A stretch of 64,000 nucleotides of DNA from an uncultured Pelagibacteraceae bacterium (GTDB lineage: Bacteria > Pseudomonadota > Alphaproteobacteria > Pelagibacterales > AG-422-B15), in contig CACNCV010000001.1 in the NCBI GenBank assembly GCA_902619105.1, positions 146,706-210,705 on the forward strand. The letters are read 5' to 3'. Under the pieces are notes generated by a model. The model was not told the origin of the DNA, made no database searches, and saw nothing but the letters and a program-made list of their open reading frames with translations. Below are positions 1-64,000 of the stretch, one piece after another (within the stretch, counting starts at the first letter, position 1; each line of letters begins with the position of its first letter). The position numbers and the translations under genes were made by a program.

Positions 1-249
1 CGGCCAGGAATCATAAAAGTAACTAATTCAGATCAAACACAATCATTGTTTGTTGAAGAGGGTTTTATTAAATTCTCTAACAACGAACTACTTGTTATAG
101 CTGTAGGTTTGGATGAAGAAGCTGCTCTGAGCAATGATTTTATTAATGATAAAATTGAGAATTATTCATCAGCTCTTGATGCCGCTGATGAAGCTCAAAA
201 AATGAAAATTCAGAGAAAAATTGATAGTTTAAAACTTCTTTTAAATTAA
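1..249 (+). CDS. atpC: ATP synthase F1 epsilon subunit (3' part)
   Basis: The frame is open from base 1 and ends at TAA 247-249, so only the last 82 residues are present. They match the N-terminal beta-sandwich of the epsilon subunit (an RPGIIKV stretch, then FVEEGFIKFSNNELLVIA) followed by a charged helical tail. In the family this subunit joins the F1 rotor to the c-ring and can inhibit ATP hydrolysis. A TTG at 46 could be read as a start but lies inside the conserved domain, so it is not the true one. The gene runs into the convergent rppH and the two share the palindrome TTAA as their stop codons. The rest of the atp operon should lie to the left. Confidence 0.85.
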   Translation, partial: RPGIIKVTNSDQTQSLFVEEGFIKFSNNELLVIAVGLDEEAALSNDFINDKIENYSSALDAADEAQKMKIQRKIDSLKLLLN

Positions 250-716
250 CCATCAATATTATTAATCTCTTTAAATATGCTTGTATAAAGCCTTCTTTTA
301 AAGGGAACAATTTTTTTAAGTATATTATCTTGTGTAGACCATTCCCATTTCTTAAATTCTGGTTTTTTTGTTTTAATATTTATATCTTCATCTCTTCCAG
401 TAAAATTTATTATAAACCATTTTTGTTTTTGACCAATAAATCTACCTTTCCAAAGTTTTTTTCTTAAATAAGAAGGAAGTTTATAAAAATACCAAGTTTT
501 ACATTCATATATAATTTTATAATTTTTTTTAATTCCAGTTTCCTCTTTCATTTCTCGTATAACAGCTTTTGCAGGGCTTTCCCCTTTATCAATTCCACCT
601 TGCGGCATCTGCCAAGCTGATTTATCTTTATCAAATCTCTGTCCAATAAAAATTTGCTTCTTAGAGTTGAGAATGATCATTCCAACTCCTCTTCTATATC
701 TTGGTTTTTGATCCAT
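246..716 (-). CDS. rppH: RNA pyrophosphohydrolase (Nudix)
   Basis: This 156-residue protein has a complete Nudix box (GX5EX7REMKEETGI, about residues 40-62) and the RYRRGVGMIILN opening typical of RppH/NudH. The family removes pyrophosphate from 5'-triphosphate mRNA ends, which starts RNase E-dependent decay, and also hydrolyses dinucleoside polyphosphates. Length is normal for alphaproteobacterial members. It is the last gene of a minus-strand run, 27 bp after ctpA, and its stop overlaps that of atpC by four bases. The family assignment is firm; preference for mRNA over dinucleotides is inferred from similarity. Confidence 0.9.
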   Translation of the reverse strand: MDQKPRYRRGVGMIILNSKKQIFIGQRFDKDKSAWQMPQGGIDKGESPAKAVIREMKEETGIKKNYKIIYECKTWYFYKLPSYLRKKLWKGRFIGQKQKWFIINFTGRDEDINIKTKKPEFKKWEWSTQDNILKKIVPFKRRLYTSIFKEINNIDG

Positions 717-743
717 TCTGTTCTGTTGCTGAAAATATTATAT

Positions 744-1892
744 TTATTCAACCATCTTTTCTTTATCAAAAAGATCTAGAGCATAATTTAATTGATTATC
801 GGTTTCTTCGTCTTCATCATAAATATATTCAACTTCAATATCTGGAGTTATTCCAACTCTATGAATAGAGTCACCAGAGGGTGTATAATAAAGCGCTGTT
901 GTCATTCTGATGGCACTAGAGTCTTTTAATGGAAAGATCGTTTGAACTGACCCCTTTCCATATGATTGTTCTCCGAGAATAATTGCGCGTTTATGATCTT
1001 GAAGCGCACCCGCAACAATTTCGGATGCTGATGCGGATCCCTGATTTATAAGAACAATAATTGGCTTATCGTTAGCAATATCCCCACCTGACGCTGTAAA
1101 TCTTGATATATCATTTTTATCTCTTCCCTTTATTGATACGATTTCTCCAGATTTTAGGAAGTTATTTGTAACTTTTGCTGACTGATCTAATAAACCACCA
1201 GGATTATTCCTTAAATCAATTATGTAGCCTTCAACATTATTTTTTCCGATACTGTTTGATAATTCTTTTACAGCATTTCTAATGCCTTTATCGGCTTGTT
1301 CGCTAAATGATATCAATCTTATATATCCAATATTACCTTCAGCTCTAAATTTAACTGCCTGTACAGTTATAACCGCCCTTTTTAATGTCACATCTATGGG
1401 GTCTTCTTCTCCGATTCTAACCACTTTTATTGTTAACGATTTACCTACAGGCCCTCGTAAAAGCTCAACAGCTTCACTTAGCGTTAATCCAAGCACGTCA
1501 ATTTCATCAATGTGTGTAATATAATCACCAGGGCGCATTCCTGCTCTCGCAGCCGGAGTGTCATCAATTGGGGAAATTACTTTTACATACCCGTTTTCCA
1601 TTGTTACCTCAATTCCAAGCCCCCCAAATTCGCCTTTAGTTTCTTCTTGCATATCAGTATAAATTTCTGAATCCATATAGCTTGAAAATGGATCCAATGA
1701 TTGAAGCATGCCGTTAATTGCGTATTCAATTACCTTTTCGTCATCTATATCCTCAACATAATTACTTTTTATAATGTCAAAAACATCCCCAAAGACATCC
1801 AATTTTTTATAAAGATCTTGGTTATTTGCGGAGATATAATTAAAGCTAAAAAGTGATATAACAAACGATAGCGTAATAAACAAAATTTTCAT
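744..1892 (-). CDS. ctpA: C-terminal processing peptidase (S41 family)
   Basis: The 382-residue protein has an N-terminal hydrophobic segment (residues 3-22, signal peptide or anchor), a PDZ domain (about 90-165) and a tail-specific protease domain. The serine motif GSASASE lies at 286-291 and the catalytic lysine in GKGSVQ at about 313. Family members cleave periplasmic proteins near their C termini, using PDZ to bind the tail. It follows rlmH by 2 bp and precedes rppH; rlmH-ctpA-rppH is a common alphaproteobacterial order. Substrates cannot be told from sequence. Confidence 0.92.
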   Translation of the reverse strand: MKILFITLSFVISLFSFNYISANNQDLYKKLDVFGDVFDIIKSNYVEDIDDEKVIEYAINGMLQSLDPFSSYMDSEIYTDMQEETKGEFGGLGIEVTMENGYVKVISPIDDTPAARAGMRPGDYITHIDEIDVLGLTLSEAVELLRGPVGKSLTIKVVRIGEEDPIDVTLKRAVITVQAVKFRAEGNIGYIRLISFSEQADKGIRNAVKELSNSIGKNNVEGYIIDLRNNPGGLLDQSAKVTNNFLKSGEIVSIKGRDKNDISRFTASGGDIANDKPIIVLINQGSASASEIVAGALQDHKRAIILGEQSYGKGSVQTIFPLKDSSAIRMTTALYYTPSGDSIHRVGITPDIEVEYIYDEDEETDNQLNYALDLFDKEKMVE

Positions 1893-1894
1893 TT

Positions 1895-2329
1895 TTAAAC
1901 TCTATGATATGGATGATTAGATACAATAGTAGCAGATCTATATATTTGTTCTAATAAAATTATTAGTGCAAATGAATGCGTTAATGTCATTTTACTCAAG
2001 GAAATAACCTTATTACTTTTTTCTAGTATACCTTTCTGAATACCATCAGTACTGCCAACAATAAATTTCAAGTATTTAAAATTATTATTAAATAAGAATA
2101 CTTTTAAGTCTTCAGTTGAAAAATGCTCACCTTTCTCGTCAAGGCTTACAAAATACTCATTGGCCTTCTTTTTAACAATTCTATTTTCAATTCCTTTATT
2201 ATTAATTTTTACTGTTTTTATATCAGTTATAATATTTCTAAACTGTGAAATACGTTTTATATAAATATCATGAAGTTGCTCTTCATGATCAAATTTAAAT
2301 TTATCAAAATGTAGAATTTCAATTTTCAT
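1895..2329 (-). CDS. rlmH: 23S rRNA (pseudouridine1915-N3) methyltransferase
   Basis: The 144-residue protein is a small SPOUT methyltransferase. The C-terminal signature ILLEQIYRSATIVSNHPYHR, which forms the SAM-binding knot, is intact, and the usual DxxGxxxSTE region appears as SLDEKGEHFSTEDL near residues 83-96. RlmH modifies helix 69 of 23S rRNA on assembled 70S ribosomes. It is slightly shorter than the usual ~155 residues. It sits 11 bp after rsfS and 2 bp before ctpA, in a ribosome-linked operon. Confidence 0.92.
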   Translation of the reverse strand: MKIEILHFDKFKFDHEEQLHDIYIKRISQFRNIITDIKTVKINNKGIENRIVKKKANEYFVSLDEKGEHFSTEDLKVFLFNNNFKYLKFIVGSTDGIQKGILEKSNKVISLSKMTLTHSFALIILLEQIYRSATIVSNHPYHRV

Positions 2330-2340
2330 TTAGGAATCAA

Positions 2341-2664
2341 TTATTCAATTTCTGCAGACCACATATTTTCTAAGTTATAAAATTTTCTAATTTCATCTTT
2401 GAATAAATGTATAATAACGTCACCACTATCAATTACTATCCATCCGCTGTCTTGATTTCCTTCAATTGATGGCAGTGTAATATTTAGACTTTTAAGCATT
2501 TTATGAACTGATTGGGAAATCGCGTTTATATGTCTATTTGATGTTCCGGTTGCAAATACTAGGTGGTCAGCTAGTGAGGTTTTTTTAGATATATCAATTG
2601 AGACTATATCCAGAGCCTTATTATCCTCTAAATCACTTAATATTTTTTTTAGTATTTGCGTCAT
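2341..2664 (-). CDS. rsfS: Ribosomal silencing factor
   Basis: The 107-residue protein is a full-length RsfS/Iojap domain: DHLVFATGTSNRHINAIS, then EGNQDSGWIVIDSGDVIIHLF. RsfS binds L14 and blocks 50S-30S joining when nutrients are short. The start overlaps the end of nadD by four bases (ATGA type), so the two are translationally coupled. The nadD-rsfS-rlmH order is widespread in bacteria and supports the call. Confidence 0.93.
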   Translation of the reverse strand: MTQILKKILSDLEDNKALDIVSIDISKKTSLADHLVFATGTSNRHINAISQSVHKMLKSLNITLPSIEGNQDSGWIVIDSGDVIIHLFKDEIRKFYNLENMWSAEIE

Positions 2665-3218
2665 TTATTATTTCTAATGGCAGTTGATGACTCACTTACA
2701 TTGAAGTCACGAATAAATATCCAAGCAGGTGATTTGGTAAATATTAACTTTGCATCAGATAATTTTATTTGGTTGTTTTTAAATTTTTCCGCAGCTATGG
2801 AAGTAAGTGGATTATATAATTTTTCATTACGATTAAATACAGCAATAGGCATTTGATTAAAAATATCTAAATAATTTTTCCATTTATCCATTTCTTCAAA
2901 AGAGTCACTGCCCATTAAAAATATGAACTCATCCTTGGTAAAGTTAGATTTGATATATTTCAAATTATCAATTAAATAATTTGAGTTAGTAATATCCTCA
3001 AAAAATTTCAGTTTAATATTGTTATTGCCTATTAGTTTTTTTGCTTGATTATTTCTGTCTTCAAAGGACATATAATCATCCTTTTCCTTTAATGGATTTT
3101 GCTTTGTGATCATCCACCAGACTTCATCAAGATCAAAAATTTGAATTGCCTTGTCTGATAATTTTAAATGTCCTAAATGTGCTGGATTAAATGAACTTCC
3201 TAAAATGCCAATTTTCAT
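2661..3218 (-). CDS. nadD: Nicotinate-nucleotide adenylyltransferase
   Basis: The 185-residue protein has the nucleotidyltransferase motif GSFNPAHLGHL at residues 8-18 and a C-terminal SSTAIR in place of the usual SSTxIR. NadD makes deamido-NAD from nicotinate mononucleotide and ATP. It starts one base after the proA stop and overlaps rsfS by four bases. The protein ends a few residues after the SSTAIR motif, somewhat earlier than enterobacterial NadD, but alphaproteobacterial versions are often this short. Confidence 0.92.
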   Translation of the reverse strand: MKIGILGSSFNPAHLGHLKLSDKAIQIFDLDEVWWMITKQNPLKEKDDYMSFEDRNNQAKKLIGNNNIKLKFFEDITNSNYLIDNLKYIKSNFTKDEFIFLMGSDSFEEMDKWKNYLDIFNQMPIAVFNRNEKLYNPLTSIAAEKFKNNQIKLSDAKLIFTKSPAWIFIRDFNVSESSTAIRNNK

Positions 3219-4475
3219 TTACGGTCTAACCTGTCCATTTCCTCTCACTATATATTTATAAGTTGTCAGCCCTTCTAATCCAACTGGCCCTCTGGCGTGC
3301 AATTTGCCGGTAGCAATTCCTATTTCAGCACCTAAACCAAACTCGCCTCCATCTGCAAATTGGGTTGAGGTGTTATGCATAACAATTGCACTACCTACGG
3401 TATTTAAAAACTTTTCAACTTTCTCTTTATCTTCAGAAATAATACTCTCTGTATGACCTGATCCATATGTAGCAATATGTTCTATTGCTTCATCTACTCC
3501 TTTAACAGTCTTTATAGATATTATTGCATCCAAATATTCTGTACCCCAATCTTCTTCGGATGCTTTTAGAACTTTGTCTGAGATTTTCATACATACATTA
3601 TCTCCTCTTACTTCACAGCCCCCATTAATTAAATCAGTAATAATTTTTGGTAAATGAGTGTCGACACAGTTTTCATCAATTAATATAGTTTCAGCTGCAC
3701 CACAAATTCCAGTTCTTCTCAATTTTGCATTTTCTATGATTTTGCTTGCTATTTCTGTATCTGATGTTTCATCAACATATAAGTGACATATTCCATCGAG
3801 ATGTCCAATAACAGGTATTTTTGCGGTGTCTTGAACTTTTTTTACTAAACCTTTACCGCCTCTAGGTACTACAACATCAATATATTTTCCCATTTTAGCA
3901 AGCATGTAATCTACTGCCGCTCTATCTGTGGTGCTTACATATTGAACAATATGTTCGCTAACAGAATTTTCCTTTAAAGCCCCTTGTATCGATTTTACCA
4001 TTTCTGAGTTAGTGTTAAAGCACTCAGATCCTCCTCTTAGTATTACACTATTGCCAGCTTTTAGACATAAAACTGTCGCATCAACTGTAACGTTTGGTCT
4101 GCTTTCATAAATAATTCCAATAACACCAAGAGGAACAGACACTCTTTCAACTAACATTCCATTTGGCCTTTTATTAGAATAAAGTTTGTTTCCAACTGGA
4201 TCTTCTAAAGAAATAACATTTTCAATTGACGACAATATTCCATTAAATCGTTCGTCATCTAACATAAGTCGATCAACCATTGCTTTTGAAAGACTATTTT
4301 CAGAGTTACTAATATCTAATGTATTAGCATCTAGAATATTTTTTTTATTCTTTTCTAAACTTACTATAATTGATTTTAAAATATTATTTTTATCTCTTTC
4401 GTTCAAAGACCTAATGTCTTTTGAGGCCCTAACACTGTTTTCACCCATTTTTTCTAATTCTAATTCAATACTCAT
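3219..4475 (-). CDS. proA: Gamma-glutamyl phosphate reductase
   Basis: The 418-residue protein is full length for ProA, an aldehyde-dehydrogenase-fold enzyme that reduces gamma-glutamyl phosphate with NADPH, the second step of proline synthesis. The catalytic cysteine lies in RRTGICGAAE near residue 258, and the C-terminal GLEGLTTYKYIVRGNGQ is typical. The start overlaps the end of proB by four bases, so the kinase and reductase are probably coupled in translation, which suits a labile intermediate passed between them. Confidence 0.95.
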   Translation of the reverse strand: MSIELELEKMGENSVRASKDIRSLNERDKNNILKSIIVSLEKNKKNILDANTLDISNSENSLSKAMVDRLMLDDERFNGILSSIENVISLEDPVGNKLYSNKRPNGMLVERVSVPLGVIGIIYESRPNVTVDATVLCLKAGNSVILRGGSECFNTNSEMVKSIQGALKENSVSEHIVQYVSTTDRAAVDYMLAKMGKYIDVVVPRGGKGLVKKVQDTAKIPVIGHLDGICHLYVDETSDTEIASKIIENAKLRRTGICGAAETILIDENCVDTHLPKIITDLINGGCEVRGDNVCMKISDKVLKASEEDWGTEYLDAIISIKTVKGVDEAIEHIATYGSGHTESIISEDKEKVEKFLNTVGSAIVMHNTSTQFADGGEFGLGAEIGIATGKLHARGPVGLEGLTTYKYIVRGNGQVRP

Positions 4476-5581
4476 AACAAAACTAAATCGTCCTTATGTA
4501 TCATTTCTTCTCTGTAAGAGTAACTTAGAATGTTAGCTATTTCATCACTTTTGTGTCCCATAATTTTAATACTTTCTTCCGCAGCGTAACCTGCTAACCC
4601 TATACCTATTTTATTTTGGTCAGACGACAATACTTCAATAACATCTCCTCTCTCAAAGTTTCCCTCTACTGACTTTACACCAGCTGGTAAGAGACTGCTT
4701 CCTTTTTTAAGTGCATCAACAGCTCCATCATCAATTATTATTTTACCTACAGGCTTCATTGTTCCCGCGATCCATTGCTTGCGTGCTGCCAAGGGGGTCT
4801 TAGTTGGTTCAAACCATGTACATGGACGTCCCTCAAATAAGGACTTTACAGGTCTCATTATAGAACCATTAGTAATTGCTAAGTGACAGCCTGATAGCAT
4901 AGCTGTCTTTGCGGCTTGAATTTTTGTCTTCATTCCACCTTTTCCGTAATCCGAAATTGATTGCCCAATCATTTTTTCAATATCTTTATCAATTTCACTT
5001 ACCTTGTTTATCAATTTTACATCCTCGTCAGTACTAGGATCAGCAGAATAAAGGCCATTAATATTAGATAATAAAATAAGACAATCTGCACTTGTTATTT
5101 GAGCCACTCTTGATGCAAGTCTATCATTGTCCCCATATCTTATTTCACTTGTCGCAATTGTATCATTTTCATTAACGACTGGAACAATACCCAATTTTAA
5201 TAATGTATCTATTGTTCTTCTGGCATTTATTGATCTTCTTCTTTGTTCAGTATCATCTAAGGTAAGAAGAATTTGGGAAATTTTAATTTCATTTTTTTCA
5301 AAGGCACTCTTAAATGAGCCCATCAAATGTATTTGGCCCACAGCAGATACAGCTTGATTCATATCCATCTTCATATTTTTCATATCAAGATCTAAATCTT
5401 TTGCGCCCATCGCAATCGCTCCAGAAGAAACAATTATAACCTCTTTATCATTTTCTCTTAAATATTTAACATCTTCAGCAAGACTATTAAGCCATTCTTT
5501 ATTAAGACTTCCTGAAGTTTCATTGAATAGAAGTGCAGATCCAATTTTGATAATTATTCTATTTGTTTGTTCTAATTTCAT
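4472..5581 (-). CDS. proB: Glutamate 5-kinase with PUA domain
   Basis: The 369-residue protein joins an amino-acid kinase domain (IIKIGSALL near residue 10, NENDTIATSEIRYGDND near 140) to a C-terminal PUA domain (about 275-355). It phosphorylates glutamate, the feedback-controlled first step of proline synthesis. The start follows the obgE stop directly and the end overlaps proA by four bases. The obg-proB-proA-nadD order is common in Alphaproteobacteria. Confidence 0.95.
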   Translation of the reverse strand: MKLEQTNRIIIKIGSALLFNETSGSLNKEWLNSLAEDVKYLRENDKEVIIVSSGAIAMGAKDLDLDMKNMKMDMNQAVSAVGQIHLMGSFKSAFEKNEIKISQILLTLDDTEQRRRSINARRTIDTLLKLGIVPVVNENDTIATSEIRYGDNDRLASRVAQITSADCLILLSNINGLYSADPSTDEDVKLINKVSEIDKDIEKMIGQSISDYGKGGMKTKIQAAKTAMLSGCHLAITNGSIMRPVKSLFEGRPCTWFEPTKTPLAARKQWIAGTMKPVGKIIIDDGAVDALKKGSSLLPAGVKSVEGNFERGDVIEVLSSDQNKIGIGLAGYAAEESIKIMGHKSDEIANILSYSYREEMIHKDDLVLL

Positions 5582-6571
<990 letters not shown>

Positions 6572-6590
6572 TTAGAAAAAAGATTTAGAT

Positions 6591-6848
6591 TTACTGTTTG
6601 GGAACAACAGAAATAAATGTTTTTCCGTTTTTTTTCTTACCAAACTTTACAAAGCCATCAACAAGCGAAAAAATTGTATGATCTTTTCCAAGGCCTACAT
6701 TATCACCTGGGTGCCATTTAGTACCCCTTTGTCTAGCTATGATGTTACCAGGTATTACAGTTTGACCACTGTATTTCTTTATTCCCAATCTTCTTCCAGC
6801 TGAGTCTCTTCCGTTTCTCGATGAGCCGCCAGCTTTTTTAGTTGCCAT
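6591..6848 (-). CDS. rpmA: 50S ribosomal protein L27
   Basis: The 85-residue protein opens [20 protein letters not shown], the conserved L27 N-terminal arm that reaches toward the peptidyl-transferase centre, and continues with the [14 protein letters not shown] core. Full length. It begins two bases after rplU and is followed by obgE. Confidence 0.97.
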
Positions 6849-6850
6849 TA

Positions 6851-7285
6851 TTAGCTATCCTTTTTTTTCACAGTTTTCTTTTTAACTGTAGTTTTCTTTT
6901 TTGTAACTGTTTTCTTTTCAGTTTCTAACTTCGTATCACTTGCTTTCTTCACAGCTTTTTTTGAGGAAAATCCAGGTATATCAAGAGAATTAATTTTTAA
7001 AAACGTTATATCCTGTCTGTGACCATTAAGCCTTCGATAGTTTTTTCTTCTTTTCTTCTTAAATACTAAAATTTTTCTATCTCTGTCTTGTTTAACAATT
7101 TCAGCATTAACTTTCGCGCCACTGATTTGTGGAGATCCCACAGAAAATTGTTCTTTATCACAAGCGAAAAGGACATCATCGATAGTGATCTTATCACCAT
7201 CTTTGCCATCAATTTTGCTCACACTCAACATAGTGTTTTCGCTAACTTTATACTGCTTTCCGCCAGTTGAAATAATCGCAAACAT
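6851..7285 (-). CDS. rplU: 50S ribosomal protein L21 with lysine-rich C-terminal tail
   Basis: Residues 1-101 are a standard L21 (GGKQYKV near the start, then [17 protein letters not shown] and FLKI). Residues 109-144 form an added tail made mostly of lysine, threonine and valine. Some alphaproteobacterial L21 proteins have low-complexity tails, but this one resembles the polylysine head of CarD and the H1-like protein in the same window. A good minus-strand promoter lies 36-63 bp upstream. There is no clear Shine-Dalgarno sequence before the ATG. Confidence 0.95.
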
Positions 7286-7320
7286 AATAGAAATTACTAT
7301 TTGATATTAAAAGTGGCCTG

Positions 7321-7348
7321 AATATAAACGTCACTTTTCTTATGTCAA
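7321..7348 (-). promoter_or_regulatory. Sigma70-type promoter for rplU-rpmA-obgE
   Basis: On the minus strand a perfect TTGACA (7348-7343) is followed after 16 nt by TATATT (7326-7321). Transcription would start near 7313, giving a leader of about 28 nt. It is the clearest promoter in the 165-bp divergent gap between rplU and the DUF1015 gene; I saw no equally good plus-strand promoter there. Confidence 0.65.
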
Positions 7349-7450
7349 TAGCCATAATTTCAGATAAAAAAACTTAAAATCTGCGAGATTTATGCATAAA
7401 ATATACATATAAATACCCTACTTAATCAGCGTTTTATCAAATAAATAAAT

Positions 7451-8665
7451 ATGACCTTATCAATAAAACCATTCAAAGCCTTTAGGCCTTTACAGAAAAG
7501 AGTAGAGGAAGTGGTATTGCCAACTTTTGATAATTTAACGAACAAACAGTTAAATAAAATTTTAAAAGAGTCAGAATATAATTTCTTAAACGTAGTAAGC
7601 CCAAAGGCATTTTACCCTAACATTACCAAAAAAAATTCAAAAAAGCACGCATACGAGCACTTAGAATCTATGATTAAGAATAATATTATTTTTCAGGAGA
7701 AGGAAGAATGTTTTTATATATATTGTTTAGATAAATATAATAAGAAGCAGTTTGGTATAGTTGCATCAATAGAGTTTGAGGAAGGGAATAATAAAATTCT
7801 GAAACATGAAGCAATATTCAAAGCACGATCGAATTCTATCATGGAAACAATTGAACACACAAAAATGCAAATAGGTCCAGTTTATTTATCCTATAAAAAT
7901 CAAAATAGCAGACCCATTGATTTTAAAAAATACGAAAGAAAAAAACCTCTTTATAAATTTAAGTCGCCAGGCGGTACAACTAGATCTCTTTGGAAAGTAA
8001 GTGAAAAAAATGAAATCCGATCTTTGAGAAAGAAATTATCAAAAATTCGAAAATTTTATATTGCTGATGGGCATCACAGGTACTCCGCTATTGAAACTTT
8101 AAATAAAAAGAAAAATATTAATAAAATTAAAAAAGAAAAAATAAATCTTCTTGCGGCAATATTTGATGAGCATTCTGTTAATATATTGAGCTTTCATCGA
8201 CTAGCTAAATTTAAAAACTTTAATCAACAAAAAATAATTCAGGCCTTAAAGAAAAAATTTAAGCTAGAAAAAAAATTAAAATTTAAAAATCCGTGTGACC
8301 CAGGCAGTGTGATGATATATTTAAATAAAACTTGGTACAATGTTTCACTCACATCAAATAAAAAACTCTATACTAAATATGAAACTGACACTGACATAGT
8401 TGAGAAAATAATGATAAATAGTATCATTAAAAAACAATGTAATTGTTCTTTAGTAAATTTGTCGAATATTCCTGGTAAATTTGATCATAAAAAGTTAGCA
8501 AATGAAGTGGATAAAGGTGTGGCAGATATAGGATTTTTTATTTGCCCTTTACCGATGAAAAAGATAATGTCCATCGCAGACAAAGGTAAGATTGTCCCTA
8601 AAAAGTCAACTTACTTTGATCCGAAGCCTGCTGATGGCTTGGTTAATTTGCTTATGGATATTTAA
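7451..8665 (+). CDS. DUF1015 family protein
   Basis: The 404-residue protein opens with SIKPFKAFRPLQKRVEEVVLP, has NFLNVVSP-like and GPVYLSY segments, and carries the family hallmark ADGHHRYSA near residues 205-213. This matches DUF1015, which has no settled biochemical function. In many Alphaproteobacteria and Clostridia it sits beside serC and serA, as here: serC begins 4 bp later. A role linked to serine metabolism is inferred only from that location. The protein is very lysine-rich, as expected from the AT bias. Confidence 0.8.
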   Translation: MTLSIKPFKAFRPLQKRVEEVVLPTFDNLTNKQLNKILKESEYNFLNVVSPKAFYPNITKKNSKKHAYEHLESMIKNNIIFQEKEECFYIYCLDKYNKKQFGIVASIEFEEGNNKILKHEAIFKARSNSIMETIEHTKMQIGPVYLSYKNQNSRPIDFKKYERKKPLYKFKSPGGTTRSLWKVSEKNEIRSLRKKLSKIRKFYIADGHHRYSAIETLNKKKNINKIKKEKINLLAAIFDEHSVNILSFHRLAKFKNFNQQKIIQALKKKFKLEKKLKFKNPCDPGSVMIYLNKTWYNVSLTSNKKLYTKYETDTDIVEKIMINSIIKKQCNCSLVNLSNIPGKFDHKKLANEVDKGVADIGFFICPLPMKKIMSIADKGKIVPKKSTYFDPKPADGLVNLLMDI

Positions 8666-8669
8666 TTTA

Positions 8670-9830
8670 ATGGAAAAGCCCGCTCAAAAGCCTCATTATC
8701 CTTATTTTTCATCCGGTCCCTGCGCCAAACCTCCTGGATGGTCGTTTGATAATTTAAAAAATGCAGCTCTTTCAAGGTCTCACAGATCTGGTGCAGCTGT
8801 TAAAAAACTTCAAGAGGTAATTGATAAGTCAAGACAACTGTTGGAAATTCCTGATGACTACTTAATTGGTATTGTTCCCGCATCTGATACTGGCGCTGTT
8901 GAAATGGCTATGTGGTGTATGCTTGGTCAAAGAGGAGTTGAAGTTTATTCATGGGAAAATTTTGGTCATGACTGGAATATTGACGCAGGAGAACAACTGC
9001 CTCTAAAAGATAAAAAGTTAATTAAAGCAGAATATGGCGAACTTCCTGATTTTTCTGATAGCAATTCTGACAACGATATTGTTTTTACATGGAATGGTAC
9101 TACCGCAGGTGTAAGAATAAAAAATACTGATTGGATAAGTGATCAAAGAAAAGGATTAACAATATGTGATGCCACATCAGCAGTTTTTTCAATGCACATG
9201 GATTGGCATAAATTAGATGTTATTACTTACTCATGGCAAAAAGTTTTAGGAAGTGAAGCTGCTCATGGTATGTTGATTTTATCCCCTCGTGCAGTTGAAC
9301 GACTTGAAACTTTCACTCCACCATGGCCCATCCCAAAAATATTTCGTCTAGCAAATAATCAAAAATTAATTTCAGGAATATTTTCTGGAGCAACAATAAA
9401 CACTCCATCCATGATCAGTGTTGAAGATGTATTAAATTCCCTTAACTGGGGATTAGAGTTAGGCGGTTTAAATAAATTAATTGATATATCAGAAACAAAT
9501 TTAAAATTAGTTAATAATTGGATTGATAAGCACGATAATTTTGAATTTCTAGCTAAAGATCCAGAGACCAGATCTTGTACTTCAATTTGTATACTTCCAA
9601 AGGATGAGTGGTTTAAAACTCTTAATGACGAAGACAAAGTAAATTTTATGAAGGAAGTTTGTTCATTGCTTGAAAGCAATGAAGCAGGATATGATCTAAA
9701 CTCCTATAAAACGGCGCCACCGGGAATTAGAATATGGGGCGGTTCAACAGTTGAAAATAAAAATGTTGAACTTGTTCTACCTTGGATTGACTGGGCTTAT
9801 TTAACAACTAAAGAAGCCTTTAAAAAGTGA
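8670..9830 (+). CDS. serC: Phosphoserine aminotransferase
   Basis: The 386-residue protein starts at ATG 8670, four bases after the DUF1015 stop. An upstream in-frame ATG at 8592 would place 26 unrelated residues on the protein and overlap DUF1015, so it is rejected. The sequence has YFSSGPCAKPPGW near the start and the PLP-lysine region TYSWQKVLGSEAAHG. The enzyme converts 3-phosphohydroxypyruvate and glutamate to phosphoserine. This is the alphaproteobacterial/archaeal-type SerC. It overlaps serA by four bases (GTGA). Confidence 0.93.
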   Translation: MEKPAQKPHYPYFSSGPCAKPPGWSFDNLKNAALSRSHRSGAAVKKLQEVIDKSRQLLEIPDDYLIGIVPASDTGAVEMAMWCMLGQRGVEVYSWENFGHDWNIDAGEQLPLKDKKLIKAEYGELPDFSDSNSDNDIVFTWNGTTAGVRIKNTDWISDQRKGLTICDATSAVFSMHMDWHKLDVITYSWQKVLGSEAAHGMLILSPRAVERLETFTPPWPIPKIFRLANNQKLISGIFSGATINTPSMISVEDVLNSLNWGLELGGLNKLIDISETNLKLVNNWIDKHDNFEFLAKDPETRSCTSICILPKDEWFKTLNDEDKVNFMKEVCSLLESNEAGYDLNSYKTAPPGIRIWGGSTVENKNVELVLPWIDWAYLTTKEAFKK

Positions 9831-10768
9831 ATAAAGTACTTATTGCCGATAATGTTTCTGACGCTGTCTTTAAAGTATTTGATGAAAATAACATTGAATA
9901 TGTTCAGAAAACAGGTCTTAGTGAAGACGAGCTTTCAAGAGAAATCGTAGATTACGCCGGGTTAGTAATTAGATCAGCAGTCACTGTAACTGACAAAATA
10001 ATAAGCAGCGCTAAAAATCTGAGAGTTATTGGTAGGCCAGGCGTAGGGGTTGACAATGTTGACCTTGACTCAGCTACCAAAAATAACATCGTAGTCATGA
10101 ACACTCCTCTTGGAAATGTTCAAGCAACTGCCGAACTTACATTTTCTATTATACATGCATTAATGAGAAAAATTACAGAGGCAAATGAGTCAATGCACAG
10201 TAAAAAATGGGAGAAAAAGAATTTCATTGGATCTGAGATGTTGGGCAAAACTATTGGCATCGTAGGATTTGGGAATATAGGAAAAAAAATTTCTGAAATA
10301 TCACACGCATATGGAATGAATGTTCTTGTTCATAGTGCTTCATTAAGTGATACAGAACAAAAAAAATATAAAGTTGAAAAAGTATCTTTTGAAGAAATTT
10401 TGTTACACTCAGATATTATAACTTTTCATAATAAACTATCAGATAAATCAAAATATATGATTAATAAAGACACTCTTAAAACGATTAAAAAAACAGCAAT
10501 TATTATTAATTGTGCGAGAGGTGGAATTGTAAATGAAAATGATGTTAAGAATGCAATTGATAAAAATGGTTTAGGAGGATATGGCTGCGATGTTTACGAG
10601 AAAGAGCCACAAACTGATAGTATATTCTCAGGTATGAAAAAAGTCGTAATGACACCTCACATCGGCGCCAGTACTGCAGAGGCGCAAGAAAAAGTTGCTA
10701 TACAAATTGCAGAGCAAATGGTCGATTATCTTTTAAATAATAATGTAGTTAACCAAGTAAACAAATAA
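9827..10768 (+). CDS. serA: D-3-phosphoglycerate dehydrogenase, short form
   Basis: The 313-residue protein is a D-2-hydroxyacid dehydrogenase: substrate lid with GRPGVGVDNVD, Rossmann motif GIVGFGNIGKKI, arginine in NCARGGIVNE, and histidine in TPHIGAST. It starts with GTG overlapping the serC stop. Position directly after serC makes 3-phosphoglycerate oxidation the most likely role. It lacks the ACT and intervening domains of the ~525-residue SerA usual in Alphaproteobacteria, so serine feedback through ACT is not possible. Another hydroxyacid substrate is less likely but not excluded. Confidence 0.85.
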   Translation: MNKVLIADNVSDAVFKVFDENNIEYVQKTGLSEDELSREIVDYAGLVIRSAVTVTDKIISSAKNLRVIGRPGVGVDNVDLDSATKNNIVVMNTPLGNVQATAELTFSIIHALMRKITEANESMHSKKWEKKNFIGSEMLGKTIGIVGFGNIGKKISEISHAYGMNVLVHSASLSDTEQKKYKVEKVSFEEILLHSDIITFHNKLSDKSKYMINKDTLKTIKKTAIIINCARGGIVNENDVKNAIDKNGLGGYGCDVYEKEPQTDSIFSGMKKVVMTPHIGASTAEAQEKVAIQIAEQMVDYLLNNNVVNQVNK

Positions 10769-11485
10769 ATGTCTAATACTCTGATATTAATCAGACACGG
10801 TAAAAGTGTTTGGAACGTAAAAAATATTTTTACCGGATGGGTTGATGTAGAATTAGACGATTTAGGAAAAAAAGAGGCATTAAAGTCAGCATTGTTGCTC
10901 AAAGAAGCTGAAATAGTTCCTTCATTCGCATTTACATCATTTTTAAAAAGGGCACAAAATACGCTTCAAATAATTCTTGAGGAATTAAATATATATAATC
11001 TTAACACAGAAACTGCCTGGGAATTAAATGAAAGACACTATGGAGCACTGCAAGGATTAAACAAAGATGAAGTTAAAAAAAAATATGGTGAAGATCAGTT
11101 TTTAAAATGGAGGAGAGGTTACAGCACACCACCACCTGCACTACCAATTGATAGTGAAATGAATCCTAATAAAGACGATTTATATAAAGGAATAAATAAT
11201 TTACCCCTAACGGAATGTTTAGAAGATACGTATGCGAGAGTAATTCCTTACTGGGAAAATTCTATAAAACCTTTAGTACTAAAAAATACCACTATTATTT
11301 CAGCACATGGAAACAGCCTAAGAGCTCTATGTAAGTACTTGTTTGATGTATCTGATGAAGACATAACAAGCTTAGAAATACCAACTGCAAATCCACTAGT
11401 TATCAGCCTAAATAATAGTTGCAAAATTCACTCCGCAAGTTATCTTGATGCCTCCAGAGCACAAAAATTGCCAATAATTGGCTAA
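10769..11485 (+). CDS. gpmA: 2,3-bisphosphoglycerate-dependent phosphoglycerate mutase
   Basis: The 238-residue protein has the phosphohistidine motif LIRHGKSVWN at the start, ELNERHYGALQGLNK in the middle and the second active-site histidine in ISAHGNSLRAL. It interconverts 3- and 2-phosphoglycerate. It abuts serA with no gap, so expression is probably shared with serine synthesis, where 3-phosphoglycerate is the branch point. Confidence 0.94.
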   Translation: MSNTLILIRHGKSVWNVKNIFTGWVDVELDDLGKKEALKSALLLKEAEIVPSFAFTSFLKRAQNTLQIILEELNIYNLNTETAWELNERHYGALQGLNKDEVKKKYGEDQFLKWRRGYSTPPPALPIDSEMNPNKDDLYKGINNLPLTECLEDTYARVIPYWENSIKPLVLKNTTIISAHGNSLRALCKYLFDVSDEDITSLEIPTANPLVISLNNSCKIHSASYLDASRAQKLPIIG

Positions 11486-11500
11486 TAAAAAGGGAAAGTT

Positions 11501-12673
11501 ATGAGTGAAGTATTTATTACATCTGCCGTTAGAACAGCCGTTGGTTCTTTTAATGGATCTTTATCGGGTATGCCAGCACACGATTTAGGCACAATAGTTA
11601 TAAAAGAAACGCTTAATAGATCAGGCATTGAAGGTGGTGATGTGGATGAGGTGATACTTGGACAAGTACTAACTGCAGCAACCGGTCAAAACCCTGCTAG
11701 ACAAGCATCAATAAATGCTGGTTTAAATAAAGAAACCCCAGCATGGCTAGTTAATCAAGTTTGTGGATCTGGCTTACGAAGTGTTGCTTTGGCCTACCAA
11801 TCTATTATGAATGGCGATGCAAATATTATTATTGCTGGTGGACAAGAAAGTATGAGTCAATCCCCGCACTGTATGCACCTAAGAAATGGTACCAAAATGG
11901 GCGATGATAAGATGATCGACTCAATGATCAAAGATGGTTTGTGGGATGCTTTTAATGGATATCACATGGGAACAACTGCTGAAAATGTTGCTCAACAATG
12001 GCAAATTACTAGAGATCAACAAGATGAATTTGCTTTTAACTCACAACAGAAAGCAAGTAAAGCTAAAGCAGATGGAGTATTTAAGGATGAAATTGTTCCA
12101 GTTGAAGTTCCATCAAGAAAAGAAACAGTAGTTTTTGATAGTGATGAATATATTAAAGACAATGTTCAATTAGAAAAAATTTCATCTTTAAGACCTGCAT
12201 TTGCAAAAGAGGGAACAGTTACAGCGGCAAATGCAAGTGGTATAAACGATGGCGCAGCTGCTTTGGCAGTAATGTCCTCAGATGAAATGAAAAAAAGAAA
12301 CCTTGAGCCTATGGCAAGAATTGTATCGTGGTCAAGTGCTGGGGTTGATCCGTCTGTGATGGGTACAGGACCTATACCTGCAAGCAGAAAAGCTCTTGAT
12401 AAAGCAGGGTGGGATGTTTCTGATTTAGATTTAATTGAGTCAAATGAAGCATTTGCCGCTCAATCTTGTGCAGTAAATAAAGAAATGGGATGGGATGTCT
12501 CAAAAGTTAATGTTAACGGGGGAGCGATTGCCATAGGACATCCAATTGGTGCGTCAGGAGCTAGAATTCTTGTAACATTATTAAATCAAATGAAAAGACA
12601 GGACGCTAAAAAAGGACTTGCCACATTATGCATTGGTGGCGGCATGGGTGTCGCTTTGTGCGTCGAACGATAG
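11501..12673 (+). CDS. phaA: Acetyl-CoA C-acetyltransferase (acetoacetyl-CoA thiolase)
   Basis: The 390-residue thiolase has the acyl-accepting cysteine in VNQVCGSGLRSV (about residue 89), the GGAIAIGHPIGASGAR motif with its histidine, and the second cysteine in CIGGGMG. Length and closeness to phaB (9 bp) indicate the biosynthetic enzyme that condenses two acetyl-CoA. An AGGGAAAG ribosome-binding site precedes the ATG. In this genome the product could go to polyhydroxybutyrate or, more clearly supported here, into the EMC pathway. No PHB synthase is in the window. Confidence 0.92.
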   Translation: MSEVFITSAVRTAVGSFNGSLSGMPAHDLGTIVIKETLNRSGIEGGDVDEVILGQVLTAATGQNPARQASINAGLNKETPAWLVNQVCGSGLRSVALAYQSIMNGDANIIIAGGQESMSQSPHCMHLRNGTKMGDDKMIDSMIKDGLWDAFNGYHMGTTAENVAQQWQITRDQQDEFAFNSQQKASKAKADGVFKDEIVPVEVPSRKETVVFDSDEYIKDNVQLEKISSLRPAFAKEGTVTAANASGINDGAAALAVMSSDEMKKRNLEPMARIVSWSSAGVDPSVMGTGPIPASRKALDKAGWDVSDLDLIESNEAFAAQSCAVNKEMGWDVSKVNVNGGAIAIGHPIGASGARILVTLLNQMKRQDAKKGLATLCIGGGMGVALCVER

Positions 12674-12682
12674 GAGAAAACT

Positions 12683-13405
12683 ATGTCTAAAGTAGCATTA
12701 GTAACTGGAGGAACAAGAGGAATAGGTGCTGCAATATCTCTTGCTTTAAAAAAGGAGGGGTGCAATGTTGCTGCAACCTATAGTTCAAATTCAGATGCAG
12801 CAAATAAGTTTTCATCCGAAAACGGTATTGAGGTATTTCAATGGAATGTTGCTGATGCAACTGCATGTGAAGCGGGCGTAAAGCAAGTTGCTGATAAGCT
12901 GGGCACTGTTGACATTTTAGTGAATAATGCCGGCATTTCCAAAGCTTCAATGGCTCATAAAATGTCAGTTGAACAATGGGATGATGTAATAAGAACTGAC
13001 TTAGACTCAGTTTTTTATATGACAAGATGTGTACTTGAAGGCATGAGAGAAAAATCCTTTGGAAGAATAATCAGCATTTCTTCTATTAACGGTCAAAAAG
13101 GTGAGATGGGTCTAATAAATTATAGTGCTGCAAAAGCTGGTTTATTAGGTTTTACCAAAGCATTAGCGCAAGAAACTGCTAGAAAGAATATTACAGTTAA
13201 CGCTATTGCACCTGGCTATATCGATACTGAAATTCTAGCGGATGCCTCTGAGGATTTTATGAAAAGTTTAATTGGAAAAATTCCTGTAGGAAGACTTGGA
13301 ACAGTTGATGAGGTTTCGCGAATAGTTACATTCCTTGCTAGTGATGAAGCGGGCTTTATAACAGGTTCTACGATATCTGCAAACGGTGGACAATATTTTA
13401 CTTAA
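12683..13405 (+). CDS. phaB: Acetoacetyl-CoA reductase (SDR family)
   Basis: The 240-residue short-chain dehydrogenase has the cofactor loop GGTRGIG, NNAGIS and the catalytic YSAAKAG. Its length and VNAIAPGYIDTE region fit PhaB, which makes (R)-3-hydroxybutyryl-CoA with NADPH. The start has a strong AGGAG site, and the gene lies 9 bp after the thiolase. FabG-like specificity cannot be excluded, but the pairing with phaA favours PhaB. The stop overlaps the convergent gloB stop within TTAA. Confidence 0.9.
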   Translation: MSKVALVTGGTRGIGAAISLALKKEGCNVAATYSSNSDAANKFSSENGIEVFQWNVADATACEAGVKQVADKLGTVDILVNNAGISKASMAHKMSVEQWDDVIRTDLDSVFYMTRCVLEGMREKSFGRIISISSINGQKGEMGLINYSAAKAGLLGFTKALAQETARKNITVNAIAPGYIDTEILADASEDFMKSLIGKIPVGRLGTVDEVSRIVTFLASDEAGFITGSTISANGGQYFT

Positions 13406-14160
13406 AAAGAATCTTTGAGATTTCTTATATGACCGAATACTTCTTCTGGACTTTTACCCGTAAGCCCCAGAGAGTTGATCAAATCTTCATCATCTGCCTT
13501 TAAGAAAATATTTAATCTCTTTTCATCCCCAATTGTTGATGGAATAGATGGTATGTTTTGTTTATCTAGGCTTTTCAGACGATCCATTTTTGATTCTATT
13601 TCATCCGACGGGTAAATAGAGCTTATAAAATTTCCATTACTTAAAGTATATTCATGGCCACAGTAAATTTTTGTTTCATCAGGTAGATCCCTTAGTTTTG
13701 TGAGAGATTTCCACATCATTTCTGGTGAACCTTCAAAAAGTCTACCACATCCAAGTGAAAATAGTGTGTCACCAGTAAAAACAAGTTTTAGGGATTTAAA
13801 ATAAAAAGCGATGTGGCCCGTAGTATGCCCAGGTATTTCAATTATCTGAGCATTGTGTTCATCAAAATTCCAAATATCACCCTCTGAAACTTGTATATCA
13901 ATTCCTGGTATTCTCTCAAAATCTTTTTTGCTGCCAACTATTTTGCATCCATACTTTTCTTTGAGTTCAAAATTTCCTCCTACATGATCAAAATGATGAT
14001 GAGTATTAAGTATGAATTTTAAATTAAGTTTGTATTTATTTAGAACATCAATTACAGGATCTGCTTCAGAAGGATCAACAACAAATGCATCCCCATTTTT
14101 ATTTGAGTATATATAAGCATAATTATCGCTTAAGCATTTAACAATAAGTATTTCATTCAT
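13402..14160 (-). CDS. gloB: Hydroxyacylglutathione hydrolase (glyoxalase II)
   Basis: The 252-residue metallo-beta-lactamase-fold protein has the metal motif THHHFDH near residues 53-59, then GHTTGHIAFY and GHEYTLSN, plus the C-terminal HAGH domain. It splits S-lactoylglutathione to lactate and glutathione. It follows metW by 2 bp; metX-metW-gloB is a familiar alphaproteobacterial order. Its stop overlaps phaB by four bases on the opposite strand. Confidence 0.93.
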   Translation of the reverse strand: MNEILIVKCLSDNYAYIYSNKNGDAFVVDPSEADPVIDVLNKYKLNLKFILNTHHHFDHVGGNFELKEKYGCKIVGSKKDFERIPGIDIQVSEGDIWNFDEHNAQIIEIPGHTTGHIAFYFKSLKLVFTGDTLFSLGCGRLFEGSPEMMWKSLTKLRDLPDETKIYCGHEYTLSNGNFISSIYPSDEIESKMDRLKSLDKQNIPSIPSTIGDEKRLNIFLKADDEDLINSLGLTGKSPEEVFGHIRNLKDSF

Positions 14161-14162
14161 AT

Positions 14163-14774
14163 TTAATCCTTTGAAACTAAAAAAAGTCCGACTTCATTAA
14201 AGTAGCTATCAAGAAAATTTTTTCCACTAAAATTGGAAAGTTTTTTATTAGAAAGATCACCTTTCTTTTCAATTTTGATTTCTAACTCCTCACATAAATC
14301 AATAAAATCATTAATTGTACAAAAATGTAGATTTGGAGTTTCATGCCATGAATAACTTAGTTTCTTGCTTACTGGCATTTTTCTATTCAACAATAAACTA
14401 GCCCCAATCTTCCAGTGGCCAAAATTCGGAAAGGATATAATTGCTTTTTTAGAAATTCTAACCAATTGCTGCATTACTGTTTTAGGACTTTTTGTAGCTT
14501 GTAAAGTGTAAGTAAGTATTGAATAATCAAATAACTTATCTGGATAATCATACAAATCAGTATCTGCATCTCCTTCAATTACTGAAATGCCTTTGGCTAA
14601 ACAAAGCTGAACCTTTTTTTGATCAATTTCCATCCCGCGACCATCAATATTTTTATACTCTCTCAAATACTCCAACAAAGACCCATCATTGCACCCAACA
14701 TCAATAACAGAAGCATTGTTAGGAATTAGCTCAGCAATTACACCAAAATCTTTGTTCTCGTTTATTAAGCTCAT
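14163..14774 (-). CDS. metW: Methionine biosynthesis protein MetW
   Basis: The 203-residue protein is a class I methyltransferase fold with SVIDVGCNDGSLLEYL as SAM-binding motif I near residue 20, followed by GMEID. It is the usual partner of MetX in Proteobacteria, needed for or enhancing homoserine acylation; the exact chemistry is unsettled. It overlaps metX by four bases and so shares its SAM-II control. Confidence 0.92.
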   Translation of the reverse strand: MSLINENKDFGVIAELIPNNASVIDVGCNDGSLLEYLREYKNIDGRGMEIDQKKVQLCLAKGISVIEGDADTDLYDYPDKLFDYSILTYTLQATKSPKTVMQQLVRISKKAIISFPNFGHWKIGASLLLNRKMPVSKKLSYSWHETPNLHFCTINDFIDLCEELEIKIEKKGDLSNKKLSNFSGKNFLDSYFNEVGLFLVSKD

Positions 14775-15886
14775 AAATTTTCAAATGTTGAATTAATGAA
14801 TCCTTTTATCGCCTCAAAAAACTTTGGTTCATCCAATAGGAATGAGTCATGACCGTTTTCAGTTTCAATTTCAATAAAACTGACATTAAGCCCAAGAGAA
14901 TTGAAAACTTTTACAATTTTTTTGTTTTCAGATGTTGGGTATAGCCAATCACTGGTAAATGACACACAAAGAATTTTAGATTGCGTATTTTTAAAGGCCT
15001 CTATTAAGGAGCCATTATTTGATGAGGAAACATCAAAATAATCCATTGCTCGAGTGATATACAGATAACTGTTTGCATCAAAGCGATCAACAAAAGTAAA
15101 TCCTTGATGTCTTAAGTAACTTTCAATTTGAAAATCGGCATCAAAAGAATAATCCAAGCTATTTTTATCTTGGAGATTTCTTCCAAACTTACTTTGTAGA
15201 GCTTCTTTAGATAGATATGAAATATGTGCTGCCATTCTAGCTACTGAAAGCCCTTTCATGGGTTTTTTATCAGAATGATAGTAATTTCCTGATTGCCAGT
15301 TTGGATCAGCCATTATGGACTGCCTTGCAAGCTCATTTAATGCAATGTTTTGAGCCGAATGGTTTGTTGCAGTTGCAATAGGAACTGCTGAATGTACCAT
15401 TTCAGGAAACTTTGAAAGCCATTCGAGTACCAACATGCCCCCCATCGATCCGCCAGTAACGCAAAATATTTTCTCAATTCCCAAATAATCAATTAATAAT
15501 TTTTGAGCTCTGACCATATCTGCAATTGTAATTACAGGAAAATCAGTCGCGAATTCTTTACCGTTTTCAGGATTTATTTCTTTTGGACCCGTTGATCCCA
15601 TGCACCCACCAATAACATTAGGGCAAATGACGAAGAATTTGTTCGTATCAATTGGTTTATCGGGCCCTACAACCATCGACCACCAGCCATTTTTTTTTGT
15701 AATGGGATGATCACTTGCCACATATTGATCGCCAGTCAAGGCATGACAAACCAAGATTGAATTATTTTTTTTATCGTTAAGTTTGCCATATGTTGTATAT
15801 GCAGTTTTAAATTTAGATAAACTTCCACCTCCATCCAAATTTAATGGTTCATCTTCTGCTAAAGTAACAATTTTATTTTCACTCAT
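14771..15886 (-). CDS. metX: Homoserine O-acyltransferase
   Basis: The protein is an alpha/beta hydrolase-fold acyltransferase with the nucleophile motif GGSMGGM and histidine in NGHDSFL. It commits homoserine to methionine synthesis. I place the start at ATG 15886 (MSENKIVTL), giving 371 residues. A longer TTG start at 15916 would lie inside the upstream terminator hairpin and encode a non-homologous peptide. GGA 8 nt upstream is the only plausible ribosome-binding element. Control is by the SAM-II riboswitch and terminator just upstream. Acetyl versus succinyl donor cannot be fixed by eye. Confidence 0.93.
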   Translation of the reverse strand: MSENKIVTLAEDEPLNLDGGGSLSKFKTAYTTYGKLNDKKNNSILVCHALTGDQYVASDHPITKKNGWWSMVVGPDKPIDTNKFFVICPNVIGGCMGSTGPKEINPENGKEFATDFPVITIADMVRAQKLLIDYLGIEKIFCVTGGSMGGMLVLEWLSKFPEMVHSAVPIATATNHSAQNIALNELARQSIMADPNWQSGNYYHSDKKPMKGLSVARMAAHISYLSKEALQSKFGRNLQDKNSLDYSFDADFQIESYLRHQGFTFVDRFDANSYLYITRAMDYFDVSSSNNGSLIEAFKNTQSKILCVSFTSDWLYPTSENKKIVKVFNSLGLNVSFIEIETENGHDSFLLDEPKFFEAIKGFINSTFENL

Positions 15887-15896
15887 AATTTTTTCC

Positions 15897-15932
15897 AAAA
15901 AAAAACCGCCCAACAACTAAGTTTGGCGGTTT
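15897..15932 (-). terminator. Intrinsic terminator (attenuator) before metX
   Basis: On the minus strand AAACCGCC (15932-15925) pairs with GGCGGTTT (15910-15903), with further possible pairing in the 14-nt interior, followed by a run of T to 15897. It lies four bases after the SAM-II aptamer and 10 nt before the metX ATG. Its position points to transcriptional control of metX-metW-gloB by SAM. Confidence 0.85.
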
Positions 15933-15935
15933 CAA

Positions 15936-15990
15936 CTACCTCTTTAGCTGCATTTTTATTGCGCCCGCAAGCTGTGCTCAAATCGGCGCA
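15936..15990 (-). promoter_or_regulatory. SAM-II riboswitch aptamer
   Basis: The minus-strand sequence matches the SAM-II (metA/metX) class. P1 is TGCGCC (15990-15985) with GGCGCA (15965-15960). The pseudoknot helix is TTGCG (15970-15966) with the segment 15952-15948 in AATGCAGCTAAA. The conserved GATTTGA loop and the 3' AGCTAAAG are present. The class is known from Alphaproteobacteria and marine metagenomes in front of metA/metX, as here. SAM binding should turn the operon off. Confidence 0.93.
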
Positions 15991-15996
15991 ATTCAT

Positions 15997-16025
15997 GTAT
16001 TATATATTCAATAGGATATTGTCAA
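15997..16025 (-). promoter_or_regulatory. Promoter for the metX leader
   Basis: On the minus strand TTGACA (16025-16020) is followed by overlapping candidate -10 elements: TATAAT (16004-15999, 15-nt spacer) or TAATAC (16002-15997, 17-nt spacer). Either would start transcription within a few bases of the aptamer's first helix, as expected for a compact riboswitch leader. Confidence 0.7.
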
Positions 16026-16099
16026 ATTAGAAGATTTATTTATTTCAAAGATTTTCTTTCAAATTTAGCTATATTCACCTATTTATAGCCAATTGAAAT

Positions 16100-17164
16100 A
16101 TGAAAAAACTTAAAAATATAAAGCTTTACGAAGGAGGCATTTCATCAATTCCTGGCAAAAAGCAAGTTATTAAGGTGTCCTCTAATGAGTCACCATTTGG
16201 TCCGAGCTTGCGAGTACAAAAGGCGATATCAACGGCAAAGTCAAAAACTCACAAATATCCTGACGGAAATAGTCTGGAATTAAAAAATGCCTTATCAAAA
16301 AAAACCAAATTAAATATCAACAACCTCTTCGTTGGAAATGGATCAGACGAGATACTAGGCCTGGCTTGTCAACTTTTTCTAAATAAAGGAGACGAAGTTA
16401 TTATTCCTAAACACAGTTTTTTAATGTTTGAAATTTACTCTAAAATCAGTGGGGGCGTTGTTAAACGTTCATCAACAAAAAATTTACGTTTTGATGTAAA
16501 AAGCATTTTAAATAAAATCACAAAAAAAACTAAAATTATATTTATTGCGCAGCCCAATAATCCAACAGGATTTTATCTATCCAAAGAAGAATTAAGATTG
16601 CTTATCTCACGTGTCCCTAAGAAGATATTTATAATTATTGATTCTGCCTATGCAGAATATGTAACTGATAAAGATTACTCTAATGGCATTAACTTTGCCA
16701 AAAAATATAAAAATATCATTGTCACTAGAACTTTCTCAAAAATTTATGGTTTGGCGTCCTTAAGATTGGGTTGGTGCTATGCCCATACAGATATAATAAA
16801 ATTAATGAATAAAGTGAGAGGGCCATTTAACGTAAATCAAATTGCCCAACTTGCCGGCGTTGAGGCATTAAAAGATAAAAAATATGAAAAAAATGCAATA
16901 AACCATAACAAATTTTGGCTAAAAAAAATGAATAGTGAACTAAGTAGATTGCCAGTAAATGTTTATGATAGTAGAGCAAATTTTCTGCTCATTAATGTAG
17001 GCAAATCTGTAAAAAAACTAAATCAGTATTTATTGTCAAAATCAATTATTGTAAGGTTAATGGATAAGTATAATCTTCCAGATTGCATTAGGTTATCTAT
17101 TGGTAAATCTACAGAAAATAGAAAAGTCCTTAAAGCTATGAAAGAGTTTTATAATGCCAAGTAA
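16100..17164 (+). CDS. hisC: Histidinol-phosphate aminotransferase
   Basis: The 354-residue class II aminotransferase has SSNESPFGPS near the N terminus, FVGNGSDEILGL, QPNNPTGF, and the PLP lysine in TRTFSKIYGLASLRLGW. HisC transaminates imidazole-acetol phosphate; in many Alphaproteobacteria a HisC homologue next to tyrA also serves phenylalanine and tyrosine synthesis. The 11-bp overlap with the prephenate dehydrogenase gene supports an aromatic role here. Other his genes are absent from the window. Confidence 0.88.
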   Translation: MKKLKNIKLYEGGISSIPGKKQVIKVSSNESPFGPSLRVQKAISTAKSKTHKYPDGNSLELKNALSKKTKLNINNLFVGNGSDEILGLACQLFLNKGDEVIIPKHSFLMFEIYSKISGGVVKRSSTKNLRFDVKSILNKITKKTKIIFIAQPNNPTGFYLSKEELRLLISRVPKKIFIIIDSAYAEYVTDKDYSNGINFAKKYKNIIVTRTFSKIYGLASLRLGWCYAHTDIIKLMNKVRGPFNVNQIAQLAGVEALKDKKYEKNAINHNKFWLKKMNSELSRLPVNVYDSRANFLLINVGKSVKKLNQYLLSKSIIVRLMDKYNLPDCIRLSIGKSTENRKVLKAMKEFYNAK

Positions 17165-18080
17165 GAAGAGACCATTTAAAAAAATTAGTATAATTGGTTT
17201 GGGTTTAATAGGTTCTTCTATTGCCTTAGCTATAAAAAAGAAAAAACTAGCAGAAATTACCTCTGGTTACTCCAGGTCTTTAAAAACAAGAACTATCGCG
17301 AAAAAACTTAAATTAACAAGTGAAATAAAAAATAATATATCAGACTGCGTAAAGAATTCAGATTTGGTTATTATTTGTACTCACTTAAGCAGTTACAAAA
17401 GTATTTTTAAAAAGATATCACCACATCTTAATAAAGATGCCATTGTAACAGATGTTGGATCTGCGAAAGAGTCTTCAATTTCAGAAGTCGAGACTTTAAT
17501 TAAAAAAAAGATAAATTTTGTACCTGCTCATCCTATTGCTGGTACTGAAAAAAGTGGGCCAAAAGCTGGCTTTGCTGAACTATTCGAAGAAAGATGGTGC
17601 ATAATTACACCTTTAAAAGGCAATAAAACCAGAGACATAAATAAAGTAAAAACTTTTTGGAAAAAATTGGGAAGCAAAGTAGAAACTATGACTCCTTCTA
17701 GACATGACAAAGTAATGGCAGTGACTTCTCATTTGCCCCATCTAATTGCTTATAATATGGTACATACAGCAGCTGATTTAGAAAACTTTACAAAATCAGA
17801 TATTGTTAAGTATAGCGCGAGTGGATTTAGAGATTTCACAAGAATTGCTTCCTCAGATCCTACTATGTGGAGAGATGTAATTTTGGCAAACAGAGAAGCT
17901 GTATTAGAAATGATTGGTAGATTTTCTGAAGACCTGAGTGCTATACAAAAATCAATACGGTGGGAAGACGGAGATAGTTTGTATAAGTTATTTTCAAAAA
18001 CTAGAATTGTGCGTGAGAAAATAATTAAAGCAGGTCAAGACACTTCTGATGCCGATTTTGGTAGATCAAAAAGAAAATAA
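17154..18080 (+). CDS. tyrA: Prephenate/arogenate dehydrogenase
   Basis: The 308-residue protein starts with the NAD(P)-binding motif IIGLGLIGSSIAL and has VTDVGSAK, the HPIAGTEKSGP substrate motif and TSHLPHLIAY. It oxidises prephenate and/or arogenate toward tyrosine. It begins inside the last codons of hisC, implying coupled translation. There is no chorismate mutase or ACT domain. The 3' end overlaps the opposing DUF2125 gene by 15 bp. Confidence 0.9.
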   Translation: MPSKKRPFKKISIIGLGLIGSSIALAIKKKKLAEITSGYSRSLKTRTIAKKLKLTSEIKNNISDCVKNSDLVIICTHLSSYKSIFKKISPHLNKDAIVTDVGSAKESSISEVETLIKKKINFVPAHPIAGTEKSGPKAGFAELFEERWCIITPLKGNKTRDINKVKTFWKKLGSKVETMTPSRHDKVMAVTSHLPHLIAYNMVHTAADLENFTKSDIVKYSASGFRDFTRIASSDPTMWRDVILANREAVLEMIGRFSEDLSAIQKSIRWEDGDSLYKLFSKTRIVREKIIKAGQDTSDADFGRSKRK

Positions 18081-18800
18081 TTCCTTTAAATCGATCAAAG
18101 GGATGAAAAGCACAGAAATAATTCCATTTTTAATTACCAAAGGGGTGCTAAACAAATTATCATTGTTTTCAACATTTGATACGTTTAGTTGAATATTGCC
18201 ATTTAAATTTGTACTTAAATCAGAAATTTTTCCCTCTAGCAAAATTCTTGTTTCATTTTTAAATGAGTCTAAAACATTTGATGCAACGGCTGTAAAAAAA
18301 ACGCGATAGCCATTCTCATTAACTTTATTCATTTTAAAAATAATTTTTTTTATATTCTCTATATTGTAATTACCTATATTCAGACTCATATTATTTGAAA
18401 TTGAATAAATCTCATAAATTTGTCCTTTATCCATCGACAATCTGAGCTGAATATCATTCAAAAAAAAATTTAAAGAGTCGTCTTCATTAAATGAACTATT
18501 TATTTTATCCGTTCTCATCATTAGTTTACTTATATCGAAAGGATTCATATCAATTTTTATATTTCCTATTTCTATATTAGATAGGCTATCTGATCTGTTG
18601 AGATTAGGATTTACAATCAAACCTGATATTCTGTAAGGATACCCCGTCACCTTCAAGTCGTTATACTTAATGTTGTATCTTTCAAGGTTACTTGATAATT
18701 GGGATTTCAACTGAAAAGAAATAAACATCCAATAAATTGAATAAATGAGCAAAATAGCCAATACCAAAATGATTATTCTATTAAATGAAAATATCTTCAT
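18066..18800 (-). CDS. DUF2125-like membrane-anchored protein
   Basis: The 244-residue protein has an N-terminal membrane segment (about residues 7-30) and the pattern LKVTGYPYRISG, which resembles the GFPFR motif of DUF2125 proteins. The rest looks like beta-rich periplasmic sequence. The family is restricted largely to Alphaproteobacteria and has no known function. Its place beside plsC and tyrA matches the family's usual neighbourhood. Identity to DUF2125 is by motif and context, so moderate confidence. Confidence 0.6.
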   Translation of the reverse strand: MKIFSFNRIIILVLAILLIYSIYWMFISFQLKSQLSSNLERYNIKYNDLKVTGYPYRISGLIVNPNLNRSDSLSNIEIGNIKIDMNPFDISKLMMRTDKINSSFNEDDSLNFFLNDIQLRLSMDKGQIYEIYSISNNMSLNIGNYNIENIKKIIFKMNKVNENGYRVFFTAVASNVLDSFKNETRILLEGKISDLSTNLNGNIQLNVSNVENNDNLFSTPLVIKNGIISVLFIPLIDLKELFSF

Positions 18801-19531
18801 TTTGGATATTTAATCTTGGCCTCTTCAAGCAGTTTATCAGACTGATTTTCAATAGAATTATATAATTTTTCTGTAAATTCAGTTTTATCTAGCCCTGGCT
18901 CAATTGGTTTTAAAAATTCAATTACCATTTTACCAGGATAACGAAGAAATCGTCTCCTTGACCAAAAGTAACCACAATTAATTGCAACTGGTAGACAAGG
19001 AATTTTGAGACCATCGTACAAAGCTGTAACGCCATACTTATATGGGCGACGTTCACCAACTGGTGTTCTGGTCCCTTCAGGAAAAATTAATAAAGGACGG
19101 GGATCATTGTCCATACTTCTTTTTGCAGAATTCACCATTGCCTGAATATTTGTTTCCCCTTTTCTCCTATCGACATATATGAAATTTGCTTTCTTAAAAC
19201 AAAGTCCAACAATTGGTATGAATAATAATTGTTTTTTTGCAATTATTGATGGTGTTTCAATCGCTTCATTAAGAAAAATAGCTTCTGCAAGAGATTGATG
19301 TTTAGCAGCTATGAGATATTTTCGAGTGCTTGGAATGTTTTCTAACCCACGGTACTCAACTTCTAGATTTGCAAATAGCTTAAGGCTTAATTTCGTATGT
19401 GTTGATTGAAAACGTATGATGCCAAGCATATGTATTTTAGGTAAGAAAAAAAGTATAGGTGCAAAAAAAATACAAATTAATAATACAATATAAAATGCTA
19501 AATTTGCTAAAAGAGATCTTACATAAATCAT
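18797..19531 (-). CDS. plsC: 1-acyl-sn-glycerol-3-phosphate acyltransferase
   Basis: The 244-residue protein has an N-terminal membrane segment (about 10-30), an acyltransferase block AAKHQSLAEAIFL near residue 78 and FPEGTRTP near 151. PlsC makes phosphatidic acid from lysophosphatidic acid. The first motif reads HX4E rather than the textbook HX4D; alphaproteobacterial homologues often have HQS-type variants. It overlaps the DUF2125-like gene by four bases and follows the ydcF-like gene by 3 bp. Confidence 0.87.
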   Translation of the reverse strand: MIYVRSLLANLAFYIVLLICIFFAPILFFLPKIHMLGIIRFQSTHTKLSLKLFANLEVEYRGLENIPSTRKYLIAAKHQSLAEAIFLNEAIETPSIIAKKQLLFIPIVGLCFKKANFIYVDRRKGETNIQAMVNSAKRSMDNDPRPLLIFPEGTRTPVGERRPYKYGVTALYDGLKIPCLPVAINCGYFWSRRRFLRYPGKMVIEFLKPIEPGLDKTEFTEKLYNSIENQSDKLLEEAKIKYPK

Positions 19532-19534
19532 AAT

Positions 19535-20113
19535 TTAAAGTCCTATACTCAAACTTATTTTTGTCCTTAAATATTTTATATACTCTACAATTAATTTCTT
19601 CATACGAATATTTATTTTTTGATTGTCATATTTTACACCATAATAGAAAGTTTCTTTATCTAATAAAAGTCGATTTACCTCGAGTTCAACTCTGGGTAGA
19701 TGGTAATCAGATGTTATTAATAGAATATTTTTAATATTATTATTCTTTTTCCAAAAAAAAATTTCTCTAATATTTTCGAAGGTATTTGTTGAAATGCTCT
19801 CAAGTTCAACACAACAATTAAATAGCTGATGAAATTTTGGAAATTCTTTTTTTATTTCCTCAATAGAAATTTCTTTATTAACTCCTGATATTAAAAGCTT
19901 GTACCCAATCTCACTATTAAGTATTTTAAGTCCCTCTAATATTCTAAATTTATCACCAGTTAGTACGACTATTCCTTCGATTTCTTTTTTATTGAGGTCT
20001 ATATTTTTATAGTTTTGAATGTTGAAGAGAAAGAAATTAAATTGTAAGAGTACGATAATTACAAATAAAAGTAGAGAAAAATGAATGTAATGTGATTTTA
20101 ATTCATTAATCAT
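19535..20113 (-). CDS. YdcF/DUF218 family membrane protein
   Basis: The 192-residue protein has one N-terminal membrane helix (about residues 11-31) and a DUF218 domain with VVLTGDKFRILEGLKIL, LLISGVNK and ILLITSDYHLPR. DUF218 proteins (YdcF, SanA, ElyC) are linked to envelope integrity, with uncertain chemistry. It precedes plsC, its usual alphaproteobacterial neighbour. FtsE and FtsX genes, often found just upstream, are not here. Confidence 0.8.
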   Translation of the reverse strand: MINELKSHYIHFSLLLFVIIVLLQFNFFLFNIQNYKNIDLNKKEIEGIVVLTGDKFRILEGLKILNSEIGYKLLISGVNKEISIEEIKKEFPKFHQLFNCCVELESISTNTFENIREIFFWKKNNNIKNILLITSDYHLPRVELEVNRLLLDKETFYYGVKYDNQKINIRMKKLIVEYIKYLRTKISLSIGL

Positions 20114-20173
20114 TTTAAATAAGTTACACTATTTTACTGCTAATAATTACAATTAATAAAATTAAGTAAGACT

Positions 20174-20563
20174 ATGATAATATCCTGTCCATCATGTTCG
20201 GCAAAGTATCTAGTAAATATAGAGGATATTGGCTTTGGCAGACAGGTTAAATGTACAAGATGTAACCATTCTTGGTTTCATGAAAATAAGAATTATGAAA
20301 ATGATAAAAAGTTACAAATAGAGGAAATTATTAATACTTACGCAGAACGGGATCATTCAAAGGATCAGAATTTACCAGTTGTTTATGAAAAAAACAAAAC
20401 AAGTATTCCACTCCCATTTCTACTTTTATTGACCCCAGTAATTTTCATATCAATCGATGCGGTTATACAAAACTCTAGTGTAAATGCATTTGAATTGAGC
20501 AGGTCAATTAACAGTTATATTGATTATATATTAGAACAAATAAGAAGCTTCTTTTCTTATTAA
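20174..20563 (+). CDS. MJ0042-type zinc-ribbon membrane protein
   Basis: The 129-residue protein starts with a two-CxxC zinc ribbon (CPSC near residue 5 and CTRC near 30, ending in NHSW), typical of the MJ0042 domain, followed by a charged linker and one membrane segment (about 77-95). In Alphaproteobacteria such proteins are commonly encoded next to the ftsEX/ydcF block; no function is established. The stop overlaps the lysA stop within TTAA. Confidence 0.8.
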   Translation: MIISCPSCSAKYLVNIEDIGFGRQVKCTRCNHSWFHENKNYENDKKLQIEEIINTYAERDHSKDQNLPVVYEKNKTSIPLPFLLLLTPVIFISIDAVIQNSSVNAFELSRSINSYIDYILEQIRSFFSY

Positions 20564-21792
20564 ATTTCATTTTTAATAAAGTCTTCGTATGACTGAGTTT
20601 TTCTAATTATCCTTATTTGAGATCCATCTACCATGAGCTCTTCAATAAGTGGTCGAGCATTATAGTTTGAACTCATCGTTGAACCATATGCCCCAACATC
20701 TTTTAATATGACGTATTGACCACTCTTTACTTTATTAAATTTTTGAATATTAAGAAATACGTCAGAACTCTCACATATTGGACCAACTATATCTGTATTT
20801 ATTTCATCATATTCACTTGTCCTAACATCTGGCATTATTTCGTGATGAGCATCGTATAATGCAGGTCTCATCATATCGTTCATACCTGCGTCGATAATGA
20901 CAAATTTTTTTCCAGTTATATTCTTTGTATAAAGTACTTTTGATACTAATATTCCTGCATTTGCAGCTATAAGCCTACCTGGTTCAAAGATAAATTTAAG
21001 ATTTTCTGTATCAAAATATTTTACGATTAAGTTTTTATAGTCTTCAAAAGTAAAATTTCTTTTTTCAGGACTAATTCCCCCACCAACATCAACGGTATTT
21101 ATTTTTTTTGTTTCACTATTTATTTTAGCAACTAATTCACCAATAATTTCAAATGTTCTTTGAAATGGTGTTAGGTCTTTAATATTGCTACCTATATGAA
21201 AAGCTATAGATGAAATCTCTAAATTTGGATAATTTTGTCGATTCTGAAAAATTTCGTAAGTTTGTTCTATACTGATTCCAAATTTATCCTCGAGACTGCC
21301 TGTGCTAATTTTTTTGTGCGTTTCTGATTGTATATCTGGATTAATCCTAATACCTACTTTCTGAATTTTTCCCGACACAGAAGCTGTTTGATTTATATGA
21401 TCAAGTTCATCGAGTGATTCTGCATTGATTTGTAAACAATTATTACTGATCGCAAATTGAATATCGCTAGCAGTTTTGCCAATGCCTGAAAAAACTATTT
21501 TATTTGGTTTCATCCCTGCTTGTAATGCTTTTCTCATTTCCCACTCAGAAACAACATCTCCTCCCGCTTCGAGTTCGGTTAGAGTTTTTAGTATTGTTAG
21601 ATTTGAATTTGATTTGAGAGAAAAACACACCGTTGCATCAAGTGAAGTAAGTGAATCTGAAAACTCTCTAAAATTATTTGTGAGAGTTTGTTTGCTATAA
21701 CAGTAGAATGGTGTAGCTCTACCTTCAGCAATTTCTCTTATTGAGATATCCTCAAATTTAAGGATATCATTTTCATATTTTAGAAAGGACAT
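20560..21792 (-). CDS. lysA: Diaminopimelate decarboxylase
   Basis: The 410-residue fold-III PLP enzyme has CFSLKSNSNLTIL with the PLP lysine near residue 58, HIGSNIKDL, VDVGGGISP and FEPGR. It converts meso-diaminopimelate to lysine. It begins 2 bp after the small lipoprotein gene lptM and shares the conserved argH-lptM-lysA order. Full length. Ornithine/arginine decarboxylase relatives are less likely given context. Confidence 0.94.
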   Translation of the reverse strand: MSFLKYENDILKFEDISIREIAEGRATPFYCYSKQTLTNNFREFSDSLTSLDATVCFSLKSNSNLTILKTLTELEAGGDVVSEWEMRKALQAGMKPNKIVFSGIGKTASDIQFAISNNCLQINAESLDELDHINQTASVSGKIQKVGIRINPDIQSETHKKISTGSLEDKFGISIEQTYEIFQNRQNYPNLEISSIAFHIGSNIKDLTPFQRTFEIIGELVAKINSETKKINTVDVGGGISPEKRNFTFEDYKNLIVKYFDTENLKFIFEPGRLIAANAGILVSKVLYTKNITGKKFVIIDAGMNDMMRPALYDAHHEIMPDVRTSEYDEINTDIVGPICESSDVFLNIQKFNKVKSGQYVILKDVGAYGSTMSSNYNARPLIEELMVDGSQIRIIRKTQSYEDFIKNEI

Positions 21793-21794
21793 TT

Positions 21795-21917
21795 TTAAGC
21801 CTTATAGATCTCTATTTTATAATAGCTTTTTGATTCTGTTGGGGGAAATTCAAGAGAGCCTTTTTTCCCACAACCAAGAATACATAAGAAAATAATCAAA
21901 ATACTAATATTTTTCAT
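21795..21917 (-). CDS. lptM: Small LptM-like (YifL) lipoprotein
   Basis: A 40-codon gene lies between argH and lysA. The product is MKNISILIIFLCILGCGKKG followed by SLEFPP and a short polar tail: a type II signal peptide with its lipobox cysteine at residue 16 and the CGKKGxLxxPP motif of LptM. In enterobacteria LptM helps the LPS translocon LptDE mature. The ATG lies inside the end of argH (14-bp overlap) and the stop is 2 bp from lysA. Confidence 0.85.
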   Translation of the reverse strand: MKNISILIIFLCILGCGKKGSLEFPPTESKSYYKIEIYKA

Positions 21918-23301
21918 TACTTAATTCTTTCCTAGCTTGACTAATCATTTTTCTTATCTCAGATATTGCTGTTCCGCCATAGCTTTTTTTATTGTTAATA
22001 CTATTTTTCAAATCTAAAAATCCATACACAGATTTGTCTATATTTTTATCAAATTTTTTATAATCCTTCATCGATATCTTATTTAAACTTATTTTCTTTT
22101 TTTCTGCAAAGTTGACAATTTTAGCAGTTAAATTGTGCGCACTTCTAAAAGAATAACCAAGATTTATAACTAGCCAATCTGCTAAATCAGTTGCATTGGC
22201 AAAAGAAGATTTAAGCTTTTTCTCGATGTTTGATTTTTCAATTTTAATTGTAGAGATTATTTCGATCATACAATCGAGACAAAGATGAATGTTTTTACTT
22301 GTTGAGGTTACAAGCGCCTTATCTTCCTGAAGGTCTTTGCTGTAAGTTAGTGGAAGAGATTTAAGCAAGTTAAGCATAGATGATAGATTTCCTGAAATTG
22401 TCGAAGATTTTGCTCTAATTAATTCAGCGCCATCAGGATTTTTTTTCTGAGGCATAATTGAAGAACTCGACATTAATTGGTCTCCGATTTTAAAGAAACC
22501 CACTAAATCGGAATTATAAAGAGTAATTTCCTCGGCTAACCTTGATAAGTGAACAGCCATTAAGGATGAACTAGATAAAAAATCTACCACAAAATCTCGA
22601 TCAGAAACTGTATCCAATGAATTTTTTGTAGGTTTTTTAAAGTCAAGCATTTTTGTTGTTTTGTTTCTATTAATTGGAAAATTAGTTCCCGCTAAGGCTC
22701 CTGCACCAAGCGGATTTTCGTTCATTCTTCTAAAAGAGTCGCTGAATCGATTCGTATCCCTGTTAAACATTTCAAAGTACGCCATAAAAAAATGTCCCAC
22801 TGATATTGGCTGCGCAGTTTGCAGGTGAGTAAGGCCTGGAAACGTAATCAAAATATTTTTACTTGCAACCTGTAGTAACGCAGATTTCAGTTTTTTTAAT
22901 TTTTTTGAAATCAGTATATTATCTTTTTTCATCCATAATTTTAAATCTGTTACAACTTGATCATTTCTAGATCTACCAGTATGTAACCTTTCAGCGGCAT
23001 CACCAATAAGCTCTTCAAGTCTACTTTCAATATTCATGTGGATATCTTCAAGATTATCATCAAATATAAATTTATTATTTTTAATTTCAGTCCTAATTTT
23101 TTTTAATCCGGAAATAATTTTTTTTGAGTCTTTATTAGAAATTATTTTTTGAGACGAGAGCATTGTAGCGTGTGCAATAGATGCTTCAATATCCTCTTCA
23201 AATAAAAATTTGTCATTTTCCAAAGACGAATTAATATTTATAAAAGACTCACTCGATTTTTTATTAAATCTATCTCTTAACTTATTTTTTTTAATGGACA
23301 T
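21904..23301 (-). CDS. argH: Argininosuccinate lyase
   Basis: The 465-residue protein has the fumarase/aspartase superfamily signature SSSIMPQKKNPDGAEL, with the catalytic serine, and the ASL-specific LHTGRSRNDQVVTDL and THLQTAQPISVGH. It splits argininosuccinate into arginine and fumarate. Full length. It heads argH-lptM-lysA and is divergent from the TlpA-like gene with only 30 bp between starts. Confidence 0.96.
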   Translation of the reverse strand: MSIKKNKLRDRFNKKSSESFININSSLENDKFLFEEDIEASIAHATMLSSQKIISNKDSKKIISGLKKIRTEIKNNKFIFDDNLEDIHMNIESRLEELIGDAAERLHTGRSRNDQVVTDLKLWMKKDNILISKKLKKLKSALLQVASKNILITFPGLTHLQTAQPISVGHFFMAYFEMFNRDTNRFSDSFRRMNENPLGAGALAGTNFPINRNKTTKMLDFKKPTKNSLDTVSDRDFVVDFLSSSSLMAVHLSRLAEEITLYNSDLVGFFKIGDQLMSSSSIMPQKKNPDGAELIRAKSSTISGNLSSMLNLLKSLPLTYSKDLQEDKALVTSTSKNIHLCLDCMIEIISTIKIEKSNIEKKLKSSFANATDLADWLVINLGYSFRSAHNLTAKIVNFAEKKKISLNKISMKDYKKFDKNIDKSVYGFLDLKNSINNKKSYGGTAISEIRKMISQARKELSNEKY

Positions 23302-23331
23302 TTTACTAAAACTATTTATTTCTCAAATATA

Positions 23332-23862
23332 ATGATTTCTTTATGTAGTAGATTTATAATTTTGATGGTATATGCCACAATCCTTATCTTTTGCAACAGT
23401 TTATATACTTCAAATTCATACGCGAATGAGTTGATAATAGAAAAAAAACAAGGTTTTTTGAGTAAATTCGAAGATATCAATAGCAATGATGTCACTTTAA
23501 ATGATTTTAATGGCAAGTTGCTTTTAATTAATCTCTGGGCAACATGGTGTGAGCCTTGCAAAGAAGAAATGCCGTCACTCGATAGATTGCAACAAAAATA
23601 TGATAAACAAGATTTTCAGATACTTGCAATAAGCGTTGATCGTGGGCCGAAGAAAAAGTCAGTAAATTTTTTTAATGAATACGAAATCCAAAATATAGAT
23701 TTATTCTTTGACGATAAAAATAATATACCACGAGAAGTAAGAGCAGCAGGACTGCCATTTTCATTTTTTATTGATCAAGAGGGAAATCAAATAGCAAAGT
23801 TTATTGGTCCAACTGAATGGGACAGTAACTACTTTCAAGATTATATTGATAGTAATTTATAA
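23332..23862 (+). CDS. TlpA-like periplasmic thioredoxin
   Basis: The 176-residue protein has a signal peptide or anchor (residues 4-26) and a thioredoxin domain with WATWCEPCKEEMP (CxxC near residues 69-72) and the cis-proline in AAGLPFSFFID. TlpA-like proteins reduce periplasmic disulfides, for example in cytochrome maturation. The TlpA gene divergent from argH is a conserved alphaproteobacterial arrangement. The substrate is not known. It ends 4 bp from the convergent etfA. Confidence 0.87.
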   Translation: MISLCSRFIILMVYATILIFCNSLYTSNSYANELIIEKKQGFLSKFEDINSNDVTLNDFNGKLLLINLWATWCEPCKEEMPSLDRLQQKYDKQDFQILAISVDRGPKKKSVNFFNEYEIQNIDLFFDDKNNIPREVRAAGLPFSFFIDQEGNQIAKFIGPTEWDSNYFQDYIDSNL

Positions 23863-23866
23863 ATAA

Positions 23867-24796
23867 TTATAAGGCTTGTTCTAATTCGGGAAGAACTTGA
23901 AACAAATCTGCTACCAAACCATAGTCTGCCACATCAAATATAGGAGCTTCTTCATCTTTATTTATGGCAACTATAATTTTTGAGTCTTTCATGCCAGCCA
24001 AGTGCTGGATCGCTCCAGATATTCCGACCGCTATGTACAGTTCGGGTGCTACAACTTTACCAGTTTGTCCGACTTGATAATCATTTGGAACAAAGCCTGC
24101 ATCAACGGCAGCTCGAGATGCTCCAACAGCAGCTCCAAGTTTTTCAGCTACTTTATCCAAAAGTTCAAAGTTTTCTCCATTTTGCATTCCACGTCCACCT
24201 GAAATAATTGTCTTTGCAGAAGTAAGTTCTGGCCTATCAGATTTTGTTAGCTCTTCGCCCACAAATTCTGAAATTGATGGAATATTCTCAGCATTTATCT
24301 TTGCAACCTCGCATTCAGCAGAGTCAGTTGTTGCAGCTTTGAAAGCAGTTGGTCTAACCGTGAGAACTTTCTTTGCGTCAGATGTTTGTACAGTTGCAAT
24401 AGCGTTACCAGCATAAATTGTTCTAATAAATGTATCTGCACTTTCAACAGCAACGATCTCTGATATTTGAGAGACATCAAGTTTTGCAGCAAGTCTAGGC
24501 ATCACATTTTTACCAGTTGTTGTTGCTGCAGCCAAAAAGTAGTCATAATCGCCGGCAATATTAAAAATAACTTGAGTAAGTTTTTCAGCCAAAACATTAT
24601 CAAATGCTGCATCATCCAAATGGAGTAATTTACTCAATCCATTAATTTTTGAAGCCTCCGCAACAGCTTCATCAATATTTGAGCCCACAATAAGTCCGTG
24701 AACATCGCCTTCAATTTGAGACGCTGCTGTTATAGCTTTTAAACTTTGATCGCTGACCTTTCCGTTTGCATGCTCGATATAAAAAAGTGATGTCAT
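23867..24796 (-). CDS. etfA: Electron transfer flavoprotein alpha subunit
   Basis: The 309-residue protein has the FAD-domain signature near the C terminus (VNDxx-type [31 protein letters not shown], shown here in parts: [15 protein letters not shown] and [11 protein letters not shown]). Full length. With EtfB it carries electrons from acyl-CoA dehydrogenases to the quinone pool. It overlaps etfB by four bases. The nearby methylsuccinyl-CoA dehydrogenase is a likely electron donor. Confidence 0.95.
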
Positions 24797-25542
24797 ATAA
24801 CTCCTGCCTCATTTTTTAATTTTTCTACAAGATCTCCAACATTCTCGACTTTGATTCCAGCCTGACGCTTTGGAGGTTCAATAACTTTTAAAATACTTAC
24901 TCTAGGTGTAACATCAACTCCATAGTCTTCAGGAGATTTTTGATCAATTGGCTTCTTTTTTGCTTTCATTATATTGGGCAGAGAAGCATACCTAGGTTCA
25001 TTCAATCTTAAATCGGTGGTAATAATAGCGGGCATATTCAGATTTACAGTTTGTAAACCTCCATCTATCTCTCTGGTGACTTTAACCTTGTCGCCGTCGA
25101 TTTCAACTTTTGAAGCAAAAGTTCCTTGAGGCATATCTGTTAGTGCAGCAAGCATCTGACCAGTTTGATTGTTATCTCCATCAATCGCTTGCTTTCCGGA
25201 TATCACTAGTCCAGGTGACTCGCTTTCACAAATTTTTGCTAGAATTTTTGCAATTGAAATGGGTTCAACTTTTTCTTCTGTGAGCACATGTATTCCTCGG
25301 TCAGCTCCCATTGCAAGAGCCGTTCGAATAGTTTCTTGACAAGATTGATTGCCGATTGAAACAGCGATGATCTCTTCAGCTTTACCAGCTTCTTTCAATC
25401 TAATTGCCTCTTCAACTGCAATTTCACAAAAGGGGTTCATAGACATTTTTACATTCTCAGTTTCAACACCAGTTTGATCAGATTTAACTCTGATGTTAAC
25501 GTACGGATCAATAACTCTTTTGACAGGGACTAAAATTTTCAT
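24793..25542 (-). CDS. etfB: Electron transfer flavoprotein beta subunit
   Basis: The 249-residue protein opens [20 protein letters not shown] and has the AMP-binding region [15 protein letters not shown] and the recognition-loop region [17 protein letters not shown]. Full length. It forms the EtfAB dimer and is coupled to etfA by a four-base overlap. It follows the cobalamin adenosyltransferase gene by 43 bp on the same strand, so a shared transcript with the Ccr-Mcd block is plausible. Confidence 0.95.
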
Positions 25543-25585
25543 GATTTATGTGTTATAATATCTTTTTTAGTTGAGTAAACATAAA

Positions 25586-26149
25586 TTATACATTCTTACC
25601 AGGTTTCCACAAAATATCTTTTTTGCCATTGTTGTTTTCAACTCTTGATAAAACAAAAAATAAATCAGATAACCGATTGATATATTTAATTGCTTCTTCG
25701 TTGACCTCTTCTTTTTTTGCAAGTGCGACAATCTGAGTTTCAGCTCGGCGCGTTACAGTTCTTGCGTTGTGTAAAAATGCCGCAGACTGAGACCCTCCCG
25801 GTAGCACAAAAGAATTAAGGGGTGCTAACTTTGCGTTATATTTGTCAATTGTTTTTTCAATTCTTGTAACCTGCTTGCTTGTAACGCGTAGCGGTTTATA
25901 TTTTGGTTTTTTTTCAACTGGAGTTGCGAGATCAGCACCTAAATCAAATAAGTCATTTTGTATTTCTGAAATTATTTTTTTCAGAGATGATTTGGCACTC
26001 GTGTTTAAAATTCCAAGTATAGAATTCAGTTCATCGACAGTCCCGTATGCTTTTATTCTTATATTATCCTTAAATACACGTTTACCAGATACTAACCCTG
26101 TCTTGCCTTTATCACCGGCCCTTGTATAAATTTTATTGAGTTTTACCAT
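25586..26149 (-). CDS. Cob(I)alamin adenosyltransferase, PduO type
   Basis: The 187-residue protein has the N-terminal ATP-binding KIYTRAGDKGKTGL and the C-terminal helix NARTVTRRAETQIVAL of PduO/MMAB enzymes. It makes adenosylcobalamin, the cofactor of both mutases in this window (Ecm and Mcm). It overlaps the HIG1-domain gene by one base and sits between ccr-mcd and etfBA on one strand, a context that fits the EMC pathway well. Confidence 0.93.
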   Translation of the reverse strand: MVKLNKIYTRAGDKGKTGLVSGKRVFKDNIRIKAYGTVDELNSILGILNTSAKSSLKKIISEIQNDLFDLGADLATPVEKKPKYKPLRVTSKQVTRIEKTIDKYNAKLAPLNSFVLPGGSQSAAFLHNARTVTRRAETQIVALAKKEEVNEEAIKYINRLSDLFFVLSRVENNNGKKDILWKPGKNV

Positions 26150-26352
26150 TAAGAACTAGTTGAAAAGTAAAGAGCACTCATAATTATTACAATCGCAATA
26201 AACTGCAGAGTAATTCTAAGTCTCATAAGTTTATTTGAGTACTTTTTATTAAAATCTCCACCTTTAAACATAGCGTAAATACCTGTTCCTAAAACCGCTA
26301 AAACAGCAAGAAGTGATATAGGAATTAATAAGTAATATAAAAAACCTGGCAT
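26149..26352 (-). CDS. HIG1-domain twin-transmembrane protein
   Basis: The 67-residue protein has two membrane helices (about 6-27 and 47-64) joined by a basic loop with NKLMRLRITLQ, which fits the HIG1 motif. HIG1 proteins modulate cytochrome c oxidase in mitochondria; bacterial relatives are poorly studied. It starts 6 bp after mcd and its stop overlaps the start of the adenosyltransferase. Placement beside that gene recurs in Alphaproteobacteria in my recollection, but the reason is unknown. Confidence 0.75.
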   Translation of the reverse strand: MPGFLYYLLIPISLLAVLAVLGTGIYAMFKGGDFNKKYSNKLMRLRITLQFIAIVIIMSALYFSTSS

Positions 26353-26358
26353 ATAAAA

Positions 26359-28014
26359 CTAAGCAGGGTTCGTAGAAACAAGTCGACGCGTTACAATGTC
26401 GGCCTGTATCTCTGCAGTTCCTTCAAATATATTTAAAATTCTGGAGTCACATAAAATTCTACTTATTGGATACTCAAGCGCAAACCCATTACCTCCATGA
26501 ATTTGGACTCCGTTATCTGCGCATGCCCAAGCAACTCTAGCAGCCAACATTTTTGCCATTCCTGCTTCCAAATCACATCTGTGTCCTTTATCTTTTTCTC
26601 TTGCAGCATAATAAGTTAATTGTCTTGCAGCCATAATCTCAGTAGCCATAGAAACAATTTTCGATGCATTTCTAGGTTTGTCATACAGCGAACCGCCATT
26701 TGTATCTAGCCTATCTATTGCGTATTGCATTGCAGTTTCAAAAGCTGATTGTGCTACACCCAGTGCTCTAGCTGCAGTTTGTATACGAGCTGCTTCAAAA
26801 GTTTCCATCATTTGTTTGAAGCCATTTCCTTCTTTTTCACCAAGTAAATTTTCTTTTTTAACTTTAAAGCCGTCAAAAGCCATTTCGTACTCTTTCATGC
26901 CTCTGTAGCCTAAAACCTCGATTTCGCCACCACTAATTCCCTCATCAGGGAACATATTATCGTCATCACCCCTCTGTTTTTCAGCAAGGAACATTGATAA
27001 ACCTTTGTAGCCTTTTTCATCAGGGTTTGTGCGTGCTAATAACATCATCACGTCACTTCGAGCTCCATGTGTAACCCATGTCTTGTTTCCTGTGATTGTA
27101 TAGTGCTCTCCATTTGCAACTGCCCTTGTTTTGAATGAGCCCATATCAGATCCTGAATGAGGTTCGGTTAAAACAGCACATGGAAGCATTTCACCAGATG
27201 CAATTTTCGGTAAATATTTATTTTTCTGTTCTTCGGTGCCACCTGTAATCAATAATTCGGCAGCTATATCGCCGCGTGTACCAAGTGAGCCAATGCCAAT
27301 ATAACCCCTTGCAAGTTCCTCAGTTACCACACAGTCAACAAATCTTGTCATTCCAAGTCCACCGTATTCTTCAGGTATCGTCAGACCAAATACACCAAGT
27401 TCAGACATTTTTTCAATTACAGACATCGGAATAAGGTTATCTTTAAGATGCCATTCATGAGCGTTTGGCGTCACATCATCTTCAACAAATTTTCTAAATT
27501 GTTCTTGAATTATTGATGTAGTTTCATCTAGGCCGCTATTACCAAAGTTTTTACTTGAAAATCCATCTTTTAATAATTGAGCAAGTTTCATGCGATCTGC
27601 AGTACTATTGCCATTTAAAATCAGATCATTAAATTCTTCGGTCCCTGTTTCTTGAAAGAGACCATTTTTTAATCCTAAATCTTGAGGACGAACATACTCA
27701 AGTTGTGACATTGGTATCCCAGATTTAATTTGCGCACAGTATTCCGAAAAAGTAATTTGCAAAATTAATTGCTCTGTTTCATTAAACGTCCCGGTCGAGT
27801 CTAGGTTTGAGGCCCAATTAACCATTTCTTTCAAAGTAGCTCTATATGCAGCAACCCAAGATAAGCCATGTGCAGCATGTTGTTCCCTATCTAGATTATC
27901 ACGAGATAATTTTCCATTAACAATTAACTCACCTCTTACATGTTGCAGGGCAGCATCGTAATACTTATCGACAGTAATAAGGGATTTTTGACATTTAGAA
28001 ATTAGTTCGTGCAT
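26359..28014 (-). CDS. mcd: Methylsuccinyl-CoA dehydrogenase
   Basis: The 551-residue acyl-CoA dehydrogenase has a ~150-residue N-terminal extension, then the standard fold with GLTIPEEYGGLGM, CAVLTEPHSGSD and the C-terminal GGNGFALEYPISRILCDSRI. The extension and the position 10 bp after ccr identify it as the (2S)-methylsuccinyl-CoA dehydrogenase of the EMC pathway, which forms mesaconyl-C1-CoA and passes electrons to ETF. A plain acyl-CoA dehydrogenase would be about 380-400 residues. Confidence 0.9.
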   Translation of the reverse strand: MHELISKCQKSLITVDKYYDAALQHVRGELIVNGKLSRDNLDREQHAAHGLSWVAAYRATLKEMVNWASNLDSTGTFNETEQLILQITFSEYCAQIKSGIPMSQLEYVRPQDLGLKNGLFQETGTEEFNDLILNGNSTADRMKLAQLLKDGFSSKNFGNSGLDETTSIIQEQFRKFVEDDVTPNAHEWHLKDNLIPMSVIEKMSELGVFGLTIPEEYGGLGMTRFVDCVVTEELARGYIGIGSLGTRGDIAAELLITGGTEEQKNKYLPKIASGEMLPCAVLTEPHSGSDMGSFKTRAVANGEHYTITGNKTWVTHGARSDVMMLLARTNPDEKGYKGLSMFLAEKQRGDDDNMFPDEGISGGEIEVLGYRGMKEYEMAFDGFKVKKENLLGEKEGNGFKQMMETFEAARIQTAARALGVAQSAFETAMQYAIDRLDTNGGSLYDKPRNASKIVSMATEIMAARQLTYYAAREKDKGHRCDLEAGMAKMLAARVAWACADNGVQIHGGNGFALEYPISRILCDSRILNIFEGTAEIQADIVTRRLVSTNPA

Positions 28015-28024
28015 ATTTAACTTT

Positions 28025-29260
28025 CTAGTTTAGAGATTTTTGTCCTTCTTTTGCAGCGCCAACAAGGACAGCCATATTTCCACCTTTATGTTCATTGTTA
28101 AGCATCTTTTCATGAGCATCAGGAATATTGTTCCATGCAAAAAGCTCTGACATACAAGGATCTAATGTACCGTCAATAACAAGTTCATTCGCTGCATTCG
28201 CTTGCTTTGAATTTCCAAAGTGTGAACCTTGAAGTCTTTTACTTTGCATCCATAGATATCTAGCATCTAATGTGAGATTATATCCTGTGGTTCCAGCACA
28301 AATAACAACCATTCCTCCTGGTTTTACTACAAAACATGAGACAGGAACGGTAGTTTCGCCCGGATGCTCAAATACCATGTCAACATTATTACCCTTGCCT
28401 GTAAATTCCCATAGGGCCTTTCCAAATTTTCTAACTTCTTTCATATAGTTTGCATATGTTTCAGCGTCATCAATATCAGGATGTTCACCCCAACAATCAA
28501 AATCTTTTCTGTTTAGAACACCTACAGCTCCAAGATCTTTTACATAATCAATTTTAGAGTTATCAGAAACAATACCAATTGGTTTAGCACCAACAATTTT
28601 TGCAAGTTGTACTGCCATGCTTCCAAGACCACCCGATGCGCCCCATATTAAAACAAACTCACCTGGCTTTAATTCATTTGGAGCGTGGCCAAATAGCATT
28701 CTATATGCAGTTGCAAGAGTTAACATATAACAGCCACTTTCTTCCCAAGATAAATTTGGTGGCTTACGTAAAACTTGGTGCGCTTGAACAGCTGTGAATT
28801 GAGCAAAGGTTCCATCTGCTGTTTCGTAACCAAAGACCTTATTTGTTTTTGATATCATTGGTTCACCACCATTAACCTCAGCATCCTCATGATCCCACTG
28901 CATACCATGAATGATTACCTCGTCGCCCACTTTCCATTTTTTTACACCAGAACCAACTTTCCAAACTATCCCAGAACAATCAGAACCGGCGATGTGATAA
29001 TCTTTTTTAGTCATATCAAGCGTAGATACAGGTTTTCCAAGACCAGCCCAAACACCGTTGTAGTTTACGCCCGCGGCCATTACGAATATCAAAACGTCAT
29101 TGGATCCAACTTCAGGAACATCAAATTCTTCTTCTTTAAATGATTGCATTGGGTTTCCATGACGATCTCTTCTGATTACCCATGCGTGCATTTTCTTAGG
29201 GACAAAACCAAGAGGTGGAATTTCACCTATTGCATAAATATCTTTTTCTTCAGTGGTCAT
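28025..29260 (-). CDS. ccr: Crotonyl-CoA carboxylase/reductase
   Basis: The 411-residue medium-chain reductase has NYNGVWAGLG (66-75), the KVFGYETADGTFAQF segment with Glu146, the NADPH loop WGASGGLGS (206-214), and a histidine in GSHFGN. These correspond to the Asn, Glu and His positions that hold CO2 in characterised enzymes. It makes (2S)-ethylmalonyl-CoA from crotonyl-CoA, CO2 and NADPH, the key EMC reaction. AGGAG lies 8 nt before the ATG. It is divergent from ecm across 134 bp. Confidence 0.95.
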   Translation of the reverse strand: MTTEEKDIYAIGEIPPLGFVPKKMHAWVIRRDRHGNPMQSFKEEEFDVPEVGSNDVLIFVMAAGVNYNGVWAGLGKPVSTLDMTKKDYHIAGSDCSGIVWKVGSGVKKWKVGDEVIIHGMQWDHEDAEVNGGEPMISKTNKVFGYETADGTFAQFTAVQAHQVLRKPPNLSWEESGCYMLTLATAYRMLFGHAPNELKPGEFVLIWGASGGLGSMAVQLAKIVGAKPIGIVSDNSKIDYVKDLGAVGVLNRKDFDCWGEHPDIDDAETYANYMKEVRKFGKALWEFTGKGNNVDMVFEHPGETTVPVSCFVVKPGGMVVICAGTTGYNLTLDARYLWMQSKRLQGSHFGNSKQANAANELVIDGTLDPCMSELFAWNNIPDAHEKMLNNEHKGGNMAVLVGAAKEGQKSLN

Positions 29261-29394
29261 AAATCAGCTCCTGTAGTGTAGATTATATAAAACTAATGTT
29301 TCTTTTTTCTAGGTTTATAGCCATTTTAGCTAGATTAGTATATACATTTTAAAAAAAAGGATTTAATAAAACCAAAAAAAAACGTTGAAAAACA
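29261..29394 (-). other. Divergent ccr/ecm control region
   Basis: This 134-bp gap separates the starts of ccr and ecm and must hold promoters for both directions. It is strongly AT-rich with an A-run before ecm. Only the ccr ribosome-binding site (AGGAG, minus strand) is clear. I could not identify a convincing -35/-10 pair or an operator for either gene. Confidence 0.4.
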
Positions 29395-31350
29395 ATGGAT
29401 AAACCTTGGCTCATAAGAACTTACGCAGGACATTCGTCTGCCAAAAAGTCAAATGAACTCTATCTTAAGAACCTATCAAAGGGTCAAACAGGTATCTCAG
29501 TAGCGTTCGATTTACCTACTCAAACTGGGTATGACAGTGATCACATTCTCGCTAAAGGGGAGGTTGGCAAAGTTGGCGTTCCAATCTGTCATATTGGCGA
29601 TATGAGATCGCTTTTTAATCAAATTCCATTAGATAAAATGAATACATCAATGACCATTAATGCTACAGCTGCATGGTTGCTGAGTTTATATGTAGCCGTT
29701 GCAGATGAACAGGGCATAGACAGAAATAAATTACGGGGAACAACTCAAAACGATGTTTTAAAAGAATATCTCTCACGAGGAACATATATTCTTCCACCTG
29801 ATCCAAGTTTAAAAATAATATCTGACGTGATTACGTTTACTTTTAAAGAAATGCCAAATTGGAATCCAATCAATGTATGTCCTTACCATTTAGTTGAAGT
29901 AGGCGCGACTCCTGAGCAGGAATTAGCTTTTGGTCTTTCAATTGCAGTAGCGTATCTCGATAAAGTTAAAACCTCAAATGTGTTATCCGAGGAAGAATTT
30001 GAAAATGTAGTAGGTCGCATAAGCTTCTTCGTTAATTCTGGAATCAGATTTATTACTGAGATGTGTAAAATGAGAGCATTTGTATCTTTGTGGAATGAAA
30101 TTACAAAAGAGAGATATAGTGTTAAGGATCCTAAAAACAGAAGATTTAGGTATGGTATGCAAGTAAACAGTCTTGGATTAACTGAGCAACAACCTGAGAA
30201 CAACGTATATAGAATATTAATTGAAATGCTAGGCGTCGTTCTCTCAAAGGATGCAAGAGCAAGAGCAGTTCAGTTACCAGCTTGGAATGAAGCAATGGGA
30301 TTGCCAAGACCATGGGATCAACAATGGTCCTTAAGATTGCAACAAATTGTTGCGTATGAAACAGATCTCCTACATTTTGACGATATATTCAATGGCTCTG
30401 AAGTGATTGATGAAAAGGTTAGAAATCTTAAAGAGACTGCGATGAAAGAATTTAATCACATTCAATCAATTGGTGGTGCAGTAGCTGCAGTTGAAAGTGG
30501 TTACTTAAAACAGGAATTGGTCAATTCTCAAAAAGAAAGGCTTAAAAGAATTAATGATAAAGAGCAAATCGTTGTTGGAGTTAATGAGTTTGTTGAGACC
30601 GAAGAGTCACCTCTTGTATCAAATGATGGAGGCATAGAGACAATTGATCCAAAAATTGAAAATGAACAAGTAAAAGCAGTTATTGATTGGAGACAAAACA
30701 GAGATCAAAAACAGGTTGATAGCGCTTTAAATCAATTAAGCGAAGCGGCAAAATCTGGAGATAACATAATGGAAGCTTCTATTACAGCTGCAAAAGCAGG
30801 TGTAACAACAGGTGAATGGTCTCAAGTACTTCGGGATGTTTTTGGTGAGTTCAAAGCACCGACTGGTATAACTAACATTCAACCATCCAATAATGACGAT
30901 TACAGCCCAATACGTAAAAGAGTTGAGTCATTGTCAGATAAGATGGGAAGAAGAATAAAATTTCTTGTAGGTAAACCTGGTCTTGACGGGCATTCTAGTG
31001 GAGCAGAACAAATTGCTGTAAGTGCGAGTGATTGTGGAATGGATGTTTTGTACGAAGGAATTAGATTAACACCAGAACAAATAGTAAAATCATCTGTTGA
31101 AGAAGATGTACACATCATCGGACTTTCTATTCTATCCGGTTCTCATGTGCAGCTTGTCGAGGAAATTATGAATGAAATGAAAAAAAATAAAGTAGACGAT
31201 ATCCCGGTAATTGTAGGAGGTATAATTCCAACAGAAGATGAAAAGATCTTAATTAAAAATGGAGTTCAAGCAGTTTATACTCCAAAGGATTATCAGCTGA
31301 AAGATATAATGAGTGACATTGTGAGCATAGTTGAGAGAAAAGTATCTTAA
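29395..31350 (+). CDS. ecm: Ethylmalonyl-CoA mutase
   Basis: The 651-residue protein is a single-chain B12-dependent mutase. It opens with DKPWLIRTYAGHSSAKKSNEL and FDLPTQTGYDSD, and the C-terminal B12 domain has the DxHxxG motif (DGHSSG, about residue 531). Shorter than methylmalonyl-CoA mutase and lacking its N-terminal region, with RTYAGH in place of RQYAGF, it matches the Ecm clade. It converts ethylmalonyl-CoA to methylsuccinyl-CoA. An in-frame TGA nine bases upstream fixes the start at or after 29395. Divergent ccr supports the call. Confidence 0.93.
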   Translation: MDKPWLIRTYAGHSSAKKSNELYLKNLSKGQTGISVAFDLPTQTGYDSDHILAKGEVGKVGVPICHIGDMRSLFNQIPLDKMNTSMTINATAAWLLSLYVAVADEQGIDRNKLRGTTQNDVLKEYLSRGTYILPPDPSLKIISDVITFTFKEMPNWNPINVCPYHLVEVGATPEQELAFGLSIAVAYLDKVKTSNVLSEEEFENVVGRISFFVNSGIRFITEMCKMRAFVSLWNEITKERYSVKDPKNRRFRYGMQVNSLGLTEQQPENNVYRILIEMLGVVLSKDARARAVQLPAWNEAMGLPRPWDQQWSLRLQQIVAYETDLLHFDDIFNGSEVIDEKVRNLKETAMKEFNHIQSIGGAVAAVESGYLKQELVNSQKERLKRINDKEQIVVGVNEFVETEESPLVSNDGGIETIDPKIENEQVKAVIDWRQNRDQKQVDSALNQLSEAAKSGDNIMEASITAAKAGVTTGEWSQVLRDVFGEFKAPTGITNIQPSNNDDYSPIRKRVESLSDKMGRRIKFLVGKPGLDGHSSGAEQIAVSASDCGMDVLYEGIRLTPEQIVKSSVEEDVHIIGLSILSGSHVQLVEEIMNEMKKNKVDDIPVIVGGIIPTEDEKILIKNGVQAVYTPKDYQLKDIMSDIVSIVERKVS

Positions 31351-32003
31351 TGCCAATCTTAAGTGGACCAGTTTTAGAACCCCAAGACTCTTCAAAACCT
31401 TCAAAACTAGTAATATTTTGTCACGGATACGGCGCAGATGGCAACGATCTGATTGGCCTTGCTAATTATATTCAGCCTCAAATGCCCGATGCGGTTTTTT
31501 TATCACCTAACGCACCAGAAAAATGTGGATTAAACCCAATGGGATATCAATGGTTTGATTTTCAATCGGGTGACCCTGCAACTATTTGGAAAGGTGTATT
31601 AAATGCAGCTGATACACTTAATGGTTTTATTGATGAACAACTTAAGAATTATGAGTTAAGTGATGATAATTTGGCGCTCGTAGGTTTCAGTCAAGGCACA
31701 ATGATGAGTTTACATGTCGGCCTTAGAAGAGAAAATTCAATGAGAGCAATTGTTGGCTTTTCAGGAAGGTTAATTGCTCCAGAACTTCTTAAAAATGAAT
31801 TAAAGTCTAAACCTCCAATTTACCTAATTCATGGAGATATGGACCCTATGGTTCCTTATCAAGAAACTATTGAAGCTGAAAAAAAGTTATCAGAATTAAG
31901 TTTAGATGTTAAAGCTCATATTTCCCCGAACACTCAGCATTCGATTGCTCAAGACGGCTTAGACATAGCAATTAAATTCTTAGTAGAAAAATTTTCAAAT
32001 TAA
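31350..32003 (+). CDS. Alpha/beta hydrolase, carboxylesterase/phospholipase family
   Basis: The 217-residue protein has the nucleophile elbow GFSQGT near residue 113 and the family features VIFCHGYGADGNDLIGL, and a C-terminal Asp (GDMDPMVP) and His (NTQHSI), completing a Ser-Asp-His triad. It belongs to the small carboxylesterase (YpfH/acyl-protein thioesterase-like) group. It starts on the last base of the ecm stop, so the two are probably co-translated; a link to CoA thioesters is possible but unproven. Confidence 0.85.
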   Translation: MPILSGPVLEPQDSSKPSKLVIFCHGYGADGNDLIGLANYIQPQMPDAVFLSPNAPEKCGLNPMGYQWFDFQSGDPATIWKGVLNAADTLNGFIDEQLKNYELSDDNLALVGFSQGTMMSLHVGLRRENSMRAIVGFSGRLIAPELLKNELKSKPPIYLIHGDMDPMVPYQETIEAEKKLSELSLDVKAHISPNTQHSIAQDGLDIAIKFLVEKFSN

Positions 32004-32047
32004 AAAATTTTTTGAAATTTTTATACAATTGCATATATTAATTACTA

Positions 32048-32605
32048 ATGAGTATCGCAGTTCCTTTAGAAAAATGTCCAGCTTTGGTACTAAATTCGGA
32101 TTTCAGGCCTCTTAGTCATTATCCTCTGTCTTTGTGGTGCTGGCAAGACAGTGTAAAAGCCGTTGTTCTTGGAAGAGTAAATATTGTATCCAATTATGAA
32201 AGAGAAATTAGAAGTCCAAGTTTTCAAATGTTTTTGCCAAGCGTTATTAGTCTAAAAACGTACATCAAGCCAAATAGAAATCCAATATTCTCAAGATTTA
32301 ACGTTTTTTTGCGTGATAAGTTCAGTTGTCAATATTGTGGTTCAAAGAAAGATTTAACATTTGATCATCTTATACCTAGATCACACGGCGGTGAAACAAC
32401 TTGGGAAAATATTGTAACAGCATGTTCAAGTTGTAACGTAAAAAAGGGAGGAAAACTTTTGAAAAACTCGGGTATGAAGCCTCTCAATATTCCAAAAGTA
32501 CCTACAATGGCTGATTTAGATAAATGTGGCCGATCTTTTCCTCCTAACTTTTTGCATGAAAGCTGGATGGATTTCTTATATTGGGATATTCAACTAGAAA
32601 GATAA
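32048..32605 (+). CDS. HNH-family nuclease-like protein
   Basis: The 185-residue protein has an HNH fold with CQYCG near residue 94, FDHLIPRSHGG, ENIVTACSSCN and KKGG, so both zinc CxxC pairs and the H-N-H core are present. The N-terminal half (VLNSDFRPLSHYPLSLW) is typical of a widespread chromosomal HNH family that is not tied to restriction or introns. Its role is not known. It abuts the convergent coq7 with no gap. Confidence 0.82.
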   Translation: MSIAVPLEKCPALVLNSDFRPLSHYPLSLWCWQDSVKAVVLGRVNIVSNYEREIRSPSFQMFLPSVISLKTYIKPNRNPIFSRFNVFLRDKFSCQYCGSKKDLTFDHLIPRSHGGETTWENIVTACSSCNVKKGGKLLKNSGMKPLNIPKVPTMADLDKCGRSFPPNFLHESWMDFLYWDIQLER

Positions 32606-33133
32606 TTAAATTCTCTCAGCCAAAAAAATAGCAGCTTTTGTTGTTTCATTGATTGTTTTTCTTAAAACAGAATAACCAAAGGCTTCTCGCGACCCTTCAT
32701 CAATAGCGGTATTTTTATGTTCAACTTCATCATCGCGAAATTTTACTAATTTTTTTCTTAATTCTTCGTCCACTCCCTCTAGTTGATCAATTTGTTTTTG
32801 ATAATGTTTTTCAATAATTTCTTCAACTGCCTCAGTGCACACATAGGCTGCTTTGGGGCCCATGAGGGCAGTACCTACACCCATTGCGTAAGCACCTAAA
32901 CCAAAAAGGCCTTTCAGTTTTGTGGGTCTAATCTTTTTTTCTTTAGCGATATTGTCAAAAAAGTCTAAATGTTCTTTTTCATCTGCAGCCATTTTTGATA
33001 TTTGGTCAAAATCTTTTTTATTCTTCTGCAGTTTGAATATCATTTTTTGCCCTTGATATATTTGCTGAGCACCAAGCTCACCCGCTTGATCAACTCTAAT
33101 GATCTTTTTTAAAATATTTTCTTTAACGTTCAT
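32606..33133 (-). CDS. coq7: 2-polyprenyl-3-methyl-6-methoxybenzoquinol hydroxylase
   Basis: The 175-residue ferritin-like di-iron protein opens with IIRVDQAGELGAQQIYQGQ and has the two ExxH motifs, DEKEHLDFF (about residue 52) and EVEHKNTA (about 141). Coq7/UbiF carries out the penultimate hydroxylation in ubiquinone synthesis. Its start lies inside the end of the dsbB-like gene (11-bp overlap), as in many Alphaproteobacteria. Confidence 0.94.
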   Translation of the reverse strand: MNVKENILKKIIRVDQAGELGAQQIYQGQKMIFKLQKNKKDFDQISKMAADEKEHLDFFDNIAKEKKIRPTKLKGLFGLGAYAMGVGTALMGPKAAYVCTEAVEEIIEKHYQKQIDQLEGVDEELRKKLVKFRDDEVEHKNTAIDEGSREAFGYSVLRKTINETTKAAIFLAERI

Positions 33134-33602
33134 TTTTTAAAAACATAAAATACAAAGTTATAGATAATAATAAAAAAGTCATAATCAAGTTAGCTTCTGC
33201 AACCGAAATAAAATTAAATAAATACGTAGGTTCGTCACATCTTACCAATGGAGTTTGATTAAGACTTTCCAAAAGTTTAGACTTGTCAGATAAGCCTGAC
33301 AAATTGGAGGTACATCCTGAATTTAAATTAATCAATCCTCTTTCGACTAATACATGTCTTAAGGTATACAAAAATCCAAATAGTAAAATCAGAATTGAAG
33401 CATAGTTTGCGATCTTTTTAATTGTTGCTCTTTTTTCAAATTTAAAAATAATTGATGCGAGACCTATTATAATTAATAAATAGTAAGGATACCTTTCAAC
33501 AAGACACATGTCACAAGGAGCCATATTAAATACGTATTGCAGTACAAATACAGCAATTATTACTAATGCTGAGATAATAAAGTTGATGTTAATAAGACTC
33601 AT
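33123..33602 (-). CDS. dsbB: Disulfide bond formation protein DsbB
   Basis: The 159-residue protein has four predicted membrane helices, the first periplasmic pair in MAPCDMCLVERYPYYL (CxxC near 29-32), and a second pair of cysteines in the long loop (SGCTSNL and VRCDEP). DsbB re-oxidises DsbA using quinone. It follows the DedA-like gene by 4 bp and overlaps coq7, a conserved alphaproteobacterial trio. Confidence 0.9.
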   Translation of the reverse strand: MSLININFIISALVIIAVFVLQYVFNMAPCDMCLVERYPYYLLIIIGLASIIFKFEKRATIKKIANYASILILLFGFLYTLRHVLVERGLINLNSGCTSNLSGLSDKSKLLESLNQTPLVRCDEPTYLFNFISVAEANLIMTFLLLSITLYFMFLKNER

Positions 33603-33606
33603 AATT

Positions 33607-34236
33607 CTAGTATGTAATATATAAAATACCTAAAATCACTAAAGTAATAAGAATAAATGAATATAAATTTATTCTCTTTTCAAATGATTCAAGCGCAATA
33701 CTTCCAAATCTATAGATTAAATAGCCTATAAGAAAAAATCTCACTGATCTTGAGATCACACTCGCAGCTAAGAAAATAAAAAAATTTATGCCTAAAAAAC
33801 CACTTGTCAGTGTAACAATTTTAAAAGGAATGGGAGTAAAACCACCTATGAAAACGTAAAGGAAACCATAATTATCTATGTCATTAACGAATGAATTAAA
33901 TGACTCAACCAAATTTAAACTTTGAAGAATAAAATTTCCTATACTATTGAAGAAATATACACCGATAAAATATGCAATTATCGCTCCAGTGATTGAGCCA
34001 AGAACTGATAGTCCAGCAATTTTAAATATTTTCTTTTTGTCTAATGCCATCATTGGAACCATGAATATTTCTTGAGGGAATGGAAAAATAATTGCTTCAA
34101 CTAATCCCATCAAAAAGATAAACGGATAAGCGAACTTAGTTTTTATAAAACGCTCACCAAGTGAGACAAAATACGCTTTTAAGTTATGATAAATTGAGAC
34201 TAACATACCATTGCTAATATATATATTTGCATACAT
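33607..34236 (-). CDS. YqaA/DedA-family membrane protein
   Basis: The 209-residue protein has several membrane helices and the SNARE-associated (DedA-type) features FPFPQEIFMVPMM and GGFTPIPFKIVTLTSGFLG, with a basic AASVISRSVRFF helix. DedA relatives act as lipid carriers/scramblases or in proton-motive-force homeostasis; the exact role of YqaA-type members is unclear. It is the first gene of the operon with dsbB and coq7. Confidence 0.85.
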   Translation of the reverse strand: MYANIYISNGMLVSIYHNLKAYFVSLGERFIKTKFAYPFIFLMGLVEAIIFPFPQEIFMVPMMALDKKKIFKIAGLSVLGSITGAIIAYFIGVYFFNSIGNFILQSLNLVESFNSFVNDIDNYGFLYVFIGGFTPIPFKIVTLTSGFLGINFFIFLAASVISRSVRFFLIGYLIYRFGSIALESFEKRINLYSFILITLVILGILYITY

Positions 34237-34249
34237 AATTCTACTAAGC

Positions 34250-34278
34250 CTTTATGACGAATATAAGTAAAGTATAAT
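34250..34278 (+). promoter_or_regulatory. Promoter for tRNA-Leu and pabB operon
   Basis: A perfect TATAAT at 34273-34278 lies 14 bp before the tRNA start, with CTTTAT (34250-34255) 17 nt upstream as a weak -35. No other promoter can serve pabB separately without lying inside the tRNA. Confidence 0.6.
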
Positions 34279-34292
34279 AAGTCTTTAAGAAT

Positions 34293-34377
34293 GGGGATAT
34301 GGCGGAATTGGTAGACGCGCCAGACTCAAAATCTGGTGCCTTCGGGCGTTCCGGTTCGACTCCGGATATCCCTACCA
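34293..34377 (+). tRNA. tRNA-Leu (anticodon CAA)
   Basis: A full cloverleaf can be drawn: acceptor GGGGATA with TATCCCT (first pair G-U), T8, D-arm GCG/CGC, anticodon stem CCAGA/TCTGG with loop CTCAAAA (anticodon CAA), a long variable arm TGCCTTCGGGCGT, T-arm TCCGG/CCGGA with TTCGACT, and encoded ACCA. The long variable arm is the type II mark of tRNA-Leu. It reads UUG codons. Confidence 0.96.
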
Positions 34378-34386
34378 GTATTTTAT

Positions 34387-35796
34387 ATGAGAGAAAAAAA
34401 GATAAAGATAAATAAACTTGATTACATTAATCCGGAAGAGGTATTAATAAGATTTCAAGATAAAAGAAATTTAATTTTTTTAGATAGTGCAAATAAAACG
34501 ATATCTGAAAATAATCGGTATTCCTATATTGCATTTGATCCTATCTATACCATTAAGTTCAATGCAAGCAAAAATCATTTAAATTCAAAAAAATTTGCAA
34601 GAATAAATAAATTAATATCAAGTTTTAAATCAAAAAAAATTAAATCATTACCAAAGTTTCAGTGTGGTTTAGCAGGCTATGTTTCTTATGAAGCAGGCCT
34701 TGCAAAGGAAAAGATTAAAAGTGCAAATCCATTAGAAAAAATATTGCCAAATTTATTTTTTGGTCTCTTCGATATAGTGATTGCTTTTGATAACAAATTG
34801 AAAAGAACTTATCTTTTTTCAATTAATTTAGATAAAGAATTTAAAAGTGAACTATCACATCAAATTCGATTACAAAATGCAAAAAACTTATACTCGGTGC
34901 CACGGATAAATAATCCAATTAACAAACTACTTGGTTTTCAGTGGAAAAAAGATTTTGATAAAAGAAAATATATTTCAAAAATTAATAAAATACTAAATTA
35001 CATAAAAAATGGCGACATATTCCAAGCTAACTTCACTCAACGTTTTTTATCTAAGATTCCAAAAGACTATGATGTCGTTCGGTACTATTTGCATTATCGA
35101 AAAAATACAGAGACACCTTTTTCATGCTTAATTAGAAGTGAGGATTTTAATATATTTTCTTATTCACCTGAAAGATTTCTAAAATTAGAGAATAACAAAA
35201 TTATGGTTTCGCCAATAAAAGGGACAATTGAAAGGGGTGAGAGTGAATTCGAAGACGGAAAATTAAAAGAACAATTATCTTCAAGTGAGAAGGATAATGC
35301 TGAAAATTTAATGATCGTTGACGTTTTGAGAAATGACATTTCTGAAGTTTGTAAACCTGGAACGGTAAAAGTTTCTCGTTTGGCTGAACTAGAAACCTAT
35401 AACAATGTTCACCATCTTGTCTCTGACATTGAGGGTACGTTATCTAAAGGCATGAATATATTTGATGTTATAAAACACTGTATGCCTGGAGGATCCGTAA
35501 CTGGGGCACCAAAAGTAAGAGCAATGCAAATTATTTCAGAATTAGAAACTTTCAAAAGAGGTGTGTATTGTGGAGCTATAGGTTTCGTCTCAATTAGTGG
35601 TCATGCAGATTTTAATATCCCAATCAGAACTATTACGGTCAATAATGAAAAAGTCTTTCTAAATTCAGGGGGAGGTATAGTAGCAGACTCAAAACCTTTA
35701 AAAGAATATCACGAACTGAATAAAAAAGTTGAGAACCTATTAGAGATAAATAAAAAGTCACTGAATAAGTTTATGTCTAAGAAGAAACAAATATAA
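34387..35796 (+). CDS. pabB: Aminodeoxychorismate synthase component I
   Basis: The chorismate-binding enzyme has RYSYIAFDP, IFQANFTQRF, the PabB-type PIKGTIERG (catalytic Lys in place of TrpE's PIAGT), and MPGGSVTGAPKVRAM. It makes 4-amino-4-deoxychorismate for folate. I place the start at ATG 34387 (469 residues); the longer frame from 34336 begins inside tRNA-Leu. The coding sequence begins 9 bases after the tRNA CCA and has no Shine-Dalgarno sequence. It overlaps pabC by one base. No pabA glutaminase gene is nearby. Confidence 0.92.
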   Translation: MREKKIKINKLDYINPEEVLIRFQDKRNLIFLDSANKTISENNRYSYIAFDPIYTIKFNASKNHLNSKKFARINKLISSFKSKKIKSLPKFQCGLAGYVSYEAGLAKEKIKSANPLEKILPNLFFGLFDIVIAFDNKLKRTYLFSINLDKEFKSELSHQIRLQNAKNLYSVPRINNPINKLLGFQWKKDFDKRKYISKINKILNYIKNGDIFQANFTQRFLSKIPKDYDVVRYYLHYRKNTETPFSCLIRSEDFNIFSYSPERFLKLENNKIMVSPIKGTIERGESEFEDGKLKEQLSSSEKDNAENLMIVDVLRNDISEVCKPGTVKVSRLAELETYNNVHHLVSDIEGTLSKGMNIFDVIKHCMPGGSVTGAPKVRAMQIISELETFKRGVYCGAIGFVSISGHADFNIPIRTITVNNEKVFLNSGGGIVADSKPLKEYHELNKKVENLLEINKKSLNKFMSKKKQI

Positions 35797-36617
35797 TGAA
35801 AGTTTATCTCAATAATAAATTTATAGATGAAGAAAAAGCAACTATTAACATAAAAGACCGTGGATTACTTTTAGGAGACAGTATATTCGATACTTTATTA
35901 TATAATGAGAACAAAATAATTTTATTTGATTTTCATTTTGCTAGATTTAACAAATCAATAAGAGATAATTATTTTAATTTCGATTTATCAAAAAAAAATT
36001 TACAAAATATAATTTTAAAATTAATAAAAAAAAATAATCTTTTAAACAGCAAACTCTCAATAAGATATACATTGACCAGAGGTTATGCAAAGAGAAGAGG
36101 GCTAGACATTGAAAATAATCAAAAGTCAAATTTTCTTATTACTATTTCCAAATTAACCAGTAATCAAACAATCATTAAGCCAGTGAAACTTAAAGTTTCA
36201 AAAATTAAAAGATTCTCAAATTCTTTGTTATCTAGGAATAAAACAAACAATTATTTTGAGAATATCCAATCAAAACTTATTGCGCAGAAAAATGGCTATG
36301 ATGACGCATTATTGCTTAACGAAAGTGAAAAAATTTGCTGCTGCTCGAGCTCAAATATTTACTTTGTTGAAAAAAATAAAATTTTTACCCCTCCAATTAA
36401 TGACGGCGCCTTAGATGGGACTGTAAGGCGTTTTTTAATAGAAAAGAAAAAGGTTGAAGTTAGAAGCATATCATTGAATAATCTCTCCAGTGTAAGTGAA
36501 ATATTTCTTACAAATAGCATTGGTTTGCGGTCAGTTAGTAAAATTAATAATCGTTTTTTTAAAAACGGACCAATAACTGAAAAAATTAGGGAATATTTGA
36601 ATAAATTAGGTATTTAA
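35796..36617 (+). CDS. pabC: Aminodeoxychorismate lyase (class IV PLP)
   Basis: The 273-residue fold-IV aminotransferase-like protein has KDRGLLLGDSIFDT near the N terminus, an active-site lysine in SLLSRNKTNNYFEN, and EIFLTNSIGLRSVSKI near the C terminus. It releases 4-aminobenzoate from aminodeoxychorismate. A branched-chain aminotransferase would look similar, but TAATG coupling to pabB supports PabC. Confidence 0.86.
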   Translation: MKVYLNNKFIDEEKATINIKDRGLLLGDSIFDTLLYNENKIILFDFHFARFNKSIRDNYFNFDLSKKNLQNIILKLIKKNNLLNSKLSIRYTLTRGYAKRRGLDIENNQKSNFLITISKLTSNQTIIKPVKLKVSKIKRFSNSLLSRNKTNNYFENIQSKLIAQKNGYDDALLLNESEKICCCSSSNIYFVEKNKIFTPPINDGALDGTVRRFLIEKKKVEVRSISLNNLSSVSEIFLTNSIGLRSVSKINNRFFKNGPITEKIREYLNKLGI

Positions 36618-36618
36618 A

Positions 36619-38415
36619 ATGAGTATTGTAAGTGCAGTTTCAAGAGAATTTAGTTATTTTAAGTTTTTTTTAAAACTAGTTGGACGATCAAGAAGTTTCG
36701 ACAAAAAAAAATACACAACTGTAGCTGATATTATGGAGGAGCAAGTTGATAAAACTCCTGACAATATTGCTATTGAGTTTGAAGACAAGAAATATACATA
36801 TCGTGAGATGGATGCTGAAGCGAACCAGATTGCAAACTGGGCAATCAATAAAGGTTATAAGACAGGAGATGTAATATCTCTTTTAATGGAAAATAAACCT
36901 GAGTACATATTTACGTGGTTTGGACTTGCTAAGATCGGTGTTACAGTTGCTTGTCTCAACAATAATATAAAGAGTAAATCACTCGCTCACTGCATTAAAA
37001 AATCAGAAAGTAAAAGTCTAATCATAAGTTCTGACTTAATGGAAAATCTTGCATCAGCTCAAGAATATATTGAAGGCAATTTAGATGTTTATGTAGCAGG
37101 TCAGGATGTTCAAGGTTATGAAACTTTAGATGGCTCGCAAATTGAAAACAGTAAAGTAAGACCCGAAACTTCTTTGAGAGAAGAATTATCAAATAGTCAA
37201 TCACTGTTTTATATTTATACAAGTGGAACCACAGGCATGCCTAAAGCTGCAAACTTCAGCCATCAAAAATTTTTAGTTGGATGTGGTCTACAAATGTTTT
37301 CACTTGATATGAAACCGACTGATAAAACTTACATGGTCTTACCACTCTATCATGCAACGGGTGGAGTTGTTGGTGTTGGTTCGACATTTTGTACGGGTGG
37401 AACATTAGTATTGAGGAAGAAATTCTCAGCTGCTAGTTTTTGGGAAGATTGTGTTAAACATGATGTAACAGTAATTACATATATAGGAGAACTGTTTCGT
37501 TATTTAGTAGCCACCAAGAAAAGTGAATACGAAACAAAGCATAAAATTAGAGGCATCTATGGTAACGGTCTCAGACCTGAAGTTTGGAAGATTGTTCAAG
37601 AAAGATTTGGTATTGATAGGATTGTTGAGTTTTATGGGGCCTCAGAGGGAAATATTTCACTAACAAATGTTGATAGTAAGTTCGGTTCAATCGGAAGAAT
37701 ACCCCCATATTTAAAAAGTGTATTACCAACTAAAGTGGTTAAATTCGATGTAGAAAATGAGGTAGTGATCAGAGATGAGAATGGGTTTTGCATAGAATGT
37801 GAAGACGGTGAGGCCGGTGAGGCGATTGGATTTATACCTGATGATGATAAGTTCACAGGTAAATTTGAGGGTTATACAGACAAAGAGGCAACTAAGAAAA
37901 AAATTCTCGAGAATGTCTTTGAAAAAGGCGATCGATGGTTCTCTTCTGGGGACTTGCTTAAAAAAGATAAGCAGGGATATTACTATTTTGTTGACCGTAT
38001 AGGCGATACTTTTAGATGGAAATCAGAGAACGTATCAACCAATGAAGTAAGTGAAGCCATCTCTGCGTATAAAGGTATTGATGAAGTCAACGTTTATGGA
38101 GTTGAAGTACCAAATCAAGACGGCAGAGCCGGAATGGCTTCTTTAGTTGTAAATGATGAATTTAAATTAGAGCAGCTTTATGAATATCTGACTGAGCAAT
38201 TGCCAGCTTATAGTGTGCCAGTATTTATTAGGATAAGTCCAGAAATAGAAAAAACTGGGACATTCAAGTATAAAAAAACTGACTTAGTAAAAGACGGTTA
38301 CGACCCAACAAAAATTAAAGATCCTATTTACTTTGCTTCAGGTGATGAAAAAAAATATTTAAATTTAGATCAAGATTCTTTCAATAAAATAAATAGCAGA
38401 GAAATTCGAGTCTAA
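36619..38415 (+). CDS. Long-chain acyl-CoA synthetase, FATP-like
   Basis: The 598-residue adenylate-forming enzyme has YIYTSGTTGMPKAA (about 198-211), FYGASEGN and GDRWFSSGDLLKKDKQGYYYFVDR. LNNNIKSKSLAHCI and the overall layout resemble the FATP/very-long-chain acyl-CoA synthetase branch. It activates fatty or bile-acid-like carboxylates to CoA thioesters; the substrate is not evident. It begins one base after pabC, so it shares that transcript. The stop overlaps the convergent barrel gene by four bases (CTAA). Confidence 0.87.
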   Translation: MSIVSAVSREFSYFKFFLKLVGRSRSFDKKKYTTVADIMEEQVDKTPDNIAIEFEDKKYTYREMDAEANQIANWAINKGYKTGDVISLLMENKPEYIFTWFGLAKIGVTVACLNNNIKSKSLAHCIKKSESKSLIISSDLMENLASAQEYIEGNLDVYVAGQDVQGYETLDGSQIENSKVRPETSLREELSNSQSLFYIYTSGTTGMPKAANFSHQKFLVGCGLQMFSLDMKPTDKTYMVLPLYHATGGVVGVGSTFCTGGTLVLRKKFSAASFWEDCVKHDVTVITYIGELFRYLVATKKSEYETKHKIRGIYGNGLRPEVWKIVQERFGIDRIVEFYGASEGNISLTNVDSKFGSIGRIPPYLKSVLPTKVVKFDVENEVVIRDENGFCIECEDGEAGEAIGFIPDDDKFTGKFEGYTDKEATKKKILENVFEKGDRWFSSGDLLKKDKQGYYYFVDRIGDTFRWKSENVSTNEVSEAISAYKGIDEVNVYGVEVPNQDGRAGMASLVVNDEFKLEQLYEYLTEQLPAYSVPVFIRISPEIEKTGTFKYKKTDLVKDGYDPTKIKDPIYFASGDEKKYLNLDQDSFNKINSREIRV

Positions 38416-39596
38416 AAATACCTTGCTAACTTAATTGAAAATACTGAATCCTCCTCAAAAGCATATGTAAAGTCTTGACTGTCAATGCTTCCATTAAATG
38501 TAGCATCAATAAACAATTTTACATTATTATTAATTCTTTGCTCATATTCAGCAATAAATCTATTTGAATTTCCTCTCATGTCGATAAACATCCCAGCTAA
38601 AAGAGATGTCGAATTAATATCATTTTTAGTCCATCTTAAGGCTGCAACGCTGTCATTATTAAAGGGATTACTATTTCTATCATCAAAAGAGTATTCGATG
38701 ACAAGGCCAAGATCACTTTGAGAATCTCTAATTCCGTAAAAAGTATATTCAAAGCCTCCTGCAACACCTAGATGTCTCTCGTTCCCATCTTTTGCACTTA
38801 AGGCCTCTAATTTATATAGCCAAGCACCTTTTGTTGCTTGAATGTCAAGGCTGGTTTGTGAGAGAGTTGTATAGTGGGGATTAAACTTAAGAGTTGAAGG
38901 ATTAATATTTAGTTGCGGTGCGCGATTATTGCCATGAAAATGTGCAATACCAATATCATAATCGTCATAAACCATTGAATATCTTAGGGCAAAATCTAAT
39001 TTTTGTTCCTTAGAAGATGACTCATAAGTTATTGAGTTTTGATCCACTTCGAGGGCAAGTCTGGGTCTACCATTTTTACTGGGAAACTTTCTCTTAATGA
39101 AATAAGGCATTAAATAAAGGTCAATTGTTCCATAATTATTATCATAAGCTAGTGAAAGCAAAGGTTGGCCAAGCTTTTTAGTGCCAGTTATATCCTCAGC
39201 GAGGTTTGATTGATTGATTATATCAATAATGTTAAAACTTTCGTTTACTCCCCAAAAAATTATTTCATTACCGATTTTAAAAGTATAGTTTTCAAAATAC
39301 TGCTCATATTTCAATTTTTGAAAATCAATATAACGTCTTTCACTATCTTTCTCATCGTACCTAGCAATTGCGCTGATAGTTATTTTCGCATCCCTTTCGT
39401 CCAAATAGGAGATAAAATTACCTTTGGTAAACAAAGAATAGTTATTTTTTGATTGATGATGTTTGCCGTCACCATTTGTAAATATTGAAAATTCAGGCTG
39501 GACTAGTCCGTATAGTTTGTATTCAAGGGCATTTACATTAAATGAAAAGATAAAAGTAACAATTAAAGTAAAGTTTAAAATTTTTATATAAATCAC
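38412..39596 (-). CDS. Outer-membrane beta-barrel protein (DUF1302-like)
   Basis: The 394-residue protein has a signal peptide (about residues 1-23), many alternating amphipathic strands and a C-terminal phenylalanine (LARYF), which marks it for BAM insertion. KIGNEIIFWGVNESFNIIDIIN resembles the segment in DUF1302-type barrels that accompany RND exporters. It is the last gene of the RND/LolA-like operon, 3 bp after it. Likely role: the outer-membrane partner of that system. Cargo unknown. Confidence 0.7.
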   Translation of the reverse strand: MIYIKILNFTLIVTFIFSFNVNALEYKLYGLVQPEFSIFTNGDGKHHQSKNNYSLFTKGNFISYLDERDAKITISAIARYDEKDSERRYIDFQKLKYEQYFENYTFKIGNEIIFWGVNESFNIIDIINQSNLAEDITGTKKLGQPLLSLAYDNNYGTIDLYLMPYFIKRKFPSKNGRPRLALEVDQNSITYESSSKEQKLDFALRYSMVYDDYDIGIAHFHGNNRAPQLNINPSTLKFNPHYTTLSQTSLDIQATKGAWLYKLEALSAKDGNERHLGVAGGFEYTFYGIRDSQSDLGLVIEYSFDDRNSNPFNNDSVAALRWTKNDINSTSLLAGMFIDMRGNSNRFIAEYEQRINNNVKLFIDATFNGSIDSQDFTYAFEEDSVFSIKLARYF

Positions 39597-39599
39597 TTA

Positions 39600-40388
39600 T
39601 TAATCTGCTAGTCGCAACAAACTAGATTTTTCAAAGTCTTTTTTATTAATTCCAACGTTAAGTTCACGATTGATCCACTTGTAAATAGTTTTATTTTTAT
39701 TTTGATGATTCACAACTCTAAAAGTGTCAGCATTCCAGATTTTATCATTATACAGTTGATAATCTTCAAAATATAATGTTTTCAACAATTCACCTTTCCT
39801 ATCAAAGTATTCTATCATTCTTGGTCTCAGCAACTTGTCAGTAAAACTAATTCTTTTTGTATAACCAGAATTTTTATACTTTGGTATTGAAACAAGTTTA
39901 TAGCAAATCTCTCCTTCATATTCTTCCTCTCCAATAAACTCCCATTCATACTTTCTATAATCATTCCCAGAGAAGTCTTCAAAAGCTATTTCACTACCCA
40001 TAAAAGATCCCGATTTATTACTAGATGAGATCCTCTTCACTCTTCCTAAAGCAGGCAAATACAACCATTGATCATCATCATCATTTACATGAGTGTGTGA
40101 AAGCATTACCGTTCCTTCAACATCCTTAGGTTTATTAAAAAATATTATAGATTTATCCCCATCATTGGGATCATCGTTCTCTAGTGTTTTTCCTGAAATC
40201 TCCCTTATCACTTCATTTCCTTTTGGATCAACAAGTATCATCAGTTGATCAGACTCACTATCAACATAACCACGGGTACTTTCATAAGACTCTTTTGCGA
40301 TTCTCAAACCTTTTTCAAAATTATCCTCACTTAAAAGGTTGGTATTAACAGACATCACAAAAAATAAGATTAATAAGAATTTATTCAT
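39600..40388 (-). CDS. LolA-like outer-membrane lipoprotein-sorting protein
   Basis: The 262-residue protein has a signal peptide (about 1-20) and a half-barrel LolA-like domain: GYVDSESDQLMILVDPKGN, DDQWLYLPALGRVKRISSSN, GSFMGSEIAFEDFSGNDY, then PRMIEYFDRKGELLKTL. This matches the family annotated as outer-membrane lipoprotein-sorting proteins that occur beside MMPL/RND transporters. It probably binds a lipid or lipidated cargo in the periplasm. It lies 7 bp after the transporter. Confidence 0.82.
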   Translation of the reverse strand: MNKFLLILFFVMSVNTNLLSEDNFEKGLRIAKESYESTRGYVDSESDQLMILVDPKGNEVIREISGKTLENDDPNDGDKSIIFFNKPKDVEGTVMLSHTHVNDDDDQWLYLPALGRVKRISSSNKSGSFMGSEIAFEDFSGNDYRKYEWEFIGEEEYEGEICYKLVSIPKYKNSGYTKRISFTDKLLRPRMIEYFDRKGELLKTLYFEDYQLYNDKIWNADTFRVVNHQNKNKTIYKWINRELNVGINKKDFEKSSLLRLAD

Positions 40389-40395
40389 AATTTAA

Positions 40396-42690
40396 TTATA
40401 CCACATTCCTTCTTCTAAATATTAACAATAATGCAGGTAATAAGAATAGATCAATAATTAGTGCGATGAGAATAATGAGTGCGCACATACCACCAAGAAC
40501 AAAATTTGTTTGAAAACTAGACTGCAGTAGGAATGCAAAGCCACTAAATAAACATATTGATGCAACAATAATAGGAAAACCTACATATTTGAAACAATAT
40601 TGAATTGCGTCAGAAGCATTTAAGTTAAGTGACTCAGCCTTTTTATATTTGGATAGAAAGTGTATTGTTGCATCTACGACTAGTCCTAAAGATACTAAAA
40701 TAGATAAAGTATGACTAAAAGTTACGATGTTTGTAAAAATTGCAAGTATTCCATAAGACAGAATAAACGGCACAACATTTGGAACTATACTAATTAACCC
40801 CAACTTTAGACTTCTAAGTGTAATTCCAATAACAATTACGATGAATGAAAATGAGAATAAAAGCCCTCTCATTAGGCCATTCGTATTTTCTTGATATACA
40901 TATGGCATCATTATAGGTATACCAACTACCCCATCCGTTTGATATCCTTGAAGATTATTTTTAATCCAATCATCAGTTCTTTCGTTAAATTCTATGGACT
41001 CTTTTGAAGTAGCCATATTAAGTCTAATCAGTAATCTTGACTCTGATTTGTCTGCAGTCATTTGATTTTTTAAATCCATTCCATACGGTACAGAAAATTC
41101 ATACATGAGAAGATATTGAGCATTAAGAGGTTTATTATCTGGGATTGAATAAAACTCATTATTTCCACCATTCATATTTTTATTTAATGTTTTAATGATG
41201 TCGGAAACAGTGGTTACAGTAACAACTTCATCTTGTGTTTCTAGCCATCTGGCAAACTCATCAATTTTTTTTAGATATTCAGGACTTGTTATTCCATCTG
41301 TTTCTTCTGAAGATAAGTTTGCGAATATAAAAAATGAGCTGCCAAATTCATCATTGACAATATTTTTTACCTCAACCCAGTCATCCACTCTGTCAAAATA
41401 ACTATCAAAATCATCATCAAAATAGAGGTTAGGAATAAGATTAATAAGCAATAAGGATGCAAGCCCTATGAAAGTGATTATATAAAGCTTAAATCTATAA
41501 ATTAGATCACCCAATTTACTTAGAGCATTTAGTACTACTGAGGATTTTCCATCGGTCTTGATGGGCATAAGCATGAAAATTATTGGTAGTATTGTCACAG
41601 ATAAAATAAAGCTAAAAGTAGATCCGATAACAACAGTATTTGCCATTTCACTAAAAGCAGGAATTTTTCCGAAATTGACTCCCGCCACTCCAACTGCAGT
41701 AGTAAAGCTTGTAAGAAATACTGGAGTAAAATTTATTTTCATGCTTTCGACAATTGATTTTTTCTTATCCATTCCTTCATTCATATTTGTTAATGCAATA
41801 GACAAAATATGAATGGCATGCGCTAAGGCTATAGTTAGAATCAAAATAGGCGCAATAATCAATGGTGGCTGCGCTTCAAAACCAAGCCATCCAGCCATTC
41901 CCATTGATGGAAGAATAGATAAAAAAATCACAATTAATGAAATTGCTGAAGCTGTAATAGATCTTAATAATATGTATGACAGAATAATAATAAGTGCCAA
42001 AAATCCTGGGTACATTGAAGTAGCATCCGATCTTGCTGTTGTTTGAAAGTTATTCGAATACATTGCTGAACCAGCAACTGTTACGAAAATATCTGGATAT
42101 TTGGTATTGAAATACGCTTTTTGTTCATTGGCAAATTCGATCGGGTCTTCAAAACCTGTATCTTCAGGTACATCAAGACTTATATTTACGAATGATACTC
42201 TAGCACTTTCAGACAATATGAAATTTACTATAGTTCTTTCTTGAAGCGCTAAAGATTTCAATTCCTGAAGGCTGTTTTCATCTATCAAGTCAGTATCGCT
42301 TATGAAGTCAGATATATTAATGTCATCACCATCTACGGTCGTATACTGAAAATTTGTTAATGAACTTACTCTTGAAGAAAAAGGTGTTTGCCAAGACACT
42401 TCAGTTAATTCATGTATTAATTGAATGACATCTTTTTGAAAAATATCGCCGTTGTTTGGTTTAATAACGAATGACAATGTGTCTATCATTCCATATTTTT
42501 CTTCTAGATTTAGAATATCTTGGTAATTTGGCTGGCCGCTCTCAACAAAACCTCTATATCCTGATGGTGCTTCCAAAAATCGAGCTCCAGCAGTTGCAAC
42601 CAAAACTAGTAATAAAATAGCAATAAGCGTCTTAATTCTGTGGTCCAAAATACTGACTGTGTATTTTTCTATTATTGCTTCAAAATTCAT
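40396..42690 (-). CDS. RND/MMPL-family exporter
   Basis: The 764-residue protein has one N-terminal helix (about 20-40), a large periplasmic domain, a bundle of five helices (about 225-375), a second pattern of one helix plus a periplasmic domain, and a C-terminal bundle. This is the duplicated RND/MMPL layout. With the LolA-like and barrel genes it forms a three-gene envelope unit that starts 34 bp from the divergent ispH. Proteins of this type move hydrophobic or lipid cargo; HpnN (hopanoids) is a related example but longer. Cargo is unknown. Confidence 0.85.
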   Translation of the reverse strand: MNFEAIIEKYTVSILDHRIKTLIAILLLVLVATAGARFLEAPSGYRGFVESGQPNYQDILNLEEKYGMIDTLSFVIKPNNGDIFQKDVIQLIHELTEVSWQTPFSSRVSSLTNFQYTTVDGDDINISDFISDTDLIDENSLQELKSLALQERTIVNFILSESARVSFVNISLDVPEDTGFEDPIEFANEQKAYFNTKYPDIFVTVAGSAMYSNNFQTTARSDATSMYPGFLALIIILSYILLRSITASAISLIVIFLSILPSMGMAGWLGFEAQPPLIIAPILILTIALAHAIHILSIALTNMNEGMDKKKSIVESMKINFTPVFLTSFTTAVGVAGVNFGKIPAFSEMANTVVIGSTFSFILSVTILPIIFMLMPIKTDGKSSVVLNALSKLGDLIYRFKLYIITFIGLASLLLINLIPNLYFDDDFDSYFDRVDDWVEVKNIVNDEFGSSFFIFANLSSEETDGITSPEYLKKIDEFARWLETQDEVVTVTTVSDIIKTLNKNMNGGNNEFYSIPDNKPLNAQYLLMYEFSVPYGMDLKNQMTADKSESRLLIRLNMATSKESIEFNERTDDWIKNNLQGYQTDGVVGIPIMMPYVYQENTNGLMRGLLFSFSFIVIVIGITLRSLKLGLISIVPNVVPFILSYGILAIFTNIVTFSHTLSILVSLGLVVDATIHFLSKYKKAESLNLNASDAIQYCFKYVGFPIIVASICLFSGFAFLLQSSFQTNFVLGGMCALIILIALIIDLFLLPALLLIFRRRNVV

Positions 42691-42724
42691 AAGTTTAGAT
42701 CTATATGTAAAGTAATATAAGACA

Positions 42725-43666
42725 ATGAATATAAAAGAAAATAAACAAATATTACTTATTTCGCCGAGAGGCTTTTGTGCCGGGGTTACACGAGCAATTG
42801 ATACAGTAGTCGAAGTTTTAGAAAAGTTTGGACCTCCCGTTTACGTTAAACATGAAATTGTTCATAACAAGCATGTAATTGATGATCTTAAAGCAAAAGG
42901 CGCAATATTCATTGAGGATATCAACGATGCTCCAATTGATAAACCACTGGTTTTTTCAGCACACGGTGTAGCAAAAAATATTTTAGATACGGCCAAACAA
43001 ATGAATAAATATGTAGTTGATGCAACTTGTCCATTGGTTACAAAAGTTCATGTTCAAGCAATTAAATTTTACAATCTAAATTACAAAATAATTTTAATTG
43101 GTCATAAAAATCATCCAGAGGTAGAGGGAACACTTGGTCAATTATCCGCGGGCGCAATTGTGTTAATAGAAAATTTAGATGATATTCAAAATTTGAAGTT
43201 TGAAAATGAAGATAAACTTGCATATGTAACTCAAACAACACTATCTGTTGATGATACGAAGGAAATTATAGATGCCCTAAAGAAAAAGTTTCCTCATATA
43301 AAATCATCGCCTAAAGAGGATATTTGTTATGCAACAACAAATAGGCAGAATGCTATTAAAGACTATGCTCATGAATGCGACTCTTTCATTGTTGTAGGAT
43401 CAAAAAATTCATCAAATTCAAATCGTTTAGTTGAAGTAGCAAAAAAATCTGGATGTGATCTTTCTGTGCTATTAGAAAATGCAAGTAATTTAAATATTGA
43501 TAATTATAAAAATCATCAAACTATAGGCCTTTCTTCAGGAGCCTCTGTTCCGGATATACTTGTTCAAGATGTTATTTCTAAATTTAGAGAAGCATTTGAA
43601 ATTAATGTTAAAGAAGTTGGTGCAGGTGAAGAAAATATAAGTTTTAAATTACCAAGAGGAATTTAA
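42725..43666 (+). CDS. ispH: 4-hydroxy-3-methylbut-2-enyl diphosphate reductase
   Basis: The 313-residue protein has the three cluster cysteines in PRGFCAGV (about 18), DATCPLV (about 102) and DICYATTNRQ (about 201), plus VFSAHGV. IspH makes IPP and DMAPP in the last step of the MEP pathway with a [4Fe-4S] cluster. Full length; one base separates it from the thioesterase gene. Confidence 0.96.
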   Translation: MNIKENKQILLISPRGFCAGVTRAIDTVVEVLEKFGPPVYVKHEIVHNKHVIDDLKAKGAIFIEDINDAPIDKPLVFSAHGVAKNILDTAKQMNKYVVDATCPLVTKVHVQAIKFYNLNYKIILIGHKNHPEVEGTLGQLSAGAIVLIENLDDIQNLKFENEDKLAYVTQTTLSVDDTKEIIDALKKKFPHIKSSPKEDICYATTNRQNAIKDYAHECDSFIVVGSKNSSNSNRLVEVAKKSGCDLSVLLENASNLNIDNYKNHQTIGLSSGASVPDILVQDVISKFREAFEINVKEVGAGEENISFKLPRGI

Positions 43667-43667
43667 A

Positions 43668-44114
43668 TTGAATTTAGACAATCTTAGCTGGAAATATAGT
43701 AATCCACATATCTTGGAATTTAAAGTTGCCAGTGATGACATTGATATTCTTGGCCATGTTAACAACAAAGTATATTTGAACTGGTGTGAACATGTCAGCT
43801 GGGATCATTCTGCAAAATTAGGTATAACTCCTGATACTTATAAAGAAAATCAATGTGCATGTGTTGTTATTAGGAGTGAAAATAATTTTTCTGGATCACT
43901 TTTCATTGATGATAAAATTGCAATTTCAACATGGATTACTAAAACTGACAAAAAAATTAGATTGAGCAGATTTTTTCAAATAATAAATATTGCAAAAAAT
44001 CAAACTGTCTTTACTTCAAATGTTGACTATGCGTGCGTGAGTCTTATTAATTTTAAGCCTGTAAGAATGCCAGAAATTTATAAAAATAGTTATGAAGTTA
44101 CTTGTGATGTTTAA
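43668..44114 (+). CDS. Acyl-CoA thioesterase, hotdog fold (4HBT)
   Basis: The 148-residue protein has the 4HBT motif DIDILGHVNNKVYLNWCEH near residues 24-42, with the usual catalytic Asp region. Family members hydrolyse short-chain or aromatic acyl-CoA. It starts with TTG, one base after ispH; there is no better in-frame start before the conserved region. It overlaps the next gene. Confidence 0.85.
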   Translation: MNLDNLSWKYSNPHILEFKVASDDIDILGHVNNKVYLNWCEHVSWDHSAKLGITPDTYKENQCACVVIRSENNFSGSLFIDDKIAISTWITKTDKKIRLSRFFQIINIAKNQTVFTSNVDYACVSLINFKPVRMPEIYKNSYEVTCDV

Positions 44115-44592
44115 ATTAAGAAATGCCACTATTGATGATATAAAAGATATCATTTTGATTAATGAAGATGCTATACCTGCCGTGAACACCGTATCACATG
44201 AAGAGTTTTTAAATTTTTATGAAAAAAAAACTTATTTTAAGGTAGCTATCAATAATGATAATAATATTTGCGGGTTTTTACTTGTTTTACCATCCGGCCT
44301 TGATTATCAGAGTTTAAATTATAAGTGGTTTATGGATAGATACAGTGACTTTGCATACATTGATAGAATTGCTATATCGAGTAAATATAGAGGATTGGGT
44401 ATAGGCAAAAGTCTGTATCTCGATCTCGAAAGTTCACTAGATGAGTATAATATGATTGCATGCGAATTTAACATAGAACCTCCAAACCCAATTTCTAAAA
44501 GTTTTCATGAAAGTTTAAACTATAAGAACGTTGGCTTTCAGTTTACTGAAAATAATACAAAAAAAGTTTCATTAATGGTCAAAAATATCTAA
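44107..44592 (+). CDS. GNAT-family acetyltransferase
   Basis: The protein has the acetyl-CoA-binding core FAYIDRIAISSKYRGLGIGKSLY (given here as YIDRIAIS and YRGLGIGKSLY). I prefer the start at ATG 44107 (MFKLRNATIDDIKDI, 161 residues), because GNAT domains open this way; an in-frame ATG at 44092 adds five residues. It overlaps the thioesterase by 8 bp and the oxidoreductase by one base. Substrate unknown. Confidence 0.82.
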   Translation: MFKLRNATIDDIKDIILINEDAIPAVNTVSHEEFLNFYEKKTYFKVAINNDNNICGFLLVLPSGLDYQSLNYKWFMDRYSDFAYIDRIAISSKYRGLGIGKSLYLDLESSLDEYNMIACEFNIEPPNPISKSFHESLNYKNVGFQFTENNTKKVSLMVKNI

Positions 44593-45701
44593 TGAGTTCT
44601 CATTTCGTAGATGTGCTTGTAATTGGTGGAGGGGTTATTGGATTAGCCATAGCTAAAAGTTTTGCCTCCAAAGGTCGTGAAGTCATTGTATTGGAGAAAG
44701 AAAATACTTTTGGTTCTGTTACCAGTTCAAGAAACAGCGGTGTCATTCATGCAGGTGTTTATTATGACAAGGATTCTATGAAGGCTAAATTTTGTGCTGA
44801 TGGAAATCGTAGAATGTATGAATATTGTAAAAAATTTAATGTACCTCACATTAATACAGGAAAGTTCATTGTCGCAACATCTTCTAATGAAATTCCTAAA
44901 CTCGAGGAAATTTTCTCCAAAGCAGAATATAATGGCGTTGAAGGAATAGAAAGAGTAACAGGAAATTACGTTACCAGCAAAGAGCCGTTAGTCGAATGTA
45001 TTGAGGCATTATTCGTGCCATCATCAGGCATTGTTGATCAAAATTCTCTCATGAGGTCTTATCTTGGTGAGCTGGAGGAAAGCTCCGGCAATATTGTTTT
45101 TAATTCACGATTCTTACGTTCAGAAATTCATGGTGAGAAATATTATTCTACTGTTCTGAGTGATGGAGAAGAAATAATTATAGAGTCGTCAGTTATAATT
45201 AATGCTGCTGGTCTAAACGCTGAAAACATTGCAAATAATATTCTACCCTTAAATAAAAAATATATTCCCAAAACATATTTCGCCAAAGGTAATTATTTCG
45301 AAACAGGAAAAGACCTAAAGATTCGACATCTAATTTACCCAATACCAAATGATGCAAGTCTTGGTTTACATTTGGGATTAGATTTAGGAATGCAAGTTAG
45401 ATTTGGACCTGATGTTGAATGGGTTGATGAAATTGATTATGAAGTAAAAAAAGATAGACAGGTTTTATTTCATAATGATGTCATAAAATATATTCCCTCA
45501 ATTAAAATTGAAGATCTTAAAGCTGGATATTCAGGCGTAAGACCAAAACTTAAGAATAAAGGCGAGGGTAAAAGTGACTTTTCAATTCAAGGAGAAGAGA
45601 CACATGGTATTAAGAATCTTGTTAACTTATTTGGCATGGAGTCGCCTGGGTTGACTTCTTCACTTGTTATTGGAGAGTACGTCACCAATATGGTAAATTA
45701 A
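44592..45701 (+). CDS. FAD-dependent oxidoreductase, L-2-hydroxyglutarate oxidase-like
   Basis: The 369-residue DAO-family protein has the FAD motif VLVIGGGVIGLAIA, SSRNSGVIHAGVYYDKDSMKA and the C-terminal GMESPGLTSSLVIGEYV. These are features of L-2-hydroxyglutarate dehydrogenase/oxidase (LhgO-like), which returns this metabolic by-product to 2-oxoglutarate. A related 2-hydroxyacid or glycerol-3-phosphate-like substrate is possible. Stops overlap convergent rpoH in TTAA. Confidence 0.82.
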   Translation: MSSHFVDVLVIGGGVIGLAIAKSFASKGREVIVLEKENTFGSVTSSRNSGVIHAGVYYDKDSMKAKFCADGNRRMYEYCKKFNVPHINTGKFIVATSSNEIPKLEEIFSKAEYNGVEGIERVTGNYVTSKEPLVECIEALFVPSSGIVDQNSLMRSYLGELEESSGNIVFNSRFLRSEIHGEKYYSTVLSDGEEIIIESSVIINAAGLNAENIANNILPLNKKYIPKTYFAKGNYFETGKDLKIRHLIYPIPNDASLGLHLGLDLGMQVRFGPDVEWVDEIDYEVKKDRQVLFHNDVIKYIPSIKIEDLKAGYSGVRPKLKNKGEGKSDFSIQGEETHGIKNLVNLFGMESPGLTSSLVIGEYVTNMVN

Positions 45702-46561
45702 AAAAGGAACTCTTTCTTTTGTGAATTTGATATATACGATTTCATCTTCATCATAGCACCTTTTTCAATCTGTCTTACACGTTCTTTGGAAATTTTTAAT
45801 TCCTTGCCTAGTATATCAAGAGTTTTAACTTCCTCTGAAAGGTGTCTATCCTTAATTATTTTTACTTCTCTTTCATCAAGTATCTCTAAAGTTTGCTTTA
45901 TTAAGTCTTTTTTAAAATTTACTTGATCCTTTTCAAATACCTTATCATCAGGTCTTGCATCTTCATCCTCAATGAGTTCCATAAACTCACTTTCACTTTC
46001 GTCATTAATTTTATGATTGAGGGAACTATCATTTTGGCTAATTCTGCTGTCCATTTTTATGACATCAGAAGTTGAAATATTTAAATCATTAGCAATGCCC
46101 TGTGCGGTCTGAAAATCAATTGACCCATGTTCCGTTTGATGAATTTTCTGCTTTAACTTTCTGAGACTAAAAAATAAGCTTTTTTGTTTTGAAGTTGTTG
46201 CGATCCTCACTAATGACCAATTTTTTAGAACAAAGTCTTGAATTGACGCTCTGATCCACCATCCAGCATAAGTTGAGAATCTAACTTCTTTATCCAATTC
46301 AAATCTTTCTGCAGCTTTCATAAGACCTATATTTCCCTCTTGAATAAGGTCGCTCAAATTAAGACCATAGTTCTTATACTTAACAGCGAAAGCTATAACC
46401 AATCTGATGTGAGATTGGGTTAACTCGTGCAAAGCTTTTTCATCTTTGTTTTTAATCCATTTTTTTGCCAAAACCTTTTCATGATTTTCTTCAAGCAAAG
46501 GAATCGACATAGCTTTCTTAACAAAAGATTTCATTTCATTTGTATCATCAAAACTTGACAT
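45698..46561 (-). CDS. rpoH: Heat-shock sigma factor RpoH (sigma32)
   Basis: The protein has sigma70 region 2 (DLIQEGNIGLMKAAERFE, FSTYAGWWIRASIQDF), the RpoH box QKSLFFSLRKLKQKI directly after it, and a region 4 helix-turn-helix (LKISKERVRQIEKGAM). The RpoH box separates it from RpoD. I use ATG 46561 (MSSFDD, 287 residues); an ATG at 46582 would add seven residues. RpoH directs chaperone and protease genes. Its stop overlaps the convergent oxidoreductase stop by four bases. Confidence 0.92.
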   Translation of the reverse strand: MSSFDDTNEMKSFVKKAMSIPLLEENHEKVLAKKWIKNKDEKALHELTQSHIRLVIAFAVKYKNYGLNLSDLIQEGNIGLMKAAERFELDKEVRFSTYAGWWIRASIQDFVLKNWSLVRIATTSKQKSLFFSLRKLKQKIHQTEHGSIDFQTAQGIANDLNISTSDVIKMDSRISQNDSSLNHKINDESESEFMELIEDEDARPDDKVFEKDQVNFKKDLIKQTLEILDEREVKIIKDRHLSEEVKTLDILGKELKISKERVRQIEKGAMMKMKSYISNSQKKEFLF

Positions 46562-46648
46562 GCATGGAAAATACAAATTCAATGTAAAAAGACAATTTGA
46601 ATCTTTATTTTTGAGGGTATAAAAACTGCCAATGTGGCTTAATTTAAT

Positions 46649-46987
46649 ATGAAAGACATTGTAAAATATGAAGATTTTGAAAAAATCGAGATCTTAGTAG
46701 GTACTGTTGTAGAAGTAAAAATAAACGAAAAGGCGAGAAAACCAGCTTATGTGCTGAAAATAGATTTTGGCGAAAAAGTTGGCATTAAACAAAGTTCAGC
46801 TCAAATAACAAACTATTCAATTGAAGAGCTTCTTCAAAAGCAAATTATTGCTGTATGTAATTTTGAGAAAAAAAATATCGCAGGTATTGAGTCAGAAGTA
46901 TTAATTTTAGGTGCAATAAATGGAAATAAAGATGTGATACTGCTTCATCCTCAACAAAAAGTAGATAATGGATCGAACATTTGTTGA
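46649..46987 (+). CDS. csaA: CsaA-like tRNA-binding protein
   Basis: The 112-residue protein is a single OB-fold tRNA-binding domain: YEDFEKIEILVGTVVEV, KPAYVLKIDFGEKVGIKQSSAQIT and a C-terminal dimer segment. CsaA proteins bind tRNA and have been described as export-related chaperones. Close to the family length. It ends 9 bp before the convergent tRNA-Arg. Confidence 0.88.
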   Translation: MKDIVKYEDFEKIEILVGTVVEVKINEKARKPAYVLKIDFGEKVGIKQSSAQITNYSIEELLQKQIIAVCNFEKKNIAGIESEVLILGAINGNKDVILLHPQQKVDNGSNIC

Positions 46988-46995
46988 TTCTATAT

Positions 46996-47072
46996 TGGCG
47001 CGCTCGAGATGATTCGAACATCCGACCCCAGGATTAGGAATCCTGTGCTCTATCCTACTGAGCTACGAGCGC
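46996..47072 (-). tRNA. tRNA-Arg (anticodon CCU)
   Basis: On the minus strand a 77-nt cloverleaf has acceptor GCGCTCG/CGAGCGC, T8, D-arm AGCTC with the usual GTAGG loop elements, anticodon stem CAGGA/TCCTG with loop TTCCTAA (anticodon CCT), T-arm with GTTCGAAT, and encoded CCA after discriminator G. It reads AGG codons. Confidence 0.96.
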
Positions 47073-47358
47073 ATAATTAAAGATTTTTTAAAAAAAAAAA
47101 TAATTTTTATTTTATTTTAATTTATAATAATAAAAAAAAATAAATTTTTGTTGCTATCAAAAAATCTAATAACTATAAGTATTTAAATACATTTACTAAC
47201 AATTTAAAATACATAGAAAAAAAAATCTAAAATTCAAAAAATTCAAAAAACAGCGAAAAATTGACAGTTTTTCATAAAAGTTTAATCATTGTAATAGAAC
47301 GAATCAATTTTGATTCATCTACTAACCTCTAACTAAACCCAAACGGGGGGAGATAATT
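47073..47358 (+). other. AT-rich non-coding spacer before the H1-like gene
   Basis: This 286-bp stretch, the longest non-coding gap in the window, has no plausible gene. Bases 47083-47150 are almost pure A/T runs, then several A-tracts follow. The last ~20 bp hold the GGGGGGAG ribosome-binding site of the H1-like gene. It also contains whatever promoter drives tRNA-Arg on the other strand. Long A-tracts favour bent DNA, but no specific site is recognised. Confidence 0.5.
47261..47288 (+). promoter_or_regulatory. Possible promoter of the H1-like gene
   Basis: A perfect TTGACA (47261-47266) is followed after 16 nt by TAATCA (47283-47288), a poor -10. It is the best candidate in the spacer, and would give a leader of about 60 nt. 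Weakly supported. Confidence 0.35.
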
Positions 47359-47616
47359 ATGGAGGAACTAAAAGTGATCTTTGCGAAAGCAAGGAAAAAA
47401 GCTAAGAAAAAAGCAGCGCCTAAGAAAAAACGTAAAGCTGCTAAAAGGAAGCCAGCTAAGAAAAAAGCTGCTCCTAAAAAGAAAAAGCGTAAAGCAGCTA
47501 AAAGGAAGACAGCTAAGAAAAAAGCTGCTCCTAAAAAGAAAAAAAGGAAAGCCGCTAAGAAAAAAGCCGCTCCTAAAAAGAAAAAGAAAGCTGCTAGAAG
47601 AAAAAAAAGAAGATAA
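47359..47616 (+). CDS. Histone H1-like Lys/Ala/Pro repeat protein
   Basis: The 85-residue protein has 41 Lys, 10 Arg, 21 Ala and 5 Pro. After a short non-repetitive head (MEELKVIFAKAR) it is built from four copies of KKKAAPKKK-RKAAKRK at spacings of 18, 19 and 14 residues. This is the composition of eukaryotic H1 tails and of bacterial H1-like proteins (chlamydial HC2 type, AlgP), which bind DNA without a fixed fold. A strong GGGGGAG site precedes the ATG and two tandem terminators follow. DNA binding is inferred; RNA or polyphosphate binding is possible. Confidence 0.75.
   Translation: MEELKVIFAKARKKAKKKAAPKKKRKAAKRKPAKKKAAPKKKKRKAAKRKTAKKKAAPKKKKRKAAKKKAAPKKKKKAARRKKRR
47374..47610 (+). 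repeat. In-frame tandem repeat of the H1-like gene
   Basis: The DNA repeats a unit of 42-57 bp built from GCTAAGAAAAAAGC and CCTAAAAAGAAAAAGCG segments, with near-identical copies at about 47413-47466, 47467-47523, 47524-47565 and 47566-47610. Nucleotide identity is high between copies 2 and 3, so copy number may vary by slippage or recombination. Confidence 0.75.
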
Positions 47617-47618
47617 TT

Positions 47619-47646
47619 AGCATTGATTAATCAATGCTTTTTTTTT
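47619..47646 (+). terminator. Intrinsic terminator 1 after the H1-like gene
   Basis: AGCATTGA (47619-47626) pairs with TCAATGCT (47631-47638) around a TTAA loop and is followed by a run of nine T. Two bases after the stop codon; clear plus-strand orientation. Confidence 0.88.
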
Positions 47647-47647
47647 G

Positions 47648-47680
47648 CGCCCTTAGTTCAATAAACTAGGGGCGTTTTTT
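47648..47680 (+). terminator. Intrinsic terminator 2, overlapping the carD end
   Basis: CGCCCTTAGTT (47648-47658) pairs over 11 bp with AACTAGGGGCG (47664-47674) around CAATA, followed by TTTTTT. The left arm includes the complement of the carD stop. On the minus strand the hairpin lacks a following T-run, so it serves mainly the plus strand. Confidence 0.82.
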
Positions 47681-48465
47681 AATTTATCTCTTCCAAGAAT
47701 TTTATCGACTTTTTTTATTGCGTTTTCCTCAGTGATTTTAAGTCCTGCCATTACTTCTCTTAAAAATCGATCATAAGACAATTCGAAAAGCTGTCGTTCA
47801 CTATATGATTGCTCTATTTGATTATTTGCTCTGTTAAGGTCTCTAACAACTTCAGCAATCTGCTCAATATCACCTGAGTTAATTTTAAGGTCATATTCCT
47901 GTGCCCTTCTACTCCACATTGTTCTCTTAATTTTTGGTTTTTGAGAAAGGATTTTTAATACTGTCTGAATTTTAGATGGTTTTGATACTTTTCTTAAATT
48001 AAGAGACTTAGCCTTTTCAACCGGAACTCTCAAGATTAACTTATCCCGTACAAACTCTATCACGTACATTTCTAGTTTTTGTCCAACTACCTCTCTTTTT
48101 TCAATATCCACAACTTGGCCAACACCGTGTGTTGGATAAACAACATGATCCTTTGTATTAAAAATTTTTTTAACTTTTTTTTCTTTAATGGTCTTTATTT
48201 CTAAAAACTTTTTAACTTTTTTCGCTTGATAGTGAGCGGGATTAATAATTCGATTATTAACTTTTTTCTCAGATTGTGGAGGAAGTTTAGGCTCTACAAA
48301 TTTCTTTATTTCTTTTGTCTTTTTAACAACTTTTTTTACTTGTTTCTTTTTTGGCTTCTTTTTTACTGAGGTTTTCTTTTTAATAACTTTTGTTTTTTTC
48401 TTTACAGTTTTCTTTTTCAGAATTTTCTTTTTTTCAATTTTACTGACTTTTTTCTTTTTTTTCAT
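47653..48465 (-). CDS. carD: CarD-family transcription regulator with polylysine head
   Basis: Residues 103-265 are a full CarD/CdnL protein: the RNA-polymerase-interacting Tudor-like part (DHVVYPTHGVGQVVDIEKRE, shown as YPTHGVGQVVDI) and the helical DNA-contacting part (LREVMAGLKITEENAI). CarD stabilises open promoter complexes. Residues 1-60 are an added low-complexity head with 33 Lys, and 82-100 are also basic. Alphaproteobacterial CarD is usually ~165-170 residues. No other in-frame ATG gives a clean CarD start, and the frame starts 8 bp after fdxA, so the head is probably real. Confidence 0.9.
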   Translation of the reverse strand: MKKKKKVSKIEKKKILKKKTVKKKTKVIKKKTSVKKKPKKKQVKKVVKKTKEIKKFVEPKLPPQSEKKVNNRIINPAHYQAKKVKKFLEIKTIKEKKVKKIFNTKDHVVYPTHGVGQVVDIEKREVVGQKLEMYVIEFVRDKLILRVPVEKAKSLNLRKVSKPSKIQTVLKILSQKPKIKRTMWSRRAQEYDLKINSGDIEQIAEVVRDLNRANNQIEQSYSERQLFELSYDRFLREVMAGLKITEENAIKKVDKILGRDKLKNAPSLLN

Positions 48466-48473
48466 AGAATTAC

Positions 48474-48806
48474 CTAACCTCCAGATTTTTCGGAAAAATA
48501 TTTATCATATTTATTTTCTTCACTCTCATACATTTTTGCATCAGTTGGTGAGTCTTTCTTCAAAGTAATGTTTGGCCATATTTCTGAATACTTTTGATTC
48601 ACTTCTAACCATTTTTCATCTTTATCATCTGTATCAGAAATGATTGCATCAACAGGACACTCAGGTTCACACACACCACAATCTATGCACTCATCAGGAT
48701 TTATTACTAACATATTTTCACCTTCGTAGAAACAATCAACCGGACATACCTCCACACAATCAGTATATTTGCATTTTATGCATTTTTCATTAACTAGGTA
48801 GGTCAT
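48474..48806 (-). CDS. fdxA: Ferredoxin, 7Fe-type (FdxA)
   Basis: The 110-residue protein has [18 protein letters not shown] and [15 protein letters not shown], giving the [3Fe-4S]/[4Fe-4S] pattern of FdxA, with the extended C terminus [14 protein letters not shown]. It is a low-potential electron carrier. The fdxA-carD pair is conserved in Alphaproteobacteria. It lies 6 bp after the TerB-like gene. Confidence 0.93.
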
Positions 48807-48812
48807 TTTAAA

Positions 48813-49250
48813 CTATTGTGAGAGTTTTTTCTTTATTTCACCAACTTTAAAATCATCGAGATATAGAAGACCAGATATTTTACGTACTAAAGCATTTTCA
48901 TAATCGTCAATTCTGCCGTCTGCAATTACAATCTTCCATATCATTTCAATTATCATTATTTTTTCATCGTCAGTTAGTAAACTATTAATTTTTGATGTAA
49001 ATTGCTGAATATCATTCGCGTTATCAACAAGTTCATAAGAAGCATTAAAAAGTTTATTTAATTTATCGTTATCTAAATTATAAAAATTACCAAGCAATTT
49101 TAACATTTCATCTTTTTCAATTTCATCAAATTCACCATCGTGCAGGGCAGTAGTAATCATCAACGATGCAACAGCTAATTGTGATGCCTCAAATTCTTCT
49201 TCTTTGACCTCGTTATTATCTGATAATAGCTTTTTGAATTTTTCTAACAT
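48813..49250 (-). CDS. TerB-like protein
   Basis: The 145-residue all-helical protein has two related acidic motifs, ALHDGEFDEIEKDEM (about 37-51) and IVIADGRIDDYENALV (about 117-132), which fit the metal-binding TerB fold. The family name comes from tellurite-resistance loci, but single chromosomal copies in Alphaproteobacteria are not linked to tellurite. It heads the terB-fdxA-carD run. Confidence 0.82.
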   Translation of the reverse strand: MLEKFKKLLSDNNEVKEEEFEASQLAVASLMITTALHDGEFDEIEKDEMLKLLGNFYNLDNDKLNKLFNASYELVDNANDIQQFTSKINSLLTDDEKIMIIEMIWKIVIADGRIDDYENALVRKISGLLYLDDFKVGEIKKKLSQ

Positions 49251-49429
49251 TATAACTTATTTGTATATTAGAATTTAAAGAGTACTATATCTGGTGTCCA
49301 TCGTAGAACAAAAGGTGTAGATTATATGTCCGAATCACCAACTTAGCATGTTCTTTAAATATTCTAATTTTTTTTATTTCTAATTAACTATATATATCAC
49401 TTAATCAAAATTTAAAAGTTTCAATAAAA
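49251..49429 (+). other. Divergent spacer between terB-like gene and mcmA
   Basis: This 179-bp gap lies between the starts of the TerB-like gene and mcmA. It is AT-rich and has several TATAAT-like strings (for example in CTATATATATCAC near 49390), but no convincing paired -35/-10 and no Shine-Dalgarno sequence before mcmA. No coding or structured RNA signal was seen. Confidence 0.4.
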
Positions 49430-51583
49430 ATGACTAATAAATCAAATAATGGCTTTAATACTTGGCAAAAAAGTTTTGAAAAAGAAACTAAGAAAAACTT
49501 TAGTGATGCAAAATCAGAGACTGATGAAGGAATAGATATTAAGCCAGTATATACTAAAGACGACCTAGAAAACTTCTCATTCGTTCAGAATAACTCTCTT
49601 CCTGGCCAATGGCCTTATACAAGAGGTCCAAAAGCATCAATGTATACAAATAGGCCTTGGACGATCAGGCAGTATGCAGGATTTTCAACAGCTGAAGAGT
49701 CGAATGAATTTTATAAAAAAAATTTAGAGTCTGGTCAAAAGGGTCTATCAGTTGCTTTTGATTTGCCAACCCATAGAGGATATGACTCAGATGATGATTT
49801 AGTAATGGGGGATGTGGGTAAAGCTGGCGTAGCAATAGATACTGTTGAAGATATGAAAATTCTTTTTAATAATATTCCTCTAGATCAAATGTCTGTATCT
49901 ATGACTATGAATGGTGCTGTATTACCAATACTTGCATCATTTATTGTTGCGGGAGAAGAACAGGGCGTTGATAGAAGTCTACTATCAGGAACAATTCAAA
50001 ATGACATTTTAAAAGAGTTTATGGTGAGAAATACATACATATACCCTCCTGAGCCATCAATGAAGATTGTTGCCGATATAATAGAATTTACTTCAAAGGA
50101 GATGCCTAAGTTTAATTCTATTTCAATTTCTGGTTATCATATGCAAGAAGCAGGTGCTGATAATGTTCTTGAGTTAGCTTACACTTTAGCCGATGGAATG
50201 GAATATGTTAGAGCGGCAATGTCAAAGGGTCTTGATGTTGATGATTTTGCACCAAGGCTTTCTTTCTTTTTTGCAATCGGAACTGACTTTTTTATGGAGA
50301 TTGCTAAACTTAGAGCCGCAAGAACATTGTGGGCGAAAATCATGAAAGATTTTGGAGCTAAAAATGAAAGATCTCTTATTTTAAGAACACACTGTCAAAC
50401 ATCTGGTGTATCCTTAACTGAGAAAGATCCTTATAATAACATTATCAGAACATCTTATGAGGCTATGTCTGCTATACTTGGAGGAACACAAAGCCTACAC
50501 ACAAACTCCTTCGATGAAGCAATCGCTTTACCAACAGACGAATCTGCAAGAATTGCCAGAAATACCCAATTGATCCTTCAAAATGAAACTGGTGTAACAA
50601 AAACAGTTGATCCTCTTGCGGGGTCATATTTCATTGAAAACCTAACTGAAGAATTATCAAAAAAAGCTTGGGATATTATAAAAGAAATTGAAGAATTAGG
50701 TGGAATGACCAAAGCTGTTAAAGCAGGTATTCCTAAATTAAAAATTGAAGAGTCTGCAACTAAGAAGCAGGCTAAAGTCGATAGTGGATCAAGGGTTGTA
50801 GTTGGAGTAAATAAATATAAAAACCCGAAAGAACCATCAGTTGATGTTAGAGTAATTGATAATAATCGCGTTCGTGATGATCAAATAAAGAAAATCCAGG
50901 TAATAAAAGAGTCACGTGACACAAAAGCTGTAGAAAAAGCGCTTACTAATTTAACAAATGCTGCAAAAGATGAAACAAATCTTCTTATTCCTTGTATAGA
51001 AGCCATTAAATTAAGAGCAACAGTTGGAGAAGTTTCAAAAGCATTAGAGCAAGTATATGGTAGACATTTTGCAAAAAGCTTAAGTGTTTCAGGAGTATAT
51101 GGTAAACATTTTGAAGGTGATAAAGAATTTATGAAGGTTGAGAATAAAATTAGAGAATTTGAAAATGTAAATGGTAGAAGACCACGAGTTCTAGTAGTGA
51201 AAATGGGTCAGGATGGTCACGATAGGGGGGCAAAGATAGTGGCTACTTCGTTTGCTGACATGGGTTTTGATGTTGATATGGGCCCACTATTTCAATCACC
51301 TAAAGATGTTGCAAAGGATGCTATTGAAAATGATGTTCACGCAATTGGAGTTTCAACTCTAGCTGCAGGTCATAAAACACTTGTACCTGAATTAATGAGA
51401 GGTTTAAAAGAGATTGATCCTAATTCAAAGATAATTGTTTTTGTGGGGGGCATAATTCCAGAACAAGATTATGAATTTCTATATAAAAATAATGTATCAG
51501 CCATTTTTGGTCCAGGTTCCAACATAATAGAATCTGCTGAAAAAGTTATTGATTTGATTTCAGATAACTTAAGTAAAGAATAG
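49430..51583 (+). CDS. mcmA: Methylmalonyl-CoA mutase
   Basis: The 717-residue protein is a full-length single-chain mutase: [33 protein letters not shown], and a C-terminal B12 domain with DGHDRGAKI (DxHxxG near residue 595). RQYAGF is typical of methylmalonyl-CoA specificity and separates it from ecm. It interconverts methylmalonyl- and succinyl-CoA, the last step for propionyl-CoA from the EMC pathway. meaB follows 3 bp later. Confidence 0.96.
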
Positions 51584-51586
51584 TTA

Positions 51587-52549
51587 ATGGAATTAGTAGA
51601 TAAGATTATCAAGGGTGAAAGAGCTTCCATTGCTAAAGCTATTACATTAGTTGAGTCTTCAAAAGACGCTGATCAACAAATTAGTCGACAGTTAATATCA
51701 GAGTTAATTAAGAAACCTGGTGAATCAATAAGAGTAGGTTTCTCTGGCCCGCCAGGGGTTGGAAAGTCAACATTCATTGAATCCTTTGGAAGTTATTTGG
51801 TTAGTCAAAATTACAAGTTAGGCATTTTAGCCATTGATCCATCCTCACAAATTACTGGTGGATCGATATTAGGAGATAAAACTCGAATGGTAGAGATATC
51901 AAAAAATCCAAATACTTTTATAAGATCTACTCCCTCAAGAGGTTCTTTAGGAGGTATCTCTATGGGAACGCGCGAAGCATCAATCATATTAGATGCTGCA
52001 GGTTATGACTTTATATTTATTGAAACAGTTGGTGTAGGACAATCAGAAATTGTTGCAAGCAATTTAGTTGATATTTTCACCCTTATTGTAGGCCCCGGTT
52101 CTGGTGATGAGTTGCAAGGAATTAAAAAAGGTATTACGGAGTATGCAGATATATTTATAGTCAATAAAAATGATGGTGAGTTAAAAATCGAAGCTTCAAA
52201 AACTGCTGCTGACTATAAATCAGCCCTGAGTTACTATAAGAAATTAGATGAGCTTGAAAAGCAGGTGTTATTAGTATCTGCAATTGAGCAAACTGGAATG
52301 GAGAATGTTATTAAAACAATTAATCAGATAATCGATCAAAATAAGCTCAAAGGGATATTTGATGAAAGACGTGCTGATCAGCTTGAATACTGGATCGAAG
52401 AAGAGGTAAAAAATATAATTGCATCAGACATAACAAAACGACTGACAAGTAAGGGAAATATTCCAAAATACTCTGAAAAAGTAATGAAAAATGAAATGTC
52501 CATGTACGAAGCAGTTGAAAGAATTACAAAAGATACTCTCAAGCAATAA
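51587..52549 (+). CDS. meaB: Methylmalonyl-CoA mutase GTPase chaperone MeaB
   Basis: The 320-residue G3E GTPase has the P-loop GFSGPPGVGKST (51-62), FIETVGVGQSE and the base-recognition NKND. MeaB gates loading of adenosylcobalamin into the mutase and protects it from inactivation. Its position 3 bp after mcmA fixes the partner; it may also serve Ecm, which has no GTPase of its own in the window. Confidence 0.95.
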   Translation: MELVDKIIKGERASIAKAITLVESSKDADQQISRQLISELIKKPGESIRVGFSGPPGVGKSTFIESFGSYLVSQNYKLGILAIDPSSQITGGSILGDKTRMVEISKNPNTFIRSTPSRGSLGGISMGTREASIILDAAGYDFIFIETVGVGQSEIVASNLVDIFTLIVGPGSGDELQGIKKGITEYADIFIVNKNDGELKIEASKTAADYKSALSYYKKLDELEKQVLLVSAIEQTGMENVIKTINQIIDQNKLKGIFDERRADQLEYWIEEEVKNIIASDITKRLTSKGNIPKYSEKVMKNEMSMYEAVERITKDTLKQ

Positions 52550-52591
52550 TCATATTGACAATAATTACCAAAAACTTTACTTAAACCTACT

Positions 52592-52882
52592 ATGACTAAA
52601 GCATGTGATTTATCAGGAAAAAAAGTACAATTTGGTAATAATGTGAGTAAAGCCAATAATAAGACAAGAAGAAAATTTAATGTTAATCTTCAGTCTGTAA
52701 CTTTTAAAAGTGATATTTTAAATAAGAATATAAGGTTCTCTGTAGCTACTTCATCAATCAGAACAGTTTCTAAGTTTGGTGGTATTGATGAATTTTTAAC
52801 ACAAACAAAAAGCAAGAAATTGTCTCAAAAAGCAAAGAAGGTACAACGTGCTATGACTAATGCACAAAAAAAAGCTAGTTAA
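52592..52882 (+). CDS. rpmB: 50S ribosomal protein L28
   Basis: The 96-residue protein has [20 protein letters not shown] and [10 protein letters not shown], the conserved L28 start, with a lysine-rich C terminus. A perfect TTGACA lies at 52555-52560 but its -10 is weak and would place transcription start almost at the ATG. Its 3' end overlaps the convergent cobT by 8 bp. Confidence 0.95.
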
Positions 52883-54710
52883 TAGTCTGACGATTTAAAT
52901 TATTTTCGTTTTCTTCAAAAAGATCTACCAACTGCTCAGTCATTACGTCAGCTAATTGTTCTGCATCAACTATTGTTACAGCTCTTTTGTAGTATCTTGT
53001 AACATCGTGGCCAATTCCAACAGCAAGCAACTGAATTGAAGATTTTGACTCTATCCAATTTATAACACCTCGAAGATGTTTTTCTAAATAATTACCTGTA
53101 TTTACTGAGAGTGTACTATCATCGACAGGTGCACCATCTGAGATAACCATTAATATTTTTCTTGCTTCATATCTTGCCTGAAGCCTTTTATGTGCCCATA
53201 ACAAAGCTTCACCATCTATATTCTCTTTTAAAAGTCCCTCACGCATCATTAATCCAAGATTTTTCTTTGACCTTCTCCACGGTTCATCAGCCGCTTTATA
53301 AATTATATGCCTTAAATCATTCAGTCTTCCGGGAGATGGAATTTTTTTATTTTGCATCCAATGCTCTCTGCTCTTTCCACCTTTCCAAGCTTTAGTGGTA
53401 AAGCCGAGTATCTCAACTTTAACGCCGCACCTTTCAAGTGTCCTCGCAAGAATATCTGCACTCATTGCTGCGACTGTTATAGGGCGACCTCTCATTGAAC
53501 CTGAGTTATCTATAAGTAATGAAACCACAGTATCTTTGAAATCTGTGTCTTTTTCTTTTTTAAATGACAGTGAATGGTACGGATCCATAATTATTCTCGT
53601 AAGTCTTGAGGTATCAAGCAGTCCTTCCTCAAGATCAAAATCCCAACTTCGATTTTGTTTAGCCAACAGCTTTCTTTGCAGTCTGTTGGCTAATCTTGAA
53701 ATTATCATTTGATAAGCTTTTAATTGCTGATCTAGATAAGCCCTTAATCTATTTAGTTCTTCATCTTCACAGATATTTTTTGCAGTAATAACTTCATCAA
53801 ATTCCTCAGTATAAATTTCGTATTCGTTGAGTATTTTTTCTACTGAATTTTCTGCTTTGTATTGGGGAGTTGCGTTTTCAGTATTACCCTCATCTACTTC
53901 ACTTAATTCATCATCTTCTTGTTGGTCAATATTCATCTCAGTTTCATCATAACCTACCTCTTCCTCAGACTGAGTAGATTCTTCATCACTAAAGGAAGAC
54001 TGGTTTTCCATTTCATTGACCTCATTGTTTTCTAGTTGATCAATATTTTGATTTTCCTCTTCTTTGTTGTCTTTATCATCACTATTTTCATTATCATAAT
54101 AATCAAGCTCTCTAATTAGTTCGTTTACATTTTCCGCAAATAGTTTTTGATTATGTATATTTTTTAAAAGTTGATCAGATGAATCACTAATTTTATTATT
54201 CAACCATTTCTTCCATAGATTAAGGGCATTATTTGAGTTAGATGGAAGATAATCAGGATTGATTTTATTTCTTAAATACAAGTCTATTGCGTCTTCAATA
54301 TTCAAATCTGATTGCTTTGAAACAGTGTCTAAGTTCTTCTCTCTAAATTTTTGTTCATAGAGTGTCTTTAAATTAGATTTAACCCCTCGCATTAACTTAC
54401 TGCCTATAAGTTGGATTCGAGTATTTTCTAGAACTTCGTAAATTTTCCTATTTTTTTCACCAGAGGGTTCAAATTGTATATAGGTTTCCTTGTTGTGATA
54501 TTTGTACCTAAGAGCCTCATTATCAGCATGCCCGCGTAATTGATTTAAATTTTTTAAGTCCTCATTATTGTCAATTTTAGGTAGTACAATTTTATTATCA
54601 GTTGATGATAGATTATCCTCGAATACAACATCAATTTCCTTATTTTCAGCTATTGCTCGTGTAGTGGAAGATATAGCTTTTTTGATATCTTCTAAAAAAT
54701 CTTCTTTCAC
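52875..54710 (-). CDS. cobT: Cobaltochelatase subunit CobT
   Basis: The 611-residue protein has an N-terminal domain with [11 protein letters not shown], a long acidic linker (about 210-290), and a C-terminal von Willebrand A domain with MIDAS motif [11 protein letters not shown] (about 395-405). With CobS and CobN it inserts cobalt into hydrogenobyrinic acid diamide in aerobic B12 synthesis. Its start overlaps the cobS stop by one base. CobN is not in the window. Confidence 0.93.
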
Positions 54711-55699
54711 TAAACTAAATCAAATTTGCTTGCTTCAGTTGTGACCTCTTCTCCAAAACAGCGTTGATAGTACTCGGCTATAATTTGTCTTTCACTTTCA
54801 TCACACTTATTTAAGAAAGTAAGTTTAAATGCTGCGGAATAATTGTGATCAAAAATTTCAGAATTTTGGGCCCAAGTTAGAACTGTCCTGGGACTCATAA
54901 CCGTTGATATATCTCCATTTGCAAGACCTTTTCTGGATAAATCAGCAACCTTTATCATCAATTCAATGATCTCTTCCTTTTCAGGATTATTAAATGAAGG
55001 AACTTTCGAGAGCATTATCTTTTTTTCTTGTTCAAGATCTAAATAGTTAAGAGTAGTAACTATACTCCACCTATCCATCTGCCCTTGATTTATTTGCTGT
55101 GTACCATGATAAAGTCCAGTTGTATCTCCTAACCCAACGGTGTTTGTAGTTGCAAATAATCTAAAATATGGATTTGGCGTTAAAACTCTGTTCTTATCTA
55201 ATAATGTAAATTTACCTTCCGACTCTAATACTCTTTGAATTACAAACATAACATCTGGTCTTCCAGCATCATATTCATCAAATACTAAAGCTGTAGGTGT
55301 TTGCAATGACCAGGGTAAGATTCCGTCTTGAAATTCGGTAACTTGCTTTCCATCATTCAATACGATTGCATCTTTACCAATCAAATCAATCCGACTAATG
55401 TGACTGTCAAGATTGACTCTAACGCAAGGCCAATTAAGCCGAGCAGCAATCTGTTCAATATGAGTTGATTTTCCTGTCCCATGTAAACCTTGGACCATAA
55501 CTCTTCTGTTATATTTAAACCCAGACAGTATTGCCATGGTAGTTGCCTTATCAAAACAATAGTTTGAGTCGATTTCAGGAACATACTCTGATTTCTTTGA
55601 AAACCCCTCAACATGAAGATCTGTATCAAATCCAAATGCTTGATTCACAGATATAGATATATCTGGTTTACTTTGCATGAGATTTTCTGTTGTTGTCAT
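54710..55699 (-). CDS. cobS: Cobaltochelatase AAA+ subunit CobS
   Basis: The 329-residue MoxR-type AAA+ protein has Walker [11 protein letters not shown] (71-80), Walker [11 protein letters not shown] and sensor-like [11 protein letters not shown]. CobS forms the hexameric ATPase of the cobalt chelatase with CobT. The annotated start overlaps the end of the J-domain gene by 32 bp; an ATG at 55678 would cut this to 11 bp. DnaJ-cobS-cobT-rpmB is a conserved alphaproteobacterial block. Confidence 0.93.
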
Positions 55700-56207
55700 A
55701 TTGTTCCTTTATTGTTTTATAGGCTTCTAAAACCTTAGTTAATTTTTCTTTATTTTTTTCATTGTTACCAACTGTATCAGGGTGTAATTCTTTTACAATC
55801 TTTTTGAATTTAGACTTAATTTCATTGAGTGAACTTTCCTTATTATCAATGCCTAAAGTTGCAAGAGCATTTAAATACTTAGAACTATAATAACTAGGAT
55901 GTACGAGCGAATTTTCAAGATTATTCATCCCTTGAAACATTCTCTCTGAAATTTTAGATATTTTTTCAAAATAACTCGTATCATTTGATCCTATTTGCTT
56001 AGTTTTTCTATGGCCAATTATGTCATTTTCGATAAATGCTTCAATTTCATCGGCTGTCATATCTGAAAAATAATTCCATTTTTTGTTATATTCTTTTATG
56101 TGTTTTAGACAGAACCAAATGTATTTTCCTAGATCTTTTGGGGAAGACGGAGCACGATATTCTCCTATTTCTTCGCACCCTTTAAAATGACATTTTCTTT
56201 TGTTCAT
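55668..56207 (-). CDS. J-domain (DnaJ-like) protein
   Basis: The 179-residue protein has an unusual layout: an N-terminal part with cysteines and KHIKEYNKKWNYFSDMTADE, and a C-terminal J domain with ALATLGIDNKESSLNEIKSKF and the HPD motif in ELHPDTV. HPD is needed to stimulate DnaK ATPase. It is the usual neighbour of cobS and bolA in Alphaproteobacteria. Client unknown. Confidence 0.88.
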   Translation of the reverse strand: MNKRKCHFKGCEEIGEYRAPSSPKDLGKYIWFCLKHIKEYNKKWNYFSDMTADEIEAFIENDIIGHRKTKQIGSNDTSYFEKISKISERMFQGMNNLENSLVHPSYYSSKYLNALATLGIDNKESSLNEIKSKFKKIVKELHPDTVGNNEKNKEKLTKVLEAYKTIKEQYDNNRKSHAK

Positions 56208-56242
56208 ATTGCCTTTTCATATGTTAGATTAGATTAATATAC

Positions 56243-56524
56243 ATGACTCTAGAAGAATCTATAGATAAGAAAATTAATGACAATCTAAACCCGTCTTTTT
56301 TTAAAATTATAAACTTTTCTGATCAACACAAAAATCATTATGAAGGTGATAACAAAGATACTTCACATATTAAAATTATTATTGTTTCAGAATCTTTTGA
56401 TGGACATTCAAGAATTGAAAGAGAGAGAATTGTTCATAACATACTTAAAGAAGAAATATTGACAGAGATACACTCAATAAGATTAAAACTCTATATAAAG
56501 TCAGAATATGATTTAATTAAGTGA
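56243..56524 (+). CDS. bolA: BolA-family protein
   Basis: The 93-residue protein has the BolA pattern: ESFDGHSRIERERIVHNILKEE, with HSRIERERIV as the helix-turn element. BolA proteins work with monothiol glutaredoxins in iron-sulfur handling. It is divergent from the J-domain gene by 35 bp and overlaps the convergent CorC-type gene by 12 bp. Confidence 0.87.
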   Translation: MTLEESIDKKINDNLNPSFFKIINFSDQHKNHYEGDNKDTSHIKIIIVSESFDGHSRIERERIVHNILKEEILTEIHSIRLKLYIKSEYDLIK

Positions 56525-57781
56525 TGCAATTTTGACTTGCGAAATCAAATTTCTTTTCGTTTCAATTATTTCGAATTTAAATCCATAAAATTGAAAAACT
56601 TGCCCAGCTTTAGGAAAGGACCTAGACTCATTTATTATTAAACCAGAAATAGTATTTGCATCTTCATCAGGTAGGTCCCAACCAAAACTTCTATTAATGT
56701 TTCTTATTTCTGTAGATCCTTGAACTTTAATTGAGCCATCTTTATTTCTCACAATATCAGTTAAATCGATATCATGTTCATCGCTGATCTCTCCGACAAT
56801 CTCTTCAATAATATCCTCAAGACTTATCATTCCATTTAACACACCGTATTCATCAACCACCATGGCTAATTTAATTTTTCTGTTCAGGTGCATTTGTAAT
56901 TGATTTTTTAGAGGCGTAGTTTCTGGTACAAACCACGTTTTAATTAATGATTTCTTAATATCCTCTATTGAAATTTTTACAGATTTAAGTTCATTTAGCT
57001 TTCTCAACAGATTTTTTGCATGTATTAAGCCAATAATATTTTCATTATTGTCTTTCCAAACAGGTATTCTTGTATAAGGACTTTCAACAACTTGGTTTAT
57101 TATTTTTTCAGGATCTTCATCAATATTAACCATAAAGATATTGCTTCTGTGCACCATAATATCCTCAACAGTTGTTTCTGATAAATCTAAAATTCCAGTC
57201 ACCATGTCTTTATCCATTTTAAATAATCTTCCTTCTTTATGATGTAGATCTACAGTTCCCCTAATTTCATCAGCTACTGATAAACTTCTTGCGTTCTGGT
57301 CATGTTTAATTCCAACTATATTTAAAATAGTAAAAACGATTTTTTCCATCAGCCATGTCACCGGTGCTAAAATAGTTACAAATGGTTTTAAAAATGGACT
57401 TACTAATAGTGCCATTTTTTCTGCATTTGCAATAGCATAGCTTTTAGGAAGAATTTCTGCAAAAATCACAATTAATGCTGTCATTATGATTACGGCATAA
57501 GCAACACCTGTATTCCCAAAAATTTTGATTAATAAACTCGTAGCTAAAGCTGAAGCAAGAATATTGACTAAATTATTACCAAGTAAAATCGCTCCAATTA
57601 AGGCTTCTTTCTTATTCAATAAATCTATTGCGACATTAGAATTCTTTTTACCCTTCATGCCAAGACCAGTTAATCTACTTCGCGTACTTGCTGTTAGTGC
57701 TGTTTCTGAACCAGAGAAAAACGCAGAAAATGCTAAAAGAACTATTATAGCTAAAAATAATACGATAATTTCAAATATCAT
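56513..57781 (-). CDS. HlyC/CorC family transporter (CNNM, CBS domains)
   Basis: The 422-residue protein has a CNNM/DUF21 domain with about four membrane helices (1-190), paired CBS domains (about 205-330; VEDIMVHRSNIF, YTRIPVW, VVDEYGVLNGMISLEDIIEEIVGE in parts) and a C-terminal CorC_HlyC domain. Such proteins act in magnesium or other divalent-cation efflux; the haemolysin name is historical. It follows aroB directly, as in many Alphaproteobacteria. Confidence 0.88.
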   Translation of the reverse strand: MIFEIIVLFLAIIVLLAFSAFFSGSETALTASTRSRLTGLGMKGKKNSNVAIDLLNKKEALIGAILLGNNLVNILASALATSLLIKIFGNTGVAYAVIIMTALIVIFAEILPKSYAIANAEKMALLVSPFLKPFVTILAPVTWLMEKIVFTILNIVGIKHDQNARSLSVADEIRGTVDLHHKEGRLFKMDKDMVTGILDLSETTVEDIMVHRSNIFMVNIDEDPEKIINQVVESPYTRIPVWKDNNENIIGLIHAKNLLRKLNELKSVKISIEDIKKSLIKTWFVPETTPLKNQLQMHLNRKIKLAMVVDEYGVLNGMISLEDIIEEIVGEISDEHDIDLTDIVRNKDGSIKVQGSTEIRNINRSFGWDLPDEDANTISGLIINESRSFPKAGQVFQFYGFKFEIIETKRNLISQVKIASLN

Positions 57782-58888
57782 CTAATTTATATAATTATTT
57801 ATCACGCTGTCTAATTTTCTAGTTGAATATCGATTGGCTAAATATGCTTTACCTAAATTCCTTAAAAGAATCAGATTTATATGATTATTTTTTACTTTTT
57901 TATCAGAATTCATTGTCTCTTTAAATTTTTTAAGTGATGTCTTTCTTTTAATATTGTTAGGTATTTTTGTTTTCATTTTTAATTTTTGAAAATGATCTTT
58001 TATTTTATTAATATTTTTATTTAAACTATTCCCTTGAAGTGAAGACATATCTAGAGCCATCAAGATGCCAATAGATACAGCTTCTCCATGTGTTAATGAT
58101 TTTTGGTAATTATTTATTGCTTCAATAGCATGTCCGAAAGTATGGCCTAAATTAAGTATTGCTCTTATATTTTTTTCTTTTTCATCTTTTCTTACAATTA
58201 TTGCTTTATTTTTGCAAGAGTGGAAAACAGCCTCAATTAAATATTTTTTGTTAAATGTCATAAGCTTCGACTCATTATCTAAAAGCCAATTAAGGAATCT
58301 TTTATCCATAATAAGTCCATACTTAATTATTTCAGCATAGCCAGATAAAATCTCCCTTTTTGGAAGAGATTTTAATAGTGAAACATCGGAAATCACTAAT
58401 TTAGGTTGGTAAAAAGTACCTATCAGATTTTTGCCTTCTTTAGTATTGACCCCTGTTTTGCCTCCTACTGCAGAGTCGACTTGCGATAATAATGTTGTAG
58501 GTATCTGAATAAAATTAATACCTCTTAATGTGATACTTGCTGTAAAACCAACAATATCGCCAATAACACCTCCACCAAAAGCAATTAAAGTATCATTCCT
58601 ATCAACCTTATATTTGAGAAGTTTAGACGTAATTAAATTAATAGTTTTAATATTTTTGTATTTCTCACCATCATTAATTATTATCTTGTTAAAACTTATT
58701 TTATTTTTTTTTAGTGAGTTCTCTAATTTTTTTCCGTAAAGTTTATAGATTAATTTATTAGTAATTATAAAAACTCGTGGATTTATTAATTTCTTTTTTA
58801 TTAATGAGCCTGAGCTCAATAAAATATTATCACCAATTAATATCTTATATTCGTCTGTTCCGGTCTTTACCTCTAAAGTTTTTTTCAT
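57782..58888 (-). CDS. aroB: 3-dehydroquinate synthase
   Basis: The 368-residue protein has the NAD-binding FGGGVIGDIVGF, IPTTLLSQVDSAVGGKTGVN and metal histidines in LGHTFGHAIE and HGEAVSIG. It closes DAHP into dehydroquinate, step two of the shikimate pathway. It follows aroK by 2 bp, the widespread aroK-aroB pairing. Confidence 0.95.
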   Translation of the reverse strand: MKKTLEVKTGTDEYKILIGDNILLSSGSLIKKKLINPRVFIITNKLIYKLYGKKLENSLKKNKISFNKIIINDGEKYKNIKTINLITSKLLKYKVDRNDTLIAFGGGVIGDIVGFTASITLRGINFIQIPTTLLSQVDSAVGGKTGVNTKEGKNLIGTFYQPKLVISDVSLLKSLPKREILSGYAEIIKYGLIMDKRFLNWLLDNESKLMTFNKKYLIEAVFHSCKNKAIIVRKDEKEKNIRAILNLGHTFGHAIEAINNYQKSLTHGEAVSIGILMALDMSSLQGNSLNKNINKIKDHFQKLKMKTKIPNNIKRKTSLKKFKETMNSDKKVKNNHINLILLRNLGKAYLANRYSTRKLDSVINNYIN

Positions 58889-58890
58889 TA

Positions 58891-59421
58891 TTAGATTTTT
58901 AAAGCTTCGGTAATTTCTTTAATTATTTGATATTTATTTTTTTTGCTCACATCGATTGTGAATTTAGCTTTTGAGTAATTTTTCTGCCTAATTTTATTTA
59001 ATCTTTCAAATTCTTCTTTTATATTTTTATTTGATAAAAGGGGCCTTTTTTTTGACACTCTACATCTTTTTTCTAAAATATTCAAATCACATTTTAGCCA
59101 TATTGAATTACATTTATTCAATATTAACTTTCTTATTTTTAAATCTTCAAAGCCACCTCCGCCTAGTGCAATAATAGAGTTTTTTTTATCTAGTAATTTT
59201 AAAGTAATTTTTCTCTCAATATTTCTGAAGATACTTTCACCGCTTTCATCAAAAATTTTTGCAATTTTTTGACCCATTTCTTTTTCAATTTCTTTATCCG
59301 TGTCATAAAAATCTAAGCCTAGTTTTTTTGATAAACCTCTGCCAATAGTTGATTTACCAGAGCCCATATGGCCTAGAAAAACTATATTTTTTTTTGTTTG
59401 AGAGAGTCTTTTTTTTGACAT
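58891..59421 (-). CDS. aroK: Shikimate kinase
   Basis: The 176-residue P-loop kinase has Walker A GHMGSGKST (17-25), shikimate-binding FYDTDKEIEKEMG, GGGGFED and the lid arginine in KKRPLL. It phosphorylates shikimate. Coupled to aroB. It is divergent from the unrecognised 577-residue gene with 55 bp between starts. Confidence 0.95.
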   Translation of the reverse strand: MSKKRLSQTKKNIVFLGHMGSGKSTIGRGLSKKLGLDFYDTDKEIEKEMGQKIAKIFDESGESIFRNIERKITLKLLDKKNSIIALGGGGFEDLKIRKLILNKCNSIWLKCDLNILEKRCRVSKKRPLLSNKNIKEEFERLNKIRQKNYSKAKFTIDVSKKNKYQIIKEITEALKI

Positions 59422-59476
59422 TATTAAATGTGAATAAATTTCACAGTTTTAAAATATTCTGTTAAAAGAAATTAAT

Positions 59477-61210
59477 ATGTTTGATAAAAGCATTCGTAAT
59501 AAAGTGACATTATATATCATTAGTTTATCTCTTATAAGCTCATTTTTCATTAATATTGATGTTTTGGCGGAAAGCAATTTGAGTCAAGAGCCATATGAAA
59601 TTTGGCAAGAGAACAGTGTTATAAGCGAAATTGAAAGCTCTGTTGAAAAATCAAATACGCAGGAAGCAGTAAACTTAACTAATCAAACCGTAAAACAGGA
59701 AAATTTTCTATTCACTAAAGCCGATGCTATAGGCTTATATGATCCAACTAATGGCGGATTTGAAGCTAATTTATGGGATGGGTCTAATATAGAGGATATA
59801 GCATATTTAATTAATACAGCTCCTGTAGAAAGTACTAGTTCAACTCTTACGAACCTAGTAAAAAATGTAATCTTAACTACAGCAGCTCCACCCGATAAAT
59901 CAAATAGTGACTCATTATCTTTTTTAAATCTTAAATCAGATTTTTTAATCTCAAGAGGTTATTATAAAAATATATCTCAATTATTTAGCTTACTAAATAG
60001 TGATGAAATAAACGATATTTTAAGTGATGGAATGATAGATAATTTACTTATCTATAATCAATACAAAAGAATTTGTAATAGCAACTCTAATTTAATATCA
60101 GAAAGATTAAGTGATTTATATTTTGCATCATTTTGCAATGCAATGTCAGCTAATAAACTAACTCTTGATCTAAATATCTCTTTAATGCGAGATGATAATA
60201 ATTCTTATAATGAAGAGTATTTATCTTTATTATCTGAAATTATTTACAGTGATGAAATTAAAGCTGAAAATCTCAAAGAAATAAATCTAATTAATTTAAA
60301 TTTATTACAAAAATACAATGTCGATATTGATAAATATATTTCCATAAATTCACCAATAAAATTTAAATTGTTCTACTTTTTAAATTATAAGAAGAACAAC
60401 CTTAAAAAAATTTCAATTGCTGAAGAACTTGTCAAAAAAGGCTTGGTTGAACACAAATACCTTGCAGAGATTTACCAGTCCTTTGATCTGAGTAATACTA
60501 AGGACGCTGGTGATGATAATTTAGCTTTATTAGAGCGAATTAAAATCTTTAAAGATATAAGAAAAACTTCATCTCAGGCTGAATTAGTAAGTAAAATACC
60601 TGAATATGTTAGTTTATTTAGTGCGCATGGTATGTTGGATACAGCGTCTTTAATGATTTATGATAAAATAAAAATAGTTCAGCCAAAACCAGATTATATC
60701 GATAATGCATCGGGTATTTGCCTGATCTTTATACTAAATGATGACCCTGAAAAATGTAATGAGTGGGTGAATCAATTGAATCTCAATTCAAACACATTAG
60801 AGCTTTCTAAAGCTAAGTTTTATCTTTCATTGGCGAACGGTAAAGCAATAAAAGAGACTAACTTAAATCAATTAATTGACTATGAAGGTTTTTCCGATAG
60901 GCAGAAGAATATTATAGTTAAGTATTACGAACTTATTACAAATTCAAAAAAAATTAGTTATTGGAAAACTCCAAATGAATTAAATAAAGTCTCCTCAATA
61001 ACTGCAAATATAAAACTTCATAATTATTTTGAGTCTCTTGAAAATCAAATAGGTGAGAAAATAATTTTACTAAACATATTGCATGGAGATGATAATTTTA
61101 ATGAGAATGACGAGTTTTCAATTTTTCTTATAATAGATTCATTGTTCGAGATTAATGAAGTTTACGCACAAGACTATATATTAGAGTATTTTTCAACGTA
61201 CAATTTATAG
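59477..61210 (+). CDS. Unrecognised secreted 577-residue protein
   Basis: I do not recognise a family. The protein has a signal peptide (about 10-31, VLA-ES cleavage likely), then a mostly helical, acidic, Asn/Ser/Leu-rich body without cysteine-rich or catalytic motifs. Leucine-patterned helices from about 150 to 560 suggest an alpha-solenoid. A conserved-looking LWDGSNIEDIAYLI segment lies at about 93-106. The stop overlaps the xerD GTG by one base, so it is translated with xerD. The slot between aroK and xerD often holds an uncharacterised protein in Alphaproteobacteria. Confidence 0.6.
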   Translation: MFDKSIRNKVTLYIISLSLISSFFINIDVLAESNLSQEPYEIWQENSVISEIESSVEKSNTQEAVNLTNQTVKQENFLFTKADAIGLYDPTNGGFEANLWDGSNIEDIAYLINTAPVESTSSTLTNLVKNVILTTAAPPDKSNSDSLSFLNLKSDFLISRGYYKNISQLFSLLNSDEINDILSDGMIDNLLIYNQYKRICNSNSNLISERLSDLYFASFCNAMSANKLTLDLNISLMRDDNNSYNEEYLSLLSEIIYSDEIKAENLKEINLINLNLLQKYNVDIDKYISINSPIKFKLFYFLNYKKNNLKKISIAEELVKKGLVEHKYLAEIYQSFDLSNTKDAGDDNLALLERIKIFKDIRKTSSQAELVSKIPEYVSLFSAHGMLDTASLMIYDKIKIVQPKPDYIDNASGICLIFILNDDPEKCNEWVNQLNLNSNTLELSKAKFYLSLANGKAIKETNLNQLIDYEGFSDRQKNIIVKYYELITNSKKISYWKTPNELNKVSSITANIKLHNYFESLENQIGEKIILLNILHGDDNFNENDEFSIFLIIDSLFEINEVYAQDYILEYFSTYNL

Positions 61211-62136
61211 TGCCGAAAATAGAAAAATCTATTATTGAGAATTTCTTAGAATCACTGATATCTGAGAGAGGTTTAAGTAAAAATACGATTGAATCTTATA
61301 AAAGCGATATAAATCAGTTTTTAGAAAGACAAACAACAAGCAAATCATCTGAACTAATATTTTCAAGAAAATCAATTGAAAAATATATTTCAATGATGAA
61401 CGATTTAGGATTTGAGAGGTCAACAATCCTCAGGAAATTATCTTCGTTAGGACACTTTTGTGATTTTTTAGTTACCGAAAATATACTGAAAGATAATCCG
61501 TTCTCGCAAATATCAATACCCAAAAAAAACTCTAAGCTACCGATTTTTTTAACAAACGATCAGGTAGATAGGCTATTAGAGACAGCTAAAAATGATGACT
61601 CTATTAAAGGGTTGAGACTATTCACTATGATAGAAATATTATATGCAACAGGAATAAGAGTTTCTGAGCTAGTTGGATTAAAATTGTCATCTTTATATGA
61701 AAAAGAAAATTTTATTTTTGTTACAGGTAAAGGAAATAAAGAAAGACTTGTGCCCGTTGATCAAAACACTTTATCCACAATAGAAAAGTATCTAAAAGTA
61801 AGAGTAGAATTTTTAAATGCAGATAAAAATGAAGACAAATGGCTTTTTCCTTCAAGAAATTCAAAGCTTGGTCATATTTCAAGGCAAAGATTTCATCAAC
61901 TTTTAAAAGTATTGTGCAAAGAAGCGAATATCGATGCAAAATACGTTAGCCCCCACAAGCTAAGACATGCCTTTGCATCGCATCTACTTGCTAATGGAAT
62001 GGATTTGAGATCACTACAAATGCTACTTGGGCATTCAGATATATCTACAACACAAATTTATACTCATGTTCTTAGCGATAGATTAAAAAGTACGGTGGAA
62101 GATAATCACCCATTATCCAAGGTATTCAAAGAATAA
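61210..62136 (+). CDS. xerD: Site-specific tyrosine recombinase XerD
   Basis: The 308-residue protein has an N-terminal SAM-like core-binding domain and a catalytic domain with Arg in ATGIRVSELVGL, HKLRHAFASHLL, LLGHSDISTTQIYTH and the tyrosine near residue 284. Full R-H-R-H-Y set. XerD, with XerC, resolves chromosome dimers at dif. It starts with GTG on the last base of the previous stop. Length and location beside aroK mark it as the chromosomal enzyme, not a phage integrase. Confidence 0.92.
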   Translation: MPKIEKSIIENFLESLISERGLSKNTIESYKSDINQFLERQTTSKSSELIFSRKSIEKYISMMNDLGFERSTILRKLSSLGHFCDFLVTENILKDNPFSQISIPKKNSKLPIFLTNDQVDRLLETAKNDDSIKGLRLFTMIEILYATGIRVSELVGLKLSSLYEKENFIFVTGKGNKERLVPVDQNTLSTIEKYLKVRVEFLNADKNEDKWLFPSRNSKLGHISRQRFHQLLKVLCKEANIDAKYVSPHKLRHAFASHLLANGMDLRSLQMLLGHSDISTTQIYTHVLSDRLKSTVEDNHPLSKVFKE

Positions 62137-62170
62137 TTGTAATTCAAGTTGTCCTTGAAAAGAGGATTTT

Positions 62171-62215
62171 ATGATGATAAACCAACAAAATGAGTTTCAC
62201 GCCCGTACCCTCTAA
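62171..62215 (+). other. Possible 14-codon upstream ORF overlapping mcl
   Basis: An ATG at 62171 opens a 14-codon frame ending at TAA 62213-62215, out of frame with mcl and overlapping its first eight codons. It has the better-placed ribosome-binding site (AGAGGA at 62160-62166), while the mcl ATG at 62190 has none clear. It may be a leader peptide that affects mcl translation or may be chance. Confidence 0.3.
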
Positions 62216-63170
62216 CACTATAAGAATAAATAGATCTCAGTTATTTGTTCCAGGGTCAAAGCCAGATTTGTTTGAGAAAGCTTCAGCAAGCAATGCAGAT
62301 ATAATCTGTTTAGATCTTGAGGATGCTGTGGCACCGCAAGATAAGGAACAAGCAAAAGAAAATGTAATCAAAGCACTAAAAAATCATGATTTTGGGAAAA
62401 AAACTATTTCAGTAAGAATTAATGGATTGGATACTCATTATTGTTACAGAGATGTTGTTGACTTAATGGAAAATGGTGGTGAGCGATTAGATTTAATCAT
62501 GATACCAAAAGTTGGTGTTCCAGAGGATGTTTATGCGATTGATATGTTAGTGACGCAAATAGAAGATAAAACTCAAAGACAAAAGAAAATAGGCTTTGAA
62601 CTTATAGTTGAAACATCAATGGGAATAACAAACCTAGATAAGATCTTAACTGGGAGCAAAAGAATTGAATCTCTCCATTTTGGTTATGCTGATTATGCGG
62701 CATCAGTTAGAATGCGAACAACAAATATCGGCGGATCTAATCAAGACTATTCAATATTAACTGATGAAATTGATGGAGAGAGAAAAACTCACTGGAATGA
62801 TATGTGGCACTATCCAATATCAAAAATGACAACTATCGGAAGGGCTCATGGTGTTAGGATTATTGACGGTCCTTTTGGGGATTTTTCAGATCCAGATGGT
62901 TTCAAGTCTCACGCAAGAAGAACGGCAATTCTTGGATGCGAGGGAAAATGGGCAATTCATCCTAGTCAGGTAGATCTTGCAAATGAGGTATTCACACTAC
63001 CGGAAAAAGAAGTACAAAAAGCCAGAGATATTCTTGAAGCGATGAAAAAAGCACAGGAGTCAGGCGCAGGCGCTGCTACACTAAATGGAAAATTAATAGA
63101 CGCCGCTTCAATAAGGCAAGCCGAGCAAATTATCGAACAAACAAAATTAATAGAAACTCTAAGTAAATAA
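62190..63170 (+). CDS. mcl: L-malyl-CoA/beta-methylmalyl-CoA lyase
   Basis: The 326-residue HpcH/CitE-fold protein has RSQLFVPGSKPDLFEKA, CLDLEDAVAP, SVRINGLDTHYCYRDVVDL, MIPKVG, ETSMGI and GKWAIHPSQVDLANEVF. This matches Mcl of EMC-pathway Alphaproteobacteria more closely than CitE. It splits beta-methylmalyl-CoA to glyoxylate and propionyl-CoA, and malyl-CoA to acetyl-CoA and glyoxylate. The MSF start agrees with known Mcl proteins. accA follows 11 bp later. Confidence 0.92.
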   Translation: MSFTPVPSNTIRINRSQLFVPGSKPDLFEKASASNADIICLDLEDAVAPQDKEQAKENVIKALKNHDFGKKTISVRINGLDTHYCYRDVVDLMENGGERLDLIMIPKVGVPEDVYAIDMLVTQIEDKTQRQKKIGFELIVETSMGITNLDKILTGSKRIESLHFGYADYAASVRMRTTNIGGSNQDYSILTDEIDGERKTHWNDMWHYPISKMTTIGRAHGVRIIDGPFGDFSDPDGFKSHARRTAILGCEGKWAIHPSQVDLANEVFTLPEKEVQKARDILEAMKKAQESGAGAATLNGKLIDAASIRQAEQIIEQTKLIETLSK

Positions 63171-63181
63171 TTTATTATTAA

Positions 63182-64000
63182 ATGAACACCTATCTTGAGT
63201 TTGAAAAGCCCATCGAACAACTTGACAATAAGGTTCATGAGCTCAAAAGCTTAAATGATAATGCTCCATCAGATAATCTTCTTGAAGAAATTACGCAAGT
63301 TGAAGAACAAATAAATGAAACTTATAGAAAGATATATTCTTCAATATCACCTTGGCAAAGGACACTTGTTGCAAGACATCCTCAACGACCAAAAACTAGA
63401 GAATATATTCAAAATCTAATTGAGGATTTTTTCCCATTATCAGGTGATCGTTTTTTTTCAGAAGATAAAGCCATTCTTGGGGGGTTTGGAAAATTTAGAG
63501 GTAAAACAGTATTAGTCCTTGGTCATGAAAAGGGACACGATACAACATCAAGAATTGAACATAATTTTGGAATGCCTAGGCCTGAGGGATACAGAAAAGC
63601 TCAAAGATTAATGAAACTTGCAGAGGATTTTGACATTCCAGTAATTTCCTTCGTAGACACCCCTGGCGCTTACCCTGGAGTAGGAGCTGAACAGCGAGGA
63701 CAGTCTGAAGCAATAGCAAAAACAACTGAGTGTTGTTTATCATTGGGTGTTCCTATTATAGCAATAATAATCGGTGAAGGAGGATCAGGCGGTGCAGTCG
63801 CTATTGGTTCAGGAAATACAGTCCTTATGTTGGAAAACTCCATATATTCAGTAATTTCTCCAGAGGGCTGTTCATCAATTTTATGGAAAGATAATACGAA
63901 AACTGTTGAGGCGGCATCAGCCCTTAAGCTTACAGCAGAAGATATGTTAAAAATTGATGTAATTGATGAAATTGTTAAAGAGCCTACAGGTGGCGCACAT
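63182..64000 (+). CDS. accA: Acetyl-CoA carboxylase carboxyltransferase alpha subunit (5' part)
   Basis: The frame starts at ATG 63182 (MNTYLEFEKPIEQLD) and runs open to the window edge, 273 codons. It has the AccA pattern: WQRTLVARHPQRPKTREYI, GHEKGHDTTSRI, FGMPRPEGYRKA, FVDTPGAYPGVGAEQRGQ and IGEGGSGGAVAIG. With AccD it transfers carboxyl from biotin to acetyl-CoA to make malonyl-CoA. About 40-50 residues are probably missing beyond the edge. Confidence 0.95.
   Translation, partial: MNTYLEFEKPIEQLDNKVHELKSLNDNAPSDNLLEEITQVEEQINETYRKIYSSISPWQRTLVARHPQRPKTREYIQNLIEDFFPLSGDRFFSEDKAILGGFGKFRGKTVLVLGHEKGHDTTSRIEHNFGMPRPEGYRKAQRLMKLAEDFDIPVISFVDTPGAYPGVGAEQRGQSEAIAKTTECCLSLGVPIIAIIIGEGGSGGAVAIGSGNTVLMLENSIYSVISPEGCSSILWKDNTKTVEAASALKLTAEDMLKIDVIDEIVKEPTGGAH

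Follow-up and report, generated by a model that had tools for sequence, protein, structure and literature searches.

The carD gene of the window, by which we mean the whole stretch of 64,000 nucleotides of an uncultured Pelagibacteraceae bacterium that was analysed, encodes a CarD/CdnL protein in which an N-terminal polycationic and probably disordered arm precedes an otherwise standard core. Our preferred reading, to which we assign a probability of about 0.6, is that this arm would bind DNA and act as the HMGA/H1-like tail does at the C terminus of Myxococcus CarD. The lysine content of the arm appears to be maintained by selection, the block that joins it to the core matches the RNAP-binding domain in its degree of conservation, and comparable heads recur across almost all of the Pelagibacterales sampled and in part of the other Alphaproteobacteria.

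The carD gene and its translation start

The gene and the segments of its product are as follows.

47653..48465 (-): carD/cdnL, whole open reading frame, ATG start, 270 aa
48286..48465 (-): fluid lysine-rich arm, residues 1-60, recognized by its composition
48163..48285 (-): strict basic block, residues 61-101, adjoining the RNAP-binding domain
47986..48162 (-): CarD_TRCF_RID, RNAP beta-binding domain, residues 102-160 (PF02559, 6e-16)
47707..47961 (-): CarD_C domain, residues 169-253, with W184 and R186/R187 (PF21095, 8.8e-21), the Trp being aligned with that of solved CarDs
48474..48806 (-): fdxA, encoding a ferredoxin, immediately upstream of carD (NF045490)
48478..48482 (-): GGAGG, from its sequence a possible Shine-Dalgarno motif of carD, within the 3' end of fdxA

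Both domains score well above their Pfam cut-offs (58.7 bits against 23 for PF02559 and 74.1 bits against 23.1 for PF21095), and together with the conserved Trp and basic-patch residues they identify the protein as a member of the CarD_CdnL_TRCF family. In fact, W184, R186 and R187 (WSRR) are invariant across 31 aligned sequences, that of the window included, and a wedge role is ascribed to the conserved Trp of CarD in excerpts of PMC4593161. About 100 extra residues precede the conserved domains, and 17 residues remain C-terminal to the CarD_C match. In the genome to which the window belongs (90% complete), a single CarD is seen, besides a 789-codon frame that has the RID domain and is presumably Mfd.

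A late translation start was rejected, since codons 1 and 119 have no ATG, GTG or TTG between them and the conserved VVYPTHG would be lost if translation began at GTG119. The head does contain the rare start codons ATT, ATA and CTG; the ATG start of carD is accordingly a predicted one, and from sequence alone initiation at one of these codons may be possible. An SD-like motif at most 20 nt from an in-frame ATG was found in just 37 of 87 carD genes, a scarcity which may reflect a tight coupling to fdxA. Among the loci with enough sequence, fdxA precedes carD in all 86 from Pelagibacterales and in 86 of the 104 others.

Composition of the head and selection acting on it

The 33 lysines of residues 1-60 are accompanied by no Arg, 3 Glu, no Ala and 2 Pro, the main residues of the arm being K, V, I and T, and a further 12 lysines lie in residues 61-101; the 60-residue head and the second basic block that the preliminary description of this DNA had pointed out are both borne out by these counts. 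Residues 1-101 carry a net charge of +40, versus +10 for the rest of the protein. Among the 70 accepted open reading frames of the window, only CarD and the H1-like ORF that converges on it reach 33 lysines per 60-residue stretch, the next-highest count being 17 and the median 9.

Selection was assessed by the Nei-Gojobori method over all pairs of 29 genes of the genus, that of the window included and one gene with a frame-shifted arm (L030) excluded. Synonymous sites differ at a rate of 0.49-0.55, and dN/dS amounts to 0.22 for residues 1-60, 0.036 for residues 61-101, 0.036 for residues 102-160 and 0.027 for residues 161-270. The head is under protein-level selection, and the conservation of block 61-101 equals that of the RNAP-binding domain. 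In the arm columns where the window has Lys, this residue occupies 823 of 957 cells (32 gaps) in the 29 sequences, and in the remaining arm columns identity to the window is 59%. Since lysine is kept while the other columns drift, the arm seems to be selected mainly for charge and the following 40 residues for sequence. Just before the domain, the two families of the order show mutually related signatures, LEIKTIKEKKVKKIF.TKD in f1 and PEIKK.KKQ.TEKR.YK.KD in f2.

We considered whether the head might be a low-complexity sequence under weak constraint that arose as a by-product of AT-richness in the genome (the window has 32% GC) and is tolerated as harmless. Its low-complexity, A-rich character would suit such an origin, as would the length of the arm, which differs by whole codons and often as short repeat units. 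The dN/dS values of arm and block argue against it, and so do base shuffles of the head (n=20,000), which yield a mean of 19 lysines and reach 32 in none of the 20,000 cases, only 75 being free of stops. In view of these results and of the distribution described below, we regard this explanation as unlikely.

Conservation of block 61-101 at the level of the RNAP-binding domain, together with its related signature in both families, may also be read to mean that the arm serves mainly for protein contacts, with charge-based docking on an acidic partner (e.g. an RNAP or sigma surface) and the block as the real interface. We consider this very improbable; AlphaFold gave no confident structure for the block. 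Two models, both of low confidence (pTM 0.31 and 0.33), did not show the block folded onto the core. The first of these models has a mean pLDDT of 61.5, with residues 26-98 below 50 and a helix drawn at residues 9-30 at a pLDDT of about 50, and the second, from which the arm was removed, is no better. Given this low overall confidence and the helix, the models suggest disorder of the arm only weakly.

Distribution of basic heads

Of 154 Pelagibacterales genomes (at least 90% complete), 141 gave a CarD_C match. The window itself belongs to this order of SAR11 relatives, its closest named relatives being Pelagibacteraceae/Pelagibacterales genomes and MAGs (38 loci). When a basic head is defined by a minimum of 40 residues and 15% Lys, one is present at 87 of the 90 Pelagibacterales loci read, with a median length of 100 and a median Lys fraction of 0.40; three of the 87 are counted by their domain-nearest part only, L030 being frame-shifted and L031 and L036 lying at contig ends. 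As for the three exceptions, L141 and L142 are contig ends and L135 looks frame-shifted. By the same measure the head is shorter, of 54-58 residues, in several genera. The lack of alternative start codons and this retention in 87 of 90 loci together make a late start or an artefact unlikely, and a sequencing artefact as the source of the head was discarded because the head recurs in many independent genomes; neither of the two doubts that the preliminary description had left standing is borne out. In L030 and L135 the head seems to be spread over two reading frames in A-rich runs, likely through assembly errors or, possibly, polymerase slippage.

In the wider class, CarD_C was matched in 261 of 289 genomes, four of these being Pelagibacterales. 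Our class sample is the best-scoring 150 of the 261 matching genomes and is non-random. Within it, 109 were examined as sequence, comprising the 30 best-scoring loci and others picked by hand, many for their long open frames; the 41 left out have open frames of at most 205 aa in 39 cases and longer ones in 2. At least 35 of the 150 CarDs of other Alphaproteobacteria bear long Lys-rich heads, mostly K/A/P-rich and H1-like, of which 32 were recognized by the rule and L210, L223 and L231 were added by eye, L210 without a visible start codon. The comparison of alphaproteobacterial CarD N termini that had been proposed at the outset thus reveals recurrent heads, and the idea of a head unique to the window was abandoned. 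Long heads, of up to about 260 residues, were observed in L172, L174, L183-L190, L216-L228 and others.

The loci of these head-bearing CarDs span GC values of 0.30 to 0.71, a range that AT-richness fails to account for; AT composition as their sole cause was rejected on this range and on the base shuffles. Heads at a GC of up to 0.71 and retention throughout nearly all Pelagibacterales loci further oppose a tolerated by-product, with which the 74 of 109 examined CarDs of other Alphaproteobacteria that were scored headless would agree. The head is clearly patchy across the class judging by the sequences sampled, and the count of gains and losses is weak, as the core tree requires 20 changes of head state, whereas strongly supported branches force only 4.

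An AT-hook-like GRP core with basic flanks is absent from the window CarD. Such motifs (e.g. KRGRPKNPE) occur in 8 of the 88 Pelagibacterales heads scanned, where letter shuffles expect 0.03 and give a maximum of 2 in 2000 shuffles. They belong to L032, L042 and L140 of one genus and L062, L149, L156, L159 and L164 of another, and being limited to two genera they may represent only two origins.

Comparison with described CarD proteins

Among the closest known parallels are the CarD of Myxococcus xanthus, with its HMGA-like tail, and that of Anaeromyxobacter, with an H1-like K/A/P tail, which like the window CarD join an RNAP-binding core to a basic segment. In the excerpts of PMC4374960, PMC9304148 and PMC8156234 this myxobacterial segment is described as disordered and DNA-binding, with AT-hooks in some proteins and the H1-like tail in others. 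It is C-terminal there and N-terminal in the window CarD. Moreover, the Myxococcus protein contains an acidic segment, has CarG as its partner and is found alongside a separate CdnL, whereas the genome of the window shows one CarD. According to excerpts of PMC4374960, the HMGA domain was confined, in the genome data of 2015, to CarD-containing myxobacteria, and CarDNt, from which this domain is removed, retains low activity.

Alphaproteobacterial CdnL, as in Caulobacter and Rhodobacter, is of the same family and shares the conserved Trp. The window CarD exceeds it by about 100 residues, CdnL being taken here from its description in excerpts of PMC4374960, where it is a standalone protein, 160-200 residues long, that lacks an HMGA-like domain. 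With 270 residues and a basic extension of about 100, the window protein falls outside this strict definition, and it likewise falls outside that of a myxobacterial CarD, which calls for a C-terminal HMGA- or H1-like domain. Being longer than CdnL and having its basic segment at the opposite end from myxobacterial CarD, it matches neither described architecture.

Residues 101-237 of the window protein align with residues 2-138 of 4kbm_B, the Mycobacterium tuberculosis CarD, and the Trp wedge is found in the Mycobacterium and Thermus proteins solved with RNAP as in the window CarD. The matched full-length chains of these two genera are without the N-terminal extension that the window CarD has, the SUMO tag of 9e7v aside. 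The size of about 165 residues that the preliminary description had given as normal for CarD holds for the solved full-length chains (158-170 residues, except for the SUMO-tagged form) and for a good number of homologs; in Alphaproteobacteria, however, long basic heads are common.

A Lys-rich, low-complexity basic segment is also found in the AlgP-type histone H1 C-terminal-like proteins. Their segment is of K/A/P type, a composition that many other alphaproteobacterial heads display and from which the window arm departs, as it lacks Ala and has Pro at only 2 of 60 positions. Among the matches listed in the open-licence literature, titles and abstract openings report neither a lysine-rich N-terminal CarD head nor the Pelagibacterales micro-ORF described below.

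Putative mode of action of the arm

The core is of the standard kind that binds RNAP and the promoter fork, and by homology it would dock on the beta lobe of RNAP and stabilise the open complex. We hypothesize that the arm binds the DNA backbone without sequence specificity and that in some relatives it would grip AT-rich minor grooves through the AT-hook-like motifs. CarD and RNAP would in this way become more concentrated locally on the nucleoid, and DNA would be held near the promoter. The strict block 61-101, the conservation of which is observed, would probably contact promoter DNA or RNAP in a defined manner. Such a role accords with excerpts of PMC4374960 and PMC8156234, in which basic disordered tails give CarD-type proteins DNA affinity. 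The arm would be unneeded for weak DNA binding as such, given that Caulobacter CdnL binds DNA nonspecifically via basic residues of its C-terminal domain (excerpt of PMC5324124).

In favour of a DNA-binding arm, the sequences offer a complete core, a lysine-biased selection on the arm, relatives with AT-hook-like motifs and heads throughout the class; against it stand the headless majority of the other CarDs examined and the restriction of the AT-hook-like motifs to two genera and their absence from the window protein. An arm of this kind could bind any polyanion, and it may instead be a general polyanion hook with RNA, the ribosome or polyphosphate as main partner, which would tie CarD activity to the starvation state or to nascent rRNA. 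The fluid sequence of the arm, in which mainly lysine is kept, would fit such a hook, and in Pseudomonas the spacing of polyphosphate granules requires the H1-like KPAA-repeat tail of AlgP, as stated in the excerpt of PMC9239181. Nevertheless, CarD acts on promoter DNA and the AT-hook-like motifs point to DNA, and we consider the polyanion hook a possible but doubtful alternative to the DNA-binding arm.

A basic HMGA/H1-like segment thus stands on the opposite side of the core from the myxobacterial one, both in almost all Pelagibacterales sampled and in 35 or more of the 150 CarDs of other Alphaproteobacteria. If the arm does bind DNA, a global transcription activator of these bacteria would also be a nucleoid-binding protein, and studies of headless forms would miss part of the action of CarD.

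The convergent H1-like micro-ORF and the gene neighbourhood

The following features lie downstream of carD.

47359..47616 (+): convergent H1-like micro-ORF, K/R-rich, 85 aa
47619..47675 (no strand): two terminator-like hairpins, by consensus match, between and at the 3' ends of carD and the micro-ORF
47301..47316 (+): palindrome GAATCAATTTTGATTC in the micro-ORF leader, by sequence, with two GANTC sites
47261..47289 (+): promoter-like TTGACA-17-AATCAT ahead of the micro-ORF, a consensus match only, with 16 such sites in the region against 11.6 expected

The convergence of carD on an H1-like gene, as previously noted, is confirmed, the two frames being 36 nt apart. A Lys/Arg-rich micro-ORF of 19-85 codons converging on carD, with an ATG or GTG start, is present in 84 of the 84 Pelagibacterales loci for which 300 nt or more could be read downstream. 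The same rule finds one in 1 of 106 loci of other Alphaproteobacteria (L105), an 18-codon Arg/Cys-containing GTG frame unlike the family. With ATG starts only, the counts are 83 of 84, one of them a wrong ORF, and 0 of 106. The product is of the type MAKRRKKAKKK..RRRR in family f2 and MEELKVIFAKA.. in family f1, and that of the window has no match in Pfam or NCBIfam. An SD-like motif accompanies each of the 84 starts selected, although starts of this kind were given preference; when the first ATG is taken, 80 of 83 have one, versus 9% at random places. Within six length classes pN/pS is 0.06-0.40. From its sequence the product looks like a protamine/H1-like nucleoid peptide.

The Pelagibacterales loci are related by descent, so these counts and those of the leader are not independent. 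The 120 nt that precede the micro-ORF contain one or more GANTC sites in 84 of 84 loci, versus 22% of random windows, and at least two in 72 of 84; a GAATC...GATTC palindrome is found upstream in 63 of 84, and GAATCA in 83 of 84 leaders. In the window the palindrome sits just past the promoter-like TTGACA element, and in the examples folded the leader hairpin is built from different arms in different genera. GANTC is the site of CcrM, and GcrA is the partner of CcrM. A search of 24 genomes detected GcrA in 18, that of the window among them, and the latter has one N6/N4 DNA methylase (PF01555), not identified as CcrM.

The lysine-rich arm resembles a histone tail and a small histone-like gene lies next to carD, which hints that the activation of genes and the packing of DNA may be connected. 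Tentatively, and with the odds well against it, one may envisage a chromatin-like two-gene module in which the HMGA/H1-like-armed CarD and the convergent protamine-like micro-protein, with its GANTC (CcrM-type) leader beside a promoter-like element, couple promoter opening to nucleoid compaction and possibly to the cell cycle via GcrA and a GANTC methylase. If true, this coupling would concern an abundant marine bacterial group, and the conserved neighbour provides a concrete genetic handle. The stricter conservation of block 61-101, the recurrence of heads in the class and the conservation of the H1-like ORF as a neighbour in the sampled order had all been overlooked in the preliminary description, and the last of these makes the nucleoid link suggested there more interesting than one window implied.

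Two genes of the HU family are present in the genome of the window. A TerB-family protein gene (48813-49250, -) lies upstream of fdxA-carD, and an RpoH-like sigma-32 gene (45698-46582, -) and a tRNA-Arg(cct) (46996-47072, -) are located near the carD locus.
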